A stretch of 64,000 nt of DNA from a bacterium (GTDB taxonomy: Bacteria; Vulcanimicrobiota; Vulcanimicrobiia; Vulcanimicrobiales; Vulcanimicrobiaceae). Location: the NCBI GenBank assembly GCA_021790935.1, contig JAJYFL010000003.1:169001-233000 (forward strand), given 5' to 3'. The position numbers were made by a program, and so were the translations under genes. Below the pieces are notes generated by a model that saw only the letters and a list, made by a program, of their open reading frames with translations, searched no databases and was not told where the DNA came from. Shown here one piece after another: positions 1 through 64,000 of this stretch (within the stretch, counting starts at the first letter, position 1; each line of letters begins with the position of its first letter).

Positions 1-2
1 TC

Positions 3-440
3 GAAGACGCGCGCGATCCGTTCGAAGCGACGGGGCGCATCGTTGCGATTCGGTTTGCCGAATGCTTGGCGGCGGGCGTCGCGATCGTTTCCGAAGATGA
101 AGACCGCCTCCACGCGTTGCGGATCGCGTGCAAGCGCATGCGCTACGCGCTCGAGCGTTTCGCTCACGAGCTGCCGCAGATGCAACCGGCAGCCACGCAG
201 CTGGTCGAGATCCAAGACGCGCTCGGCAGCGTGCACGATTGCGCCCTGCTGCGGGACCTCGCGCGCAAACGCGGCGCCCACTCGATGCTACGGCGGGCCG
301 CGCACGAGTACGCGGAGAACCTACGCCGGGCGCGGCAGCTTTGGCGCGATGCGTTCGCGTACGGCGGCCCGTTTGAAGCGCTGATTCGTTATGCCGGATT
401 CGAAGGATACCGGGATGCAGATCGACCCGATCGCAACTGA
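3..440 (+). CDS. CHAD domain protein, C-terminal part (5' end outside window)
   Basis: The frame is open from the left edge and stops at TGA 438-440, so only the C-terminal ~145 residues are seen. The segment LHALRIACKRMRYALE is typical of CHAD domains, alpha-helical bundles rich in conserved His and Arg/Lys. Later comes a second helical repeat with EIQDALGSVHDCALL. CHAD proteins are known to bind inorganic polyphosphate and often accompany CYTH phosphatases; no CYTH domain is visible here because the N-terminus is missing. The end overlaps the next gene by 26 bases, so the two are probably co-transcribed. Family call is firm; the role is not. Confidence 0.8.
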   Translation, partial: EDARDPFEATGRIVAIRFAECLAAGVAIVSEDEDRLHALRIACKRMRYALERFAHELPQMQPAATQLVEIQDALGSVHDCALLRDLARKRGAHSMLRRAAHEYAENLRRARQLWRDAFAYGGPFEALIRYAGFEGYRDADRPDRN

Positions 441-2019
441 GCTCATCAAGAGCTCGCTCGTCTATGCGAGCGAAGAGATGGGCATCGCGGTGCGCAACAG
501 CGCCTACTCGCCCAACATCAAGGAGCGCCTCGACCACTCGTGCGCGCTCTTCGACCGCCACGGCCGCCTGACGGCACAAGCCGAGCACATTCCCGTGCAT
601 CTCGGCTCGCTGCCCTGGGGCCTGCGCGAAACGCTGCGAACGATTCGAGAGGAGTATGGCGGCGTCCGGGAAGGCGAGATGTGGGTCGTCAACGATCCGT
701 ACGTCTCCGGAACGCATCTCAACGACGTCACCGTGGTGCGCCCGATCTTCTTCCGCGGTGCGCTCGCCGGCTACGCGGCCAATAAAGCACACCATGCAGA
801 CGTGGGCGGAATGGCTCCCGGCTCGATGCCGGCCGACGCCCAGGATCTCTTCGCCGAAGGCCTCATCGTACCGCCGACGCGCCTTGTCGAGCGCGACGAA
901 ATCGTCGCGGCGACGGTCGCACTCTTTCGCGCCAACTCGCGGACGCCGCAGGCACGCTCCGGCGACCTGCGCGCCCAGATCGCGGGAGCGTTTACCGGCG
1001 AGCGACGGCTCTTGGAATTATACGAACGTTTCGGAGCAGCGCCGGTCGAAGCCGCAATCGAGCGGATTCTCGGCGCAAGCGAGCGGCGCATGCGCGCCGC
1101 GCTACGCACGTTAGGGGACGGCGTCTTTGAAGGCGAGGACTTTCTCGAGGACCGCAATGGAGCAGCGTCGATCCGCATCGCGCTACGGCTCGAACTGCGC
1201 GACGGCACGGCACATTTCGATTATGCGGGCACTAGCGCACAACTGCCGTTCCCCATGAACGCGGTATACGGGGTCACGCTCTCGGGAATACATTATGCTC
1301 TGCGCGCGGTAACGGACCCGACGATTCCGATGAACGACGGCTGCTTCCGGCCGGTCTTTGCCGACGTGCCGGACGGCACGCTGCTCAACCCGCGGCGGCC
1401 CGCCCCCGTTTCGGGCGGCAACGTCGAGACGAGCACGCGAAATGCCGACGTCGTGCTCCAGGTTCTAGCGCTTGCGGCGCCGGAACGCGTGCCCGCCGCA
1501 AGCGGCGGCACCATGAGCAACGTTACGATGGGCGGCGTACGCGGCGACGGCACCGGGTGGGCTTTCTACGAAACCAACGGCTGCGGAATGGGTGCGCGAC
1601 CAACGATGGACGGCATCGACGGCATCCAATGCCACATGACCAACACCCGCAACACACCGATCGAAGCGATAGAACGCGACTATCCGCTGCGGGTCACGCG
1701 GTACGAATTCGCCGATGGTACCGGCGGTGCCGGCCGGCATCGTGGCGGCGACGGGTTGATTCGCGCACTTCAGATAACCGACGGAACGGCACGCGTCTCG
1801 CTGCTAGCCGAGCGCCATACCCTTCGGCCGCCGGGCGCGCGCGGCGGCACGCCGGGAGCGACCGGCCGGCATGCAATCGTGCGCGGCGACTGCGAAGAGG
1901 GCGTGCCCGCCAAGTGCACGCTAACGCTCGCGGCCGGCGAAACGCTCGTAGTCCAGACGCCGGGCGGCGGCGGTTACGGTGTTGCGGAGGGTCCCGGCGA
2001 CGGCGCCTCGGGCGTGTGA
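415..2019 (+). CDS. Hydantoinase B / oxoprolinase family protein (HyuB-like)
   Basis: A 534-residue protein beginning MQIDPIATELIKSSLVYASE and running into the family signature SPNIKERLDHSCALFD, then NDPYVSGTHLNDVTVV and a C-terminal GGDG/GGGGYG glycine-rich end. This is the HyuB family, the B subunit of ATP-dependent N-methylhydantoinase, 5-oxoprolinase or acetone carboxylase-type enzymes. The ATG at 415 is preferred over the ATG at 391 because GAAGGA lies at 402-407 and the family normally starts here. HyuB usually needs a HyuA partner; none is next to it in this window (upstream is a CHAD gene), so the substrate cannot be assigned. Its 3' end overlaps the convergent gene by 46 bases. Confidence 0.85.
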   Translation: MQIDPIATELIKSSLVYASEEMGIAVRNSAYSPNIKERLDHSCALFDRHGRLTAQAEHIPVHLGSLPWGLRETLRTIREEYGGVREGEMWVVNDPYVSGTHLNDVTVVRPIFFRGALAGYAANKAHHADVGGMAPGSMPADAQDLFAEGLIVPPTRLVERDEIVAATVALFRANSRTPQARSGDLRAQIAGAFTGERRLLELYERFGAAPVEAAIERILGASERRMRAALRTLGDGVFEGEDFLEDRNGAASIRIALRLELRDGTAHFDYAGTSAQLPFPMNAVYGVTLSGIHYALRAVTDPTIPMNDGCFRPVFADVPDGTLLNPRRPAPVSGGNVETSTRNADVVLQVLALAAPERVPAASGGTMSNVTMGGVRGDGTGWAFYETNGCGMGARPTMDGIDGIQCHMTNTRNTPIEAIERDYPLRVTRYEFADGTGGAGRHRGGDGLIRALQITDGTARVSLLAERHTLRPPGARGGTPGATGRHAIVRGDCEEGVPAKCTLTLAAGETLVVQTPGGGGYGVAEGPGDGASGV

Positions 2020-2834
2020 CCGCCGCAGAGCGAGACAGAGGCGAGGATCGTTTTTGCAGTCTTCCGTTCGGTGACGCCGATGCGCTCCTGGAGCAGCCCC
2101 ACCTCTTGAACGAACGGCGTCAACGGGTTGGCCCCGACCAGCATTTTGTTGTCCTTGAAGCGCGGATCGCCTTTCTTCGTGCTGTCGGAGAGACCGGCGT
2201 TGAGCAAGCCGGCATCACCGCTCGTGCTGGAATTGCTCGTGTTCGTAGGCGAGTTCGGGTTCGCCGGGCTCGGATTGGCCGAATTGCCGGCGCGAACGTC
2301 GGCGGTGGTGAGCGCGGCGTTATAGCGCGTTCCTTCCTGCTGTAGCTCGCCGAGTTGCTGCGTGTCGACGAAACCAGAGATGAGGTTGAGCGCGTTCTTC
2401 TGCTGCGCGAGTACGCTCCGCAACTGATCGCGCATAGCCAGCATCTTGCGATCTTCGTCCGTGCGTGCAACGGCCGGAAAAGCGCCGGGCTGGTCGAGCA
2501 GCCGCTCGATCGAGCTCACGTTGGCGACCATCGGCGTTATCAGGCTCTCCATGCGCGCGACGTCCAAATCCTTGCCCGCCCGAAAATCCTTCGTCGCCGT
2601 AGCACTCGCCGTATAATAATTTGCGAAGAGCGGCTTGCTGGCTGCGATCATCCGGTCGTTCTGCAAGACCGCTCCGATGGCCGGCCCGATATTCCGCTTC
2701 AACGCGCTGCAAAACATCGAAGACTTTACGTGGGCGATCTCCTTGAGCGGCGTGGGGCTCGGCGCCGGGACGACGGCGGCAGAGACGGGAGCGAGCGCCC
2801 CGAGGACGAGAACGGCGATCAAACGGGTGTGCAT
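1974..2834 (-). CDS. Secreted protein of unknown function
   Basis: A 286-residue protein with a clear signal peptide (MHTRLIAVLVLGALAPVSA, cleavage probably after the SAA region). The mature part is mainly helical (residues ~35-190), followed by a low-complexity Asn/Ser/Pro stretch (~195-225) and a second short segment. I recognise no family. A TATACT hexamer lies about 11 bases upstream of the ATG, which could be a -10 box giving a very short leader. It is convergent with the hydantoinase gene, the 3' ends overlapping by 46 bases, and lies downstream of cheW on the same strand. Codon use looks like its neighbours. It is likely real, but the function is unknown. Confidence 0.7.
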   Translation of the reverse strand: MHTRLIAVLVLGALAPVSAAVVPAPSPTPLKEIAHVKSSMFCSALKRNIGPAIGAVLQNDRMIAASKPLFANYYTASATATKDFRAGKDLDVARMESLITPMVANVSSIERLLDQPGAFPAVARTDEDRKMLAMRDQLRSVLAQQKNALNLISGFVDTQQLGELQQEGTRYNAALTTADVRAGNSANPSPANPNSPTNTSNSSTSGDAGLLNAGLSDSTKKGDPRFKDNKMLVGANPLTPFVQEVGLLQERIGVTERKTAKTILASVSLCGGHTPEAPSPGPSATP

Positions 2835-2886
2835 GGCACGTCCAGTATACCGTCACCCGGGCTCAAATGGCCTGCTTTCCTTGCCG

Positions 2887-3390
2887 TTACTGGGCGGGCG
2901 GACTCGCTTCCAGCGCCTCGAGCTGGCGCTTCTCCTCGCCGCTCATAACCATCGTGAGGTCGAGCAGCACGATCAAGCGGGCACCGATCTTACCCACGCC
3001 TTGAATGTACTCCGTGCCGACGCCGGCGATCATCTCCGGCGCATCTTCGATGCTTTCGATCGGAATGTTACAGACCTCGGATACGCTATCGACGACGATG
3101 CCGACGCGCTTGGTTCCGATCTCCGTTACCACGATGCGCGTGCTCTTGGTATGTTCGGCCCGCGGCATCCCGAAACGCGACCGAAGATCGACGATCGGAA
3201 TCAACTGCCCGCGTAAATTGATGACGCCTTCCATGAAATGCGGCGCGCGCGGCACGTGCGTGATGGCGACCATGCGGATGATCTCTTGTACCTGAGAGAT
3301 ATCTACTCCGTACTCTTCGCTGCCGAGATGAAACGAAACGACTTTCACGGCGTCGCCGGAGAGCTGCTGTCGGTCGAGTTTTTCCTGCAT
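2887..3390 (-). CDS. cheW: Chemotaxis coupling protein CheW
   Basis: A 167-residue protein with one CheW (SH3-like double-barrel) domain: VVSFHLGSEEYGVDISQVQE near the N-terminus, the hallmark VINLRGQLIPIVDLR near residue 58, and VGIVVDSVSEV in the second half. CheW bridges chemoreceptors and the kinase CheA at the inner membrane. The ATG at 3390 directly abuts the cheA stop codon (TGA at 3391-3393) with no gap, so the two are translationally coupled. It is the last gene of the cheY-cheC-cheA-cheW run. Length and domain match the family, and nothing is missing. Confidence 0.96.
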   Translation of the reverse strand: MQEKLDRQQLSGDAVKVVSFHLGSEEYGVDISQVQEIIRMVAITHVPRAPHFMEGVINLRGQLIPIVDLRSRFGMPRAEHTKSTRIVVTEIGTKRVGIVVDSVSEVCNIPIESIEDAPEMIAGVGTEYIQGVGKIGARLIVLLDLTMVMSGEEKRQLEALEASPPAQ

Positions 3391-5325
3391 TCAGACCCCC
3401 GAATATTCGGCCCGCGCGACGCGGCCGTTCACGTTTGCTTCCGAAACCAGCGAGTGGACGTCGATGATGAGCGATATGGCGCCGTTTCCCAAGATCGTGG
3501 CCCCCGAGATGCCGGGGATGCGGCCGACGACGTCGGAGAGCGGCTTGATCACGATCTCCTGTTCGCCCTGGAACGCGTCGACCACCAGCCCGACCTGGCG
3601 GCCCTGCAGGCCGACGACGACGATCATGGCCTTCTCCGGATCGCGCCGGCCGCCGAGCTCGAAGACCTCGGCGATACGCACCAGCGGAACGACCTGGCCG
3701 CGAAGCGTTATGACTTCGTTGCCGTGCACGGTCCGCATCTCGCTCATCTCGACGCGCTGCGACTCGATGACCGAGTCCAAAGGAATGGCATAGAGTTCGT
3801 CGGCGACGCGTACGAGCAACGCCTGGATAATCGCCAGCGTGAGCGGCAGTTTGATCGTAAACCTCGTGCCGACGCCCGCCTCGGTGTTCACGTCGAAGAC
3901 ACCCTTCAAGCGCGTAATGTTCTTCTTCACGACGTCCATACCGACGCCGCGTCCGCTGACGTCCGAAATCACCTCAGCGGTCGAGAATCCTGGAGTAAAG
4001 ATGAGTTCGACGATCTCGCGGTCGCTTAGCCGATCGTCGGCGGAGATCAAGCCCTGCTTGATGGCGCGGGCCCGGACCCTCTCCAAATCAACGCCGCTAC
4101 CGTCGTCGGTCACCTCGATGATGATCTGGTTTCCCTCGTGATAGGCATTGAGCGCGATGGTGCCGGACCGCGGCTTGCCGAGCCGCTCGCGCACCTCGGG
4201 CAGTTCGATGCCGTGATCGACGCAGTTTCGCAGTAGATGCATCAGCGGCTCGCCGACTTCGTCGACAATGGTTTTGTCGAGATCGGTATCGGCACCGGAG
4301 ATTCGCAATTCGGCCTCTTTGTGCCGCGCCTTGGCGATGTCGCGCAGCACCCGCGGAAAGCGATCGAACACCTGCCCGATCGGCACCATGCGGACCTTCA
4401 TGATCGACTCTTGGATCTCGCTCGTGGTTCGCGCCAGCAGCGCCGAACTCTCCGCGAGGTCTTTCGCTAACGGCACGAGCGCGCCCGCAGAGCCGTCGGC
4501 GGCGCCGTTCTTACGGCCGAACGAGCGATCCAGAGTCTCGGCGATATCGGAGATACGCGTGCGGTTGATGACCAGCTCGCCGACCAGATTCAGCAACGTA
4601 TCGAGGCGCTCGATATCCACGCGAATGGTCTGGTGCGCGTTCGCGCGGTGCTTTTGCTCGCCTGCGGGCTTCTCGATAGCATTCGCGGCAGGTGCGGCCT
4701 CCGGCTCGGGGGCCCTCGCCGTCTCTGCCGGCACCACACGTTCCGCCGGCGGTTCATCGCGCCGCGCCGCCTCGGCAGCGGCGAGCATGCGAGCCACTTC
4801 GGCCTCGAAGGCCTCGATTTCCGCAACGCCGGCGGCCCGAATCTCCGCCTGCGCTTCCTCTTCGAAGCGATGCGTCGGACCGACTTCGCCGTCGATGACC
4901 TGGGACGTCTCCTCGTAGACCGCCACGAAGCGATCGAGACGCTCTACGACCTGCTCCACCCCTGCGGTATCGCCCTCGCGCCCGGCGATCGCAGCATCCA
5001 CCAGATCCTTCAGCACGTCGCGCCCCAAGAATAGGATGTCGACGCAGCCTTCGGAGAGCGGCATGCGCTCCTTGCGCAGCAGGTCGCAGAGGTTTTCGAG
5101 TTTATGGGCGAGATTCGCGATGCTTCCGAATTGCAGCATGCCGGCGCTGCCTTTGATCGTGTGCAAGCCGCGGAACAATGCGTTTACGATCTCCGGATCG
5201 ACACGCTCCGACGAGACGAAGTTCTCCAACTGCAAGAGATTTGCATCGATCTCTTGCAGCAGATCTTCCGTTTCGTCGCGAAAATACGCGACGAACTCGG
5301 ACCTATCGAACAGATCGTCAGACAT
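3391..5325 (-). CDS. cheA: Chemotaxis histidine kinase CheA
   Basis: A 644-residue sensor kinase. The N-terminal Hpt domain carries LHTIKGSAG with the phosphorylatable His at about residue 55. A long Ala/Glu/Pro-rich linker (~150-230) replaces an obvious P2 CheY-binding domain. Then come the dimerisation helices (LDTLLNLVGELVINRTRI), the ATPase domain with the N box (LMHLLRNCVDHGIELPEVR) and glycine boxes (DDGSGVD, GRGVGMDVVKKNI), and a C-terminal CheW-like domain. It autophosphorylates in receptor arrays and passes phosphate to CheY and CheB. The apparent lack of a folded P2 domain is worth noting but is not decisive, as P2 is poorly conserved. It lies in the cheY-cheC-cheA-cheW run. Confidence 0.96.
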   Translation of the reverse strand: MSDDLFDRSEFVAYFRDETEDLLQEIDANLLQLENFVSSERVDPEIVNALFRGLHTIKGSAGMLQFGSIANLAHKLENLCDLLRKERMPLSEGCVDILFLGRDVLKDLVDAAIAGREGDTAGVEQVVERLDRFVAVYEETSQVIDGEVGPTHRFEEEAQAEIRAAGVAEIEAFEAEVARMLAAAEAARRDEPPAERVVPAETARAPEPEAAPAANAIEKPAGEQKHRANAHQTIRVDIERLDTLLNLVGELVINRTRISDIAETLDRSFGRKNGAADGSAGALVPLAKDLAESSALLARTTSEIQESIMKVRMVPIGQVFDRFPRVLRDIAKARHKEAELRISGADTDLDKTIVDEVGEPLMHLLRNCVDHGIELPEVRERLGKPRSGTIALNAYHEGNQIIIEVTDDGSGVDLERVRARAIKQGLISADDRLSDREIVELIFTPGFSTAEVISDVSGRGVGMDVVKKNITRLKGVFDVNTEAGVGTRFTIKLPLTLAIIQALLVRVADELYAIPLDSVIESQRVEMSEMRTVHGNEVITLRGQVVPLVRIAEVFELGGRRDPEKAMIVVVGLQGRQVGLVVDAFQGEQEIVIKPLSDVVGRIPGISGATILGNGAISLIIDVHSLVSEANVNGRVARAEYSGV

Positions 5326-5343
5326 GCAGCCGACGTCCTTCGG

Positions 5344-5955
5344 CTACTCTACCCCGAAAACGGAGAGCAGCGGGCCCAAGGAACTGGTCTCTGGGATCAG
5401 GATAAACTGGCCGGCAACTTCCTTCTCTTTATCGAGGAAGCTGCTCTCGATCAAGAAGACGTCCTGATCGGGCAAGATCGACATCAGGGTGCGGAAAGCT
5501 GCTTGGATCGTCCCGTACGAAAGGGTCGGCACGGAGGGAAGCAGGTGATGGCCGGTGAGCTGAACGATCGCCGTAAGATACGCTCCGGCGATGATGTTGC
5601 CGAGCTCTTTGAGCGTCGAGTCGGCGATGGAATCGAAGATCTGGATGTCGCCGATCACACGTTTCAAGAACACGCCGACGAAATCGATCGCCTGGTCGCG
5701 ATCGAAGAGCACGACCATCTGCCCCGGAGCTTCCCCGCGGATGTACATGTGCAGCGCCGCAACGGTACGGCTCTCGTGGCCAACGCGGCTAGCCAGATCG
5801 CGGAACTTGATTACGTCGATCCGAGGTTCGCGCAGATTGATCTTCGTGTTGAGAAGTTGCGAGAGCGCCGTCGCGGCATGACCCGCGCCGATGTTGCCGA
5901 CCTCCTTGAGCGCATCCTTTTGCAGGTCGCTAAGCGTGATCCCCGGCGCGTTCAA
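5344..5955 (-). CDS. cheC: CheY-P phosphatase CheC
   Basis: A 203-residue protein with two copies of the CheC/FliY/CheX active-site helix: ALKEVGNIGAGHAATALSQ near the N-terminus and LKELGNIIAGAYLTA in the middle, each with the catalytic Glu-x-x-Asn. CheC dephosphorylates CheY-P and in many bacteria works with CheD; cheD is not in this window. I place the start at a TTG (5955) because it overlaps the cheY stop as TTGA, is preceded by an AAGG-type ribosome site, and yields the usual family length; no ATG or GTG fits. The longer open frame upstream lies over cheY and is a shadow. Confidence 0.92.
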   Translation of the reverse strand: MNAPGITLSDLQKDALKEVGNIGAGHAATALSQLLNTKINLREPRIDVIKFRDLASRVGHESRTVAALHMYIRGEAPGQMVVLFDRDQAIDFVGVFLKRVIGDIQIFDSIADSTLKELGNIIAGAYLTAIVQLTGHHLLPSVPTLSYGTIQAAFRTLMSILPDQDVFLIESSFLDKEKEVAGQFILIPETSSLGPLLSVFGVE

Positions 5956-6314
5956 CTCAGCACCTTGCTGATCGTTTCGAGAATCTTCGGCGGCTGAAAC
6001 GGCTTCGTGATGAACGACTTCGCCCCGGCTTGGATCGCCTCTACGACGAGCGCCTGCTGCCCCATAGAGGTACACATGATGATGCGAGCGTTCGGATCCT
6101 GGCCGATGATCTGCTTGACGGCAGTGATGCCGTCCATCTCCGGCATGACCATATCCATCGTCACGAGATCGGGCTGCAGCGTCCGATACTTGTCGACGGC
6201 CTCGACGCCATTTTGGGCTTCGCCGACGACATCGAAGCCGTTCTTGCTGAGGATCCCTTTGATCATCATGCGCATGACGACCGCGTCGTCGACGATGAGG
6301 ACCCGCTTGCTCAT
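5952..6314 (-). CDS. cheY: Chemotaxis response regulator CheY
   Basis: A 120-residue single receiver domain: acidic pocket IVDD (Asp9-Asp10), phospho-acceptor in VTMDMVMPEMDG (Asp54), and the conserved Lys in FITKPFQPPKI. CheY-P binds FliM at the motor switch. The start at 6314 has a good AGGGAG ribosome site a few bases upstream; the alternative ATG 24 bases further up lacks one. A sigma-28-type promoter candidate lies about 60 bases upstream (6376-6403). The stop overlaps the cheC start by three bases. Adjacent CheA and CheC make the assignment as the motility CheY secure. Confidence 0.95.
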   Translation of the reverse strand: MSKRVLIVDDAVVMRMMIKGILSKNGFDVVGEAQNGVEAVDKYRTLQPDLVTMDMVMPEMDGITAVKQIIGQDPNARIIMCTSMGQQALVVEAIQAGAKSFITKPFQPPKILETISKVLS

Positions 6315-6375
6315 GGATATCTCCCTGTCCCAAATCAAGGCACGCGCACCGCGGGACGCGCACCTTCTCTTGACC

Positions 6376-6403
6376 TCATCGGTCGAAGCTGAACCTTTCT
6401 TTA
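6376..6403 (-). promoter_or_regulatory. Candidate sigma-28 (FliA) promoter for cheY-cheC-cheA-cheW
   Basis: Read on the minus strand: TAAA (6403-6400), a 16-base spacer, then ACCGATGA (6383-6376). The sigma-28 consensus is TAAA-N15-GCCGATAA; the spacer is one base longer and the -10 has two mismatches. It lies between the PilZ gene and cheY with a predicted start near 6369, giving a ~55-base leader. Confidence 0.45.
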
Positions 6404-6434
6404 AGGATGGGCCCAGAAGGAGGCGGTCGACCTC

Positions 6435-7097
6435 CTACGCCAGGCCCCGGCTGCGCAGATCCGCGAGCTTCTTGTTGATAAACGCCAAGATGGCTTGATC
6501 GTCCTCCGGGCGCAGACCGTGGAAGCGCAGCCCGTGCGAGTACTTACCGGAGGTCGGAATCTGCTCGGAGCGTACGACCTCGCCGAGCGCCACTAACGGC
6601 ACCGCGGATCGTTGCAGATCCAGGCGCACCTCGACCATCTGGCCGGTTTTGAGCATTCGGTCGTTGATCAGAGCGCAGCCGCCGCGGCTGATATCCCGCA
6701 CGCTGCCGCGCATGAAGTCGCCGACTCCGGCGCCGCCCGGAGCCAGCCGCCACTGCCCGGCGACGAGCGTATCCAGCCGGAGGCTGCTGCGTTTCTGCGC
6801 CGTTCCGCTCAGCGCCTCAATGCGCTTGGGAAGGTCGAAGACGGTCGCTCCTTCACGCACGGCGGTAATGCGGCTCGTGAAACGGTAGCGCCCGCTCGGC
6901 GTGCTGTAACTAAAGGCGGCCGAGTCACCCACGCGCCCGAGCACGCCGCCGAGGACGATGGCTCTGGGGCCGACCTCCTCGACTGAGGCCGACTTCGCCG
7001 GCCGCCCCATTACGGCGACGTCGACGAAGGTAAGCGGCACCGGAAGCCGGTCGGTCACATCCGGACGCGAGCGCGCGCCGAAGATTCCGCGAAACAT
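6435..7097 (-). CDS. PilZ domain c-di-GMP effector, YcgR-like
   Basis: A 220-residue protein with a YcgR-like N-terminal beta-rich half and a C-terminal PilZ domain: an Arg-rich entry (QKRSSLRLDT) and SVRDISRGGCALINDR, which fits the D/NxSxxG part of the c-di-GMP binding motif (here DISRGG). Such proteins slow the flagellar motor or alter flagellar output on binding c-di-GMP. The ATG at 7097 is chosen because GAGGCAGG precedes it; the upstream extension overlaps flhA. It lies between flhA and cheY, as in many flagellar clusters. Its TAG stop is followed by a short AGGAGG/CCTCCT inverted repeat without a T-run. Confidence 0.85.
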   Translation of the reverse strand: MFRGIFGARSRPDVTDRLPVPLTFVDVAVMGRPAKSASVEEVGPRAIVLGGVLGRVGDSAAFSYSTPSGRYRFTSRITAVREGATVFDLPKRIEALSGTAQKRSSLRLDTLVAGQWRLAPGGAGVGDFMRGSVRDISRGGCALINDRMLKTGQMVEVRLDLQRSAVPLVALGEVVRSEQIPTSGKYSHGLRFHGLRPEDDQAILAFINKKLADLRSRGLA

Positions 7098-7110
7098 CAG
7101 CCTGCCTCGC

Positions 7111-9228
7111 TCACGGCGTGGAGGTCTCCACGGGCTCGGCAACTTCGTCGGTGGTCGATACCTGCCCGATGGACTCGACACGCATGCCCGGTGCGATCTC
7201 CGAATACGAGAGGACGACCAGCTGCGGAGCGGCTCGCTCGGTCAGCCGCTTGAGCGCCAAGCGCACCGGCGGCGAGCTGAGGACGATCGGATGCAGGCCG
7301 GCGGCCTGCGCGGCCTGCATCTGCGTGGTGAGCGAAGTATAGATCTTCGCGACGGTGTTCGGATCGAGCAACGCGTAGGCATCCTCTCCACGCCGTACGG
7401 CCTCGCCGAGCAGCGCCTCCAAACGCGGATCGACGGTGATCACCGAGAGCAGACCGTCTTCGGCATACTCGGCGCAGATGTGGCGCGCCATGGCCGCACG
7501 CACGCGTTCGGTGAGGAAGTCCACGTCCTTGCTCGCCCGCGCAGAGTCGGCCAGCGTCTCCAGAATCAGCAGAAGGTTACGGATGGGGATGCGCTCGCGC
7601 AAGAGATTTTGCAGAACGCGTTGGATCTCGCCTACGGTGAGGAGCGCCGGTACGAGTTCGTCGACGACCACCGGATAATGGGTCTTAACGTTGTCGAGCA
7701 GCGCCGACGTCTCTTGACGCCCCAGGAGATCCGGCGCATGGCTCTTGATGATCTCGGTGAGATGCGTCGCGACGACGCTGGTCGGGTCGATGACGGTGTA
7801 ACCGGCCATCTCCGCTTCGGTCCGCGCGGACTCGGAGATCCAGAGCGCCGGCAGGTTGAAGGCCGGCTCGGTCGTGGAAATGCCTTCGATGGCTTGCGTC
7901 GCCGTACCGGGATTCATCGCCAGCAGGCGGCTGACCATAACCTCGGCGGAAGCAACCTCTAGCCCGTAGATCTTCACGACGTAGCCGCTCGGCCGCAGTT
8001 GGAGATTGTCGCGAACGCGGATGGGCGGAACGACGATCCCGAGATCCCGTGCGGCATGCCGGCGAATCAGCGTAATGCGTTCGAGCAGGTCGCCATTTTG
8101 GCTGACGTCTACCAGCGGGATCAAGCCGAATCCGATCTCAAGTTCCATCGGGTCGTACGAGAGCAGCGGGATCACGCTCTCGGCCGGCTTTGCTTGGCCT
8201 GCGCCGGCACCCATTGCGAGTGCTCCGTGTTGCGTCCCACCAGCCTGCCCGGGGATCGCCGCGGGTGCGGCAGCACGCTGGCGGAAGTAGAGGTATAACA
8301 ACAAGCCGGAGGCGAGCCACATCAGCGGGCGCACGAGTCCGGCCGCTCCGAAGATGAAGGTCATGATTGCGGCGATCAACGTGGCGTTGGGCTGGGCGAA
8401 GAGCTGCTTGGTCAGGTCCGAGCCGAAGTTGCCTTCGGCCGCCGCACGCGTGACGATAATGCCGGTCGCGGTCGAAATCAGCAGAGCCGGAACCTGCGTG
8501 ACGATGCCTTCGCCGATCGTCAGCAGGGTGAAATGCTGCAGCGCTTGGACGATCGACATGTGCATCTGGGTCATGCCGATGATGAAACCGCCCACCGTAT
8601 TGATCGCGACTATGATGAGCGCGGCGATGGCATCGCCGCGAACGAACTTACTCGCACCGTCCATCGCGCCGTAGAAGTCGGAGGAACGCTGGATATCTTT
8701 CCGGCGCTGCCGCGCCTCGGCCTCGGTGATCAGGCCGGCGTTGAGATCGGCATCGATCGCCAGCTGTTTCCCGGGCATCGCGTCGAGCGTGAAGCGGGCG
8801 GCGACTTCGGCGACGCGCGACGCGCCGTTGGTGATGACGACGAACTGGATGACGATCAGGATGAGGAAGATCACGAAGCCGACCGCGTAGTTCCCCCCTA
8901 CGACGATCTGCCCGAAAAAGTTGATGACCTGACCGGCATACCCGTGCAGCAGGATCAGGCGCGTGGCGGTAACGTTGAGCGAGAGCCGGAAGAGCGTGAT
9001 GATCAGCAACAGCGTCGGAAAGACGCTGAACGCGAGCGCGTTCTCTGCGTAGAGCGAGACGCCGATGATCAAGAGCGCTACGCAGATGTTGATCGTGAGC
9101 AAGAAATCGAGCACCGGGAAGGGCACGGGAACGATCATCAAGATGACGAGCATCACCGAGGCGCCCGCAACCCAGACCGGCGCCGTATCGCCGATCTTCC
9201 GAAGTACGCCGCCCGCGGTCGTCGTCAC
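7111..9228 (-). CDS. flhA: Flagellar export gate protein FlhA
   Basis: A 705-residue inner-membrane export protein. The N-terminal third has eight or so transmembrane helices (first at ~18-40), with the FHIPEP-family signature LFRLSLNVTATRLIL and the cytoplasmic loop containing DAMPGKQLAIDADLNAGLI. The C-terminal ~340 residues form the cytosolic ring that docks chaperone-substrate complexes. FlhA is the proton-driven core of the flagellar type III export gate together with FlhB, FliP, FliQ and FliR, all encoded here. The start overlaps the flhB stop by four bases (ATGA). Full length, no defects seen. Confidence 0.97.
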   Translation of the reverse strand: MTTTAGGVLRKIGDTAPVWVAGASVMLVILMIVPVPFPVLDFLLTINICVALLIIGVSLYAENALAFSVFPTLLLIITLFRLSLNVTATRLILLHGYAGQVINFFGQIVVGGNYAVGFVIFLILIVIQFVVITNGASRVAEVAARFTLDAMPGKQLAIDADLNAGLITEAEARQRRKDIQRSSDFYGAMDGASKFVRGDAIAALIIVAINTVGGFIIGMTQMHMSIVQALQHFTLLTIGEGIVTQVPALLISTATGIIVTRAAAEGNFGSDLTKQLFAQPNATLIAAIMTFIFGAAGLVRPLMWLASGLLLYLYFRQRAAAPAAIPGQAGGTQHGALAMGAGAGQAKPAESVIPLLSYDPMELEIGFGLIPLVDVSQNGDLLERITLIRRHAARDLGIVVPPIRVRDNLQLRPSGYVVKIYGLEVASAEVMVSRLLAMNPGTATQAIEGISTTEPAFNLPALWISESARTEAEMAGYTVIDPTSVVATHLTEIIKSHAPDLLGRQETSALLDNVKTHYPVVVDELVPALLTVGEIQRVLQNLLRERIPIRNLLLILETLADSARASKDVDFLTERVRAAMARHICAEYAEDGLLSVITVDPRLEALLGEAVRRGEDAYALLDPNTVAKIYTSLTTQMQAAQAAGLHPIVLSSPPVRLALKRLTERAAPQLVVLSYSEIAPGMRVESIGQVSTTDEVAEPVETSTP

Positions 9229-10289
9229 GCGATCGTCCTTTGCTTGAGGCGGAAGACGAACGCGATCACCTGAGCGACGGCCGCGTAGAGATTGGGCGGA
9301 ATCGCCCGCCCCAGCTCGACGCTCGAGTACAGCGTACGGGCCAGCGGCGCGTTCTCCATGACGGGGACCCCGTGCTCGGCTGCAATCTCACGGATGCGCT
9401 TGGCCAAGAGATCCGCGCCCTTGGCCGTAACGACGGGAGCCTCCATCTTCTCCTCATCCCACTCGAGCGCGACGGAAAAATGCGTCGGATTGGTAACCAC
9501 GACCGTTGCTTTCGGAACTGCAGCCATCATCCGCCTGCGTGCGAACTCGCGCTGCCTGCGTTTGAAGGCGGCTTTGGCCTCAGGACTGCCTTCGGACTGG
9601 CGCCATTCGTCCTTCACCTCCTGCTTGGTCATCTTCAGGTTCTCTTCGAACTGCCAGCGCTCGTAAGCGTAGTCCAGCAGTGCCACGACGAGCAGCAGCA
9701 AACCGAACTTCCAGGCGATGCCGTAGACGACATCGCTTACGTACTGCACGACTTGCGGCGTCGTCAGATCGGCGACCCGGTAGAACAGCGAGGGGTGGAG
9801 GGCAACGCTGGTGTAGACAATAACAAAGACGGCCGCAAGCTTCAAAATCTGCTTGAGCAGATTGACCGCGACTTGTTTCGAAAACAGCCGCGCGATGCCG
9901 GCAGCTGGATTGATCTTCGAAAAACTCGGAGCCAACGGCTGCAGAGTGAAGCGGAATCCAACCTGCAGCACGTTGGCGCCTATGCCGGCGAGCAGCGCGG
10001 CGCCGAAGAGCAGCGCGAGAACGATGCCGATCCCACCGAAGGCCTGCGCGAAGAGCAGCCACACCGACGCCACCGTAAGATGCGGGCGGCGCGACATATC
10101 GTCGAGCACTGCCCGCATCGTCTCGCCCAGCCCCCCGATCGCACGCTGGGCGCTCGCGTGCAACACAAATACGCCGACGAGAAAGATGGCGGCACCGGCC
10201 AGGTCCGGACTCTTCGCGACCTGGCCACGCTTACGTGCCTCTTCGCGGCGTTTTGGAGTCGCCTTTTCAGTCTGCTCCGGCTTAGGCAC
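9225..10289 (-). CDS. flhB: Flagellar export switch protein FlhB
   Basis: A 354-residue protein: a basic N-terminus (EKATPKRREEARKRGQVAKS), four transmembrane helices between ~30 and ~215, and the cytoplasmic domain with the autocleavage site NPTH (VVVTNPTHFSVALEW). FlhB switches export specificity from rod/hook to filament substrates after interaction with FliK. The C-terminal part has the usual LAKRIREIAAEHGVPVMENAPLARTLY-type sequence. It is followed by flhA with a 4-base overlap. A second, C-terminal-only FlhB-like gene lies at 40833-41129. Upstream lies a divergent region shared with a plus-strand lipoprotein gene. Confidence 0.97.
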   Translation of the reverse strand: MPKPEQTEKATPKRREEARKRGQVAKSPDLAGAAIFLVGVFVLHASAQRAIGGLGETMRAVLDDMSRRPHLTVASVWLLFAQAFGGIGIVLALLFGAALLAGIGANVLQVGFRFTLQPLAPSFSKINPAAGIARLFSKQVAVNLLKQILKLAAVFVIVYTSVALHPSLFYRVADLTTPQVVQYVSDVVYGIAWKFGLLLLVVALLDYAYERWQFEENLKMTKQEVKDEWRQSEGSPEAKAAFKRRQREFARRRMMAAVPKATVVVTNPTHFSVALEWDEEKMEAPVVTAKGADLLAKRIREIAAEHGVPVMENAPLARTLYSSVELGRAIPPNLYAAVAQVIAFVFRLKQRTIA

Positions 10290-10318
10290 CGTGCGCGCTG
10301 CACAGAAGCATTATGACG

Positions 10319-10324
10319 TATAAT
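10319..10324 (+). promoter_or_regulatory. Candidate -10 box (TATAAT) for the lipoprotein gene
   Basis: A perfect TATAAT lies in the 135-base divergent gap between flhB and the lipoprotein gene, about 100 bases before the latter's start. No good TTGACA-like -35 box is seen at 16-18 bases upstream, so the call is weak. Confidence 0.3.
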
Positions 10325-10424
10325 CGGCGCCGGTTCCGAATCCCTGTAACCCGAACGCAGTTTTTGACGGACCGACGGCGAATAGCGCGGGGTTCGCTCA
10401 ACCAATGATTTTCAAGGAGAGTTC

Positions 10425-11450
10425 ATGCGGCGATCCCTCGGCCTGCTGGCCACGTCACTCATCGGCTTGCTCGCCCTAGGCGGCTGCGCAGCTAAGAACA
10501 GCCTCATTACCGCCGCGGTACCGACCAGCCCGCCCGTCGTCCCCAAGGTCTCTGCCGAATGGGCCGTGCCAACGGCGGGCAGCCAGCCGACCGGTATCAC
10601 CAAGGGACCCGACGGGAACCTGTGGTTCACCGAGCTCCAGGGCGACAAGATCGGCACCGTGACGACGACCGGCATCTTCGTGGAGTTCGCCGTTCAAACC
10701 CCGAACGCGCAGCCGCTGGGCATCGCGACGGGACCCAACGGGAACCTTTGGTTCACCGAGAACGCGGCCGACAAGATCGGCGAGATCACGCCCGGCGGCA
10801 CGATCACCGAGTTCGCCCTGCCAACTCCCAATGCCAAGCCCGGGTCCATCACGCTAGGCCCGGATGGTGCCCTCTGGTTCCTCGAGGGCGGTGCCAACCA
10901 GATCGGCCGTATCGATACGAGCGGAAACATCACCGAGTTTGCCTCGGGGCTCACGCCCAACGCGGGCCTAGCCTCGATCGTCGCGGGACCGGACGGAGCC
11001 CTCTGGTTCACCGAATCCGCGGTTTCGCAGATCGGGCGCATCCCGGCTAACGCCACGCCGGCGAGTCCCGGCATCACCGAGTACAAGACGCCCACGGCCA
11101 ACGCGCAGCCCGGCCAGATCGTGCTTGGTCCCGATGGCGCGCTTTGGTTCAACGAACAGAGCGCAGGCAACCTCGGCCGGATCGCGACCAACGGCACCGT
11201 CACCGAAGATGCCCTGCCCGCCGGGGCGAAACCCGTCAGCCTGGTCCTCGGCGCGGACGGGAACTTCTACCTAGACGATGCCGTCAACGATCAGATCGAT
11301 CAAGCGATCGTCACGGGCACCTTCGCCGTCAAGACCTTCGCGGTCCCAACCGCCGCGGCCGGCCTCGGCCCGATGACCCTCGGTCCGGATTCGAAAGTCT
11401 ACTTCACCGAGATCCAAGCCGACAAGATCGGCCAGTTCACGTACTTCTGA
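10425..11450 (+). CDS. Lipoprotein beta-propeller, virginiamycin-B-lyase-like (Vgb/SMP-30 fold)
   Basis: A 341-residue lipoprotein: signal peptide and lipobox LALGGC (Cys about residue 24), then six to seven tandem repeats of about 42 residues built on GPDGNLWFTE...DKIGxI...EFxxPTPNAxP. This is the beta-propeller seen in virginiamycin B lyase (Vgb) and related streptogramin lyases. It is probably a surface-exposed binding or scaffold propeller, not an antibiotic lyase: most Vgb-like repeats in environmental bacteria have no shown lyase activity, and the membrane anchor argues for an extracellular role. AAGGAG lies just before the ATG. It is the only plus-strand gene within the flagellar block, between flhB and fliR. 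Confidence 0.8.
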   Translation: MRRSLGLLATSLIGLLALGGCAAKNSLITAAVPTSPPVVPKVSAEWAVPTAGSQPTGITKGPDGNLWFTELQGDKIGTVTTTGIFVEFAVQTPNAQPLGIATGPNGNLWFTENAADKIGEITPGGTITEFALPTPNAKPGSITLGPDGALWFLEGGANQIGRIDTSGNITEFASGLTPNAGLASIVAGPDGALWFTESAVSQIGRIPANATPASPGITEYKTPTANAQPGQIVLGPDGALWFNEQSAGNLGRIATNGTVTEDALPAGAKPVSLVLGADGNFYLDDAVNDQIDQAIVTGTFAVKTFAVPTAAAGLGPMTLGPDSKVYFTEIQADKIGQFTYF

Positions 11451-11489
11451 TAACGCACGAGCACCAAGCGCAACGTCGCGTCACTCAAG

Positions 11490-11514
11490 CCCTTCGACAG
11501 GCTCAGGATGACAC
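11490..11514 (+). repeat. Dispersed intergenic repeat (CCCTTCGACAGGCTCAGG type)
   Basis: One of at least five copies in the window of a short motif related to CCCTTCGACAAGCTCAGG followed by (G/A)TGACA. All copies are intergenic. Here it lies 40 bases after the lipoprotein gene and 33 bases before the large hairpin element. Confidence 0.75.
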
Positions 11515-11546
11515 GGGGCCAGGAAACGCGGGTTGTGCGACGGTCC

Positions 11547-11696
11547 CGTGCGTGGGTAAGGGGGCCGTTGCACGAGCGGCTGTGACCGACGAGCGAAGCC
11601 AGGATGGCGAGAGCGAGGAGGCACAGCAGTAGGAGCGCAGCCCGGAGGGCGGAGCGACGAACGGCGCTCGTGCAACGGCCCCCTTACCCACGCACG
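11547..11696. repeat. Hairpin repeat element, copy 1 (32-bp perfect arms, 86-nt core)
   Basis: Arms 11547-11578 and 11665-11696 are perfect reverse complements over 32 bases and enclose an 86-base core (11579-11664). The core is nearly identical to that of the copy at 23363-23512, but the outer ~23 bases of the arms are unrelated; only the inner ~9 bases (GCACGAGCG) are shared. Within the core, GCTGTG near the start can pair with CACAGC further in. The element lies between convergent genes (the lipoprotein and fliR), so it could serve as a two-way terminator, but no T-run follows. Open frames across it are low-complexity and not credible. Confidence 0.85.
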
Positions 11697-11745
11697 AGCG
11701 CCGAACCCACGCTCGCCGTCGTCCTTCGACGGGCCCGGAGCCTCG

Positions 11746-12552
11746 TTAGGGCGTCGGGGACGGCGAGGGAGACGGCGGGATCATGCCGCGCATCACGGTG
11801 TCCATCTGGTGCGGGACCTGAGCGAACAATTGCGGCGCGACGTAGCCGAGCAGCGGAATGCCGATGCCGAGCATGATCAGCCCGACGCCGATCTGAAGCG
11901 GGAACCCCACGACGAAAACATTCATCTGCGGTGCGACGCGCGCCATCAAACCGAGCGTGACGTTGACGAGGAAGAGTGCAACCGAGGCGGGCGCGGCTAT
12001 CTTAAAGACCACCACGAACGCCTGAGATACGAAGAGCATCACGTTTCCGGCAACGCTCGGATCGAGGTTGATGTACGGGAGCGGGAGCAGGTGGAACGAG
12101 CCCCCGATGCCCTGCAGTAAGAGCAGGTGCGAGTTCGTCACCAAGAACAGCAGCGTCGCCATCGCAAGCTCGAACTCGCCGACGATCGTCACCTGCTGCT
12201 GAGTTTGCGGATTGATCACGTTGGCAACGGCAAAACCGATCTGCAGGTCCACGATCTCGCCGGCAAACTGCACGCCCATGAAGACGAGAAACGCCACGAA
12301 TCCCACAATCAGCCCGAGGACCACCTGGCTGATGACGGCCGCAGCAAGCGCATACAGCGTTCCGAGCGGCGTTACAACCGGAACGGTATGGTAGATGACG
12401 AACGAGATCAGCAGTGCGAGACCGACCCGCGCAAGTTTCGGGATCTGCGCCGCCGAAAACACTGGAAAGACCGAGAGCATCGTCGCGGTCCGCACCACCA
12501 CCAGCAAGAACGTTTCGAACTGCGCGGCGGTCAGGCCGAAGACGTCGACCAT
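11746..12552 (-). CDS. fliR: Flagellar export gate protein FliR
   Basis: A 268-residue membrane protein with about six hydrophobic helices, beginning MVDVFGLTAAQFETFLLVVV and containing VFSAAQIPKLARVGLALLIS, GFVAFLVFMGVQFAGEIVD and FPLQIGVGLIMLGIGIPLL, all typical of FliR. It forms the export pore with FliP and FliQ. It is the last gene of fliO-fliP-fliQ-fliR, seven bases after fliQ. The C-terminal tail is Pro/Ser-rich. Downstream, toward lower coordinates, lies the hairpin repeat and then the oppositely oriented lipoprotein gene. Confidence 0.96.
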   Translation of the reverse strand: MVDVFGLTAAQFETFLLVVVRTATMLSVFPVFSAAQIPKLARVGLALLISFVIYHTVPVVTPLGTLYALAAAVISQVVLGLIVGFVAFLVFMGVQFAGEIVDLQIGFAVANVINPQTQQQVTIVGEFELAMATLLFLVTNSHLLLLQGIGGSFHLLPLPYINLDPSVAGNVMLFVSQAFVVVFKIAAPASVALFLVNVTLGLMARVAPQMNVFVVGFPLQIGVGLIMLGIGIPLLGYVAPQLFAQVPHQMDTVMRGMIPPSPSPSPTP

Positions 12553-12559
12553 TCCGCCG

Positions 12560-12829
12560 TCACCTGGTAAAGGTGTGTAGGTTCGTAAAGACTCGGGTCG
12601 TAAAATCCGTCAGCAACGCGAGCATGAACGGCCCGAAAAACAACAGCGCCAGCGCCGAGACCAAGATTTTTGGAATGAAGGTGAGCGTCGGTTCCTGAAT
12701 CTGGGTCACCGCTTGAAATATCGAGATGACCAAACCTACGATCATCGAAACGATTAGCACCGGAGCGGTAACCATCAGCGCGACGAAGATCGCGTCCCGG
12801 CCGATTCCGATGGCATCCGCGTAGGTCAT
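12560..12829 (-). CDS. fliQ: Flagellar export gate protein FliQ
   Basis: An 89-residue protein with two transmembrane hairpin helices; the segment SIFQAVTQIQEPTLTFIPKI is the FliQ signature. It forms part of the helical export pore with FliP5 and FliR. The ATG at 12829 overlaps the fliP stop as ATGA and gives the usual length (~89); the longer in-frame start upstream would run far into fliP. No defects. Confidence 0.96.
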   Translation of the reverse strand: MTYADAIGIGRDAIFVALMVTAPVLIVSMIVGLVISIFQAVTQIQEPTLTFIPKILVSALALLFFGPFMLALLTDFTTRVFTNLHTFTR

Positions 12830-13635
12830 CGGTAACTCTGAAAGAGTGCGGCGACCGTCAAGTTCCAACCGTCGACGAGCAGGAAGATCAGGATCTTAAA
12901 GGGCAGCGAAATAATGACCGGCGGTATCATCATCATGCCCATCGAGAGCAAGATGCTCGCGACCACCATGTCGATCACGATAAAGGGAATGTAGATCGCA
13001 AACCCGATCTCGAAGGCCGTCTTGAGTTCGGAGATGACGAACGCCGGTACCAGGATATAGAAAGGGACGTCGGCTCGCGTCTTCGGCTGCGGCTCCTTCG
13101 AAAGACTATAGAAGAGCGCCAGATCCTTCTCCCGCGTCTGCTTGAACATGAATTTCCGTAACGGTTTGGCAGCGCGGTTCAGTGCCTGCGACTGGCTGAT
13201 CTGGTTCTTCATATAAGGCTGCAGCGCGTTGTGATTGATATCGTTGATGACCGGGTTCATGATGAAGAACGTCAGCAGTAGCGCCAGCCCGACGAGCACC
13301 TGATTGGGGGGGACCTGCTGCGTGCCAAGCGCAGTACGCACGAAGGAGAGCACGACGATGACGCGCGTAAACGACGTCAGCAGCACGAGCAGCGTCGGAG
13401 CGAGGGACAGGACCGTCAGCAGGAGCAGGATCTGCAGCGCCGTGGCGACCTGCTGGGGGTTGTGGGCCTGTCCGATGCCGATGTTGATCTGCGGGATCGG
13501 AACCGTTGGAGCCGTTGGCGCGACGGCCGCGGCGGCGATCGCGGGTATGACCCAAAGCGCCAGCACGGCAACCCCACCTGCGGTCAAGAACGTCCGGTGG
13601 CGCCGCCAGATCTGGCGCAGGACCGTGCCCGTCAT
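12826..13635 (-). CDS. fliP: Flagellar export gate protein FliP
   Basis: A 269-residue protein. After an N-terminal hydrophobic signal-like segment comes LLLTVLSLAPTLLVLLTSFT, then RVIVVLSFVRTALGTQQVPPNQVL and the C-terminal FIVIDMVVASILLSMGMMM, all classic FliP. Five copies build the core of the export pore. I chose the ATG at 13635 because it overlaps the fliO stop (ATGA) and gives the normal size; the upstream in-frame ATG at 13719 lies within fliO. It is followed by fliQ with the same 4-base overlap. Confidence 0.96.
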   Translation of the reverse strand: MTGTVLRQIWRRHRTFLTAGGVAVLALWVIPAIAAAAVAPTAPTVPIPQINIGIGQAHNPQQVATALQILLLLTVLSLAPTLLVLLTSFTRVIVVLSFVRTALGTQQVPPNQVLVGLALLLTFFIMNPVINDINHNALQPYMKNQISQSQALNRAAKPLRKFMFKQTREKDLALFYSLSKEPQPKTRADVPFYILVPAFVISELKTAFEIGFAIYIPFIVIDMVVASILLSMGMMMIPPVIISLPFKILIFLLVDGWNLTVAALFQSYR

Positions 13636-13982
13636 CGCTGCGGCTTGCGCAGGTATTTCAAAAAGCCGGTCAACGACTGCGTTTGGCCGGCAAAGAGCTT
13701 TCGCTGTTCCTGCAGCCACGGCTCGACGCTTTCGCGCGGCACCTCGGCTAGCGCCGTCACGTGCCCCGAACCACCGCCGATCAGATAATATCGATCGCCA
13801 ACCTTGACGACGTGTAACGTCGTGTTCTGGGCTACGAAGGTCGACTCTAAGACGCTGACGAGGCGTTTGTCGCTGACGGCGAGCAGTCGCCCACGGCCGA
13901 GCGCCCGCACGAGCGAGTAGAGCCCGAAGAGCATCAGCCCTACGACCAGCAGCGCCAGCAGGTACTGGCCGAGGAAGTTCAC
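13632..13982 (-). CDS. fliO: Flagellar biosynthesis protein FliO
   Basis: A 116-residue protein with a single N-terminal transmembrane helix (about residues 6-26) and a small cytosolic domain containing LLAVSDKRLVSVLESTFVAQNTTLHVVKVGDRYYLIG, as in FliO (PF04347). It assists FliP assembly. FliO is poorly conserved, so the call relies partly on position between fliN and fliP. The stop overlaps the fliP start. Confidence 0.88.
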   Translation of the reverse strand: MNFLGQYLLALLVVGLMLFGLYSLVRALGRGRLLAVSDKRLVSVLESTFVAQNTTLHVVKVGDRYYLIGGGSGHVTALAEVPRESVEPWLQEQRKLFAGQTQSLTGFLKYLRKPQR

Positions 13983-14009
13983 GATTGCACTGCGTCGATC
14001 ACGGCACGC

Positions 14010-14912
14010 CTACTTCGCGACGCTGGGGTTGAGCTCGCTGATCTTCACGGCGTATTTGTCGTCGACGACGACGACCTCGCCGCGCGCAATCAAAATATTG
14101 TTGACGTAGAGGTCGATCGGATCGGTCGAGAGTTTGTCGAGCTCGAAGACGCTCCCGGCTTGCAGCGATACGACGTCCCGCAGCGTGAGTGCGGTCTTGC
14201 CGAGCACGGCGCTGATCTGCAGCGGCACGTCGTGGACGAGATCGAGGTTCGCCGGGCTTGGCTGAACCGACCGCATCGGGACCGACGACATGGCGGCAAA
14301 CGAAACCGGCTGGGCCGCCGCCGGCGCCGGCTGCGGCTGCGACCGGCGGGAAGGCTCGGGCCGGCTCGGCTGGCTCGGCGGCGCTGCCGACGGCGCGGTC
14401 GGGCCCCCCGCGAAGAGCTTCGAACGTGCCACGCCGTCAAAGTCGATCGTCACCGAGGGTGCCGCCGCACTGCCAACCTGGATCATCCCCTCGTACGATT
14501 CAAACGGCGGAGCCGGCAGTGAGGCCGCGTCGCTGCAGCATTCGGCCCGTATCCCCTCCGTCGGTGCGCCCACGGCCGTCGCCAGGCGCTCGGCCATGGC
14601 GGCGGTGATCTGTGAAACCGTCTCCGAAACGATAGAGAGCTGCACCGCGCCAACGTCCCCGGCCCCCTCGGCCCCACCGAGCATGAGGCCGACGACACGC
14701 TCCATATCGGCAATCGCGTAGCGAACGACGACCCCGATGCCGAGCGACGGGATCTCCGCGCGCGTCACGAGCTCGTCCCCATCGGTCCGGATCGATCCGT
14801 CACGAACGTGCCGGCTAGCCGCCGAGGCATCGACAGGCTGATCGACGAGGCGACCGAGCACCGTCGCGGCGGCGGCCAGCATCGTATCGGCTAGTTGCTG
14901 CATCTCCGGCAT
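14010..14912 (-). CDS. fliN: Flagellar motor switch protein FliN/FliY type
   Basis: A 300-residue switch protein. The C-terminal ~80 residues are a SpoA/FliN domain (DVPLQISAVLGKTALTLRDVVSLQAGSVFELDK...GEVVVVDDKYAVKISEL). The N-terminal ~160 residues resemble the CheC-like part of FliY, but the helix reads SIVSETVSQITAAMAERL: the second active-site position is Ser, not Asn, so phosphatase activity looks lost. A Pro/Ala/Gln linker (~170-215) joins the parts. It lies six bases after fliM. It forms the lower C ring and binds FliH for export docking. FliY-like architecture without the catalytic motif is the notable point. Confidence 0.92.
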   Translation of the reverse strand: MPEMQQLADTMLAAAATVLGRLVDQPVDASAASRHVRDGSIRTDGDELVTRAEIPSLGIGVVVRYAIADMERVVGLMLGGAEGAGDVGAVQLSIVSETVSQITAAMAERLATAVGAPTEGIRAECCSDAASLPAPPFESYEGMIQVGSAAAPSVTIDFDGVARSKLFAGGPTAPSAAPPSQPSRPEPSRRSQPQPAPAAAQPVSFAAMSSVPMRSVQPSPANLDLVHDVPLQISAVLGKTALTLRDVVSLQAGSVFELDKLSTDPIDLYVNNILIARGEVVVVDDKYAVKISELNPSVAK

Positions 14913-14918
14913 AACGGG

Positions 14919-15914
14919 CTATTCGTCCTCGCCTGCGATGGCCCCGGCAACCTGGACCGCTAAGCGGCCCTTATTCACGCCCGGAAAGACCCGAAACTTG
15001 CGCATCTCGTTTACCTTGGCGATCAGCGGCCGATCTGTGGGCTTGTCGAAAAGGATCAAGTCTCCCGGCGCGAGCGCGACCAAATCCCGCAACGATACCG
15101 TCGTGCGCCCGAGTTCGACCTCGACGTGCACGCTCGCGCGCTCGACGTTGCGCGCCAACTGCTGGATATCTTCTTCCGTCAAGCCGCGCCCCGCAAGAAC
15201 GCTCGGCGACCATTGGAAATCCGCCAATTGCGTTCCGATGGACTGGAGCACGAGGTACGGCAAACAGAAGTTCATCACGCCGGCCATATCGCCGACCTTT
15301 AGTTCCAGCGATACGTACGCAACGATTTGATCCAGCGGAATAATGCGCGGAATGAACTGCGGATTCGAATCGAGCGCCTCGATCTTCAGCGAAAGCGTCA
15401 GCAGGTAGTTCCACGATTCGCGATAACTGTTGAGCATCCGAGCCATGAATCGCTGCATGAGCGTCCGTTCGATATCGGTCAAATCGCGCAAGCGTTGCGG
15501 AAACCAGCCGGGTCCCCCGAGCAGCCGGTCGATGATCGAGAACACCAGGTTTAAATCGACTTGCACCATTCCGCTTCCCGGCAGCGGATCCATCGAAAAG
15601 ATCGAGAGAATCGACGGGATGCCGATCGACGCGATGAAATCTCCGTAGCTGATCTGCTCGATCGAGACGATCGTCGCTTCGACGCGCGTACGAAGGTAGA
15701 CCGATAACGAGTTGTTGAGCAAGCGCGTGAAATTCTCATGCAGCGTCCGCAGCGTCTGCAGCTGGTTGTTGGAAAACTTGTCCAAACGCTTGTTAAAGCG
15801 GAAGTCGAACGATTTGACGCGCCGCCCCTCAACCAGACTCGTGGGTTCCTTGGGCGGCTCCTGCGAAAGCTGGTTGATGAGTGCGTCGATCTCTTCTTGC
15901 GATAGGCTCGACAT
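14919..15914 (-). CDS. fliM: Flagellar motor switch protein FliM
   Basis: A 331-residue protein. The N-terminal CheY-P binding peptide LSQEEIDALI is intact, followed by the middle domain (KSFDFRFNKRLDKFSNNQL, the GGPG-containing IIDRLLGGPGWFPQ) and a C-terminal SpoA domain (VELGRTTVSLRDLVALAPGDLILFDK). It forms the C ring, linking FliG to FliN. Full length, in the order motA-motB-fliM-fliN. Confidence 0.97.
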   Translation of the reverse strand: MSSLSQEEIDALINQLSQEPPKEPTSLVEGRRVKSFDFRFNKRLDKFSNNQLQTLRTLHENFTRLLNNSLSVYLRTRVEATIVSIEQISYGDFIASIGIPSILSIFSMDPLPGSGMVQVDLNLVFSIIDRLLGGPGWFPQRLRDLTDIERTLMQRFMARMLNSYRESWNYLLTLSLKIEALDSNPQFIPRIIPLDQIVAYVSLELKVGDMAGVMNFCLPYLVLQSIGTQLADFQWSPSVLAGRGLTEEDIQQLARNVERASVHVEVELGRTTVSLRDLVALAPGDLILFDKPTDRPLIAKVNEMRKFRVFPGVNKGRLAVQVAGAIAGEDE

Positions 15915-15923
15915 ACGCTGCGA

Positions 15924-16688
15924 CTACCCTTTCTCGGCGCGAGAGAGGCTGGCATTCAAGAGCACGATATCGACCCGGCGGTTTTCCTGGCGATGCGCCG
16001 CCGTATCGTTGGGAACCCGCGGGCGGTACTGCCCGTAACCGGCAGCCGAGACCCGGGTCGGGAGCATCCCGTCGCGCTCGACGAGGTAGCGAACGACGTT
16101 TACCGCGCGCGCGGTCGAAAGCTCCCAGTTCGATGGATATCTCTGCGTATGTATCGGAACGTCGTCGGTGTTTCCTTCGACGCGAATTAAGTTGTCGTCT
16201 TGTTTGAGGAACTGATAGACCCGGTTGAGGATGACTCTGGTCTCCGGTCGCAGCCGGGCACTCCCGCTGTTGTAATACGCTTTGTCCGAGAGCAGCGAAA
16301 TCACCAGCCCCCGATGGTCCATGCGCAGCTGCACTTGGCTCTGCAACCGGTTGCGCTCGACGTAGCGGCGTAAGTGCTTCAAGATCGTCGGGATGGACGC
16401 ATTCGCCTGGAAAGGCCGATGTGCGTTCGTGCCGCCGTTAGGCGGCTGGTTTACCGACCACACGTTATCGAATCCGCCGGATATCGAGGTGGCAAAGCGT
16501 TGAAACTTGACGCGGCTGATCGTCGACATAGCGAAAAGGATGATGAACAGCGCCAGCATCAGCGTGATCATGTCGGCATAGGTTAGCAGCCAGCGCATCA
16601 TGCCGGCGGTCTCGACTTTGCGCTCCTCGGCTTTCTTGCGGAACCTGCTCTCCGCCGCCCGCGCGGCCGCCTTGATCGGCTGCCCCAC
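15924..16688 (-). CDS. motB: Flagellar stator protein MotB
   Basis: A 254-residue protein: a basic cytoplasmic N-terminus, one transmembrane helix (WLLTYADMITLMLALFIILFA minus ends) with the proton-accepting Asp at residue ~39 in TYADMIT, a periplasmic plug/linker, and a C-terminal OmpA-type peptidoglycan-binding domain (GNTDDVPIHTQRYPSNWELS and ...RRVDIVLL). It anchors the MotA ring to the wall and carries ions. Whether protons or sodium ions drive it cannot be told from sequence alone. It follows motA by 25 bases. Confidence 0.96.
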   Translation of the reverse strand: MGQPIKAAARAAESRFRKKAEERKVETAGMMRWLLTYADMITLMLALFIILFAMSTISRVKFQRFATSISGGFDNVWSVNQPPNGGTNAHRPFQANASIPTILKHLRRYVERNRLQSQVQLRMDHRGLVISLLSDKAYYNSGSARLRPETRVILNRVYQFLKQDDNLIRVEGNTDDVPIHTQRYPSNWELSTARAVNVVRYLVERDGMLPTRVSAAGYGQYRPRVPNDTAAHRQENRRVDIVLLNASLSRAEKG

Positions 16689-16713
16689 TTAGAGTATCTC
16701 CTGCATCGGAATC

Positions 16714-17544
16714 TTACGTCGAATAACTCGGCTCGGGGACGATCCCGCCCTCCTCGACTTCTTCCTCGCGTTCGGCGGGGTCGATGAAGGCCTGCAGCCG
16801 CTCTTCCAACAGACGCGGGTTGTCGCCCGCTTGGATCGAAAGAATGCCCTCGATCATGATCTCGCGCAGCAGCAGCAACTGGCCGTAGCGCTCCTTGATT
16901 TTGTTGGCAATGGGCAACCACAACAGATTTGCGAACAGGATGCCGAAGAACGTCGCGACGAACGCCTGCGCCGTGGCTACACCGATCGATCCGGCGAGGT
17001 TGGTGCTCGTGCCCATGGTGGCGAGGCCGCGCAGCATGCCGATCAGACCGAGAACCGTGCCGATGATACCGAGGGTCGGTGAGTAGCCGCCGAGGTTGGT
17101 GAAGACCGCTTCGGCTTTGGTGCCGCGCTCCTGAACGTGGCTCACTTCCGTCTCAAGAACTTTCCGGATCACCTCCGTGTCCCGGCCGTCGATCACGAGC
17201 TGGATGCCCTTGCGCATGAAGTCGTCGTCGAGATCCGCTGCCTCGTTTTCGAGCGCGAGCAGACCCTCGCGGCGCGCCTTCTCGGCGAACGAAACCAACG
17301 TGGCGATGACGTCGGCTTCGTTGTAGACGGGCTCGACGAACGCCGTCCTGAAGCCGCCGAAGAAGCCCTGGACGAACGTTTTGAGCGGGAAGGAGGTCAG
17401 CGTCGCGCCAACCGTTCCGCCAAGGATGAGCAAGAGTGCTTCCCAGCGGCCGAAAATTACGTGGGGGTCGCTGCCACCCACCCAGCCGGCCAAGAAGATG
17501 GCGCCAAAAGCGATAACGAGGCCGAAGATAGTGGCAAAATCCAA
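16714..17544 (-). CDS. motA: Flagellar stator protein MotA
   Basis: A 276-residue protein with four transmembrane helices (two near residues 4-50, two at ~150-215). The family region GGYSPTLGIIGTVLGLIGMLRGL and AFVATFFGILFANLLWLPIA are clear, and the cytoplasmic loop between helices 2 and 3 is charged, as needed for contact with FliG. The C-terminal tail is very acidic (EREEEVEEGG). A strong sigma-28-type promoter sits just upstream (17594-17620), so motA may start its own transcript into motB-fliM-fliN. Confidence 0.96.
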   Translation of the reverse strand: MDFATIFGLVIAFGAIFLAGWVGGSDPHVIFGRWEALLLILGGTVGATLTSFPLKTFVQGFFGGFRTAFVEPVYNEADVIATLVSFAEKARREGLLALENEAADLDDDFMRKGIQLVIDGRDTEVIRKVLETEVSHVQERGTKAEAVFTNLGGYSPTLGIIGTVLGLIGMLRGLATMGTSTNLAGSIGVATAQAFVATFFGILFANLLWLPIANKIKERYGQLLLLREIMIEGILSIQAGDNPRLLEERLQAFIDPAEREEEVEEGGIVPEPSYST

Positions 17545-17593
17545 AACTCTCTACTCCACGGCTTCAGACGGCCGGTAGCGCACTCTCTTTCCT

Positions 17594-17620
17594 GTATCGG
17601 CCGCCGGTCCCAAAGATTCA
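17594..17620 (-). promoter_or_regulatory. Sigma-28 (FliA) promoter candidate for motA-motB
   Basis: On the minus strand TGAA (17620-17617), a 15-base spacer and GCCGATAC (17601-17594), against the consensus TAAA-N15-GCCGATAA: three of four and seven of eight matches with the ideal spacing. The -35 overlaps the flbD stop codon. The predicted start near 17587 leaves a ~43-base leader before motA. Confidence 0.65.
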
Positions 17621-17827
17621 ACCCCCACGCTCGGGTGCGGGAGGCGGGCCGTAGATCCTTCGCTTGAACTCTACGATGCGCTGTGCGATCGTCTCGATCG
17701 ATTCGCGAACGATGAACTTATTGCCCGAAGTGAGCGTCACGACGGTATCGGGCGTCGCTTCGGCTGACTCGATGAGATCCGCGTTGACCGCGATCGCCTG
17801 TCCGTTGAGGCGCGTAAGCGAAATCAT
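17618..17827 (-). CDS. flbD: FlbD family small flagellar protein (SwrD-like)
   Basis: A 69-residue protein of the FlbD/SwrD family: MISLTRLNGQAIAVNADLIE, then TPDTVVTLTSGNKFIVRES and a C-terminal helix. These proteins sit between flgE and motA or fliL in Firmicutes and related phyla and raise motor torque in Bacillus (SwrD); this is distinct from the Caulobacter regulator also named FlbD. A GAGGAAA ribosome site precedes the ATG. The position after flgE and before motA matches that pattern exactly. Confidence 0.9.
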   Translation of the reverse strand: MISLTRLNGQAIAVNADLIESAEATPDTVVTLTSGNKFIVRESIETIAQRIVEFKRRIYGPPPAPERGG

Positions 17828-17843
17828 CGTTTCCTCGCTTCTC

Positions 17844-17883
17844 CGGCGCCGGGCGGCGGCCTTCGCGGCCCCGCCCGGCGCCG
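17844..17883. repeat. 13-bp perfect stem-loop between flgE and flbD
   Basis: CGGCGCCGGGCGG at 17844-17856 is the reverse complement of 17871-17883, with a 14-base loop that itself can pair (CGGCC/GGCCG). It starts four bases after the flgE stop. No T-run follows on the minus strand, so it is more likely an mRNA-stabilising or partially terminating hairpin than a full terminator. Confidence 0.7.
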
Positions 17884-17887
17884 AGCA

Positions 17888-19381
17888 CTAGTTCTCGGAC
17901 GCGCGTAGGTTGATGAGGTCGATCAGGTTCTGGTCGGCCGTTGAGATACCGCGCGAGTTTGCCTCGAAGGCGCGCTGCGCGACGATCATCTTGGTGAACT
18001 CGGTGGCCAGCGAAACGTTGGACTGTTCGAGCGAACCTGAGATGATCGCGCCCAAACGGCCGCTGGCCGGAGCGCCGACTTGCGCCTCGCCCGAGCTGAC
18101 CGTCTGGCTGAAGGTATTGCCGCCCAGCCGATGGAGCCCGTCCTCGTTTTGGAACGTGGCCAGTGCGATCTGCGCCAGCGTCTTTTGCTGGCCGTTTGTA
18201 AACGCGCCGGTCACCGTGCCGTCTTGTCCGATCGACACGTTCGAGAGTATGCCGGCCGCATAGCCGTCCTGCGCCAGCACGTTCGCCGTCGACGTTCCCG
18301 AAAGAGCGGACATGTTCGAGAGATCCAGGCCGATGTTATCGGGGACGGCCGCGTTGTTCGAGGAGGTCGGCGGCAGCGCCGCCCCATTCCACGAGGTGAC
18401 GTCGAGAAGGTTGCCCGCCGCCGCGCTCGGAGGCGTGCCCTGCGCGTGCACGGTGGTACCCGCAGCGGTGCCCGAGGTGTTCACGAACTGACCGTTCGCA
18501 TCGAAGAACGAGTAGCCTACGGTCGCCGGAGCGGCTTGGGTCGCGGGGGCGCCGTTGACCTGTGTCCCGTCGCTGAAATACACCTCTACTTTATAGCGGG
18601 TGGCGAGAGTGTGCGAGTTGCCGGCGGCGTCGTTCATCGTCGCGGGGAGCGGGCCATCGGTAGCCGGCGGCGCCGGTACGTACACGAAGGTCGCCTGATG
18701 CGGATTCCCGAGCGAGTCGTAGATCGTCGTCGTTAGCACCTTGTTGAGGCCCGTGCCGGGCGCGTTTTGCTGCTGCGTGTACTGCGTGGAGTCCAGCGAC
18801 CCGCCGAAGCTGATGTCGAACTGTTTGTCGTTGGGCGGACCGAGCTTCACGGCGTTGCTGCCGCCGGTGGCCGTCGCTTGGTCGGCGAGCCCGATGGGAA
18901 TCGTTATCGTCGTCGGCGTGCCCGAGCTGTTCACCGTGCCGTTGGCGCCGGCTGTGTATCCCTGCACGGCCAGGCCGCTGCCCGGGTCGTACAGAACGCC
19001 GTTCGCGTTGATGGAGAACGCGCCGTCGCGCGTGTAGACCGGCGACCCGGTGCCGTTGAGGTTGTTCAAAATGAAAAACCCGTCGCCGTTTATCGCCATA
19101 TCCGTATTGATGCCGGTCGTCTCCAACCCGCCTTGCGCGAAGTTGGTGTCCACTGAGTTCGTCTTCACGCCAAGGCCTAAGTCTTGCGGGTTGATCCCGC
19201 CGCTCGTCTGCGTCGGGCCCGACGCGAACCCTTGAGACTGGTAGAACAGGTCCGCGAACGTCATGCGCTGGCCTTTGAAGCCGTACGTGCCGACGTTCGC
19301 GATGTTGTTGGAGATCAGGTCGATCTGGCTCTGATATGCGTCCAGACCGCTGACCCCCGTGAACATCGAATCGAATGCCAT
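17888..19381 (-). CDS. flgE: Flagellar hook protein FlgE
   Basis: A 497-residue hook subunit. The N-terminal rod-like motif FTGVSGLDAYQSQIDLISNN and IANVGTYGFKGQRMTFADL, and the C-terminal helix LATEFTKMIVAQRAFEANSR...LIDLINLR, form the D0 domain shared by axial proteins. The middle is a Ser/Thr/Gly/Ala-rich beta domain (D1/D2). Secreted through the type III gate, it polymerises into the hook. AAAGG precedes the ATG. Upstream, instead of a direct junction to its neighbour, there is a 166-bp inverted-repeat element. Confidence 0.96.
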   Translation of the reverse strand: MAFDSMFTGVSGLDAYQSQIDLISNNIANVGTYGFKGQRMTFADLFYQSQGFASGPTQTSGGINPQDLGLGVKTNSVDTNFAQGGLETTGINTDMAINGDGFFILNNLNGTGSPVYTRDGAFSINANGVLYDPGSGLAVQGYTAGANGTVNSSGTPTTITIPIGLADQATATGGSNAVKLGPPNDKQFDISFGGSLDSTQYTQQQNAPGTGLNKVLTTTIYDSLGNPHQATFVYVPAPPATDGPLPATMNDAAGNSHTLATRYKVEVYFSDGTQVNGAPATQAAPATVGYSFFDANGQFVNTSGTAAGTTVHAQGTPPSAAAGNLLDVTSWNGAALPPTSSNNAAVPDNIGLDLSNMSALSGTSTANVLAQDGYAAGILSNVSIGQDGTVTGAFTNGQQKTLAQIALATFQNEDGLHRLGGNTFSQTVSSGEAQVGAPASGRLGAIISGSLEQSNVSLATEFTKMIVAQRAFEANSRGISTADQNLIDLINLRASEN

Positions 19382-19494
19382 TGCGTTGACCTTTCTCTCG
19401 AGGATCCGCAGCGCCTCTGTCGATCGACGCCGCGGCCGAGGCTCCGCAAGCGGTCCGCCTCAGTAAAGTAAAGAATGCGGCAGCGCTTCTGCCC

Positions 19495-19660
19495 TAGGAG
19501 TTTGTCTGACTTGAGCGCGTTTCCGTCTCCGGGTCGCTTTTTGCCGAATACATCGTTGCTCATCAGTCACGAAGCTACGGCTTCGCTCCTTCTTCGCGCC
19601 TCGTCTTCGAACAAAAATCGCCTCCGGATCCAAAAACGGCCCAAGTCAGACAAACTCCTA
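19495..19660. mobile_element. MITE-like element, copy 1, with TAGGAG terminal inverted repeats
   Basis: A 166-base element ending in perfect 19-base inverted repeats: TAGGAGTTTGTCTGACTTG at 19495-19513 and its reverse complement at 19642-19660. The outermost TA on both sides could be a duplicated target, as made by IS630/Tc1-mariner-type transposases. Its interior shares with the copy at 42825-43045 a stretch containing CGTTGCTCATCAGTCACG and a GAAGC-tacg-GCTTC hairpin. It carries no transposase. Its right end supplies the TAG stop of the upstream gene (19658-19660). It separates that gene from flgE. Confidence 0.85.
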
Positions 19661-20056
19661 AATAATCGCCGCGGAATCGATGTTCGTAAAGACGTTCTCC
19701 TTCATCGATTCTCCGTCCACGGCGGTAATGACGGTGCGGTTTTGAATGCTCACCACCATCGCAACATTGCGAAGCATGAAGAGCGACTGTTTCGCACCTT
19801 TAGCCGCGGCCTTATCCGCCATAGCGTTCATTCGCGCAACGTCCTCGCTGCTGAGATTGATGTCGCGAGATTGGAGCCGCGCCATGGCGTGTGCCGAAAA
19901 CTTGAGCGCGCCCGTCGCATGCGTCTGCTTCTCGAGCACCTGGCGAAAGTTCGGTGCCGACGTAGGCGGAATCGAAACGGGCTTCCCGGCCGGACGCGCT
20001 GCCGGCGCCGGAAGGATGCTCGGGCTGTTGACGGCGCTGATATCCTTGGGGTCCAC
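19658..20056 (-). CDS. TIGR02530-type flagellar operon protein
   Basis: A 132-residue protein of the small flagellar family found between flgD and flgE in many Firmicutes-like clusters. Key parts are LKFSAHAMARLQSRDINLSS, then KAAAKGAKQSLFMLRNVAMV and the ending TAVDGESMKENVFTNIDSAA. Its exact job is unknown; position suggests hook assembly. The protein ends where the family normally ends, so it is not truncated, yet its TAG stop consists of the first three bases of the inverted-repeat element. It begins two bases after the flgD stop. Confidence 0.88.
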   Translation of the reverse strand: MDPKDISAVNSPSILPAPAARPAGKPVSIPPTSAPNFRQVLEKQTHATGALKFSAHAMARLQSRDINLSSEDVARMNAMADKAAAKGAKQSLFMLRNVAMVVSIQNRTVITAVDGESMKENVFTNIDSAAII

Positions 20057-20058
20057 GA

Positions 20059-20544
20059 TTAGCCGCCGATGCCCACGATCTGGCCGGTGCTGAAGAGCAG
20101 CGGTTGACCGTTACTATCGGCAATCGGATTGCCGCTCGCGTCGTTCATCGAGAAGTACGGCGCTCCGTTTTGCACGGAGATCGACGCGACGGTCCCGGTG
20201 ACGGTCGAGGAGTTTCCGGTCCCGTTAGGCGTTACCACGGTGACCGACTTCCCGATCAGCGTCGACGCTTGCAACACGCCGAAGTTGGACTGGAAGTTTT
20301 GGAAAGAGGTGTCGAGTTGATTTTGCGCCTGCAGCGTCGAGAACTGCGCGAGTTGCGCGACCGATTGGGTATCGCTCATCGGCTGGAGCGGATCTTGGTT
20401 CTGTAACTCCGTCGTCAGGAGTTGAAGGAACGCGTTTGCGCCGAGCTGCTGCACGGGCGATTGCGACGACGAGGTCGGCTGGTTGGTTTGCGTAACCGGA
20501 GTCGCGGGCGTTGTCCCCGTCATTCCGGCGAGGGAAGTCAGCAT
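20059..20544 (-). CDS. flgD: Flagellar hook capping protein FlgD (short form)
   Basis: A 161-residue protein with the FlgD N-terminal signature LGANAFLQLLTTELQNQDPL followed by PMSDTQSVAQLAQFSTLQAQ and a short beta-rich end (TLIGKSVTVVTPNG...). It caps the growing hook so FlgE can polymerise. Enteric FlgD is ~230 residues with extra Ig/Tudor domains; this is the short type common in Gram-positive-like clusters. AGGAG precedes the ATG at 20544. The neighbours fliK and flgE fit. Confidence 0.93.
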   Translation of the reverse strand: MLTSLAGMTGTTPATPVTQTNQPTSSSQSPVQQLGANAFLQLLTTELQNQDPLQPMSDTQSVAQLAQFSTLQAQNQLDTSFQNFQSNFGVLQASTLIGKSVTVVTPNGTGNSSTVTGTVASISVQNGAPYFSMNDASGNPIADSNGQPLLFSTGQIVGIGG

Positions 20545-20553
20545 ATCGTTCTC

Positions 20554-21921
20554 CTATGCCAGGTGGTTGAGTAGCCCGATGCCTCCGCGGGGAGGTGCCG
20601 GTGAAGCCCATCGGGGTTCGATCCATTCCCCGCCGCCGGGCTGACCGGGCGGACGAGGCACGTCTCCGAAGTGACCGTGACGGGATCCGGGTTCGCCGAA
20701 TTGCTGCTGGCCGGAGCCATGCGCGTTTCCGCCGGAGACGTCGACCGAGAAGTGCCCGAGCGATAGCCCGGCATCGGCCAAGGCCCGTGCCAGTTGGTGC
20801 TGGTGAGCGAGCAGCATGTCGCGAACGTCCGCGCTCTGCGCGGTGATACTCGCCCCGATCGTTCCGCCGGTCACGGTAAGATTGAGCGAAACGTCGCCCA
20901 AGTGCTCCGGCTGCAACCGCAGCCGAAGCCGCGAAGTCGCGCCGTCGCTATGCAGCCTGATGCCCACCACCATCTGCTCGATGACGAGCTGCGGGTCGAC
21001 CGGAACGTGAGCGGGCGCAGGGCCAGGTGGGAGCGGACCCGTTGCCGGCGCGGATGCAGGATGCGCCGGCAAGGCTGCGAGTTGCGCCGCGAAGTTCGCC
21101 GTATCCCCGGCCGCGCCGGCGACGCGCGCGCCGGCCAACCCGCTCTTTACAGGCGTTCCGCCGAACGCGAACGACGGCGTGCGCCCGCCCTCGCCCCCGC
21201 CGTGCGCATCGCCACGCGCGGCGGTGCCCTCGGCGATGACGCTCGATAGCCGCGCGAGAGGCGGGGCCGGCGCTTGGGCGGTCGTCTTCACGCCCGCTTG
21301 CGCCGCACGACCGAGCATGCGCGCAAGAATATCCGGCGTCTCCTGCGGCACCGGAAGCGAATGGAGCACGCCGGCCTCTGCGGCCTGCGTCTGCGGCTTT
21401 GGAGCGGGCATAGCGCCGCGCAGCAACGCTTCGACGAGCGGAGCGAGCCGCGCCGAACCGGTGGCCGGAATCTTCGTTTGCTGGGCCGGGAGTTCTCTCG
21501 CCGCGTTGGCGTCCAAGACCTTTCCCGAGATTCGTTTCTGCTGCCCTGCATCCGGTCGTTCCGTCTCCCTCGCCAGCACGCTCAGAAGGTCTCCGAGTCG
21601 TTGAGCGAGGGCCGAGACTTGCTCGGCGGTGCCGCTCTCCGGCGGCGATCCCCTTGGTGGGGCGAGCGCCGAAGCGATATGGTGTGCGAGCGTATCGCGC
21701 GCCGTGCCGCGGATCTCGCTCGGCAGCGCGGCCGCCAATCGAGCCGCGATCTGCGCGCCAAGAGCCGCAGCCAGTTGCGCCGGCATATCGGACGCGACCG
21801 GCGTGATGCCGAGTTTCATCCGAAGCGTGGCGCCGAAGTGCACCCCCCCTTTCAATTTCGGTAATCCGGCTAACTCCGTCAGGCCGTTGCCGGCCGAGAG
21901 CATACCGCCCGCGGGTCTCAC
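20554..21921 (-). CDS. fliK: Flagellar hook-length control protein FliK
   Basis: A protein of about 455 residues (465 if it starts at an ATT, see below). The N-terminal two thirds are Ala/Pro-rich and disordered, as expected for the FliK ruler. The C-terminal Flg_hook domain is clear: LRLRLQPEHLGDVSLNLTVT and ADVRDMLLAHQHQLARALADAGLSL (split here). It is secreted, measures hook length and triggers the FlhB switch. The first GTG is at 21921, but the only ribosome site, a perfect AAGGAGGTGA at 21965-21974, lies too far upstream; an in-frame ATT at 21951 is a possible true start. It follows the DAHP synthase gene on the same strand. Confidence 0.9.
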   Translation of the reverse strand: MRPAGGMLSAGNGLTELAGLPKLKGGVHFGATLRMKLGITPVASDMPAQLAAALGAQIAARLAAALPSEIRGTARDTLAHHIASALAPPRGSPPESGTAEQVSALAQRLGDLLSVLARETERPDAGQQKRISGKVLDANAARELPAQQTKIPATGSARLAPLVEALLRGAMPAPKPQTQAAEAGVLHSLPVPQETPDILARMLGRAAQAGVKTTAQAPAPPLARLSSVIAEGTAARGDAHGGGEGGRTPSFAFGGTPVKSGLAGARVAGAAGDTANFAAQLAALPAHPASAPATGPLPPGPAPAHVPVDPQLVIEQMVVGIRLHSDGATSRLRLRLQPEHLGDVSLNLTVTGGTIGASITAQSADVRDMLLAHQHQLARALADAGLSLGHFSVDVSGGNAHGSGQQQFGEPGSRHGHFGDVPRPPGQPGGGEWIEPRWASPAPPRGGIGLLNHLA

Positions 21922-21964
21922 CGCGGCAGCCGTAAGGTTCGATAACTGAATGCTCGTGTGGAAC

Positions 21965-21974
21965 TCACCTCCTT
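21965..21974 (-). promoter_or_regulatory. Perfect Shine-Dalgarno sequence without a canonical start nearby
   Basis: AAGGAGGTGA on the minus strand matches the 16S rRNA 3' end fully, but no ATG, GTG or TTG in the fliK frame follows at normal spacing. The nearest in-frame option is an ATT at 21951 (13 bases after the motif's end). It probably serves fliK. Confidence 0.6.
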
Positions 21975-21996
21975 GTCTCTAAGGCTCGTACTCTTT

Positions 21997-22815
21997 TCAT
22001 CGGCATGCCGCCAACGAAAACTGAGGCCGCACCATGGCATCGAGCCGGCTCATCAGGTGCTCGAAGCCCGCAAAGTCGAGCGACTGCTCGGCGTCGGAGA
22101 GCGCCGCACCCGGATCGGGATGGACCTCGACGATCGCGCCGTCGAGCCCGGCAGCTGCGGCGGCCAGGACCAGCGGCTCGACGAGCGTGCGGCGGCCCGT
22201 GGCGTGGCTGGGGTCCGCAATAACCGGCAGATGCGTGAGCTCCTTAAGCCGCAAGGCTCCCCCTATGTCGAAGAGGTTGCGCGTCTGCGGATCGAAACCG
22301 CGCACCCCGCGCTCGCACAAGACGACGTTGGGGTTACCCTCGAGCAATACGTACTCGGCAGCGTAGAGCAGCTCGTCGAGCGTCGCCGCAGCCGACCGCT
22401 TGAGCAGGATGGGTTTGTGGGTCCGTGCCGCGGCGCGCAGCAGCGCGAAGTTCTGCATGTTCCGCGCGCCGATTTGGATCATCGCCACATGCTCGCACAG
22501 CACGGAGAGTTGCGATTCCGCGAGAGCCTCCACCACTGCGGGCAACCCCGATTGCGCGCTCGCGCGCGCGATCATCCCGACACCTTCGTCCCCGAGGCCC
22601 TGGAACGCGTACGGCGACGTGCGCGGTTTATACGCACCGCCGCGCAGCATCTGCGCGCCGCAGCGCTCGACGAATTCGGCCGTCGAAGCGATCTGCGCGC
22701 GGCCTTCGACCGCGCACGGCCCGGCGATCATCACGAATCCGCCGTCACCGAAGGCGGCACTGCCAACCCGGACGATCGAGCGTTCCGCCACGCTCTTGCT
22801 CGCTAATGTGTACAC
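21997..22815 (-). CDS. aroF: 3-deoxy-7-phosphoheptulonate (DAHP) synthase, type I-beta
   Basis: A 272-residue enzyme condensing phosphoenolpyruvate and erythrose 4-phosphate, the first step of the shikimate pathway. It has AGPCAVEG, RGGAYKPRTSPYAFQGLG, the GARNMQNF strand and ADPSHATGRR, as in the KDO8P-synthase-like I-beta class. There is no extra N-terminal ferredoxin-like or chorismate-mutase regulatory domain, so allosteric control may be absent. It starts at GTG 22815 with AGGGG seven bases upstream. Control appears to act in the leader: promoter, Trp/Tyr-rich peptide and hairpin precede it. The fliK ribosome site lies 22 bases after its stop. Confidence 0.93.
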   Translation of the reverse strand: MYTLASKSVAERSIVRVGSAAFGDGGFVMIAGPCAVEGRAQIASTAEFVERCGAQMLRGGAYKPRTSPYAFQGLGDEGVGMIARASAQSGLPAVVEALAESQLSVLCEHVAMIQIGARNMQNFALLRAAARTHKPILLKRSAAATLDELLYAAEYVLLEGNPNVVLCERGVRGFDPQTRNLFDIGGALRLKELTHLPVIADPSHATGRRTLVEPLVLAAAAAGLDGAIVEVHPDPGAALSDAEQSLDFAGFEHLMSRLDAMVRPQFSLAACR

Positions 22816-22844
22816 GTTGGGACCCCTGCAATCTTTACAACGAA

Positions 22845-22872
22845 GAAGGCCGCCCGGTAAGGGGCGGCCTTC
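22845..22872 (-). terminator. Attenuator hairpin before DAHP synthase
   Basis: An 11-base perfect stem: GAAGGCCGCCC (22845-22855) pairs with GGGCGGCCTTC (22862-22872) around a six-base loop. On the minus strand it lies 40 bases after the leader-peptide stop and 30 bases before the synthase start, followed by a weak T-rich run (TTCTTCGTTGT). The placement is that of an amino-acid attenuator. Confidence 0.75.
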
Positions 22873-22911
22873 GAAAGTTCGTATACGGATGTTCGAAACA
22901 GCGCGCTTAAC

Positions 22912-22977
22912 TCACCGGCACCACGAGTGCGGCGTCTGCCACCAATACGAGTAAGAGCGCGAAACCGAAACCGTCAT
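22912..22977 (-). CDS. Aromatic amino acid leader peptide (attenuator, 21 residues)
   Basis: A 22-codon open frame from ATG 22977 to TGA 22912 encoding Tyr9, Tyr11, Trp12, Trp13 and Trp19 among 21 residues. The core reads SRSYSYWWQTPHSW. Three Trp codons in so short a peptide, just ahead of a strong hairpin and the first enzyme of aromatic synthesis, is the signature of transcription attenuation: ribosome stalling on scarce Trp-tRNA (or Tyr-tRNA) would prevent hairpin formation. No Shine-Dalgarno is visible; the predicted transcription start falls at or one to two bases before the ATG, so the peptide is probably translated from a leaderless transcript. Confidence 0.8.
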   Translation of the reverse strand: MTVSVSRSYSYWWQTPHSWCR

Positions 22978-22985
22978 TGTGAGGC

Positions 22986-23014
22986 AATCTATCACGCCCC
23001 GATGCCCGTGTCAA
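22986..23014 (-). promoter_or_regulatory. Strong housekeeping promoter for the leader-DAHP synthase transcript
   Basis: On the minus strand a perfect TTGACA (23014-23009), a 17-base spacer and TAGATT (22991-22986). The +1 would be close to 22979-22977, i.e. at the leader-peptide ATG. The -35 lies just four bases from the left flanking direct repeat of the repeat array. Confidence 0.75.
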
Positions 23015-23017
23015 GCG

Positions 23018-23073
23018 CCAAACCAGCACTCGCCCTTCGCCCTTCGCCCTTCGACAAGCTCAGGGTGACACGG
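23018..23073 (+). repeat. Left flanking direct repeat (contains CCCTTCGACAAGCTCAGG)
   Basis: This 56-base stretch matches 23518-23567 base for base apart from one six-base indel after CCAAACCAGC. It holds three CCCTTCG units and the dispersed motif CCCTTCGACAAGCTCAGG followed by GTGACACGG. The two copies bracket the array at 23102-23512 in direct orientation. Confidence 0.85.
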
Positions 23074-23101
23074 TGACGCGCGTAGCACGAGACGCAGCTA
23101 G

Positions 23102-23512
23102 CGGCGCTCGTTATGCGACGGTCCCGCGCGAGGGGCGAGGAGGGTGCGGCACGAGCGGCTGTGACCGACGAGCGAAGCCAGGATTGGCGGAGCGAGGAAC
23201 GGCGCTCGTTATGCGACGGTCCCGCGCGAGGGGCGAGGAGGGTGCGGCACGAGCGGCTGTGACCGACGAGCGAAGCCAGGATGGCGAGAGCGAGGAGGCA
23301 CAGCAGTAGGAGCGCAGCCAGGATGGCGGAGCGACGAACGGCGCTCGTTATGCGACGGTCCCGCGCGAGGGGCGAGGAGGGTGTGGCACGAGCGGCTGTG
23401 ACCGACGAGCGAAGCCAGGATGGCGAGAGCGAGGAGGCACAGCAGTAGGAGCGCAGCCAGGATGGCGGAGCGACGAACGGCGCTCGTGCCACACCCTCCT
23501 CGCCCCTCGCGC
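23102..23512. repeat. Tandem array of the hairpin repeat, ending in an inverted arm (copy 2)
   Basis: Three direct units begin GGCGCTCGTTATGCGACGGT near 23102, 23200 and 23339. The first is ~98 bases and lacks ~40 bases; the second and third are ~138 bases. The last unit forms a hairpin element: arms 23363-23394 and 23481-23512 are perfect 32-base reverse complements around an 86-base core (23395-23480). That core differs from the 11.6-kb copy at only a few bases, although the arms differ. Open frames in all six frames here are Arg/Ser-rich repeats and not credible genes. The block fills the gap between trpG and the DAHP synthase promoter. Confidence 0.85.
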
Positions 23513-23517
23513 GCGCA

Positions 23518-23567
23518 CCAAACCAGCCCTTCGCCCTTCGCCCTTCGACAAGCTCAGGGTGACACGG
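23518..23567 (+). repeat. Right flanking direct repeat (contains CCCTTCGACAAGCTCAGG)
   Basis: Partner of 23018-23073, in direct orientation, starting CCAAACCAGCCCTTCG. It ends one base before the trpG stop codon on the opposite strand, so the array abuts the gene end. Confidence 0.85.
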
Positions 23568-23568
23568 C

Positions 23569-24144
23569 TTATAGGGCTGATAGGAAGTTGCGGACGAGGG
23601 CGTCGCCCGCTTCGCTCAAGATCGACTCGGGATGAAACTGCACCGCGTGAATCGGGAGCTGGCGGTGAACCACGCCTTGAATGACGCCGTCCTCACTGCG
23701 GGCGGTAACCCGCAGGACCGCCGGCAGCGTTGCCGGCTCGAGGCAGAGCGAATGGTAGCGCGTGGCGACGAGCGGATTCGGCAGCCCGGCGAAGAGACCG
23801 GTGCCGTCGTGGACGATCTGCGACGTCTTCCCGTGCATGAGCTTCGGCGCGTGCGTCACGCAGCCGCCGAAGGCCTCGCCCACGGCCTGCAAGCCGAGGC
23901 AGACACCCAGTACCGGGAGACGCAGCGCGGCGGCGGCGCGCAGCACCGCGAGCATTAGGGGCGCGTCGCTCGGCCTGCCGGGCCCCGGTCCCACGACCAG
24001 CGCATCGTACCGATCGAGCGGCGCCTCTGCCAGGCGCTCCTCGTCGTTCAGAGCGACGTCGACGTCGGCGCCTTGCGAGGCGATCAGATGCACGACGTTA
24101 TACGTGAACGAATCGAAGTTGTCGACGAAAAGCACCCGTTTCAA
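23569..24144 (-). CDS. trpG: Anthranilate synthase glutamine amidotransferase subunit TrpG
   Basis: A 191-residue class I glutamine amidotransferase: FVDNFDSFTYNVVHL at the start, oxyanion strand VVGPGPGRPSDAP, nucleophile Cys at about residue 82 in GVCLGLQAVGEAFGG, and the His/Glu pair in HAVQFHPES. It provides ammonia to TrpE for anthranilate, and may double as PabA for folate. The start is a TTG at 24144 overlapping the trpE stop as TTGA, which gives the normal family length; a GTG three codons later would cut the first strand. Its stop abuts the repeat array. Confidence 0.93.
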   Translation of the reverse strand: MKRVLFVDNFDSFTYNVVHLIASQGADVDVALNDEERLAEAPLDRYDALVVGPGPGRPSDAPLMLAVLRAAAALRLPVLGVCLGLQAVGEAFGGCVTHAPKLMHGKTSQIVHDGTGLFAGLPNPLVATRYHSLCLEPATLPAVLRVTARSEDGVIQGVVHRQLPIHAVQFHPESILSEAGDALVRNFLSAL

Positions 24145-25502
24145 AGGGTCGCCCCGAGGACTTCGCGTACGACGCGCGTCTTGTGCAGCACCTCGTCGTA
24201 CTCGAATTCGGGCAGGCTGTCCGCAACGATACCGGCGGAGGCCTGCCAGTAGGCGTACCCATCGCGCACGTGCACGCTGCGCAGCGTGATGCACGAATCG
24301 AAATCGCCGCCGTAAGACCACCGGCCGATGCTTCCTGCGTAGTATCCGCGCGTCACGGGCTCCAACTCGTCGACGATCTGCATCGCGCGGATCTTCGGCG
24401 TACCGGTAACGGTACCGGCCGGGAATCCTGCCGCGAAGAGGTCCAGCCCATCGCAGCCTTCGCGGAGCTCCCCGACGACGTCGGAGACGATGTGCATGAC
24501 GTGGCTGTAGCGCTCGATCTGCATCAACTCGCCGACGCGCACCGAGCCGAGCGTACAGACCGAGCCAAGGTCGTTGCGCCCCAGATCGACCAGCATCACG
24601 TGTTCGGCGCGCTCCTTCGGATCGGCCAAGAGTTCGGCGGCTACGGCGGCGTCTTCGCTCTCGTCGGCACCGCGCGACCGCGTGCCGGCCAACGGCCGAA
24701 TGCGTGCTCGGCGTCCTTCGAGGCGTACCAGAAACTCCGGCGACGCGCCCAGGACCTGACCGAACGGGGCGTCCACGTAGAACATATAGGGTGAGGGGTT
24801 GCGCGAACGCAAAGCTCGGTAGAGATCGAACGCGTGCCCTTCGAGGTGCGCCCCGAACCGGATACCGAGCTGCAACTGGTAGACGTCACCCTCGTAAACG
24901 TGCTCCTTGACCCGGCGCACCAGATCGAGATAGCGCTCGCGCTCGATCGACTGGGTTACCGGGCCCACGGCCGCGACCGGCTCGGGCAGCACCGGCCGCG
25001 CTTGGAGCAGCCGCTCTACGTAGCCGTCGATACGGCGCTCGAGTTCGGCGGGCTCGTTGCCGGCGGTCCAGATGGTGAGCCGGTCTGTGAAGTGATCGAA
25101 GATCAGCCACGTCGCCGGGATTGCGACGTAGGCGGCCGGCATGGCGGGAGGGTCGGCCGGCCGCGGCGCAAGCCTGGCGCGTGCGCGTGCGGCATCGTAG
25201 GAAAATGCAACGAGCGCTCCGCCGAGCGGCCTCTGCCCGCCTTCAACGATGCGATGCGCGGCCACGAAGGCGCGCACTTGCGGGAAGATCTCCGCATCCC
25301 CCTCAAACGAGCGTTCCTGAAGATAGTCGATGCCCACGAACGAGTAGCGTGAGATGCGCCCGCCGCTCTCGACGCTCTCAAGCAGACACGAGGCGCCGGG
25401 ACGCCCGAGCGCCAGATAGGCCCCGATCGGCGTCAAAACATCGCTCGCGATGCTGCGCGTCCGCACGACGGTGGGCCGGGTGGTCTCGTTCGCGATCGTC
25501 AT
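24141..25502 (-). CDS. trpE: Anthranilate synthase component I TrpE
   Basis: A 453-residue chorismate-utilising enzyme. The N-terminal LLESVESGGRISRYSF carries the LLES motif of the Trp feedback site, which favours TrpE over PabB. The catalytic part has PLAGTRSRGADE, HVMLVDLGRNDLGSV, FPAGTVTGTPKIRAMQ and YAYWQASAGIVADS. It makes anthranilate from chorismate and ammonia from TrpG. It begins only 12 bases after the MotE-like flagellar gene on the same strand, so it can be read from the fliF operon. An AAGG lies immediately before the ATG, which is unusually tight. Confidence 0.93.
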   Translation of the reverse strand: MTIANETTRPTVVRTRSIASDVLTPIGAYLALGRPGASCLLESVESGGRISRYSFVGIDYLQERSFEGDAEIFPQVRAFVAAHRIVEGGQRPLGGALVAFSYDAARARARLAPRPADPPAMPAAYVAIPATWLIFDHFTDRLTIWTAGNEPAELERRIDGYVERLLQARPVLPEPVAAVGPVTQSIERERYLDLVRRVKEHVYEGDVYQLQLGIRFGAHLEGHAFDLYRALRSRNPSPYMFYVDAPFGQVLGASPEFLVRLEGRRARIRPLAGTRSRGADESEDAAVAAELLADPKERAEHVMLVDLGRNDLGSVCTLGSVRVGELMQIERYSHVMHIVSDVVGELREGCDGLDLFAAGFPAGTVTGTPKIRAMQIVDELEPVTRGYYAGSIGRWSYGGDFDSCITLRSVHVRDGYAYWQASAGIVADSLPEFEYDEVLHKTRVVREVLGATL

Positions 25503-25514
25503 CCTTGGCGCAGA

Positions 25515-26081
25515 CTAGCGCCGAAGGGTCGGTCGCTCCTGCGTCAGGCCCGCCGCAAAGGCGGGCGGAAGATCTTCGAGTATGGCACCGACTGCATCCG
25601 AAGGCATAACCGCGAATACCCGCGCGACGTACTCTACGGGCAGGCGCTGCACGATCTTCGCCGCCGCTCCCGGATCCATCGCGGCCCAATACTCGCCGGT
25701 ACGCCGCATATCCGGCGTGGCCGACGCCGCTAGGCTGCTACCCGACGCGCTCCCGAACGCGGCCGCCACGTGTGGCCGCGTTAGCGGCGCCGCCTTACGA
25801 AGCGCCGCGCCGTTAGCTCGTGCGAGCTGCTGGTCGATTTGGTTCATCTGCGTCTGCAGCGAGGCTATCTGCTTGTCGCGACGCGCTAGGCGCGCCGCCG
25901 CCACGGCTAGCCGCCGGTTCAGCGTTCGAATTCGCGCCGCTTGCGGCAGCGGCCCTCTGAATATCCACTCGTGCGACGGCGGCCATAGCAGCAACGCCGC
26001 TGCCACGACCGCAAGTGCCGCCAGCGTCCAGAGCACACGGTGCCAAGGAAGAGCCTTACGGCGGCGGCGCGTGACGATCAT
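25515..26081 (-). CDS. MotE/YlxF-like flagellar accessory protein
   Basis: A 188-residue protein: short basic N-terminus, one transmembrane helix (about residues 14-34), a coiled coil (~45-85, RLARRDKQIASLQTQMNQID), a Thr/Ala/Ser linker and a C-terminal MgtE-N-like helix bundle (AAKIVQRLPVEYVARVFAVM...AILEDLPP). This layout matches MotE/YlxF proteins encoded after fliJ, some of which chaperone the stator protein MotC/MotB. The ATG at 26081 overlaps the fliJ stop (ATGA). Assignment rests on layout and position; sequence in this family is weakly conserved. Confidence 0.75.
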   Translation of the reverse strand: MIVTRRRRKALPWHRVLWTLAALAVVAAALLLWPPSHEWIFRGPLPQAARIRTLNRRLAVAAARLARRDKQIASLQTQMNQIDQQLARANGAALRKAAPLTRPHVAAAFGSASGSSLAASATPDMRRTGEYWAAMDPGAAAKIVQRLPVEYVARVFAVMPSDAVGAILEDLPPAFAAGLTQERPTLRR

Positions 26082-26542
26082 GGGGAGCGCTCCGAAGCGT
26101 GCATCGCCCGCACGTAACGGCGAGCGTTCGCATCGTCCAAATCGCGCTGCTCGACGAGGCTTGCCAGCGCGTCGTGCTGCTCGCGCCGGTGTTCCTTCAA
26201 CTTTTCGATCACCTTGCGATCTTTGCTCGCATCCATCACGTCGAGCCGCGCCCGCTCGCAGGCGGCCTGGCATCGCGCGACGGTCTGCCGCTGCGCCGCG
26301 ATCGAGCGGTCGAGATATTCCAAATGCGCGTAGTGCAGGCGTAACTGCTCGGTATCGAAGCGGCGATGGTCGCCACGCAAGGCCTCTGCGTGGTTCCGAA
26401 ACTCGGCGTCCAGAGCGAGGAGGACATCTTGCGCCGCGACCAGCTCAACGTGTCGCACCGCAAGGGCTTGCTGCGCCTCGTCCTCGACGCGCTCGCGGTG
26501 CTGCAGGACCGGCTGCAGGCGAAACGCAAATCGGCGCGTCAC
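26078..26542 (-). CDS. fliJ: Flagellar export chaperone escort FliJ
   Basis: A 154-residue, nearly all-helical protein rich in Arg, Glu, Gln and Ala, beginning VTRRFAFRLQPVLQHRER, the usual FliJ start (FRLQ.VL..RE). It forms a two-stranded coiled coil that sits in the FliI hexamer and couples it to FlhA. The GTG at 26542 overlaps the fliI stop (GTGA) and gives the family length; the longer frame upstream lies inside fliI. Followed by the MotE-like gene with a 4-base overlap. Confidence 0.88.
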   Translation of the reverse strand: MTRRFAFRLQPVLQHRERVEDEAQQALAVRHVELVAAQDVLLALDAEFRNHAEALRGDHRRFDTEQLRLHYAHLEYLDRSIAAQRQTVARCQAACERARLDVMDASKDRKVIEKLKEHRREQHDALASLVEQRDLDDANARRYVRAMHASERSP

Positions 26543-27930
26543 GCGATGCTCATGAGCCGGCTGACCGTCTGCTCGAATGAGGACGTTTCGTAGATGCCTT
26601 GACGCAAGAAATGCCGGATCGCCTCGATCTTCGAGAGCGCGAGGTCGACGCGCGGGTTGCTGCCGGCCACGTAGGCACCGATATTGATCAGGTCTTCGGC
26701 ATCGCGATAGGTCGCCAGTACGTCGCGAATCGCCGACGCGGCCGAGCATTGGTTCTTATCGACGACGTCGGGCATGACGCGGCTCACGCTCGCCAGTACG
26801 TCGATAGCCGGGTACTGGTTGGCCGCGGCCAACTGGCGAGACAAGACGATGTGTCCATCGAGAATCGAGCGCACGGCGTCGGCGACGGGCTCGTTCATGT
26901 CATCCCCATCGACCAAGACGGAGTAAAGGCCCGTGATGGTGCCGACGCAAGCGGTGCCGGCGCGTTCGAGCAGCCGCGGCAGCAATGCAAAGACCGAAGG
27001 CGTGTACCCACGCGTCGTGGTCGGCTCGCCGATCGCGAGCCCCACTTCGCGCTGCGCCATCGCGAAGCGCGTGACGCTATCCATCATAAACATCACGTCG
27101 AGCCCCGCTCCCCGAAAGAACTCGGCGATGGTAGTAGCGACAAAGGCTGCCTTGATGCGCACCAGCGCTGGCTGATCGCTGGTCGACACGACGACGACGC
27201 TGCGGCGCAGCCCCTCTTCTCCCAAATCCCGTTCGATGAAATCGCGCACTTCTTTTCCGCGCTCGCCGACCAGCGCGATCACGTTGATGTCGGCGGAGGT
27301 ATTGCGCGCGATCATCCCGAGAATCGTCGATTTCCCGACGCCGCTGCCGGCGAAGATGCCGACACGCTGTCCTTTCCCGCAGGTCAAGAGGCCGTCGATA
27401 GCGCGAATGCCAAGAGAGAGCGGCTCTGCGACACGCTTACGCGTGAGCGGATCGGGCGGAGCGGCGAGCACGCGCGCGCGGCGCTCGGCGACGATGCGGC
27501 CCTTGCCGTCGATCGGGCGACCGAGTCCGTCCAATATACGGCCAAGCAACCGGTCGGTAACGCCGATCTCGAGCGTCTTCCCAAGCGTTACGACGTCGGA
27601 TCCCGCTCCGATGCCGGTGAGATCGCCGAGCGGCATGATCAGCACTTTGTTGTCGCGGAACCCCACGACTTCGGCCAGCACCGGTTCGGCATCGGGCTTG
27701 TAGAGCAGATGGCAGGTCTCGCCGATTGCCATGTTCGGGCCGAGGCTCTCGATCACGACGCCGATAACCTGGCGAACCTTTCCGTTCTGGCGTACCAAAT
27801 CTGAAGATTCGATCAGACCGATGTACTTGTCGGCGGAGAATGCCGGGAGCTGCTGAGGTGAAAATGGCGCCTCCGCGCTGCGCGCTACGCGCGAATTTTC
27901 AACCGCTTCCATGTGGCTCTCAAGTTCCAT
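26539..27930 (-). CDS. fliI: Flagellar export ATPase FliI
   Basis: A 463-residue F1-beta-like ATPase: LGRILDGLGRPIDG, Walker A GSGVGKST at about residues 195-202, ALVGERGKEVRDFIE, Walker B FMMDSVTRFA and GEPTTTRGYTPSVFALLPRL. It energises and unlocks substrates for export with FliH and FliJ. The first ATG (27930) lacks a clear ribosome site and the ATG at 27912 is an alternative. It lies between fliH and fliJ. Complete. Confidence 0.97.
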   Translation of the reverse strand: MELESHMEAVENSRVARSAEAPFSPQQLPAFSADKYIGLIESSDLVRQNGKVRQVIGVVIESLGPNMAIGETCHLLYKPDAEPVLAEVVGFRDNKVLIMPLGDLTGIGAGSDVVTLGKTLEIGVTDRLLGRILDGLGRPIDGKGRIVAERRARVLAAPPDPLTRKRVAEPLSLGIRAIDGLLTCGKGQRVGIFAGSGVGKSTILGMIARNTSADINVIALVGERGKEVRDFIERDLGEEGLRRSVVVVSTSDQPALVRIKAAFVATTIAEFFRGAGLDVMFMMDSVTRFAMAQREVGLAIGEPTTTRGYTPSVFALLPRLLERAGTACVGTITGLYSVLVDGDDMNEPVADAVRSILDGHIVLSRQLAAANQYPAIDVLASVSRVMPDVVDKNQCSAASAIRDVLATYRDAEDLINIGAYVAGSNPRVDLALSKIEAIRHFLRQGIYETSSFEQTVSRLMSIA

Positions 27931-27936
27931 GGGTTA

Positions 27937-28788
27937 CTAACTGGCTTGCGCGGGCGGGAGCAGGGACGCGGCGCGCTGGTTCGGCGGCGGGGCGAGCGGG
28001 AGCGGGTCCTCGACGCCTAGCACGCGCCGCGCCTCGCGCATCTGCGTCGAGATCTTCGCGTCGAGCGTCCCACCCTCGGTTTCGATAACGACGCCGCCCC
28101 GGTCGACCCGGTGGTCTTCGACGACGCGCAGGTTTTCGAGATCGTCGAGAGCCATGATGCGCTCGCGATGCTCGCGCATCGTTCCGATATCTGCCGGATT
28201 CACGCGCACCGTCACCTTTTCGCGGCTCACGAGGCGCCCGATTGCGGCGCGCGTCATGTCGAGCACGACGTTCTTATCCGCATCGATCTGCCAGTGGAGC
28301 ACGCGTTCCGCGATGGCCGTCGCCAGACGCACGAGCTCCGGCTCGGCGCTCTCGATGATTTTGTGACGCTCGACGCGCGCCATATCGATCAGTCCGCGCA
28401 TGGTCGAAAGCATCTCGTCCATCTCGACTTGCGCGGCCTCCCGCCCCTCACGCTGGCCGCGCTCGAAACCGGCGCCGCGTGCATCGGCTTCGATCCGCGC
28501 GACCCTCGCGTTCGCCTCGGTTGTCAGCTCGAGTGCCTGCGCCCGCGCGCGTTCGACAAGCCGCTCGGCCTCACGGGCCGTATCGTCGAGCAACGCCCGA
28601 GCCTCGCGGGCCACCGCCTCCCAATCGACCGAGGGAACCTGCGCCGGCAACGGCTCGAGCGCACCCGTCTCGACAAGCGGCGAGATCGCGTTCGCCGGCA
28701 GCTCTACCGGCGGAGCCTGCACGCAATAAACCTCCGCTCGGAAGCGCGCCCCCTTGAGGACGCTACCCACCCGCAAAGACCTTACCAT
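27937..28788 (-). CDS. fliH: Flagellar export ATPase regulator FliH
   Basis: A 283-residue protein with a long acidic/Ala-rich coiled coil (~70-140, with a GFERGQREGREAA glycine-repeat-like segment) and a C-terminal domain (LVRLATAIAERVLHWQID...VRVNPADIGTMREHRERI...VIETEGGTLDAKISTQM) typical of FliH/V-ATPase E-like proteins. It holds FliI in an inactive complex and docks it to FliN. The C-terminal tail is Pro/Ala-rich. It lies six bases before fliI and 24 bases after fliG. Confidence 0.93.
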   Translation of the reverse strand: MVRSLRVGSVLKGARFRAEVYCVQAPPVELPANAISPLVETGALEPLPAQVPSVDWEAVAREARALLDDTAREAERLVERARAQALELTTEANARVARIEADARGAGFERGQREGREAAQVEMDEMLSTMRGLIDMARVERHKIIESAEPELVRLATAIAERVLHWQIDADKNVVLDMTRAAIGRLVSREKVTVRVNPADIGTMREHRERIMALDDLENLRVVEDHRVDRGGVVIETEGGTLDAKISTQMREARRVLGVEDPLPLAPPPNQRAASLLPPAQAS

Positions 28789-28812
28789 AGCGGCCCGACC
28801 GAGCGGGGCGCA

Positions 28813-29892
28813 TCACACGAGCCTCTCGTCCTTGGCACCGCGCGCGATCACGATCTGGCCGTTCTCTTCGAGCGTGCGGATCACGTCGACCACGCTCTGC
28901 TGCGCCTTGCCGACCTCGCGCATACGGACCGGTCCTAATATCTCGATATCTTCGCGTAACGTCTGACCCGCGCGGGACGACATGTTCTTGAAGATGCGCG
29001 CCAGCAGTTCGTCGTTGGCGATCTTCAGAGCGAGAGCCAAATCCTTCCCGTCGACCTCCTTGAGAATGCGCTGGATGGAGCGATCGTCGAGCGTGACGAT
29101 GTCTTCGAAGACGAACAGCAGGTTCTTGACCTCGCTCGCCAGATCCGGATCGCGTTTGTAGAGCCCTTCGAGAATGTTCTTCTCCGTCTCGCGGTCGACG
29201 AATCCCATAACGTGCGCGAGCGACTGGACGCCCCCGGCCTTCGCGAAATCCGCGCCGCTCACGAGCAGACGCCGCCCGAGCAGTTCGTCGAGCTGTTCCA
29301 GCACCTCCGGCGCTGTCTTCTGTAGGATCGCGATGCGCATCGCAACTTCGGCTTGCAGCTCCGGCGGCAACGCCGACAGGACCGAGCCGGCCTGTTCGGG
29401 GGCCATATAGACGAGAATGAGCGCGATCGTCTGCGGGTGCTCGTCTTGAACGAACTGGAGGAGCTGCGCGGGCTCCGTCTTCTTGATGAGTTCGAGCGGG
29501 TTGCCGTGCTTGAGAGCGGCAAAGAGGCGGCTCGTCATATCGTCGGCTTGCCCGGCCCCGAAGGAGCGCTCGAGAATCTCCTTTGCGTACTCGATGCCGC
29601 CTTCGTTGATATACTTCAGCGCGATGGCGCGTTGGTAGGCCTCGCTGATCACGGCGTCCCGTCTCTCGATGTCGACCGTAGAGATCTTCGCGATCTCGAG
29701 CACGATGCGCTCGACTTCGTCCTGTCGCAGAAACTTAAAGATCGTCGCGGAGAGTTCGAGCCCCAACGTGATGACCAGGATCGCAGCCTTCTCCGGACCG
29801 GCGACCTCAAGCGCCGCAGGTCCGGCAACGATCGGTGGTTCAACGCTCATTACTGGGCTGGTCGCAAGGTTCACGATCGGCGACTCCATCAT
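28813..29892 (-). CDS. fliG: Flagellar motor switch protein FliG
   Basis: A protein of about 359 residues. After a non-conserved ~25-residue N-terminal extension come EKAAILVITLGLELSATIFKFL (split), the middle domain with the EHPQTIALIL motif (VQDEHPQTIALILVYM), and the C-terminal torque helix (FVFEDIVTLDDRSIQRILKE) with the charged residues that contact MotA. It joins the MS ring to the C ring. I start it at ATG 29892, overlapping the fliF stop (ATGA); a second ATG follows directly. Longer upstream frame is a shadow of fliF. Confidence 0.96.
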   Translation of the reverse strand: MMESPIVNLATSPVMSVEPPIVAGPAALEVAGPEKAAILVITLGLELSATIFKFLRQDEVERIVLEIAKISTVDIERRDAVISEAYQRAIALKYINEGGIEYAKEILERSFGAGQADDMTSRLFAALKHGNPLELIKKTEPAQLLQFVQDEHPQTIALILVYMAPEQAGSVLSALPPELQAEVAMRIAILQKTAPEVLEQLDELLGRRLLVSGADFAKAGGVQSLAHVMGFVDRETEKNILEGLYKRDPDLASEVKNLLFVFEDIVTLDDRSIQRILKEVDGKDLALALKIANDELLARIFKNMSSRAGQTLREDIEILGPVRMREVGKAQQSVVDVIRTLEENGQIVIARGAKDERLV

Positions 29893-31502
29893 TGTGCCAG
29901 CCACAACTTCACGAGCTTGGCAACGCTGTCGGGGCTTTCTTGCGCAACCGTTGTAACGTATTCGATCATCTGCTCGCGGGTCAGGTCGGCAGCCGACCGA
30001 ATCGGCGCGGCGATGCCGGGAATACCATCTAGCATCGGATGGTCTTCGAAGGGTGGAAGTTCCTCGGCGAGCGAGGAGTCGAAGGACGGCGGGCCCATCG
30101 ACGGCGAGAACCGATGCGAGCGCAGGCGGCCCGCCAGCAGCCCCAGCAGCGCCAGCAGCGCGACGACGCCGACTGCGGCCGCCGCCCACGTGGGGATCCC
30201 GAACGCGGTGGCTGCCGACGGGGCGCTCGACCGCGGGGCGCTCACCGCCGGGTTGAACGGAATCGCTTCAACGGAGACCTGATCGCCGTTGGCAAGGTTC
30301 AAACCCGCCGCGGCGATCACGGCGTTGCGCACCTGAGCGATGTTGGCGGGCGTCAGCGAGTACGAATTCGCACCGCCGCTCGAGTTCACCAGGACGGCGA
30401 CGCTGGTCTGCAGCACCTTGCCGGGCGCATCGATGTGCTTGGTGCTCTGCTCGGAGATATCGTAGTTCGTGGTGTTCTCGGACTTATTGTATTTGCCGGC
30501 GCCGGACGGCCCCTGGAGAGCCTGGTAGGTTCCGATGTTGCTGGTCGTGCCCGGAACGCCGACCGCGCCACGGATCGGCTGCGTTCCGCTGTACGACTCG
30601 CGTTTGTTCTGCTGCGAGAGCACCGTGCCCATGGGAGCGTAGTTCTTCGTCTCGGTCGAGTTGGCGTCGAAATCCATCTTGGTCGACACGCGCGCGACGG
30701 CGTGACCGCGACCGATCGTCTGGTCGAGCATCGATTGGATGCTCGCCTGCAGCGACGCTTCGTAGCGCTGCTTTGCAACCAGCTGCTCCTGGGTGAGGTT
30801 GAGCGGATCCTGCGCCGCCTTGCCGGCGATTTCGCTCGGGGCTGGCAGAAGCACTTGCCCGTCCTGATTGATGATGGTGACGGCTTCCGGCTTGAGCCCC
30901 GTAACCGCACGAGCGACGAGCATCGTGATGCCTTCGACTTGCCGCGACGAAAGGCCCATCCCCGGCTTCGTGGTGATCGCGACCGAAGCGGTCGCCGCCT
31001 GCTGCGTGGTGGAGTAGAGCGACGGCTGCGGGCTCGCTATGTTTACGCGAGCGGCCGCGACCGGATCGAGGCCATCAATAGTGCGTTCGAGCTCACCTTC
31101 GATCGCACGCGTCTTATCGATGCGCTCTTGGAAGGCCGTCATGCCAAAGTTCGTCCGGTCGAAGAGCTCGTAGCCGACGCCGCCGCCCTTGATGATGTTT
31201 GCCCCGGCGATAGCGACTCGCTCCTGTGAGAGATCCTGCGAGGGTACGTAGACCGTGCGGCCGCCCGGCGAGAGCTGGTAGGGAACCTTATCTTCTTTGA
31301 GACGCTGCGTCACAGCCGAGGCATCGCTCGGAGCCAAATTCGAGAAGAGCACTTCGTAGTTCGGTTTATCGAACAGGTACAGCGCCCCAACCGCCAAGAT
31401 CGCAACGGAAACGACACCGATCCCGCCGGCTGCGAGCATGCGCGCCTGGCGGTTTTGGCCGTTCCACATCGTTCGCAAGCGTGCGACGAACGCGTCCCAC
31501 AT
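29889..31502 (-). CDS. fliF: Flagellar MS-ring protein FliF
   Basis: A protein of about 537 residues: a first transmembrane helix near residues 22-45, the ring-building motif YEVLFSNLAPSDASAV, EGELERTIDGLDPVAAARVN and RQVEGITMLVARAVTGLKPE, a Ser/Gly/Asn-rich periplasmic stretch, a second transmembrane helix near residue ~440 and the FliG-binding C-terminus ending AKLVKLWLAQ. The ATG at 31502 has no clear ribosome site; a GTG 15 bases upstream is possible. A sigma-28-type promoter lies ~120 bases upstream. First gene of the fliF-G-H-I-J run. Confidence 0.96.
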   Translation of the reverse strand: MWDAFVARLRTMWNGQNRQARMLAAGGIGVVSVAILAVGALYLFDKPNYEVLFSNLAPSDASAVTQRLKEDKVPYQLSPGGRTVYVPSQDLSQERVAIAGANIIKGGGVGYELFDRTNFGMTAFQERIDKTRAIEGELERTIDGLDPVAAARVNIASPQPSLYSTTQQAATASVAITTKPGMGLSSRQVEGITMLVARAVTGLKPEAVTIINQDGQVLLPAPSEIAGKAAQDPLNLTQEQLVAKQRYEASLQASIQSMLDQTIGRGHAVARVSTKMDFDANSTETKNYAPMGTVLSQQNKRESYSGTQPIRGAVGVPGTTSNIGTYQALQGPSGAGKYNKSENTTNYDISEQSTKHIDAPGKVLQTSVAVLVNSSGGANSYSLTPANIAQVRNAVIAAAGLNLANGDQVSVEAIPFNPAVSAPRSSAPSAATAFGIPTWAAAAVGVVALLALLGLLAGRLRSHRFSPSMGPPSFDSSLAEELPPFEDHPMLDGIPGIAAPIRSAADLTREQMIEYVTTVAQESPDSVAKLVKLWLAQ

Positions 31503-31625
31503 TAACGCGGTACGATCCACAGACTCACCCAATTCGGCAGCCGGCCGACCGTGGCCCAACGCGGGACGTCCATGCCCTGCGTGTTCCGTCCGAACACATC
31601 CGAGTGGTACGGACTATTACACCCT

Positions 31626-31652
31626 CTATCGGACATTTTGTCCAATTCTTTA
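31626..31652 (-). promoter_or_regulatory. Sigma-28 (FliA) promoter candidate for the fliF operon
   Basis: On the minus strand TAAA (31652-31649), a 15-base spacer and TCCGATAG (31633-31626) against TAAA-N15-GCCGATAA: perfect -35 and spacing, two mismatches in the -10. It sits in the gap between purA and fliF, with a start near 31619. Confidence 0.7.
31631..31643. promoter_or_regulatory. Palindrome inside the fliF promoter (operator candidate)
   Basis: GGACA-TTT-TGTCC, a perfect 5-base inverted repeat around three bases, spans the end of the -10 and the spacer of the sigma-28 promoter. A protein bound there would block the promoter. Length is short, so chance cannot be excluded. Confidence 0.35.
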
Positions 31653-31662
31653 CTCGTACCGT

Positions 31663-32928
31663 TCAAGACGCTAACTCCGACCGCTCGGCACCGAGCGAGA
31701 CATGCTCGACCGGCACCCCGAGGAGCCCTTCCAAGCGTTTGACGTAGGCGCGCGCGGCCAGCGGTAGATCGCCGATGCGGCGGACGCCCGAGATATCGTC
31801 GGACCAACCTTCAATCTCCTCGACCTCGACTTCGAGTCCGCTGCAAGCGGCCGAACCGAAGCCGACCGGGCGACCGTTCAAGCGATAACCCGTGACGATG
31901 CCCACACGTTCGAAACCGGTAAGAACGTCGAGCTTCGTGACCACCGCGGAGGAGAGCCCGTTCAGCCGCACGGCGTAGCGTGCCGCGACTGCATCGAACC
32001 AGCCGCACCGCCGCGGCCGGCCGGTGACGGTACCGAACTCGACACCTTGGCGCCGGAGACGCTCTCCGCGCTCATCGTCGAGCTCCGACGGAAACGGTCC
32101 GGCGCCGACCCGCGTCGCATACGCCTTCACGACGCCGATGACGCGGCCGATGGCCGTGGGGCCGATCCCGAGACCCGTACAGGCGCCGCCGGCCAGCGTA
32201 TGCGAACTCGTCACGAACGGATAGGTGCCGTAACCGACATCGAGCAACGTGCCCTGCGCGCCCTCGATCAGCACCTTGCGCCCGCTTTCGAGTGCGTCGT
32301 GGATGTAGGCGACGCCATCGACAACGTGCGGTGCGATGCGCTCGGCGGCCTCCAGCGTCTGTGCGATGGTATCTTCTTCCGTCGGCATCTCAGCCGAGCT
32401 CCGCGGGCGACCGAGCAAATTCGTGCGGATGCGATCTGCGACGACCTCTCTGCGCTGCAAGTCTCCGAAGGTGATTCCGCTGCGCGCGACCTTGTCGACG
32501 TACGCCGGACCGATTCCGCGTCCTGTGGTGCCGATAGCCGCTGCCCCGCGCGCCGCCTCGCTCGCACGGTCGGCCGCCGCGTGGTACGGGAAGACGATGT
32601 GCGCGCGGTCGGAGATGCGAACGCGGCCGATGTCGACGCCGATCGCCCGCAAAGCATCCAGTTCGGCGAGCAGGCCGGCAAGGCTCACCACCGTCCCGCC
32701 GCCGACGAACAGCTCGCACTCCGGGTTCAGGACCCCCGACGGGACGATGCGCAGCGCCAGCCTCCGGTCGCCGAGGCGAATGGTATGGCCGGCGTTGTCC
32801 CCGCCGCCGAAGCGCGCGACGATATCGTAGCCGCTCGCCAAGTAGTCGACGATGCGGCCCTTCCCTTCGTCGCCCCACTGAATCCCTACCACGATATCGG
32901 CTTTGCCCGCGGCGCGGGCGCTATTCAC
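31663..32928 (-). CDS. purA: Adenylosuccinate synthetase PurA
   Basis: A 421-residue enzyme joining IMP and aspartate with GTP, the first step from IMP to AMP. Signatures: VGIQWGDEGKGRIVDYLA, GGDNAGHTI, the PYHAAADRASE region, GTTGRGIGPAYVDKVAR, and the GTP-binding EGAQGTLLDVGYGTYPFVTSS (split). The start is a GTG at 32928 with GGAG seven bases upstream; it overlaps the 3' end of the GH125 gene by eight bases. Hpt, another purine enzyme, lies two genes upstream. Complete, family length. Confidence 0.95.
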   Translation of the reverse strand: MNSARAAGKADIVVGIQWGDEGKGRIVDYLASGYDIVARFGGGDNAGHTIRLGDRRLALRIVPSGVLNPECELFVGGGTVVSLAGLLAELDALRAIGVDIGRVRISDRAHIVFPYHAAADRASEAARGAAAIGTTGRGIGPAYVDKVARSGITFGDLQRREVVADRIRTNLLGRPRSSAEMPTEEDTIAQTLEAAERIAPHVVDGVAYIHDALESGRKVLIEGAQGTLLDVGYGTYPFVTSSHTLAGGACTGLGIGPTAIGRVIGVVKAYATRVGAGPFPSELDDERGERLRRQGVEFGTVTGRPRRCGWFDAVAARYAVRLNGLSSAVVTKLDVLTGFERVGIVTGYRLNGRPVGFGSAACSGLEVEVEEIEGWSDDISGVRRIGDLPLAARAYVKRLEGLLGVPVEHVSLGAERSELAS

Positions 32929-34249
32929 TACGGAACTCCAGATCGCTCGTATCGCCGAACGGAATCTGCGCGACGCCTTCAAACTGCGTCAGGATGAACT
33001 CGCTGAAGAGCGCGTTGGGCCAGACGAAGTCGACGCGCGTAAAATGCTTGGGATCGTTCGGATCGAAGGACTCGTGAAGCAGATGGTCGCCGGGATCGCT
33101 CGCGAGCAGCTCCGAGAGCACGTCTTGTTTTTCGGCCGGAGAGGTAGCGGTGAGACCCTCCATCACCAGCGACATCGGCCAGACCCAGTGATCGGGCGTG
33201 TGGTAGCTGCCGATGCCGCGAGCGACGGAACCGGTATAATACGACGGGTTGTCCTGCGAAAGCAGGAAGGCGCGCGTGTTGAGATAGTACCGGTCGTTCG
33301 CGGTGGTATAGCCGATATACGGTGCCGATAGCAGGCTCGGCACGTTAGCGTCGTCCGTGAGAATCGCGTGCCCCAAGCCGTCAACCTCGTAGGCATAGAT
33401 GTAGCCGTATTTCGGGAGATAGACCAGGCCGTACGTTTGAATGCCCTGCTGCACTTCATTGCGCAACGCGCGTGCTTCGTGTGCTTTGATGATGTTGTGG
33501 TAGACGTTTTGCTCGATGTCGGCCATGTCGCCCAACGCCACCACCGCGAACATCTCGTCTGGGATGAGGTAGTTGTAATAGCAGGCGTCGTCGGAGGGGC
33601 GGAAACCGGTCCAGATCATACCGGTGTATCCGACCGGCCGTCCCGCGCCGTTATCGGCAAGTTCCTTCTCCGTGTAGTGCGAATCGCGCGTATGGTCTTG
33701 CTCGCGCTGCATCGTCGCGAGCACGGTATCGAGCGCCTTCGACTCGTCTTCGGTGAAGATCGAACGGTCGCCGGTCGTCTTCCAATAACTCCAAGCTAGC
33801 GTCACCGGATAGGCGAGCGAGTCGAGCTCGAATTTCTGTTCCCAAACCCGGTAATCGATCGTGAAGGCATTGGCGTAGGGATCGATCTGGATGTACTTAG
33901 CCTGGCGAGCGATGATGCCGCGCAGGAGCTGGCGCACGTCGGGGTCCTGCTTAGCGTAGTAGAGATAGGGCCGCGCCTCGGCGCTGGCGTCACGCAGCCA
34001 TTCCGCGGGTATGTCGCCGGTCGCGACGTAGACGGTGCCATCGGGCGTGAACTGCGCGAGTTTCTCCGTATCGAGCAGTGCCGCGCGAAACATCTCCTCG
34101 AGGTGGACGTTGGGGTTGCGGTAGGCCTCTGCAGCCCGCTGGATCGAGTCGAGTTCTAGGGCAGTCGAGCGTAGCGGCAGGACGATCGCGCAGACGAGCG
34201 CCGCGGCGACGAGTACGCGGACGAGGCGGCAGCGAGGCTGTCCGGTCAC
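32921..34249 (-). CDS. Glycoside hydrolase family 125 (exo-alpha-1,6-mannosidase-like), secreted
   Basis: A 442-residue protein of the GH125 / Mug157 family: GDIPAEWLRDASAEARPYLY, IDPYANAFTIDYRVWEQKFE, ELDSLAYPVTLAWSYWKTTG and TGMIWTGFRPSDDACYYNYL, then HTPDHWVWPMSLVMEGLTA. Known members remove terminal alpha-1,6-linked mannose from glycans. An N-terminal hydrophobic segment (about residues 9-30) looks like a signal peptide, so it probably acts outside the cytoplasm. It starts one base after the hpt stop and overlaps purA by eight bases, an odd setting for a glycan hydrolase. Family call is firm; substrate is inferred. Confidence 0.9.
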   Translation of the reverse strand: MTGQPRCRLVRVLVAAALVCAIVLPLRSTALELDSIQRAAEAYRNPNVHLEEMFRAALLDTEKLAQFTPDGTVYVATGDIPAEWLRDASAEARPYLYYAKQDPDVRQLLRGIIARQAKYIQIDPYANAFTIDYRVWEQKFELDSLAYPVTLAWSYWKTTGDRSIFTEDESKALDTVLATMQREQDHTRDSHYTEKELADNGAGRPVGYTGMIWTGFRPSDDACYYNYLIPDEMFAVVALGDMADIEQNVYHNIIKAHEARALRNEVQQGIQTYGLVYLPKYGYIYAYEVDGLGHAILTDDANVPSLLSAPYIGYTTANDRYYLNTRAFLLSQDNPSYYTGSVARGIGSYHTPDHWVWPMSLVMEGLTATSPAEKQDVLSELLASDPGDHLLHESFDPNDPKHFTRVDFVWPNALFSEFILTQFEGVAQIPFGDTSDLEFRSE

Positions 34250-34250
34250 G

Positions 34251-34763
34251 TTACTGGGGCCAACTCCCGTGGACGTATAACGCCGGCAACTCGCGGTAGC
34301 GGCCGTTGTAGTCCAAGCCGTACCCGACGACGTAAACGTCCGGAATCTCGAAGCCGCGGTACTTCACGTCTATTCCGGCGAGCCGGCGATGCGGCCGGTC
34401 GAGCAACGTGCAGACTTCGAGCGACGCCGGGGCGCGGGCGCGCAGAGCCTTCACGACGTACTGCAGCGTCAGCCCCGTATCGATCGTATCCTCTACCAAC
34501 AAGACGTGGCGTCCTTCGACCGACGCCGAGGTATCTTTCTCAAAGCGAATGCCTTCCGCGTCGTTGTAGCGCGTTAGAGCGATGAAATCGAACTCGCATG
34601 GAATATCGATCGCCCGCGTGAGATCGGCAACGAATACCGCCGAAGCGTTCATAATGCCGACGATCATCGGAAGTTTGCCGGCATAGTCCCTTGCTATCAG
34701 AGCGCCGAGGTCCCGAACCCGCGCTTGAATGGTCTCTTCGTCGAAGAGTTTTTCGGAGATCAT
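34251..34763 (-). CDS. hpt: Hypoxanthine phosphoribosyltransferase
   Basis: A 170-residue type I phosphoribosyltransferase with the PRPP-binding loop VLLVEDTIDTGLTLQY (about residues 88-103), the flexible-loop region and C-terminal VPDVYVVGYGLDYN-like hood (here IPDVYVVGYGLDYNGRYREL), typical of hypoxanthine/guanine salvage enzymes. It converts hypoxanthine (and often guanine) to IMP (GMP). The start overlaps the stop of the nuclease-like gene upstream (ATGA), so the two are coupled. tilS and ftsH, the usual neighbours in Firmicutes, are absent. Confidence 0.94.
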   Translation of the reverse strand: MISEKLFDEETIQARVRDLGALIARDYAGKLPMIVGIMNASAVFVADLTRAIDIPCEFDFIALTRYNDAEGIRFEKDTSASVEGRHVLLVEDTIDTGLTLQYVVKALRARAPASLEVCTLLDRPHRRLAGIDVKYRGFEIPDVYVVGYGLDYNGRYRELPALYVHGSWPQ

Positions 34764-35092
34764 CCGGCGGCGCTCCGCGGCGCCAAACGAGAGAAGAGGC
34801 GCTCGACGTCGCGACGCGTGAACAGTTTGACGTTGATCCCCGGGTGCGTCGCACGGAGCAAGCGCAACTTGCGGTTCTTGCGCGTTTGGAGGCGCGGCCT
34901 GAGCACCGTGACCTCGAGATACAGGTCGAACTCCGGCAAATAGAAATCGGGCGTGAACGATTCGACGACGTTCCCGTGGCGATCTCGGGCGATGGGGAAG
35001 CAGCGCGGCTCGTAGCGCCAGTCCACCCTATAAAAATCGAGGAGCTGGGCGAGTTCTTCTTCGCTGCGGTGAGCGAACCGGGGCGCACGCAT
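34760..35092 (-). CDS. PD-(D/E)XK nuclease-like small protein
   Basis: A 110-residue protein with a central segment ESFTPDFYLPEFDLYLEVTV, which resembles the PD...(D/E)xK core of restriction-endonuclease-like folds (PD then E-V-T with Lys replaced), followed by basic RTRKNRKLRLLRATHPGINV-like sequence and LFTRRDVERLF. This suggests a nuclease-fold protein of the TnsA/DUF559-like type, or an inactive relative since the final Lys is not obvious. ATG 35092 is chosen because the upstream extension runs into the histidine kinase gene. It overlaps hpt by four bases. Function unknown. Confidence 0.6.
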   Translation of the reverse strand: MRAPRFAHRSEEELAQLLDFYRVDWRYEPRCFPIARDRHGNVVESFTPDFYLPEFDLYLEVTVLRPRLQTRKNRKLRLLRATHPGINVKLFTRRDVERLFSRLAPRSAAG

Positions 35093-35108
35093 TGCCACGG
35101 ACCGACAT

Positions 35109-36230
35109 CTACGACGCCGGCCCCTCGGACTCCGCTCGCACTGGGAGCACGACTTCGAATCGAGCGCCACCCAGCGGCGAGTCGGAGGCACGAACCTCGC
35201 CACCGGCCCGCTCGGCGATCATGGCGACGATCGCGAGGCCAATGCCGCTGCCCCGACGCGTGCCGGCGCGCGAGCCTCGCACGCGCAGCCCGAAGATCGA
35301 CGAGCGCTCCTCGGGAGCGATACCCGGTCCATCGTCGTCCACGACGATGCAAGCGAAGGCTCCTTGCGAGTGTGCGACGGCACGAACGATCCCTCGCTCG
35401 CGACCGTATTTGAGCGCGTTGTCGAGCAGGTTGACGGCAATCTGCAGGCAAGCGTCGGCATCGAGCGCGACGCGAAGCGCCGGTGGGGCGCCCCACTGGA
35501 GTATGATACCACGAGCGCCGGCGAGCGGCCGTACGATCTCGCACGCCCGCCGGAGTTGCTCGCGAACCTCGCATGCGCTCCCAATGATGGTCGCGGCCGT
35601 GAGGTCCAACAGCGAGAACTCAAACATGCCGTCGAGCAGCCGCCCCAAACGCAACGCTTCGCGTCGCGCCGTCTCGAGGAAGCGGCGTTGCGTGGGCGGG
35701 TCCACGGGCCGGTCGAGCAGCGTCTCCAGATAGCCGCTGATAGAAGTGAGCGGCGTGCGCAGCTCGTGGCCGATCGTAGCAAAGAATTCGTAGCGCTCGC
35801 GCTCCCGCGCGCCGCGCTCGAGCGCCGTCTGGATATCGCGTTCGAGTCCGATCTGCGGATCGAAACCGCGCAGCAGCGTCCAGCCGGTCTCCACGCGCAG
35901 GCCGCAAGCACAGGCGACGGCCGCCGCCACGCGCTCGAGCGCCGCCCGCACGTCGACGGCCGAGGGTAGGCGCTCGGTTTGCGACGGCACCTCCCGGCGT
36001 TCGCCCGTCATGACGATGACGTAGCGGTCGCTCCCGGGATCGTGCCCGAGCGCGTCACCGGCACGCAGGCTTCGCGCCGCCGCCGCCACGATTGCGAGAC
36101 TGGTTTGGCGCTCGACGCGAAGCGCCATGCGGCGCCCATCGCGCCAAGCGACCCGCTCGAATTGTGGAAGGCGCACGACCAGCAAAGGAACCGGGCGGTA
36201 CGCGAGTGCCGCCTCCAGCGGCTCCGCCAA
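35109..36230 (-). CDS. Sensor histidine kinase (cytoplasmic, two-component)
   Basis: About 370 residues. The H box is FFATIGHELRTPLTSISGYL, the N box INLLDNALKYG-like (VNLLDNALKYGRERG), and the glycine boxes VDDDGPGIAPEE and GSGIGLAIVAMIAERAGGE. The N-terminal ~150 residues (LLVVRLPQFERVAWRDGRR..., GHDPGSDRYVIVM) look like a degenerate GGDEF-type domain and show no transmembrane helix, so it senses an internal signal. The start is uncertain: I use a TTG at 36230, but a TTG at 36281 or a CTG at 36248 are also possible; the only ATG (36353) would overlap the regulator gene by 98 bases. It follows the response regulator on the same strand. Confidence 0.88.
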   Translation of the reverse strand: MAEPLEAALAYRPVPLLVVRLPQFERVAWRDGRRMALRVERQTSLAIVAAAARSLRAGDALGHDPGSDRYVIVMTGERREVPSQTERLPSAVDVRAALERVAAAVACACGLRVETGWTLLRGFDPQIGLERDIQTALERGARERERYEFFATIGHELRTPLTSISGYLETLLDRPVDPPTQRRFLETARREALRLGRLLDGMFEFSLLDLTAATIIGSACEVREQLRRACEIVRPLAGARGIILQWGAPPALRVALDADACLQIAVNLLDNALKYGRERGIVRAVAHSQGAFACIVVDDDGPGIAPEERSSIFGLRVRGSRAGTRRGSGIGLAIVAMIAERAGGEVRASDSPLGGARFEVVLPVRAESEGPAS

Positions 36231-36255
36231 ACGCGCGAGGCGCGTCAGCCGCCCG

Positions 36256-36945
36256 CTAACGCCGGGCGAACTTGTAGCCAAAACCGTGGATCGTCTGCAG
36301 CGTGGCCGGCAGCCCGTTGACCTCTTCGACTTTTTGGCGGATGCGCCGCACATGCACGTCGACAGTCCGTTCGTCGCCGTCGAAATCGAAGCCCCAGGCG
36401 CGTTCGAGCAGCGTTCGGCGTGAGAGCGCCACGCCGGGGTTGCTTGCGAGCATCAGGAGCAGCGCAAACTCCCGCGGTTTCAGCCGGGCATCGATCCCGT
36501 CGACGCGAACCTCGCGCGCCGCTTCGTCAATCTCCAAGCGACCGAAGCGCAGCAGCCGCGGCGGCGCGTCGTAGAGATGGCCCGCGCGCCGAACGATCGC
36601 CTTGATGCGCGCAACCAATTCGCGCGGCGAAAACGGCTTGCAGAGGTAGTCGTCCGCCCCTACTTCGAACCCAACGATACGGTCGATCTCGTCGTCGCGA
36701 GCGGTGAGCATGAGGATCGGTAGATCGCGCTTCTCGCGCCGCAGAACGCGCGCCACGTCGAACCCGTCAACGCCGGGCAGGCCCACGTCGAGAACGAGCA
36801 TGTCGGCCAGTTCGCGAGCCGCACGCATGGCCGCGTTGCCGTCGGCAACCGCGAAGATCTCGAAGCCCTCGCGCTCCAGGTGGTGGGTAACGAGTTCCCG
36901 GATCGCCGCATCGTCTTCGGCGACCACGATCCTTAGTGCGGACAT
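36256..36945 (-). CDS. OmpR/PhoB-family response regulator
   Basis: A 229-residue regulator. Receiver domain: VVAEDDAAIRELVTHHLE, phospho-acceptor in LVLDVGLPGVDGFD, Thr in ILMLTARDD and the conserved Lys in DDYLCKPFSPRELVARI. C-terminal winged helix: REFALLLMLASNPGVALSR and RTVDVHVRRIRQKVE. It is the DNA-binding partner of the adjacent histidine kinase. The ATG at 36945 gives the standard length; the frame further upstream is not conserved. Targets are unknown. Confidence 0.94.
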   Translation of the reverse strand: MSALRIVVAEDDAAIRELVTHHLEREGFEIFAVADGNAAMRAARELADMLVLDVGLPGVDGFDVARVLRREKRDLPILMLTARDDEIDRIVGFEVGADDYLCKPFSPRELVARIKAIVRRAGHLYDAPPRLLRFGRLEIDEAAREVRVDGIDARLKPREFALLLMLASNPGVALSRRTLLERAWGFDFDGDERTVDVHVRRIRQKVEEVNGLPATLQTIHGFGYKFARR

Positions 36946-36991
36946 GCACGGGATAGTGCCCGGTACGCCACGCGCACGGACGCGCGGCGGA

Positions 36992-37483
36992 TCAGCCGTC
37001 CTCGGTGGCAGCCTCCGCGAATGGCCCGAATGCCGCCGCATGCTCGCGGAGCTTGCGATAGATGAGCGACGCCGGAAAGCCGAGACGCTCCATGGCGCGC
37101 GCGGCCGAGGCATAGCTGATGCCGGGCTTCGTTCGGAAGATCTTCGCGATGGCGGCATCGATGCGCTCGGTCTCACCGGACTCGCTCTCCCGCAACGCAT
37201 CGTAGGCGGCTTCGCGATCGACTCCCTTGAGCACCAGCTCGCCCACGAGACGCGCGTCACCGATTGCCCTCCGCCTCTGCTCGATGTGAAGCCGTGCGAA
37301 GAGCCGGTCGTCGACGTAGCCGTCGCGCTTGCAGCGCTCGACGGCCGCCCGAACGTCCCCGCCGGGAAAGCCGTGACGCTCAAGACGTTGCCAGAGCTGG
37401 GCCTCGGTCAGACGCCGCCGCGCGAGCATGCGAAGCGCAGTCACGTAGGCGCTGCGGGAGGCAGCCGCCGCGCGTTCGTTCAC
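36992..37483 (-). CDS. recX: Recombination regulator RecX
   Basis: A 163-residue protein with three RecX-type helical repeats: [38 protein letters not shown] and [17 protein letters not shown]. RecX modulates RecA filaments. The start is GTG 37483, overlapping the recA stop as GTGA, which fixes both co-translation and frame. recA-recX is a standard pair and both would be under the SOS site upstream of recA. Confidence 0.92.
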
Positions 37484-38520
37484 TCCTCGCCGGTAACGGT
37501 CTCTACCGAACCGTTGCGCGATACGCCGACGCCGAGCTCCTCGCGAATCTTCGTCGTGATCTCGTCGGCCAGATCGACGTGCTCTTCGAGGTACGACTTC
37601 GCGTTCTCGCGCCCTTGACCGATGCGCGTCTCGCCGTAGGTGTACCACGAACCGCTCTTGCCGACGATGTTTCGCTCGAGTGCGACGTCGAGAATCGAGC
37701 CCATCTTGCTGATGCCGCGGCCGTAGGTGATATCGAACTCCGCCTGGCGAAACGGCGGTGCGACTTTGTTCTTCACCACCTTGACCCGCGTCCGCGTTCC
37801 GACGACCTCTTGCCCGATCTTGATCTGTTCGAGCTTGCGCACGTCTAGGCGGATCGAGGCGTAGAACTTGAGCGCGCGGCCACCGGAGGTGGTCTCGGGG
37901 CTGCCGAACATGACGCCGACCTTTTCGCGCAGCTGGTTGATGAAGATCATGATCGTCTTGCTGCGCGAGATCGCGGAGGTGAGTTTGCGTAGCGCCTGCG
38001 ACATCAAGCGCGCCTGCAGGCCGACGTGCGTATCGCCCATGTCCCCTTCTAGCTCGGCCTTCGTGACCAGCGCCGCAACCGAGTCGACGACGACGACGTC
38101 GACGGCGTTGCTGCGTACCAGCATCTCGGCGATATCGAGTGCCTGCTCGCCGGTATCCGGCTGAGAGACGAGCAGGTTGTCGAGGTCGACGCCGAGCGCA
38201 GCGGCGTAGGTGGGGTCGAGCGCGTGCTCGACATCGATGAACGCGGCGGTACCGCCCGTCTTCTGCGCCTCGGCGATCGCGTGCAGGGCCAGGGTCGTCT
38301 TGCCGCTGGACTCCGGGCCGTAGATCTCGACGACGCGCCCACGAGGGAAACCGCCGACACCGAGTGCGAGATCGAGCGCGATCGAGCCGGACGAGACGAC
38401 CTCGAACGACATCCGCTCCTGGAAATCGCCCATCCGCATGATCGAACCCTTGCCGAATTGGCGCTCGATCTGGGCGAGGGCGTTGGTGAGGGCTACCTGC
38501 CGGTCGTCTTGCGTTGCCAT
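37480..38520 (-). CDS. recA: Recombinase RecA
   Basis: A 346-residue Rec[13 protein letters not shown] near the N-terminus, Walker [10 protein letters not shown] (about residues 68-76), [19 protein letters not shown], loop 2 [21 protein letters not shown] (split) and the C-terminal KIGQ.../[12 protein letters not shown]. It catalyses homologous pairing and triggers LexA self-cleavage. The ATG at 38520 has GGAG six bases upstream (within an in-frame earlier ATG at 38532). A promoter (38565-38592) and a palindromic SOS-type box (38658-38675) lie upstream. Complete. Confidence 0.97.
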
Positions 38521-38564
38521 CTTCTTCTCCATTCCATCGTTGTCGTTCGGTGCCGCCGTTATAG

Positions 38565-38592
38565 ATATCACGCTACGGGATCCGGGTGCCAA
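38565..38592 (-). promoter_or_regulatory. Candidate recA promoter
   Basis: On the minus strand TTGGCA (38592-38587), a 16-base spacer and TGATAT (38570-38565), with a start near 38558 and a ~38-base leader before recA. A TATAAC just downstream is an alternative -10. Confidence 0.5.
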
Positions 38593-38657
38593 CTGGGTGG
38601 CATTTCGCCTTTTCGATGCGCTTCCGTGCCCTTGGGGCTAGCCTTTCGGGGGCGAGC

Positions 38658-38675
38658 ATCGAACTCCTGTTCGAT
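38658..38675. promoter_or_regulatory. LexA (SOS) box of the GAAC-N4-GTTC type
   Basis: ATCGAACTCCTGTTCGAT: perfect 7-base arms ATCGAAC/GTTCGAT around four bases, matching the Gram-positive/actinobacterial LexA consensus CGAAC-N4-GTTCG rather than the CTGT-N8-ACAG of Enterobacteria. It lies ~140 bases before recA and ~65 bases upstream of the best -35. Confidence 0.75.
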
Positions 38676-38701
38676 TAACACCCCGCCGGCAGGCGAAGGC
38701 C

Positions 38702-39613
38702 TTACGCCGATTCGAAGATCGCTTGGGTGAACTCGGCCGGAACGAAGGGGCGCAGCGTATCGGCCGACTCGCCGGCGCCGACGAATTTGATCGGCACTTC
38801 GAGCGTATCGACGATCGCGACCAGGATGCCGCCCTTGGCGGTAGAGTCGAGTTTGGTGACCACGACGCCGGTAAGCCGCGTCGCTTCGTTGAAGAGCCGA
38901 GCTTGCGAAATCGCGTTCTGGCCGGTGGTTCCGTCGACGACGAGTAACGTCTCCGCCGGCGGCTCGCCGAGCTCGCGCTCGATGATCCGGCGCATCTTCT
39001 TCAACTCTTCCATGAGGTTGGTTTTTGTCTGCAAGCGGCCGGCCGTATCGATGATGATCACGTCGGCGCCGCGCGCTTTGCCCGACTGCATGCCGTCAAA
39101 GACCACCGACGCCGGATCGGCACCCTCATTGCCGCGCAGGAAATCGGCACCGCTGCGCTCGGCCCAGATGGCGAGCTGTTCGGCGGCCGCGGCGCGGAAC
39201 GTGTCGGCCGCAACGAGCAGCACGCGCTTACCCGTCGCGCGCAGCGAGGTCGCAAGCTTGCCGATCGTCGTCGTCTTACCGCTTCCGTTGACGCCGACAA
39301 CCAGCAGGACCGACGGCTTGCGCGTGAGATCGAGCCCAGGGTTGGGGAGCGTCAAGAAGCGCTCGACATCTCTATGAAAACGCGCCACTGCCTGGTCGCT
39401 CGTGCGCCACTGCTCTTGCTTAGCGACCAGCTGCAGCCCGCCGACGATCTTCTCGGTGGTGGGAACGCCAAAGTCAGCTAGCAGCAGCAGCTCTTCGAAC
39501 TCCTCCCAGAACTCGGGCGTGATGGGCTTCTTCGCCCGCCCCAGCGATTCCACGCCGGAGAACGCTTCCCGCGCTCGGCCGAATGTCGCTCTTAGTCGAG
39601 ACAGCCAACTCAT
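38702..39613 (-). CDS. ftsY: Signal recognition particle receptor FtsY
   Basis: A 303-residue SRP GTPase. The N-terminal helical N domain (PEFWEEFEELLLLADFGV) is followed by G1 GVNGSGKTTTIGKLA, AADTFRAAAAEQL, G3 DTAGRLQTKTNLMEEL, the TKLDSTAKGG box and the closing GAGESADTLRPFVPAEF. There is no long acidic A domain, as in many non-enterobacterial FtsY. It receives SRP-ribosome complexes at the membrane. Weak ribosome site. It lies upstream of recA but separated by 180 bases with its own regulation. Confidence 0.96.
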   Translation of the reverse strand: MSWLSRLRATFGRAREAFSGVESLGRAKKPITPEFWEEFEELLLLADFGVPTTEKIVGGLQLVAKQEQWRTSDQAVARFHRDVERFLTLPNPGLDLTRKPSVLLVVGVNGSGKTTTIGKLATSLRATGKRVLLVAADTFRAAAAEQLAIWAERSGADFLRGNEGADPASVVFDGMQSGKARGADVIIIDTAGRLQTKTNLMEELKKMRRIIERELGEPPAETLLVVDGTTGQNAISQARLFNEATRLTGVVVTKLDSTAKGGILVAIVDTLEVPIKFVGAGESADTLRPFVPAEFTQAIFESA

Positions 39614-39679
39614 GACGCGTGCCGTGCGTTCGGGAGGATTGCAAACGGACCTGCGTTTGCGCTAGGCCTTGCCTCTTCG

Positions 39680-39701
39680 CCCTTCGGCAGGCTCAAGGTG
39701 A
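39680..39701 (+). repeat. Dispersed intergenic repeat (degenerate copy)
   Basis: CCCTTCGGCAGGCTCAAG, a diverged copy of the CCCTTCGACAAGCTCAGG family, in the 140-base gap between the phosphoesterase gene and ftsY. Nothing else is recognisable in that gap. Confidence 0.6.
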
Positions 39702-39752
39702 GGCGGCGAACGCGAATCACCACTCGGGTGACGGGGACCGCGCGAGAACCCG

Positions 39753-40775
39753 TTAGCGCTGGATGAAGAAATCGCTCATCGCGTGGACGTTGATATTGTC
39801 GCCGGCCATGCCGAGGAACGGTAGGCCCCACGATTCCTCGATCGTGCGGAGCATCGCGTAGTGGTTGTACTTGCGGTGCGATACGAAGTGGGGCTTGCCG
39901 ATGCCGCTGATGACGACGAGGGGTATGATACCGCCGCCGTACATGCCGCCGGACGGAAAGAACGGCGCACCCTTAGGCACGCTCGGTGAATCGCAGCAGC
40001 CGTAGGCGTTCAGCCACCCGCCGGTGGCCTTGTTCCCGCCGTCGTAATCGGTTTCGTCGGTCGTAATGAAGATGACCGAGCGCTTCGTCCAAGACTTGGA
40101 CGACATGATGCGGTGAACCCACGTCGCAACGAACTCGTCTCCCAGGCGCTTCAGCTTGGCATCGTTGCTATATGGGCAGGCCGAGCCGTCCATGCCGTGC
40201 ATGTCGTGGCAGACGTTGGGACTGATCCAAGCGTACTGCGGAAGATCCCCGGCGCTCAGGTCTTTGGAGAGCTGCCGCAATGGCACGACGTGCTGGCGAC
40301 GGGCGGCGCTGCGGCGCACGTCGCGGTAGAGCATGAAGGGATCGTGGCGGATGACGTAGAGCGGGTCCTTCGCTCCGGCCGGCGCGAAATTGCCGTCGTA
40401 CCCGGCGCTCGGGAGGCTCTGCATGTACGCCTTCCACGAGATGTGGTGCGCTTCGAACTGATCGACGATGTTGACGTGATTGAAGCGCTGCGTCGGGTTG
40501 TCGCTGTTGCTGTACCAGTTGTTGCCCGACGTCAGTGCGACGTAATTCGGCAGGCTCGGATGCGTCACGCCGTAATACTCGGCCCCGTAGCCGTACGTCT
40601 TCGCGAGCTTCGTGATCTGCGGTGCGTTTGGGTTCCCGACGATGCTCGTGTTGCCGTGGTTCTCGAGCATGATGATGACGACGTGATCGAATTTCGGGAC
40701 TCGAGCGGCCAGAGCCGGGCTCGCGCACGACAGTGCAAAACCGAGTAGCGCCACGATCGAGAGCAGTCTTTTCAT
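39753..40775 (-). CDS. Secreted phosphoesterase (acid phosphatase / phospholipase C family)
   Basis: A 340-residue protein with a signal peptide (MKRLLSIVALLGFALSCA, cleavage near ALA-AR). The mature part starts with FDHVVIIMLENHGNTSIVG, the signature of the AcpA/PLC phosphoesterase family (PF04185), followed by VTHPSLPNYVALTSG, VIFITTDETDYDGG and the NHYAMLRTIEESWGLPFLG end. Such enzymes cleave phosphomonoesters or phospholipid headgroups outside the cytoplasm. GGAAGG precedes ATG 40775, which is preferred to the ATG 18 bases upstream. Substrate is not predictable. Confidence 0.85.
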   Translation of the reverse strand: MKRLLSIVALLGFALSCASPALAARVPKFDHVVIIMLENHGNTSIVGNPNAPQITKLAKTYGYGAEYYGVTHPSLPNYVALTSGNNWYSNSDNPTQRFNHVNIVDQFEAHHISWKAYMQSLPSAGYDGNFAPAGAKDPLYVIRHDPFMLYRDVRRSAARRQHVVPLRQLSKDLSAGDLPQYAWISPNVCHDMHGMDGSACPYSNDAKLKRLGDEFVATWVHRIMSSKSWTKRSVIFITTDETDYDGGNKATGGWLNAYGCCDSPSVPKGAPFFPSGGMYGGGIIPLVVISGIGKPHFVSHRKYNHYAMLRTIEESWGLPFLGMAGDNINVHAMSDFFIQR

Positions 40776-40832
40776 TGCCTTCCGTTCCTCCATTGCGATG
40801 CTTCGGTGCGCGGTAGCGCGCAGCCTCTGCGG

Positions 40833-41129
40833 TTACCGCTGCCCGGCGTCGACGCGGTAGACGTACGCGAGGACCTCGGCGACGACCGCGTAGAGCTCGC
40901 GCGGAATATACTCGGTGAGGTCCAGCCGGGCGAGCGCTTCGACGAGCTCGGCATCTTCGTGCAGCGGGACGCCGTGCTCTTTCGCGAGGCGCACAATCTC
41001 CTCGGCGATCGTACCGCTGCCGGCCGCCACGACCTCGGGCGGTTCGGCCTTGACCGGATCGTACTTCAGCGCTGCCGCCGCTGGGCGCCGCGCGACCTTT
41101 TTACGAAAATCGTAAAAGCGATCGCTCAT
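40833..41129 (-). CDS. FhlB: FlhB C-terminal-domain-like protein (YlqH-like)
   Basis: A 98-residue protein matching only the cytoplasmic C-terminal domain of FlhB: YDPVKAEPPEVVAAGSGTIA, IVRLAKEHGVPLHEDAELVEALARL and IPRELYAVVAEVLAYVYRV. There are no membrane helices and no NPTH site (the position reads KYDPVKAEPP). Similar solo proteins (FhlB, YlqH) are paired with FliK-like proteins and can partly replace the FlhB tail. It overlaps the second fliK-like gene by four bases (ATGA), the same pairing as ylqG-ylqH in Bacillus. Confidence 0.85.
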   Translation of the reverse strand: MSDRFYDFRKKVARRPAAAALKYDPVKAEPPEVVAAGSGTIAEEIVRLAKEHGVPLHEDAELVEALARLDLTEYIPRELYAVVAEVLAYVYRVDAGQR

Positions 41130-42796
41130 ACGCGGAAATCCAGGCGATTTGGCGGCGGCTGCGCAGGCGGCTCTCCGCGCGGCGCCGCGGCGTGAGCGCG
41201 GCGCGATGCGACCGCGGCGTCGGCCGATGCGACGCGGTAACGCAGCCGTTCGAGACGGTCGCGCAGTTCCCCGAGCGTGGCGCCGAAACGTTCCGCGCTG
41301 CTTGGGCGCTCGGTCTTGACGTTTACGCGTACCGAGCGCCCGACGGTCTCCAGATCGATCGCGACGGTCCCGAGCGACGCGGTGTCGAGTACGAACGCGA
41401 CGTGAAAGTTGTCGGCGTCCATCTTCTCTTGCTTGCCGGGCGCGTCGCGTGAGATGCGTACCGTCGCCGGCCGGCCGCCGGGATGATAGAACACCGGAAG
41501 CGTGAGGCCGATCGCATCCGGCGTGCCGGCGTTAGCCGAGAGCGTATTGAGCTGTGCCGCGGTCAGCATCGTCAGCGTCTCGTTCAACGCTTGTGCGAGC
41601 GCCGGCGATTGCGGCGCGCTCGGTTCGCGCGCGAGCGCGAGCACGAGCGCCTTCAGATCGCTCTGGGCGGCAACCGTCCGTTCGACGGCCTTCGCCTGCG
41701 CGACGACCGGTGCCGTCGCCGGTGCCCGCGAACGCAGCTGCCCCGCGGCGACGAGACGCGCGCGCGCTGCGGCGGCGAGTTTCGGCTCGAAGCCTTCCAG
41801 GACGTTGCCGACGTATGCCGAGATCCGCTGCGCGAACGCCCGTTCGTCGGCCGGATTCAAGCGAGCGACGAAACCGAGGAGCGTGCGCAGCGTCGAGACG
41901 CGCGCGTCGCCGCCGCTCTGGGGCAGCAGAGATTCCAAGCGCGCGAAGAGCTCGGGCAAGCGTTCCGCAGCGACCGACAGCAAGCGCGCAGCAGCTCGCG
42001 TCACCGGCGTTCGCGGAACGCGTAGAGATTCAAGCTCGGCATCGGGCGAGCCGGGTACGGCGCGCGCAGCGGAGGGCGGGCGCCCGGCGGCGCCCCGCCC
42101 GGTTACGAGCCCTGCGGGCGCTTCGCGCTGCATTTTCATATGCGGCGCCGCCGGAGGCTCGCGCAAAGACGTGGGCACGGCAGGCACGGCGGCACGCGAT
42201 GCGGCGATCCGCGCTTCGAGCGGATCCAGCGGCGCGGCGGGATCCGCGGCAGGGCGGCTACGCCCGGCTCGCTCCGCCGGCGGAGCAGCCCCTGTGGGCG
42301 AATCGCGTGGCGTTCGCCGAACCGACGCCGCCACAAAGACGGCGCGCGGTGGGGCGGCGGGAGGGGCGGCGGGCGCACCGGCGGTCGCGGATGCGGCCGG
42401 CGGCGACGCTGCGGGGGGCGGGAGTGCGCCTGGGCGCGCGACCGTGACGAGCGCCGCAGTCTGTGGGCTCGCCGGCGGGAGATCTGCCATAACGGTCGCC
42501 GGCGGGTTATTCGGGTCGATGAGCCCCAAATTGCGGACGAGGATTCGGTTGCCCGCAAAGGCCGAGACCTGGAGCAGCAGCGTCTGGCCAGGATTAACGC
42601 CCGGCGGCAGCTGCGCCAAAATCTGACGACCGAGGATCTGAATCAGATCGTAACCGCCCTGCGGCGCTAGTATCTCGGCGGCAAGCAGATCGCCGACGGC
42701 GATCTGCGCCTGCACGACCTCGGCGGCAACGCCCAAGTCGAGTGCCGTGGTCGCCCCGGCGGCGACGGGCAATGGCGGGAAACGCGGCGGGTCCAT
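41126..42796 (-). CDS. Second FliK-like flagellar hook-length/export protein (YlqG-like)
   Basis: A 556-residue protein: an N-terminal beta-rich segment (GQTLLLQVSAFAGNRILVRN), a very long Ala/Pro/Arg-rich disordered middle (~115-260), a helical section, and a C-terminal FliK-like fold (LPVFYHPGGRPATVRI...FHVAFVLDTASLGTVAIDLE...TLGELRDRLERLRYRV). It ends in a Pro/Arg-rich tail. It resembles the YlqG/FliK-like proteins encoded next to FhlB. Role is inferred: export control of hook length or of filament genes. Coupled to fhlB; upstream lies the second MITE-like element. Confidence 0.7.
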   Translation of the reverse strand: MDPPRFPPLPVAAGATTALDLGVAAEVVQAQIAVGDLLAAEILAPQGGYDLIQILGRQILAQLPPGVNPGQTLLLQVSAFAGNRILVRNLGLIDPNNPPATVMADLPPASPQTAALVTVARPGALPPPAASPPAASATAGAPAAPPAAPPRAVFVAASVRRTPRDSPTGAAPPAERAGRSRPAADPAAPLDPLEARIAASRAAVPAVPTSLREPPAAPHMKMQREAPAGLVTGRGAAGRPPSAARAVPGSPDAELESLRVPRTPVTRAAARLLSVAAERLPELFARLESLLPQSGGDARVSTLRTLLGFVARLNPADERAFAQRISAYVGNVLEGFEPKLAAAARARLVAAGQLRSRAPATAPVVAQAKAVERTVAAQSDLKALVLALAREPSAPQSPALAQALNETLTMLTAAQLNTLSANAGTPDAIGLTLPVFYHPGGRPATVRISRDAPGKQEKMDADNFHVAFVLDTASLGTVAIDLETVGRSVRVNVKTERPSSAERFGATLGELRDRLERLRYRVASADAAVASRRAHAAAPRGEPPAQPPPNRLDFRV

Positions 42797-42824
42797 CTTC
42801 GGGTAACCGTGCCGGGCAGCGGGC

Positions 42825-43045
42825 TAGGAGGCTGTCGGCGTTAAGCACGTTTCCATCTTTGGGCCACCTTTTTCCCGAATACTTCGTTGCTCATCAGTCA
42901 CGAAGCTACGGCTTCACTCCCATTCCGCACGGAAGCGGAGGTGCCGCGCAGCGCAGGATGCGCGCTGGCGCGGCTTCTTCGCGCCTCGTCTCCGAAGAAA
43001 ATTCGGCGCCAAATCTGAAAACGGCTCAACTCCGACAGCCTCCTA
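42825..43045. mobile_element. MITE-like element, copy 2, with TAGGAG terminal inverted repeats
   Basis: A 221-base element with 18-base terminal inverted repeats, TAGGAGGCTGTCGGCGTT at 42825-42842 against the complement of 43028-43045, one mismatch. The interior shares CGTTGCTCATCAGTCACG and the GAAGC-tacg-GCTTC hairpin with copy 1, and has about 55 extra GC-rich bases. The outer TA could be a duplicated target. No transposase. Like copy 1, its right end forms the TAG stop (43043-43045) of the gene upstream, and it separates that gene from the next flagellar gene. Confidence 0.85.
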
Positions 43046-43381
43046 GGCCGTGACGTCGATGAAGTGGGCGCCGCCGCCGGCAAGGCCCAGCGGCCCGGTG
43101 GCCTCAGGCGGCTCTTCGCGAGAGGCGCCCTGCCGGCGCTGCCCCGGCGAGCCATCTGTGTCGTCGCGTTCGGGATCGTGGTCCTCCCGGGCGCGCACGC
43201 GATTGCCTTCAGCCTTGCCCGGCTCGTTGACGGACTCTTCTCGCTGCTCGAACTGCGCCGCAAACGCCGACTGGGCGGCCTGCTGCGCCACTTGCGGCGC
43301 ATTTTGTGCGTTGCCCAAGACTGCCGCATTCTGCGGAGCGGCGATGTACGCGAGCTGGAGGTCTGCCGGCCGGATGGCCAT
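43043..43381 (-). CDS. Small flagellar-operon protein (fliA-adjacent)
   Basis: A 112-residue Gln/Arg/Glu/Asp-rich protein. The N-terminus is helical (AAPQNAAVLGNAQNAPQVAQ), the middle is charged and probably disordered (VNEPGKAEGNRVRAREDHD), and the end GGGAHFIDVTA resembles the HIDIRI-type C-terminus of small proteins encoded after sigD in Clostridia-like clusters. The function of that family is unknown. GGGGAGAG-like sequence precedes the ATG. The stop is the TAG at the edge of the MITE-like element. It lies 23 bases after fliA. Confidence 0.6.
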   Translation of the reverse strand: MAIRPADLQLAYIAAPQNAAVLGNAQNAPQVAQQAAQSAFAAQFEQREESVNEPGKAEGNRVRAREDHDPERDDTDGSPGQRRQGASREEPPEATGPLGLAGGGAHFIDVTA

Positions 43382-43404
43382 GTCGCCCGCTCTCTCCCCT
43401 TTAC

Positions 43405-44241
43405 TTAACCTGCTTTACCTATATCGGTCGACTCCCCGGTCTTCCGCAGGTATTTCTGCTTTACGCCGGGGTCGCCATCGCGATAGCCAAGGTCCGCACG
43501 CAGCTCCCGCAACCTCTGCCGGAGGTGGATGACGGCTTGGGCGTGGATCTGCGAGACCCGCGACTCCGAGACGCTCAGCGCGCCCTTGATCTCTTTAAGC
43601 GTTAGGCCCTCAAAGTAGTAAAGCGTGATGACGGTCTTCTCCTGGGGCGGCAAACCCTCGACGGCTCGCACCAGCGCCGCTTTGACCTCGCGTTGCTCGA
43701 CCGCGAGGCTAACGTCGTTTTCGGCGTCTCTCAGCGTATCGACGAGCGGAATCTCGTAGCCTCGCTCGTTCGGCAGAAACTCCTCTAGCGAGAGGACCGA
43801 GGTACCGCGGATACGCTGGCGCAACGTGTCGAGATCTTTGTGCGAGATACCCAAACGAACGGCAAGTTCGTCGTCGCTTGGAACCCGTCCGAGCTCGGCT
43901 TCGAGATCCTGATAGGCGCGTTCGACTTCGCGGGCGCGCTGCCGAACGGCGCGCGGTACCCAATCGAGCGAACGCAGCGCATCGAGAATGGCACCGTTGA
44001 TCCGCGTGATGGCGTAGGTTTCGAATTTGACCCCGCGCTCGTCGTCATACTTCTCGATCGCGTCGATGAGGCCGAGGATTCCATCGTTTATCAGGTCGTT
44101 GATTTCAACGTTGGGGGGAAGGTTGACCGAGATGCGCCCGGCTACATACTTCACCAGGTGCAAATACTTGTGAACGATCTCTTCTCGTGTAAGTTCGACA
44201 CCGCCGATGACATAGCGCTCCGAACTACGGGTCAGCTTCAT
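43405..44241 (-). CDS. fliA: RNA polymerase sigma-28 factor FliA (SigD/WhiG family)
   Basis: A 278-residue sigma factor of the FliA/SigD family: region 2 (YVAGRISVNLPPNVEINDL, GILGLIDAIEKYDDERGVKF, FETYAITRINGAILDALRSL), region 3 and region 4 (EKTVITLYYFEGLTLKEI and SVSESRVSQIHAQAVIHL). It drives late flagellar and chemotaxis promoters of the TAAA-N15-GCCGATAA type, which I find upstream of fliF, motA and cheY. An anti-sigma FlgM is not seen in the window. It lies between cheB and the small flagellar gene. Confidence 0.96.
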   Translation of the reverse strand: MKLTRSSERYVIGGVELTREEIVHKYLHLVKYVAGRISVNLPPNVEINDLINDGILGLIDAIEKYDDERGVKFETYAITRINGAILDALRSLDWVPRAVRQRAREVERAYQDLEAELGRVPSDDELAVRLGISHKDLDTLRQRIRGTSVLSLEEFLPNERGYEIPLVDTLRDAENDVSLAVEQREVKAALVRAVEGLPPQEKTVITLYYFEGLTLKEIKGALSVSESRVSQIHAQAVIHLRQRLRELRADLGYRDGDPGVKQKYLRKTGESTDIGKAG

Positions 44242-44261
44242 CCACGCTCCACGCTCCGGAG

Positions 44262-44279
44262 GGCGTCCCGGGGGACGCC
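44262..44279. repeat. Short GC-rich stem-loop between cheB and fliA
   Basis: GGCGTCC (44262-44268) pairs with GGACGCC (44273-44279) around four bases. It stands 20 bases before the fliA start in the 81-base gap and lacks a T-run, so it is not a clear terminator; it could affect fliA translation. Confidence 0.4.
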
Positions 44280-44322
44280 GCCGCTCTCCACCCTGATACT
44301 TGCAGCGCGCGGTGCGCCGCTC

Positions 44323-45390
44323 CTACCCATTTCGCAAGACAGAGCGCGTCAACTCGCATAGGAAACCCGAGATCTCCTCGAGAGGCACGACGGCGTCGAC
44401 CAGACCGGCGTCGGCGGCGGCACGCGGCATGCCGTAGACGACGCAGCTGGCCGCGTCCTGCCCGACGACAAAACCACCGCGGTCATGAATCGCACGCAAG
44501 CCGACCAAGCCGTCTTGCCCCATGCCGGTCATGACGACGCCGACGCTCGCGCCGCCGTAGACGCCGGCAACCTCCGAGGCCATGACGTCGAAGCTCGGCA
44601 CGTGGACCGAACCGGCGGCATCGTCCTCGAGCGAGACCTCAACGCCTGCGCGCGAGCGAAACAGCCGCAGCTGCTTGCCCGCCGACGCGATGATCGCGAG
44701 GCCGGGCCTCAGTTGCATGCCGCTACGCGCTTCGGAGATTTCGAGGCGGCTTTGCGCGTTCAGGCGTTCGGCAAAGGGGCGCGTAAAGCCCGACGGCATG
44801 TGCTGCACGACGACGATCGGCAGCGGAAACGTGGCAGGCATGCGCGCAAGCACGCGCCCGAGCGCCACCGGACCGCCCGTCGAGGTGCCGATTGCAACGC
44901 AGTCGAAGCCCGTGCGGCGCAACCGCCGCCCGGAAGGCGGCGGAGCTCCGGGAAGGGCACGCGCAGGCGATCCGCGCCGCGCGAAGACGCGAACCTTCGC
45001 GATGAGATCGCGCGCAACGTCCTTGATGTTGACGTAGGCGGCATCCGGCTTCGGGATGAAATCGACCGCGCCGAGATCGAGCGCGTGCAACGTCGTTTCG
45101 GCACCTTCGCGGGTGAGGGCGCTGACCATGATAATCGGCACGAAGCGGCGCTCCACGATCTGCCGCACCGCCTCTAAGCCCCCGATGCCCTGCATCTGCA
45201 CGTCCATCGTTATGAGGTCCGGGCGCAGCCGCTCCGCTTTCTCGATCGCGTCCTCGCCGCTGCGCGCGGTTCCGCAAACGACGATATCGAGTTCGCCTTC
45301 GAGCATCTTCGTTATCGCGCGCCGCATGAAGGCGGAGTCATCGACGACCAGGACCCCTATCGGCGCTCCGCCTGAAGTCTCGAGCGTCAC
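44323..45390 (-). CDS. cheB: Chemotaxis methylesterase/deamidase CheB
   Basis: A 355-residue protein: receiver domain with VLVVDDSAFMRR and the phospho-acceptor Asp63 in LITMDVQM, a linker, and the methylesterase domain with the catalytic Ser in AIGTSTGGPVALGRVL, His in VVQHMPSGFT and Asp in VMTGMGQDGLVG. It removes methyl groups from chemoreceptors to reset adaptation. The start overlaps the cheR stop by four bases. Receptors themselves are not encoded in this window. Confidence 0.96.
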   Translation of the reverse strand: MTLETSGGAPIGVLVVDDSAFMRRAITKMLEGELDIVVCGTARSGEDAIEKAERLRPDLITMDVQMQGIGGLEAVRQIVERRFVPIIMVSALTREGAETTLHALDLGAVDFIPKPDAAYVNIKDVARDLIAKVRVFARRGSPARALPGAPPPSGRRLRRTGFDCVAIGTSTGGPVALGRVLARMPATFPLPIVVVQHMPSGFTRPFAERLNAQSRLEISEARSGMQLRPGLAIIASAGKQLRLFRSRAGVEVSLEDDAAGSVHVPSFDVMASEVAGVYGGASVGVVMTGMGQDGLVGLRAIHDRGGFVVGQDAASCVVYGMPRAAADAGLVDAVVPLEEISGFLCELTRSVLRNG

Positions 45391-46214
45391 CTTGGCCTCA
45401 CCCGATAGTAGATTGCCTGCGCCGTGACGATCGGCTCGTAGAGATCGGTCAGGCGTGCAATCGATTCGGCGTGACCGAGGAAAAGGTATCCGCCGGGGCG
45501 CAGCGCCCGCGCGAGGTTTTCCACCACGCGCTTCTGCGTCGGCTTATCAAAATAGATCAGGAGATTCCGGCAAAAGATCGCGTCCACCGGCCCAACTGCG
45601 GCTACGCCGGGCGAGTCGAGCAGGTTCAAACGGGAGAACGTCACCAACCGCTTGACTTCGTCGGAGAGCGCGAACCCCGATTCGGACGGACGAAAGTAGC
45701 GTTGCACGATCTCCGGCGGGCAGGCGCGAAAACTCAGCTCGCGGTAGAAGCCGGCCGCGCCGCGGTCGAGCGCGCGCGGAGAGAGATCGCTAGCCAGAAC
45801 CGAGATCTGGCCTCTAGCGACGCGGTGGCTCTCAAGCAGCATCATGGCGAGGGTGTACGGTTCCTCCCCGGTCGAACAGGCTGCCGACCAGACCCGCAGG
45901 CGCCCCCGAGCGCGCAGCGATTCCTCGAGAACCGGGCCGACCAGGATGTCGAGTTGCGCGCGCTCGCGGAAAAAGTAGGTTTCGTTATTGGTAAGCAGCG
46001 ATGCTAGTTCGTTCCACTCGTCCTCGCGATCGCGATGGCTCAAGAGGAAGCGGCAGTAGGCGCCGAAATCCGGCACGCTGCGCTTGATCAGGCGAGCCTG
46101 CAAGCGGCTCTGCAGCAAGTACTGCTTGCTGTCGTCGTAATCGATCCCGAACCGCTCGCGTATCGCGTCGCGCAGGGCGCGGAAGTCGTCATCGGAGATC
46201 TCCGCCGCCGACAC
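45387..46214 (-). CDS. cheR: Chemotaxis methyltransferase CheR
   Basis: A 275-residue enzyme: N-terminal CheR helical domain (ERFGIDYDDSKQYLLQSRLQ), then the SAM-binding fold VWSAACSTGEEPYTLAMML and the IFCRNLLIYFDKPTQKRVVE motif, ending GGYLFLGHAES. It methylates receptor glutamates, opposing CheB. No C-terminal receptor-tethering peptide is evident. It overlaps cheB and follows the FAD oxidoreductase gene by three bases, so may be transcribed with it. Confidence 0.96.
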   Translation of the reverse strand: MSAAEISDDDFRALRDAIRERFGIDYDDSKQYLLQSRLQARLIKRSVPDFGAYCRFLLSHRDREDEWNELASLLTNNETYFFRERAQLDILVGPVLEESLRARGRLRVWSAACSTGEEPYTLAMMLLESHRVARGQISVLASDLSPRALDRGAAGFYRELSFRACPPEIVQRYFRPSESGFALSDEVKRLVTFSRLNLLDSPGVAAVGPVDAIFCRNLLIYFDKPTQKRVVENLARALRPGGYLFLGHAESIARLTDLYEPIVTAQAIYYRVRPR

Positions 46215-46217
46215 GCG

Positions 46218-47414
46218 CTATGCCCGCGCCGCGCGTGCCGCAAAGCGCAATGTTTGCACGTAGAGATAGAGGCGATCGATCGCGCTGCGCTCGTGGTCCT
46301 CACGCTGCAGAATATCGGCAAACCGTGGCGAGCGCTCGAGTTGCTCGAAGAGCATGCCGTAGCGCTGCGGCCGGCGTTCCAGGAAACGCATCAAGGCGAC
46401 GCGGTTGCGCAGGCGGCCGGAGAAACGCTGGGTGGCGCGGGCCGCGTAACGAGCCGCGGCTCCGCACGGCCGGTCGCGCGACGCCACGACGGCTTCGGCG
46501 GCCAGCCGCCCGCTCATCGCAGCCTCGAAGATGCCTTCGCCGTTGGTCGCATCGACCAAGCCCGCGGCGGTGCCTCCGACCATGAGGTGCTCTGCGGCAA
46601 TCTGCGGACGCGGCAGACCGCCATAGAGCAGATGCCCTTCGGCCTTGGCGGTAAACGGAATATCCCGATAGAGCCGCGCGCGCACGCGCTCGGCGAACGC
46701 GTCGAGCTCTTCGCGCAGACGTTCTCCCGACAGCTTTCCGGTGACGCCCAAGCCGATAGCGAGATGGTCGCGCTTGGGGAACGTCCAGGCGACGATTTGG
46801 CGGCCGTCACGCGCGGAGTAGTAGTGAAGTTCGAGCGTTTTGTACGCGATGGGATCGGCGGGCCGCTCGAGGTAGACGCGATACTGCAGCGTCGTCATCA
46901 ACCCGTTCGTCCACTCGGCAAAGCGTAGAGCCGGTTCGTTTTCGAGCTTAGCCGTCGCGCCCTGCGCGAAGAAGACGTTGCGCGCAGCTACGCTCTTGCG
47001 TGCTCCCGAGAGTAGGTCGGCGTACTCGACCACCGCGCGCCCCCTTTCGCGCCGGACGCCGCGCAGAAGGGCACGCGTGCGTATCTCGGCGCCTGCAGCA
47101 GCCGCCAGCCGTGCCATCGTCCCGTCGAGTTCCTCGCGCGTGGTGGTATGGCCGGGGCCGAAGTAGACTTCGTGCTCGCATCCGCGCGCGTCGAAGAGCG
47201 CGAGGCGCGGCGTGTCGCAGTGCACGAGCTCGCGCGGCAGATCGAAGGTCTCGCAGAATCTTGGGCGCAGCCCCGCTGCGCAGACGCGCTTGGCGCCCAC
47301 GACGGCGTCCTTCTCGAGCACGAGCGTCGCTACGCCGGAGCGAGCCGCTACGCGGGCCGCCTCCGCTCCGGCCGGACCGCATCCGACAACGACGAGTTCC
47401 ACATCTTCGAGCAT
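46218..47414 (-). CDS. FAD-dependent geranylgeranyl reductase family protein
   Basis: A 398-residue flavoprotein. The N-terminal dinucleotide-binding motif is ELVVVGCGPAGAEAARVAAR, followed by VLEKDAVVGAKRVCAAGLRP, a typical geranylgeranyl-reductase/hydroxylase PHBH-like pattern, and in the middle the GD-like motif GTAAGLVDATNGEGIFEAAM. Such enzymes saturate isoprenoid double bonds (geranylgeranyl chains, menaquinone tails) with an external reductant. Substrate cannot be predicted. ATG 47414 gives the family length; the longer open frame upstream is not conserved. No clear ribosome site. cheR follows three bases later. Confidence 0.85.
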   Translation of the reverse strand: MLEDVELVVVGCGPAGAEAARVAARSGVATLVLEKDAVVGAKRVCAAGLRPRFCETFDLPRELVHCDTPRLALFDARGCEHEVYFGPGHTTTREELDGTMARLAAAAGAEIRTRALLRGVRRERGRAVVEYADLLSGARKSVAARNVFFAQGATAKLENEPALRFAEWTNGLMTTLQYRVYLERPADPIAYKTLELHYYSARDGRQIVAWTFPKRDHLAIGLGVTGKLSGERLREELDAFAERVRARLYRDIPFTAKAEGHLLYGGLPRPQIAAEHLMVGGTAAGLVDATNGEGIFEAAMSGRLAAEAVVASRDRPCGAAARYAARATQRFSGRLRNRVALMRFLERRPQRYGMLFEQLERSPRFADILQREDHERSAIDRLYLYVQTLRFAARAARA

Positions 47415-47572
47415 CGCAGTGCGTGTTTCGCCGAGGCGAGCGCCGTCAGCCTTCGGCCTGCGCGAAGGCAACGCCACGGGAACTCGAGCAACGCAAGCGC
47501 CAGCGCCAAGAGCCCGCCAAGCACGGCGGCGTAAGCCGCGACGACGAGCCAGATCAGCAGCGCGCGCAGCAT
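47348..47572 (-). CDS. Possible small membrane protein (weak)
   Basis: A 74-residue frame from ATG 47572 with a strongly hydrophobic N-terminal half (MLRALLIWLVVAAYAAVLGG then LLALALALLEF), high GC in third positions, and a basic C-terminus. It overlaps the start of the reductase gene by 67 bases, which argues against it. It may be a real small membrane protein or a shadow; I see no family. Confidence 0.3.
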   Translation of the reverse strand: MLRALLIWLVVAAYAAVLGGLLALALALLEFPWRCLRAGRRLTALASAKHALRCSKMWNSSLSDAVRPERRRPA

Positions 47573-47720
47573 TGCCACCGGGCCGCGCCACCACATCGGT
47601 TTGCGCCGATCGGCGGCGATCGTGCTGCCTGGAGCGTGCGATCGCCGTGCGGCGGTTCCTACGATCGCTCCTACGGCGACGCGGCACCGTGATGACCCTG
47701 CGCGCGCCCTTCGTCCTTCG

Positions 47721-47744
47721 CCCTTCGACGAGCTCAGGGTGACA
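47721..47744 (+). repeat. Dispersed intergenic repeat (CCCTTCGACGAGCTCAGG type)
   Basis: Another copy of the family, preceded by a CCTTCG doublet as at the 23-kb copies. It lies ~150 bases before hppA. The rest of the 324-base gap (47573-47896) holds a terminator-like hairpin (see next entry) and no gene I can support. Confidence 0.75.
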
Positions 47745-47844
47745 GGGCCGGTGGGATAGGCTCAGGGGCCTGACGGGCGAAGGCTGGACCGCAAAAAGGT
47801 GGCAGGAGTCGTTGGGGTAGGGCTCCAAGGAGAGCGGTCGTCGT

Positions 47845-47868
47845 CCCGCCTTCTGCGGGGCTGTTTTA
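47845..47868 (+). terminator. Terminator-like hairpin in the hppA 5' region
   Basis: CCCGC (47845-47849) pairs with GCGGG (47855-47859), followed by GCTGTTTTACT. It stands 30 bases before the hppA start, and the only gene upstream is on the other strand. It may therefore be an attenuator in the hppA leader. Confidence 0.45.
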
Positions 47869-47896
47869 CTGCGACCACACCGTTTTAAGGAATAGC

Positions 47897-50035
<2,139 letters not shown>

Positions 50036-50060
50036 ACGCACTAGCAGGTTGCGCCTCAAG

Positions 50061-50094
50061 AGGGACTCTGGCTGCGTGCCGGGTCCCTTTTTTT
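50061..50094 (+). terminator. Rho-independent terminator after hppA
   Basis: AGGGAC...GTCCCT stem around a GC-rich loop, followed by a run of seven T. It ends ~45 bases before the next gene. Confidence 0.85.
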
Positions 50095-50139
50095 GGGTAC
50101 GAGGAAGGCCTATCTCGTGCAAGAGGAGAGATCGACACG

Positions 50140-51009
50140 TTGATCCGCCAGATGCTCGCCGGCTTCTTCGCCGCTACGCTGATGCTGGGCACCGCAGCGC
50201 CGGCGCTCGCCCTCACGCAGCAGCAGTGGGAGGCCCAAGTCGGCGCGCAGGAATACCAGAAATTGCAACAACAGGGCGTCATCCTGCATCGATCGCCATA
50301 CTATGCAATCTTAGATCCGATCGCCGCGCGTATCGCCAAAGTCGCCGATCCGCAGTACGACTTCCCGTTCCACTTCTACTTGGTGCACATGAGCCAGCCG
50401 AACGCGTTCGCGGTTCCCGGCGGCAACGTCTACGTGACGGACTCGATGATGCACTTCGCGCAGAACAAGGAGGAACTCGCCGGCGTGCTATGCCACGAAA
50501 CGTCGCACGACATCCACCACGACGTCTATAATCTCGCGATGAAAAACCAGCAGCTCGGCGTCTTGGCGAGCCTAGCCGATCTGCTCCTCGGAGGCGGCCG
50601 CAGCCAAATCGCGAACGCGGTGCTCGGCCTTGGCGCAAACCTCGAGAGCCTCCATTTCTCGCGCCAGGTCGAGCAGAATGCCGACCATAAGGGCGCGTTC
50701 ACCTGCGCCCAAGCTGGGCTCAACCCCTGGGGCATGGTCTGGCTGCTGAAAAGATTCGAAAACAGCAATATGCCAAACCCGCCGGAGTTTCTCTCCAATC
50801 ATCCGGACAACGCGCACCGCGTCTCCGCGCTCGAAACGCTCTTCCACGATACTCCGTCGGTCTTCGGACGATTCAATCCCAACATATCGTCGGCAACGCC
50901 GTTATCGTATGCGGGATTCCGCAATCCGTTTCTCGGCGCTTACACGCGGGCGCCCGCGCCGTCCGTGACATGCCCGCCGGGATGGAAGTTCTGCCCGCCG
51001 CATTCTTGA
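50140..51009 (+). CDS. Secreted M48-family zinc metalloprotease
   Basis: A 289-residue protein with a signal peptide (to about ALA-L25) and the zinc-protease motif HETSH at residues 119-123, with the downstream EQNADHKG helix giving the third zinc ligand. AFAVPGGNVYVTDSMM is typical of M48 peptidases (BepA/LoiP-like), which act on envelope proteins. The C-terminus is Pro/Cys-rich. I accept the TTG at 50140, since AGAGGAG lies ~11 bases upstream; the ATG at 50152 is too far from it. Probably a periplasmic or outer-surface quality-control protease. Confidence 0.85.
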   Translation: MIRQMLAGFFAATLMLGTAAPALALTQQQWEAQVGAQEYQKLQQQGVILHRSPYYAILDPIAARIAKVADPQYDFPFHFYLVHMSQPNAFAVPGGNVYVTDSMMHFAQNKEELAGVLCHETSHDIHHDVYNLAMKNQQLGVLASLADLLLGGGRSQIANAVLGLGANLESLHFSRQVEQNADHKGAFTCAQAGLNPWGMVWLLKRFENSNMPNPPEFLSNHPDNAHRVSALETLFHDTPSVFGRFNPNISSATPLSYAGFRNPFLGAYTRAPAPSVTCPPGWKFCPPHS

Positions 51010-51028
51010 CGGCCTACGCTAGCCCGCG

Positions 51029-54000
51029 TCAGCTCGCGTCGCGGCCGATGCGCTCGACGGGAGGATGGAAGGCGCTTCCGTCGCGCCGGGCGAGGTCCTC
51101 GTACTGGCGATACTTCTCGGTAACGACGGCTTGCGCCATCTCGAGCAGCGCCGCACCCTCCTCGGGCTTCGCGACCGCCAGCGACTTGTAGCGGCCCTCG
51201 TTGTACGCATACTCTTTGAAAGGAATCATCGGTCGCGGCGAATCGAGACGAAATGGGTTTGCACCGACGAAGCGTAGCGCCGGATTGAAGCGGATAAGCG
51301 GCCAGTAGCCGCTGGCGACGGCGAGATCTTGCTGCCGCATGCCCAGGCGCATCTCGATCCCATGCGCGATACAGTGGCTGTATGCCAGAATCAACGACGG
51401 ACCGTCGTACGCTTCGGCTTCGCGGAACGCGTGGAGCGTCTGCTGCGGATTCGCTCCCATCGCAACCTGCGCGACGTAGATGTTCCCGTAAGCAATCGCC
51501 TGAAGCGCAAGGTCTTTGCGCGCGACTCGCTTTCCCGCAGAGGCGAACTCCGCAACCGCCCCGAGCGGCGTGGCTTTTGAGGCCTGACCGCCCGTATTCG
51601 AGTAGACCGCGGTGTCCAAGACGAGGATGTTCACGTTGCGGCCCGCCGCAAGGACGTGGTCGAGTCCGCCGTAGTCGATGTCGTAGGCCCAGCCGTCTCC
51701 GCCCACGATCCAGATGCTCCGCCGCACGAGATGGTCGACGACGGAGAGCAGATCGCGCGCGCGCTCGTCGTCGATCTCGATCAGTTTTGCCTTGAGTTCG
51801 ACCACGCGGCTACGCTGGGCGCGAATCTCCGACTCGCGGATCTGCGGTGCTTTGAGGATTGCGTCGACGAGCTGTTCGCCGATCTCGGTGGCGAGTTCGC
51901 GCAGTAGCGCGTGCGCCATCTTCACGTGCTGGTCCGCGGCTAGGCGGAAACCGAGCCCGAACTCGGCGTTATCCTCGAACAACGAGTTGGACCAGGCCGG
52001 GCCGCGGCCTTCGGCGTTCTTCGTCCACGGGGTCGCGGGTAGATTCGCGCCGTAAATCGAGGAGCAGCCGGTTGCGTTCGCGATCTGCAACCGGTCGCCG
52101 AAGAGTTGCGAGAGCAGTTTGAGATAGGGCGTCTCGCCGCAGCCTGCGCAAGCGCCGGGGAACTCGAAGAGCGGCTCGAGGAACTGCACGCCGCGGACGT
52201 TCGCGAAATCGACGTGAGCGCGCTGGTTCACCGGGATCTTCTCGAAAAAGGCGGTATTCGCCCGTTCGGCTTCGACGAGCGGCGTCTTGTCGGCCAGCGC
52301 TATCGCCTTAACCGCGGCGTCGGTTACGCTGTGCGCCGGACACGCCTCGACGCACAGCCCGCAACCGGTGCAGTCTTCGACGTAGAACTGCAAGGAGAAG
52401 CGCACCTCGGGATAACCGCGTGCGTTTACCGGCGCGGATTTGAACGTAGGCGGCGCGCCTTCGAGCTTCTCCTCGTTGTAGTAGCGCGCGCGGATGACGC
52501 TGTGCGGGCAGACGAAGCCGCATTGGCCGCATTGGATGCACAGATCGGGTTCCCAAACCGGGACCTCGTCGGCGACGCTGCGCTTCTCGAACGCGCCGGT
52601 CCCGGACGGGAAGGTACCGTCGACCGGCATGAGGCTGACGGGAATCTCGTCGCCGAGCCCCTCCATCATGCGCGCCGTCACTCGGCGAACGAACTCGGGG
52701 GCACCGGCCGGCACGGTTGGCGGCCGGTCGGTCGTCGCCGTCACGCGCGCCGGAACGCGCACGTGGTGCAGCCGCGCGAGCGTTGCGTCGACGGCCGCAA
52801 AGTTCTTGCGAACGACGGCCTCGCCCTTGCGGGCGTAGGACTTGCGGATCGCGCCCTTGATGCGGTCGATCGCATCTTCGCGCGGCAGGACTCCGGAGAG
52901 CGCGAAGAAGCAGGTCTGCAGCACCGTGTTAACGTGCGCGCCCAGCCCGGTTTCGCGAGCGACGCTCGTCGCGTCGATCACGTAGAACTCGAGCTTGCGC
53001 CCGATGATCTGCTCCTGCGCGGACTTCGGAAGGTGTTCCCACACCTGGTCGGGTCCGTAGCGTGAGTTCAGCAGGAGGGTCGCCCCTGGTGCCGCGAGGC
53101 GCAGTACGTCCTGGCGAAGGATGAAGTCGAAGAAATGGACGGCCACGAACGACGCCGAGGCGATAAGATACGGCGCGTCGATCGGCTCGGGCCCGAAGCG
53201 CAGATGCGAGACGGTCTGCGCACCCGACTTGTGCGAGTCGTAGACGAAATACCCCTGCGCGTAGAGACCGGCATCCTTGGCGATGATCTCGACGCTGTTC
53301 TTGTTGGCTCCGACCGTCCCGTCTGCGCCGAGCCCGTAGAAGACGCACCGCGTCACGTTCGGCGGTTCGATCGAGAACGACGTGTCGACGTCGAGACTCG
53401 TGTATGAAACGTCATCGTAGATCCCAACCGTAAACCCGTTCTTCGGCTCGTCTTTAGCGAGCTCGTCGAAGACGGCCTTGACCATCGCGGGAGTGAAATC
53501 TTTCGAGGAGATCCCATAGCGACCGCCGATCGCGCGCGGCATCGCCGAGCGCACGTGCCGCCCGAGAGCCGCAGCGAGCGTCGTAACGACGTCGAGGTAG
53601 AGCGGCTCCCCGACCGAGCCGGGCTCCTTCGTTTGTTCGAGCACGGCGACCGAGCGCACCGAGGCCGGGAGCGCGGCAAGGAACGCGTCAGCCGAGAACG
53701 GCCGAAAGAGCCGGACCTGCAGGACGCCGGTTTTCGCGCCTGCGGCGTTGAGAACGCGAACCGTCTCCCGCGCCGTCTTGGCACCCGAGCCCATCAGGAT
53801 CGCGACGCGATCGGCGTCGGGCGCGCCGTAATACTCGAATAGATGGTAGCGGCGCCCGGTCAGCTCGGCGAAACGGTCCATCGCCGCCTGCACGATCGCC
53901 GGAACGCGTGCGTAGAATGGGTTCGATGCCTCGCGCGCCTGGAAGTAGGTGTCGGGATTGTGCGCGGTCCCGCGAATGAACGGATGCTCGGGACTCAGCG

Positions 54001-54610
54001 CTCGTGCACGATGCTCGCGCACGAGCTCGTCGCTTATCATGGCCCGGATCTCTTCGTCCGTAAGGCATTCCAGCGTGTTGAGCTCGTGCGAGGTGCGGAA
54101 ACCGTCGAAGAAGTGCAGGAACGGGATGCGCGACTCGAGCGTCGCGGCCTGGGCGATGAGCGCCGCGTCGTGCGCTTCCTGCACGTTCCCCGACGAGAGC
54201 AGCGCGAACCCGGTCATGCGCGCGGCCATCACGTCGGAGTGATCGCCAAAGATGGAGAGCGCCGAGGTCGCGAGCGATCGCGCCGCGACGTGAAAGACCG
54301 TCGACGTCAGCTCGCCCGCGATCTTGTACATGTTGGGGAGCATCAGCATGAGGCCTTGCGATGCAGTAAACGTCGTGGTCAGCGCCCCCGACTGCAGCGC
54401 TCCGTGCAGGACGCCCGCGGCGCCCCCTTCGCTCTGCATCTCCTGGACGACCGGGACGCGGCCCCAGATATTCGGAAGGCCTTCGACCACCCATTGATCG
54501 GCCAGCTCAGCCATCGTCGAAGACGGCGTGATGGGGTATATCGCGCAGACCTCGTTGACGCGGTAGGCCACATGCGCGACGGCCGTGTTGCCGTCCATCG
54601 TCGTACGCAT
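51029..54610 (-). CDS. nifJ: Pyruvate:ferredoxin (flavodoxin) oxidoreductase, single-chain
   Basis: A ~1193-residue fused enzyme. Domain I starts DGNTAVAHVAYRVNEVCAIY with PITPSSTMAELAD; domains II-IV follow; two [4Fe-4S] ferredoxin-type clusters read CIQCGQCGFVCPHSV and CTGCGLCVEACP; the C-terminal TPP-binding part has CAGCGETPYLKLL, GDGWAYDIDYGG and the LVLDTAVYSNTGGQASK turn. It oxidises pyruvate to acetyl-CoA, CO2 and reduced ferredoxin. Start taken at ATG 54610, two bases after the NfnB-like gene. The pairing suggests electrons flow on to NAD(P). Confidence 0.95.
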   Translation of the reverse strand: MRTTMDGNTAVAHVAYRVNEVCAIYPITPSSTMAELADQWVVEGLPNIWGRVPVVQEMQSEGGAAGVLHGALQSGALTTTFTASQGLMLMLPNMYKIAGELTSTVFHVAARSLATSALSIFGDHSDVMAARMTGFALLSSGNVQEAHDAALIAQAATLESRIPFLHFFDGFRTSHELNTLECLTDEEIRAMISDELVREHRARALSPEHPFIRGTAHNPDTYFQAREASNPFYARVPAIVQAAMDRFAELTGRRYHLFEYYGAPDADRVAILMGSGAKTARETVRVLNAAGAKTGVLQVRLFRPFSADAFLAALPASVRSVAVLEQTKEPGSVGEPLYLDVVTTLAAALGRHVRSAMPRAIGGRYGISSKDFTPAMVKAVFDELAKDEPKNGFTVGIYDDVSYTSLDVDTSFSIEPPNVTRCVFYGLGADGTVGANKNSVEIIAKDAGLYAQGYFVYDSHKSGAQTVSHLRFGPEPIDAPYLIASASFVAVHFFDFILRQDVLRLAAPGATLLLNSRYGPDQVWEHLPKSAQEQIIGRKLEFYVIDATSVARETGLGAHVNTVLQTCFFALSGVLPREDAIDRIKGAIRKSYARKGEAVVRKNFAAVDATLARLHHVRVPARVTATTDRPPTVPAGAPEFVRRVTARMMEGLGDEIPVSLMPVDGTFPSGTGAFEKRSVADEVPVWEPDLCIQCGQCGFVCPHSVIRARYYNEEKLEGAPPTFKSAPVNARGYPEVRFSLQFYVEDCTGCGLCVEACPAHSVTDAAVKAIALADKTPLVEAERANTAFFEKIPVNQRAHVDFANVRGVQFLEPLFEFPGACAGCGETPYLKLLSQLFGDRLQIANATGCSSIYGANLPATPWTKNAEGRGPAWSNSLFEDNAEFGLGFRLAADQHVKMAHALLRELATEIGEQLVDAILKAPQIRESEIRAQRSRVVELKAKLIEIDDERARDLLSVVDHLVRRSIWIVGGDGWAYDIDYGGLDHVLAAGRNVNILVLDTAVYSNTGGQASKATPLGAVAEFASAGKRVARKDLALQAIAYGNIYVAQVAMGANPQQTLHAFREAEAYDGPSLILAYSHCIAHGIEMRLGMRQQDLAVASGYWPLIRFNPALRFVGANPFRLDSPRPMIPFKEYAYNEGRYKSLAVAKPEEGAALLEMAQAVVTEKYRQYEDLARRDGSAFHPPVERIGRDAS

Positions 54611-54612
54611 GC

Positions 54613-56253
54613 TCACGAGGCCGGTTCCGCGATCATCTCGATCGCATGGCAAGGGCATTGATCGAAACAGGTCGAGCACCCGGTACAGATGGAGTAGTCG
54701 AACGCATAGCGTTTCCCGGGCCCGAGCTTGATCACGGCATTCTCCGGACAGGCGGCGTAGCAGTTATCGCATTCGAAGCAGTTGCCGCAGGCGAGGCAGC
54801 GCTGCGCCTCGCGCACGGCTTCGCGCTCGGCGAGTCCCGCGACGATCTCCTCAAACCCCGACATACGCAGCTCGGGCGGAATCTCGGGCTGGCTCGACGC
54901 GAGCGTGTCGTTGTAGATCGGCAGATGGAGCATCGAGAAGTCGACGACCGGATGCTTCTCCGGCGGCGCATACGCGCCGCCGCGCAACCAGGCATCGATG
55001 TGGCGTGCGGCCAGCTTCCCGTGGCCGACCGCGACCGTAACGGTCCGTTCGCTTGGGACGAGATCGCCGCCCGCGAAGATTCCTTCGTGCCCGGTCATCA
55101 TGTTCGAGCCGACGATCACGGTGCCGTCGCCCTGGAATGCGATCCCGGGAATCCAGCGCAGGAACGCGCTATCGGCATCCTGCCCGAGCGCGAGCACGAC
55201 GGAGTCGGCCTGCAGAGTCTCGAACTCGCCGGTCGGTTCGGGGCGCCCGCGTTCGTCGAGCCGCATCTTCTCGACCGTCAGGTCGGCGCCGTCGATCGCA
55301 GAGATGCTCGTCAGCCATTTGATCTTCACGCCTTCGGCGAGGGCTTCGTCGGCTTCGAACGCGTGCGCAGGCATGTGCTCGCGGTCGCGCCGGTACACGA
55401 TGAGCGCTTCCTCGGCACCGAGGCGCCGCGCGGTACGCGCGGCATCCATGGCCGTGTTTCCGCCGCCGTAGACGATGACGCGCCGCCCCAGCAGCGGCGC
55501 GTCGCCGTTCTCGACGCCGCGCAAGAGCGTCACCGCGTCGAGCATCCGCCCGGCGTCGCGGGCCGGGATATTCACGTGCTTGGCAACGTGGGCGCCGATC
55601 GCAAGGAAGACGGCGTCGAAGGCGCCCGCGTCGCGTTCGGCGAGAACGTTGGTCACCTTGTGGCCGAGAACGATGCGCACGCCCATCGCCTCGATCCGGG
55701 CGATCTCGCGGATCAAATCGCCGCGCGGCAGCCGGTACGCCGGAATCCCGAAGTGCAGCATCCCACCGGGCAGTGGCCCCGCCTCGTGGATCTCGACTTC
55801 GTGCCCGAGCCGCCTGAGGTGGTAGGCAGCGGAGAGCCCGCTGGGACCGGCGCCGACGATCAGCACGCGCTTGCCCGACGTTGGCGCCGGCGCCGGCAGA
55901 TCCCAACCGCGCTCGATCGCGAGGTCGCCGAGGAAACGCTCGACCGCGTGAATCGCGACCGGCTCGTTCAATTGCGCGCGATTGCACTTCGTCTCGCAGG
56001 GGTGGTAGCAGACGCGCCCATGCACGGCCGGGAGCGGGTTATCGCGGACGAGTGCTTCCCAGGCTTCCCGGAAACGACCGGCCTGGGCCAACCCAAGCCA
56101 CGATTGGATGTCCTCGCCGGCGGGGCACGCTGCATTGCACGGTGGGAGCAGATCGACGTAACGGGGCCGCTGCGAGCGCACCGGCCCCGTTCCAACGTCG
56201 CGCGTCAAGTCGACGACCGGCGTCATATCGCGTGAGCGATGGCGTAGCGGCAT
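54613..56253 (-). CDS. NfnB/GltD-like NAD(P)H:ferredoxin oxidoreductase with [4Fe-4S] sites
   Basis: A 546-residue protein of the glutamate-synthase small-subunit family. N-terminal Cys cluster CNAACPAGEDI and CYHPCETKCNR; FAD motif GAGPSGLSAAYHLRRLGHEV; NAD(P) motif VYGGGNTAMDAARTARRLGA; and a C-terminal added ferredoxin module (CLACGNCFECDNCYAACPEN and CTGCSTCFDQCPCHAIE). The extra 4Fe-4S module and position right before the pyruvate:ferredoxin oxidoreductase point to a ferredoxin/NAD(P)H shuttle, not glutamate synthesis; no GltB is nearby. Start at 56253 (TAGGTAGG precedes it); 56226 is an alternative. Confidence 0.85.
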   Translation of the reverse strand: MPLRHRSRDMTPVVDLTRDVGTGPVRSQRPRYVDLLPPCNAACPAGEDIQSWLGLAQAGRFREAWEALVRDNPLPAVHGRVCYHPCETKCNRAQLNEPVAIHAVERFLGDLAIERGWDLPAPAPTSGKRVLIVGAGPSGLSAAYHLRRLGHEVEIHEAGPLPGGMLHFGIPAYRLPRGDLIREIARIEAMGVRIVLGHKVTNVLAERDAGAFDAVFLAIGAHVAKHVNIPARDAGRMLDAVTLLRGVENGDAPLLGRRVIVYGGGNTAMDAARTARRLGAEEALIVYRRDREHMPAHAFEADEALAEGVKIKWLTSISAIDGADLTVEKMRLDERGRPEPTGEFETLQADSVVLALGQDADSAFLRWIPGIAFQGDGTVIVGSNMMTGHEGIFAGGDLVPSERTVTVAVGHGKLAARHIDAWLRGGAYAPPEKHPVVDFSMLHLPIYNDTLASSQPEIPPELRMSGFEEIVAGLAEREAVREAQRCLACGNCFECDNCYAACPENAVIKLGPGKRYAFDYSICTGCSTCFDQCPCHAIEMIAEPAS

Positions 56254-56394
56254 ATCCTACCTACGGCTCCGCATATCGACGCGACGCCTGGTGCAACGAC
56301 GAATCATTTCTTCACGCATTCGACCGTGGGCCCGCACCTCCCGCGTCCCGCGCCTGTAACGACATCGTAACGCTACGGTGCTACGATAGTATCC

Positions 56395-57696
56395 ATGAAG
56401 CGGCTCGTCTTCGTTGCGGCGGCATGCTTGCTCTGCGCCACCCCGGTCCACGCGCATCGCGACCGCTTGCAGCGCGCGTACGTAGCAACGGGCGGGCAGC
56501 TCAGCACGTACCTGGTCGAATCGAACGGAGAGATGCTGCCGATCGGGTTTAAAGGCCTGCCCGCACGCTTCGGCGGGTTCTTGCGTTCGAAGGTCGCGGT
56601 ACCGACGCTCGAGCAGGCCGGCTCGATCGTCGCAACGCCGAACGGCAGGTTCCTTTACGTCGCCGGCTGCGCGCCGACCCCGCCCGGCTACACGGGAAAC
56701 GCCGGCAGCGTGGAAGAGATCGAGGCCTACCGAGTCGGCCTTGCGGGCGTCCCGCGCGAGATCGCTCCGCCCACGCAGATCGAGGGTTGCCTAACGGGCA
56801 ACGCACCGCCCTATCAAACGCTGGCGGTGAGCGCCAACGGCCGCCGTCTCTTTGCGGCGGGTGGAATCTCTTACGACATCGCCTCCGGCGGAAGCAAGGA
56901 CAGCATACACGTACACGCCTTCCGCATCGAGCCGACCGGGCAACTGCTTCCCGCCGGAGACGCACAGATCGCCGGCCTCCCGGACCCGACTCCCTACGTC
57001 GCGTTGGATTCGAGCGGGAGATGGCTCTTTGTGGCGGGTCTCGTGATGCTCCGCGGCGGTTCGGGGATGCTGCTTGCGGAGCTGCGCGTCGGCGCCCGCG
57101 GATCGCTAAGGCTCGCAGCGGCGATCCGATTTACCGACGCGAACGAGATCGCGTTCAACGGCCTGGCAGCGTCGCGCAACGGACCGTTCCTGTACGCTTC
57201 CGGCACGCCGCTCTCTGGCTCGGCGCTCTCGACGCACCTTTTCGGTTACCGCATCGCTGCCGGCGGCGCACTCGAACCCATCCCCGGAGCGGCGGCCGAC
57301 ACGCACCTGATTCCGACGGCGCAATCGAACTACGAGTCGCTGGCGCTGGCTCCGTCCGGTCGCAGGCTCTACGTGATGGGAACCTCCACCACCGCTCGCA
57401 ACGGCGCGCTCATCGCATCGTACCGCGTTGCGCGCAACGGTACGCTGCGTCCTTCGCGGGGGTCGACGGCAGCGACGAAGCGGATCGCGCGGCCGCAGAC
57501 GATCGTCCTGGACGCGACCGGGCGTTACCTCTACGAGATGGACCGGGCCGCCGGTTTCATGGGAGGGCCCGCCGTACTCGAGTTTCGCACCGGAGCGCGC
57601 GGAGCGATCGTAGATAACGACGCGTGCATCGGCGGCGCGATCGCCTTCTGCGGGCGCATCCCCGTACGGACCGGACCGATCGTCATCGTGCGGTAG
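56395..57696 (+). CDS. Secreted lactonase-like beta-propeller protein
   Basis: A 433-residue protein with a signal peptide (MKRLVFVAAACLLCATPVHA) and a seven-bladed propeller of the 6-phosphogluconolactonase/lactonase type (PF10282-like): repeats with VATPNGRFLYVAG, TLAVSANGRRLFAAGG, ALDSSGRWLFVAG, ALAPSGRRLYVMG. Cys pairs near the start and end may form disulfides. Most secreted members are of unknown function. It sits alone on the plus strand between minus-strand operons; a TACGAT hexamer just upstream could be a -10 giving a very short leader. Confidence 0.75.
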   Translation: MKRLVFVAAACLLCATPVHAHRDRLQRAYVATGGQLSTYLVESNGEMLPIGFKGLPARFGGFLRSKVAVPTLEQAGSIVATPNGRFLYVAGCAPTPPGYTGNAGSVEEIEAYRVGLAGVPREIAPPTQIEGCLTGNAPPYQTLAVSANGRRLFAAGGISYDIASGGSKDSIHVHAFRIEPTGQLLPAGDAQIAGLPDPTPYVALDSSGRWLFVAGLVMLRGGSGMLLAELRVGARGSLRLAAAIRFTDANEIAFNGLAASRNGPFLYASGTPLSGSALSTHLFGYRIAAGGALEPIPGAAADTHLIPTAQSNYESLALAPSGRRLYVMGTSTTARNGALIASYRVARNGTLRPSRGSTAATKRIARPQTIVLDATGRYLYEMDRAAGFMGGPAVLEFRTGARGAIVDNDACIGGAIAFCGRIPVRTGPIVIVR

Positions 57697-57708
57697 CCGG
57701 CATCGGTC

Positions 57709-58860
57709 TCATTCACGCCGCGCGAAGGCGTGCCGGGCAATCACGAGCGTCTCGTCGGCCGGCACGACATGCACGCCGACGCGGCTCTCCCCCCGCGAAA
57801 CTATTGGGGCTGAGGCTGCATTGGCCGCGTCGTCGAGACGCACGCCGGCGTAGCCCAGCGCCTCGCACGCCTTCGAACGAATCGAAGCCGCGCGTTCGCC
57901 GATGCCGCCCGTAAAGACGAGCGCATCGAGCCCGCCCAGGACGGCAATCATCGCCCCAAGGTGCTTTACCAACTGATACACGAAGAGCTCGACGGCCTCA
58001 CGGGCAGATGCGTCCGATGGCGCAGCGGCGAGCAATGCCTCCATGCTTGCCGACGATCCCGAGACGCCGAGCAGACCGCAATGGTAGTTCAGCAGGTCGG
58101 CTAGATCCGCCGCCCGGTAGCCGCCCGCCCCGAGCAGATAGAGCAATACACCGGGATCCATATCGCCCGGACGCGTTCCCATCATTAAGCCACCGAGCGC
58201 GCTGAAGCCCATGGTCGTGTCCATCGGCAGACCGTCCTTCAGCGCGCATAGGCTGGCGCCGTTCCCCAGGTGGGCGATGACGACACGCCCGCACGACGCC
58301 TGCGCGACTCTCCAAAGAACGTACTCGTACGAAAGACCGTGGAAACCGTAGCGCTGCAGCGCGGGGTCCAGGTTACGCGGAAGGGGAAGCCGTTTCGCGA
58401 CGTCCGGCATCCGCCGGTGAAAGGCCGTATCGAAACACAGAATCTGAGGAACCCCGGGAAAGTGGCGCTGCATCGCGTACACCGCGTCGAGTTCCACGCG
58501 CAGGTGGAGCGGTTCGAGGGCAACGAATTCTTCGATCCCTCGCAGGACCTCCGGCGTCGCAAGGACCGGCTCGACGTGATTGGGCCCGCCGAAGACGATG
58601 CGGTGTCCCACCGCCGAGAGATCTGCTTCGCGTTCTCTTACGATGCCGAGCACGCGCTCGAGCGCGATGGCGGCGTTCCATTCCGCCGCTACTGCCTCGT
58701 CGATGAGTACGATCTCCGGCGTTGCGACGCGCAGATGACCCGGCGGCTGTCCGAAGCCGCTCGCCTCGCCGCTCAGCGTGGGTGAGAAGGCATCGCCGGC
58801 CACGGCGTATAGCGCAAATTTGAGCGACGAGGACCCGCCATCCAGCGCCAGAACGCGCAT
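57709..58860 (-). CDS. ackA: Acetate kinase AckA
   Basis: A 383-residue ASKHA-fold kinase: LALDGGSSSLKFALY at the start, HRIVFGGPNHVEP, FDTAFHRRMPDVAKRLPLP, HLGNGASLCALKDGLPMDTT, MGFSALGGLMMGTRPGDMDPG and VFTGGIGERAASIRSKACE. It converts acetyl-phosphate and ADP to acetate and ATP. It starts five bases after the phosphoketolase stop: phosphoketolase makes the acetyl-phosphate that AckA uses, so the two form a short energy-yielding path. No pta is nearby. Slightly short for the family (~400), no key motif missing. Confidence 0.94.
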   Translation of the reverse strand: MRVLALDGGSSSLKFALYAVAGDAFSPTLSGEASGFGQPPGHLRVATPEIVLIDEAVAAEWNAAIALERVLGIVREREADLSAVGHRIVFGGPNHVEPVLATPEVLRGIEEFVALEPLHLRVELDAVYAMQRHFPGVPQILCFDTAFHRRMPDVAKRLPLPRNLDPALQRYGFHGLSYEYVLWRVAQASCGRVVIAHLGNGASLCALKDGLPMDTTMGFSALGGLMMGTRPGDMDPGVLLYLLGAGGYRAADLADLLNYHCGLLGVSGSSASMEALLAAAPSDASAREAVELFVYQLVKHLGAMIAVLGGLDALVFTGGIGERAASIRSKACEALGYAGVRLDDAANAASAPIVSRGESRVGVHVVPADETLVIARHAFARRE

Positions 58861-58865
58861 GCCTC

Positions 58866-61253
58866 CTAGCCCGAACCCGAATTCCAGCGCCAGTCGCGAA
58901 TCTCCGGCATGTCTTCGCCATAGCGTTCGATATAGAGCCGGTGCTCGACGAGTTTATCGCGAATCAACTGCTTGACACGCGCCGCGCGGTTGTGCAGCCG
59001 CGGAACGCGATCGATCGCGTCGCCGGCCAAGTGAAAGCGGTCAAGGTCGTTGCGCACCGTCATGTCGAACGGCGTCGTCGTCGTGCCTTCCTCCTTGTAC
59101 CCACGGACGTGGAGGTTGCCATGATTGGTTCTACGGTACGTCAGCCGGTGCACGAGCGCCGGATATCCGTGGAACGCGAAGACGATCGGTACGTTGGCCG
59201 TGAACATCGAATCGAAGTCCCGGTCGGAGAGGCCGTGCGGATGCTCGCTCTGCGGCTGCAACGCCATCAAATCGACGACGTTTACGACGCGCACCCGCAG
59301 ATCGGGGAGCTGCGCTCGCAGGAAGTCCACTGCAGCCAGCGTTTCGAGCGTCGGTACGTCGCCGGCGCAGGCCATCACGACGTCGGGCTCCGCGCCCTGA
59401 TCGTTCCCGGCCCACTCCCAGATGCCGGCGCCCACCGTGCAATGCCGGATCGCCGCATCGATATCGAGCCACTGCCATTCGGGCTGTTTCCCGGCGACGA
59501 TGACGTTGACGTAGTTACGGCTGCGCAGGCAATGATCGGCCACCGAGAGCAGGGTGTTCGCGTCGGGCGGAAGGTAGACGCGCACGACGTCCGCCTTCTT
59601 GTTGACGACGTGGTCGATGAAGCCTGGATCCTGATGGCTGAAGCCGTTGTGATCCTGGCGCCACACGTGCGAGGTCAGAAGGTAGTTGAGCGAGGCGATC
59701 GGACGCCTCCACGGGATCTGTCGGGTAGTCTTCAGCCACTTCGCATGCTGGTTGAACATCGAATCGACGATGTGGATGAACGCTTCGTAACATGAGAACA
59801 GTCCGTGCCGGCCGGTGAGCAAGTACCCTTCCAGCCACCCTTGGCAGAGATGTTCGCTCAAGATTTCCATCACCCGGCCGTCGGGCGCAATGTGGTCGTC
59901 GATCGGGACGATCTGCGCCGTCGAACAGCGGTCGGTCACTTCGAAGAGCGCGTCCAGACGGTTGGACGCCGTCTCGTCGGGTCCCATAACCCGGAAGCGT
60001 CCCGGATTCGCCGTCACGATATCGCGTAGGAACGCGCCCAGCGCGCGCGTCGCCTCGGCCTTGACCGTCCCCGCCGACGGCACGCCGACGGCGTATTCGC
60101 GGAAATCCGGCATCTCCAGATCGCGCAGCAGCAATCCGCCGTTGGCGTGGGGGTTCGCTCCCATGCGCCGCCGCCCGCGCGGCGCGAGAGAGGCCAGCTC
60201 CTCGTTGAGGCGGCCGCCGGCATCGAACAGTTCCTGCGGCCGGTAACTCTTCATCCACTCCTCAAGCAGACGTAGATGCGCGGGCTTCGTGCGCACTTCC
60301 GCAATCGGAACCTGATGCGCTCGAAAGGTTCCTTCGATGGGAAGGCCGTCGACTTCTTTCGGACCGGTCCATCCCTTGGGCGTTCGCAAGACGACCATCG
60401 GCCAGCGCGGGCGTTCGCGGAAACCGTTAGCGCGCGCATCCGATTGAATGCGGCGAATATCCGCGATCGCGCATTCGAGCGTTGCGGCCATCGCTTGGTG
60501 TACGAGCTGCGGGTCGTCTCCTTCAACGACGTACGGGGCGTAACCGTACCCCGCGAGGAGCGCGATCAGCTCCTCGCTCGGGATACGGGCCAAAACCGTC
60601 GGCCCGGCGATCTTATAGCCGTTGAGGTGCAGCACGGGAAGCACTGCGCCGTCACGCACGGGATTTAGAAACTTGTTGGAGTGCCAGCTGGTGGCGAGCG
60701 CGCCGGTCTCAGCTTCGCCGTCACCGACAACACAGCACGCAATCAAATCCGGATTGTCGAACGCGGAACCGTACGCGTGCGCGAGCGAGTAACCGAGCTC
60801 GCCGCCTTCGTGAATCGAGCCGGGCGTCTCCGGCGAGGCATGACTCGGCACGCCTCCCGGAAACGAAAACTGTTTGAAGAGGCGGCGCAGCCCTTCGGTA
60901 TTCTGAGGAACGTTGGCGTAGAACTCGCTATACGTGCCCTCGAGATAGGTGTTGGCTACGACGGCGGGGCCGCCGTGCCCCGGACCGGCGATGAAGATCG
61001 CGTTGAGGTCGTACTTGACGATCAGGCGGTTGAGATGGGCGTAGATAAAATTCAAGCCGGGCGTCGTGCCCCAATGGCCCAACAGGCGCGGCTTGATATG
61101 TTCGGGCCGCAGCGGCTCCGCGAGCAGCGGGTTCTCCATCAGATAGATCTGCCCGACGGAGAGATAGTTCGCCGCGCGCCAATACGCGTCGATGCGGCGC
61201 AACTCGTCCGCCGATAAAGCGGCTGCTTGCGAAGGCGATGCGGAACTCTGCAT
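58866..61253 (-). CDS. xfp: Xylulose-5-P/fructose-6-P phosphoketolase
   Basis: A 795-residue thiamine-dependent enzyme counted from ATG 61253 ([11 protein letters not shown]). Motifs include [59 protein letters not shown], the TPP-binding GDGEAETG, and the C-terminal [25 protein letters not shown] and [20 protein letters not shown]. It splits xylulose 5-P or fructose 6-P to acetyl-phosphate plus a smaller sugar phosphate. The open frame continues without a stop into the methyltransferase-like gene upstream, so a fused product is possible; the ATG used is chosen by family length and has no good ribosome site. AckA follows. Confidence 0.95.
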
Positions 61254-61781
61254 GCATCCAGCATACCATAGAGGGGAGGCGGCGGCGATAGAGCCGCGCT
61301 CCGCCAGTACGCGGTTCTCCACGCGGATTCGCCACCACAAGAGAAACGCGTTCAGGACCGAAAAAACGATCGCAATCTTCACGGCGCCGAAGACGAGCGG
61401 TACGAGTGCGATCTCTGCGGCGACGATAACGTAGTTCGGATGGCGCACGTAGCGGTATGGGCCTGCCCGTACGAGTGGAGCACCCGGTAGCGTAACGATC
61501 CGCGTCGTCCAAAACGGACCGAGACTTGCGAGTACCCACAGCCGCGCGCCTTGCAGTACGACGACGACCGCCAGAAGCGCGAGATTCGGTCGTGCCCCCG
61601 GCGAGACGAAAACGGCCAGCGAGATCAGCCACGCACCGTGAAGCACGAGGAAGAACGGGTACTGCTCCGCACCGGCCTCGCGGCCGCCGCGTGCGAGCAG
61701 GCGACGCGTATTCCGTGCTGCGTAGAACAGCTCGGCGAGCCGCTGCACGGCGAGTACTCCGAGTACCCAATACAGCGTCAG
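61254..61781 (-). CDS. Isoprenylcysteine carboxyl methyltransferase-like domain (BpsB/YpbQ-like), in frame with xfp
   Basis: About 176 residues of a multi-helix membrane protein with [20 protein letters not shown] near the start, several transmembrane helices, and the family motif [19 protein letters not shown] followed by [13 protein letters not shown], where YpbQ/BpsB proteins normally end. BpsB methylates alkylpyrones made by the type III polyketide synthase BpsA; the same gene pair occurs here. No stop codon separates it from xfp. The start is unclear: a CTG at 61781 overlapping the polyketide synthase stop, or a GTG at 61748. I treat it as a separate unit but fusion is possible. Confidence 0.8.
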
Positions 61782-62827
61782 CGGGCGGGCTCCAAAAGAA
61801 GAAACGCCGCAGTGAACCCAGGTCCCAGAGCCGTCATTAGTGCGCTCCGGCCTTTCGGAAGCGATTGAAAGGCGCGTTCGAGCACGAACATGACCGTCGC
61901 CGCGGACATATTGCCGTACTCGCGCAGAACCGCGCGTGAGTGCCGCAGATCGCCGCTGCCGATCCCGAACGCGGTTTCGAGTGCGTCGAGGACCTTTGCG
62001 CCGCCGGGATGGCACAGGTACTCGCCGAGTTCGTCGGCGCGGCGTTCGTTTCGCCCGAGAAAATCGTCCAGCACGCTCTTGAACCGCGTCGTAACGAGCG
62101 CCGGAATATCGCGCGAGAAGATCGCTCGCATCCCGTCGGCCTTTACGTCCCAGCCCATGATGCCCAGACTCTTCGGCCACGTGTACTCGCCGGAGGCGCC
62201 GATCTCCGGGCCGTCCCCGCCGCACGAGAGTATGGCCGCCGCGGCGCCATCCCCGAAGAGCGCGGTCGCGACGACGTTGCTCTTCGAGAAGTCGTCGCGA
62301 CGAAACGAAAGCGTACAGAGTTCGACAACCAAGAAGAGCACGTTCGCATCGGGATCCATCGCCGCCATGGTTGCGGCGCGCGCCAAGCCGATAACGCCGC
62401 CCGCACACCCGAGTCCGAATATCGGCAAGCGCCGGATCGTCCGTTTTAATTTCATGCGCTCGGCAAGTAAGGCGTCGAGGCTGGGCGTCGCGATCCCGGT
62501 CGTCGATACGACCACGACGGCGTCGATATCGTCAGGGCTCAACGCCGCGCGATCGAGCGCGGTCGTCGCCGCACGTTCCAAGAGGTCGAGCGCGGACTTC
62601 AGGTACGTGCGGTTGCGGTCCGGCCAATCGTGATCTCGCCCGTACCACTCGATCGGAACGCAGGAGTACCGAGTTTGGATGCCGGCGTTGAGAAAGACCG
62701 GCATGAGCCGTTCGATATGGCCGGCACGCGTGGCAAAGGCGCCCCGAAAGCGCTCGGCAACCTCCCGCTGGTCCAAGACGTATCGCGGTACGGCCGTAGC
62801 GACGGCCCCCAGGCGCGGTCGAGTCAT
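61778..62827 (-). CDS. Type III polyketide synthase (chalcone synthase-like, BpsA-like)
   Basis: A 349-residue thiolase-fold enzyme: catalytic Cys at about residue 141 in [15 protein letters not shown], His in [15 protein letters not shown] and Asn in [17 protein letters not shown], with [17 protein letters not shown] and [16 protein letters not shown]. Such enzymes extend fatty acyl starters with malonyl-CoA to alkylpyrones or alkylresorcinols. I start it at ATG 62827; the upstream extension is not conserved. The next gene is a BpsB-like methyltransferase, supporting an alkylpyrone methyl-ether product. A feruloyl-CoA synthetase-like gene diverges nearby and may provide an aromatic starter. 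Confidence 0.92.
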
Positions 62828-62973
62828 CAGATCTGGTCCGGTTCGTTCGCGGGCTCGGGCATCCCCGCGCGCCATCCAGGCGCCGGTTTCGCGCGCCCGG
62901 CGCTTGAGCGAAGCCTTTTTCGGATACAAGGTAGAGTCAGGCAACCGCACACCGCAAAGGGGTACCCAGCATC

Positions 62974-63531
62974 ATGCGCATCTCCTCGATCCTCGGCCTC
63001 ACCGTGCTAGCCCTACTTTTCAGCAGTCAGGCGGCTCTCGCCACGCCGCCTCCCGGAACTCGGCTCAGCGGAACCATTCAACAGACGGTCGACACCGCGC
63101 ACGCCTACGTCGGCCAAAGGGTCCAACTAACGGGCGTCACGTCCCCGGGCGCTAATGTCCACGGCGCGACGATGTACGGCCGCGTCACCAGCGTCGTGCG
63201 TGCCGGCCAAGGCCGCGCCGCACGCCTGCGAATTACCATGGACCGCCTGACGCTCCCGAGCGGCGAGAGCTACGCCGTCACCGGCGTCGTCACGGGGATG
63301 ACGGCTAACACGAAGAGCAACGCTCTCAAGGAAGCTGCCGGTGCGGTCGGCGGAATGATCGTCGGCAACATGCTCGGTAAGATGGTCTTTCACGCGAGCG
63401 GCGGCGGGCTCGTTGGAGCTGCCAGCGGCTTCCTTCTGGCAAAGAACAATCGCGAAAACATGACGGTCCCCGCAGGATCGACCGTCAACGTCCTTCTTTC
63501 AACGGCACGCCGCCAGGCAAGCCGCCCGTAG
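62974..63531 (+). CDS. Secreted protein of unknown function
   Basis: A 185-residue protein with a signal peptide (MRISSILGLTVLALLFSSQA, cleavage near ALA-T), a beta-rich region (LSGTIQQTVDTAHAYVGQRV...RVTSVVRAGQGRAARLRI) and a Gly/Ala/Met-rich helical segment (AAGAVGGMIVGNMLGKM...GGGLVGAASGFLLA) like a glycine-zipper membrane helix. AAAGGGG precedes the ATG. It diverges from the polyketide synthase. I know no family; perhaps an envelope protein. Confidence 0.65.
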   Translation: MRISSILGLTVLALLFSSQAALATPPPGTRLSGTIQQTVDTAHAYVGQRVQLTGVTSPGANVHGATMYGRVTSVVRAGQGRAARLRITMDRLTLPSGESYAVTGVVTGMTANTKSNALKEAAGAVGGMIVGNMLGKMVFHASGGGLVGAASGFLLAKNNRENMTVPAGSTVNVLLSTARRQASRP

Positions 63532-63553
63532 GAGGCAAGCTCGCGCGGGCGTT

Positions 63554-63573
63554 CTCCAGGATTTTTCCTGGAG
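63554..63573. repeat. Short stem-loop between the secreted protein and the CoA-ligase gene
   Basis: CTCCAGG (63554-63560) pairs with CCTGGAG (63567-63573) around a T-rich six-base loop. The T-run lies in the loop, not after the stem, so it is not a classic terminator. Confidence 0.4.
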
Positions 63574-63595
63574 CGCCCCGGAATACGGTGCTTCG

Positions 63596-64000
63596 ATGTT
63601 CGCACCGATCTCGGTCGAGGTGCTGCCGCGCGAGGATGGTTCGCTGCTCGTGCGCTCCGCACTGGAGCTCGGCTCCTACGCGAACGACGTGGGAGGCGTG
63701 CTCGCACAGTGGGCCGAGCGCGTACCCGATCGCATCTTTCTGGCCGAGCGCTCCGGAGATGGGTGGCGCCGCATCAGCTATGCAGAGACGTTCGGTCGCG
63801 TGCGCTCGATCGCGGCCGGGTTGCTCGAGCGTGGGCTAGATCGCGACACCCCGGTTGCGATTCTCTCCGAAAACTCGATCCGGCACGCGCTCCTTACGCT
63901 CGCCGGCTATTACGCGGGCGTTCCGATCGCCCCGATCTCGCCGGCTTACTCGACGCAGTTCCGCGATCTATCGCGGCTCAAACTCGTGCTGGACGCACTC
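63596..64000 (+). CDS. Feruloyl-CoA synthase-like AMP-dependent ligase, N-terminal part
   Basis: The first 135 residues of an adenylate-forming ligase, cut by the window edge. ERVPDRIFLAERSGDGWRRI (split) and the stretch AILSENSIRHALLTLAGYYA followed by GVPIAPISPAYSTQFRDL match the N-terminus of feruloyl-CoA synthases rather than generic acyl-CoA synthetases. These activate hydroxycinnamic acids to CoA thioesters. The start at ATG 63596 has no strong ribosome site. It might supply starter units to the nearby type III polyketide synthase, but that is inference. Confidence 0.75.
   Translation, partial: MFAPISVEVLPREDGSLLVRSALELGSYANDVGGVLAQWAERVPDRIFLAERSGDGWRRISYAETFGRVRSIAAGLLERGLDRDTPVAILSENSIRHALLTLAGYYAGVPIAPISPAYSTQFRDLSRLKLVLDAL

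What the first reader, a model, noticed from the sequence alone, without database searches (positions are those of the whole stretch)
11547..11696. Hairpin repeat with constant 86-nt core but different, perfectly complementary 32-bp arms at two loci
At 11547-11696 and 23363-23512 the core (86 bases each) differs at only a few positions, yet the enclosing arms differ over about 23 of 32 bases. In each locus the two arms are exact complements. Arm sequence has changed between loci while pairing, arm length (32) and core length (86) stay the same. That suggests either selection for a structured RNA/DNA hairpin, or a process (template switching or a mobile cassette) that builds an inverted copy of whatever flanks the core. 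I know no named element with this design.
Basis: seen in the sequence. Interest (0 to 1): 0.75.

Follow-up and report, generated by a model that had tools for sequence, protein, structure and literature searches.

The report
Repeated double-hairpin CsrA-sponge-like RNA element
The two hairpins belong to a large family of intergenic RNA elements, up to 24 per genome across the bacterial class Eremiobacteria, whose two GGA-tipped hairpins look like decoys for the RNA-binding regulator CsrA; this would be a multi-copy relative of a known but untested RNA family (TwoAYGGAY) in a phylum where no such RNA was known.

Summary
The hairpins are real, but the design is not nameless. They are members of a dispersed family found in 84 of 117 genomes of the class. 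The core folds into a three-way junction with tandem G-A motifs and two hairpins ending in A(N)GGAX loops, the loop type bound by CsrA/RsmE (PMC4005645). Covariation is massive: 29 of 30 pairs change on both sides, 96% of cells pair, 0 of 500 shuffles match. Only Rfam's TwoAYGGAY (RF01731), a predicted CsrA-binding RNA, matches; one copy scores 43.6 bits against a threshold of 43. In the stem next to the core, mismatches on the GGA strand are G-U rather than A-C, 83:9; the bias disappears more than 10 nt further out, 23:24. So the proximal stem and core are under RNA selection, while the long outer arms look like the product of a DNA-level process such as template switching. Sister species suggest that cores are exchanged by gene conversion while arms stay locus-specific, which would explain 'constant core, different arms'. 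CsrA binding and transcription are inferred, not shown. One genus without detectable csrA keeps a few copies, which weakens the CsrA reading.

The parts
11547..11578 (+). left arm of copy C10a (32 nt)
   Evidence: exact complement of 11665-11696; in sister genome G051 the same arm carries one mirrored change, GGGTAAGG to GGGGAAGG
11579..11664 (+). 86-nt core of C10a: three-way junction with two GGA hairpins and tandem G-A motifs
   Evidence: R1 match 115.7 bits over 11564-11679; fold -108.2 kcal/mol, z -13.3
11579..11627 (+). hairpin 1 of C10a, loop AGGAT at 11601-11605 on a GCC/GGC stem
11629..11662 (+). hairpin 2 of C10a, loop CGGAG at 11643-11647 (the other locus has AGGAT: a compensated pair change)
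11665..11696 (+). right arm of C10a
23107..23215 (+). tandem unit 1 of C10b: degenerate, one hairpin only, no right arm
   Evidence: R1 25.7 bits, sequence
23241..23356 (+). tandem unit 2 of C10b: full core, left arm, no right arm
   Evidence: R1 108.3 bits, 139-nt tandem unit
23362..23394 (+). left arm of C10b unit 3 (33 nt)
   Evidence: pair I3
23395..23480 (+). core of C10b unit 3, both loops AGGAT
   Evidence: R1 121.2 bits over 23380-23495
23481..23513 (+). right arm of C10b unit 3
   Evidence: pair I3
23023..23073 (.). flanking direct repeat (CCCTTCGACAAGCTCAGG type), left of the C10b element
   Evidence: family D3; the element is absent and a single diverged copy remains at this site in sister genome G050
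23517..23567 (.). flanking direct repeat, right of the C10b element
   Evidence: family D3

Best explanation
The element is a structured RNA of the TwoAYGGAY type, read from the GGA strand, and most likely works as a CsrA decoy. Its two hairpins present A(N)GGAX loops on short C-G-closed stems, suited to one CsrA dimer, held on a rigid three-way junction by a long outer stem; each transcribed copy would titrate CsrA away from mRNA leaders. Shown here: the family, the conserved structure, the RNA strand, the GGA loops, the partial TwoAYGGAY match, and a csrA gene in this genome and most relatives. Inferred: transcription, CsrA binding and titration. Copies sit between genes, mostly next to gene 3' ends, in either orientation. 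Constant cores inside different arms are best explained by gene conversion of the functional core between copies, with each locus keeping its own arms. The proximal stem is kept by RNA selection; the long distal arms probably owe their perfection to template switching or arm-to-arm correction during DNA replication (inferred).
For: Family: 77 of 99 genomes of the GTDB family and 84 of 117 of the class have R1 matches, up to 24 in one genome. Structure: 96.1% of cells paired against 70.7% in shuffles, 734 cells with both sides changed against 152, covariation score 0.650 against 0.172; slides of 1-3 columns give 0.06-0.09. Strand: model pairs show 165 G-U against 8 A-C; an unbiased arm alignment gives 83:9 in the proximal 12 nt; the bias is the same whether tandem neighbouring genes run with (35:3) or against (36:1) the GGA strand. 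Loops: GGA in 119 and 111 of 124 copies, full A(N)GGAX in 99 and 73; the looped-out N and X vary, as RsmE structures allow (PMC4005645). TwoAYGGAY: best Rfam match in 7 of 20 short loci, right strand, full length, one over threshold; 5 of the 7 RF01731 matches in 117 genomes fall on R1 elements. CsrA: P0001, Pfam E 6.7e-26, present in 81 of 99 genomes. Core conversion: C10a in sister genomes G050 and G051 has a one-hairpin core in the same arms, while G000 has a two-hairpin core identical over 104 nt to its C9 copy. Arms: mirrored changes between orthologous arms include transversions that cannot pass through G-U.
Against: No transcription data; no sigma-70-like promoter excess upstream of the element compared with the mirrored downstream flank. 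Copies lie as often antisense as sense to tandem neighbours, so read-through from neighbouring genes cannot express all of them. Genus g14 (G041, G042) has no detectable csrA, with fliW directly followed by flagellin in G042, yet keeps 4 and 1 copies with GGA loops. Co-occurrence with csrA is weak (43/49 against 3/6 genomes, Fisher p 0.049, not corrected for phylogeny), copy number does not depend on FliW (p 0.24), and genus g12 has csrA but no copies. TwoAYGGAY itself has no experimental proof of CsrA binding in the papers I read. Some second loops lost the motif (CACGATG in about 10 copies).
Confidence: 0.6

Rival explanations
1. A non-autonomous mobile or REP-like repeat: the hairpin is needed for spreading (single-stranded DNA or RNA intermediate), it survives mainly at gene 3' ends because it does least harm there, and the GGA loops are recognised by an unknown mobility protein rather than CsrA.
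For: Many copies in random orientation; near-identical cores at unrelated sites; hugging of gene 3' ends and scarcity between divergent genes (5 of 87); absence at one orthologous site in G050; GTAG-like motif before hairpin 2 resembles REPs; copies kept in a csrA-less genus.
Against: Y1 transposases occur in only 4 of 99 genomes; no target-site duplications were seen at the loci inspected by eye; the empty G050 site can equally be a deletion between flanking direct repeats; strong G-U bias and fixed A(N)GGAX loops are not needed for a DNA hairpin.
Confidence: 0.22
2. Bidirectional transcription terminator or 3'-end protector: the long hairpin at gene ends stops or shields transcripts, and the loops are incidental.
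For: 82 of 87 copies with both neighbours called abut at least one gene 3' end (30 convergent, 52 tandem); very stable fold.
Against: A terminator needs no conserved GGA loops, tandem G-A motifs or strand-specific G-U pairs; no run of U follows the right arms inspected.
Confidence: 0.1
3. The arms are maintained purely by RNA-level compensatory evolution, without a special DNA process.
For: 13 of about 19 mirrored changes between orthologous arms are transitions that can pass through G-U (hand tally of pairs); G-U excess near the core.
Against: No G-U excess more than 10 nt outside the R1 match (23:24); mirrored transversions in young ortholog pairs; one mismatch in a 30-45 bp helix should be almost neutral.
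Confidence: 0.25

Closest known systems
TwoAYGGAY RNA (Rfam RF01731)
   Same: Two hairpins with AYGGAY-type loops, tandem G-A pairs, an external stem of poorly conserved sequence, predicted CsrA-binding (PMC4333381)
   Different: Reported from Clostridiales, gamma-proteobacteria and human gut samples (PMC2864571); here a different phylum, high copy number, GC-rich core, long locus-specific arms; most copies score below the Rfam threshold
Csr/Rsm sRNAs (CsrB, CsrC, RsmX, RsmY, RsmZ)
   Same: A(N)GGAX loops on C-G-closed stems (PMC4005645); RsmX also duplicated in Pseudomonas brassicacearum (PMC7911923)
   Different: No Rfam match to these families; two loops in one compact three-way junction instead of a string of hairpins with a terminator; dispersed in many copies
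REP/BIME palindromes with RAYT transposases
   Same: Dispersed intergenic hairpins in both orientations, GTAG before hairpin 2 (comparison from general knowledge)
   Different: Longer, covarying, with GGA loops; no Y1 (RAYT-type) transposase in most carriers
Template-switch-made RNA hairpins (Monttinen and Loytynoja 2022, PMC8794818)
   Same: A DNA mechanism that creates and repairs perfect stems in RNA genes
   Different: Here proposed for very long arms around a gene-converted core; not proven

Membership tests
TwoAYGGAY (RF01731) | Score at or above the Rfam gathering threshold (43 bits) | tested here: inconclusive
   One copy (L107) 43.6 bits, another 37.0, others 25-35; the window's own two copies gave no listed match
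TwoAYGGAY (RF01731) | Two hairpins with AYGGAY-type loops | tested here: met
   GGA in loop 1 of 119/124 and loop 2 of 111/124; the ANGGAX or AGGAX forms in 99 and 73
TwoAYGGAY (RF01731) | Tandem G-A pairs and an external stem of variable sequence | tested here: met
   GA/GA internal loops in both hairpins and at the outer stem base; variable arms; definition from PMC4333381
CsrA-sequestering sRNA (functional class) | csrA in the same genome | tested here: inconclusive
   Present in the window's genome and 81 of 99 relatives; not found in genus g14, which still has copies
CsrA-sequestering sRNA (functional class) | Transcribed and bound by CsrA, relieving repression | not testable with these tools
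   No expression or binding data for these organisms
Csr/Rsm sRNA Rfam families | Match to CsrB, CsrC or Rsm models | tested here: not met
   No match up to E 5-10 in 32 loci
REP element with RAYT transposase | Y1-type transposase in the genome | tested here: not met
   4 of 99 genomes; this genome has only partial or stop-broken matches
Transposon-derived MITE | Conserved terminal inverted repeats and target-site duplication | tested here: inconclusive
   Arms are not shared between loci across the family; some copies in G005/G006 have arm ends like TAGGAGYCTGTCGG; target-site duplications were not searched systematically

The most novel reading that the evidence does not exclude
A bacterial class uses a spreading repeat as a distributed regulator: dozens of dispersed CsrA-decoy RNAs per genome, with functional cores homogenised by gene conversion and hairpin arms built locally by template switching, so that copy number and location tune the CsrA pool.
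Probability: 0.3. Interest if true: 0.8.

Novelty: new variant of a known kind. Interest (0 to 1): 0.58.

Why it matters
RNA antagonists of CsrA are established mainly in gamma-proteobacteria, and many bacteria with CsrA have none known (PMC4333381, PMC4894983). A conserved double-GGA RNA in most of a class of another phylum would show that RNA control of CsrA is wider, and gives TwoAYGGAY, an orphan family since 2010, a second well-populated branch with hundreds of copies for testing. The arms are also a clear natural case for asking whether long RNA stems are kept by selection or by DNA template switching, because the G-U bias fades with distance from the core.

Tried and rejected
REP/RAYT: Y1 transposases in 4 of 99 genomes. 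Known Rfam family at threshold in the window: none. Own sigma-70 promoter: no excess upstream against the mirrored downstream flank. Trade-off with FliW, the protein antagonist of CsrA: copy number does not differ between fliW+ and fliW- genomes or genera. Read-through 3'UTR element: rejected as the only mode, because sense and antisense tandem contexts are equal, 24 against 28. The automatic ortholog tally was contaminated by the tandem copy, so only pairs with both flanks matching, and those read by eye, are used. The gene calls come from a simple hexamer model trained on this window and are approximate.

Full report
Observation. Both loci are as described, with corrections. The arms are exact complements (32 and 33 nt) around 86-nt cores. 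Shuffled windows never give such repeats. The arms differ at 13 of 32 positions, not 23. The cores differ at two positions, which form one base pair (C-G against A-T) closing the GGA loop of hairpin 2. The second locus is a tandem of three units, of which the first two lack a right arm and the first has a single hairpin.

Family. The genome (an Eremiobacterota MAG by its relatives) holds further copies on C9, C15 and C33. A first BLAST found the core in 66 of 99 genomes of the family. A covariance model, R1, built from 21 copies finds it in 77 of 99 genomes of the family and 84 of 117 of the class, including three families, with up to 24 copies per genome.

Structure and strand. All copies fold alike: a long outer stem, a three-way junction, and two hairpins each carrying GA/GA internal loops and a short GCC/GGC stem with an AGGAT-, ATGGAC- or CGGAG-like loop. 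On 111 distinct rows, 29 of 30 pairs have changes on both sides and 96.1% of cells pair, against 70.7% in shuffles; slid structures collapse. That alignment was fitted to the model, so the strand test was repeated with a neutral arm alignment that treats all mismatches alike: in the proximal 12 nt the GGA strand has 83 G-U against 9 A-C mismatches; outside the match 66 against 37; more than 10 nt outside 23 against 24. The RNA strand is therefore the GGA strand, and pairing is selected near the core but not detectably in the outer arms. The bias is the same next to genes of either direction. These counts are not corrected for shared ancestry.

Identity. No Rfam family matches the window at threshold, but RF01731 TwoAYGGAY is the recurrent best match to the element in relatives: 7 of 20 short loci, correct strand, full length, one at 43.6 bits against a threshold of 43. 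Across 117 genomes, 5 of the 7 RF01731 matches coincide with R1 elements; R1 finds nothing in L178, the one of the other two that I checked. The authors of PMC4333381 proposed TwoAYGGAY as a CsrA-binding RNA, noting the paired CsrA motifs, tandem G-A pairs and a poorly conserved external stem. RsmE structures define the high-affinity site as an A(N)GGAX loop directly on a C-G-closed stem with variable N and X (PMC4005645), which is what the loops show (GGA in 119 and 111 of 124; A(N)GGAX in 99 and 73). CsrA is encoded in this genome next to fliW and in 81 of 99 relatives.

Caveats to CsrA. Genus g14 has fliW but no csrA found by two searches; in G042 fliW is followed directly by flagellin, and in G041 no CsrA-like frame lies near fliW. 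It keeps 1 and 4 copies. Genus g12 has csrA and no copies. Copy number shows no relation to fliW. So CsrA binding is the best-supported function but not established.

Context and expression. Of 122 distinct copies, 118 lie between predicted genes. Where both neighbours were called the arrangement is 30 convergent, 52 tandem (24 sense, 28 antisense) and 5 divergent. The element thus sits at gene ends without orientation preference. In the window, C10a lies between a Vgb-lyase-like gene and fliR, which converge on it; C10b lies between DAHP synthase and a glutamine amidotransferase gene, antisense to both. No upstream promoter signal was found.

Why cores match while arms differ. In sister species the C10a arms are conserved with one mirrored T:A to G:C change, but the core there has a single hairpin; in this genome C10a carries a two-hairpin core identical over 104 nt to the C9 core. 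This suggests core replacement by gene conversion inside locus-specific arms. Orthologous arms show mirrored changes at C9 (4 mirrored, 1 single), C10b (3, 1), C10a (1, 1) and C15 (0, 1), three of them transversions (read by eye; C9 and C15 also). Template switching in replication is a known way to create and correct such stems (PMC8794818) and fits the unbiased distal arms, but compensatory selection is not excluded.

Verdict. A real, widespread, high-copy structured RNA family; a new variant of TwoAYGGAY, probably a CsrA decoy; the arm puzzle has an ordinary likely solution (gene conversion plus template switching). No step had to be referred.

Noticed in passing
window 19495-19660 and 42820-43050: A second, unrelated palindromic repeat family (ends TAGGAG...GTCTGAC / GTCAGAC...CTCCTA) with dozens of matches in each sister genome.
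   Followed up: no
window 23023-23073, 23517-23567, 39656-39706, 47697-47747: Short repeats of the CCCTTCGACAAGCTCAGGGTGACA type, two of which flank the C10b element and could drive its deletion, as the empty site in G050 suggests.
   Followed up: partly
G050:C32:922-8688 (L192): About 7.8 kb of extra sequence lies inside the orthologous C10a element in G050; it may be a mobile-element insertion or an assembly effect.
   Followed up: no
G047 loci L097, L108, L135, L137, L142, L144: In G047 the elements occur as close pairs in opposite orientation (minus then plus), a composite arrangement that recurs at several of its loci.
   Followed up: no
L009 1471-1583 (G000:C33:34406-34518): A divergent copy in this genome whose second hairpin, TTTCACAGGATGTGAAA, is close to the CsrA SELEX consensus RUACARGGAUGU without the R.
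   Followed up: partly
L201, L202 (G042, G041): Genus g14 has fliW without a csrA gene nearby, an unusual separation of the pair.
   Followed up: partly
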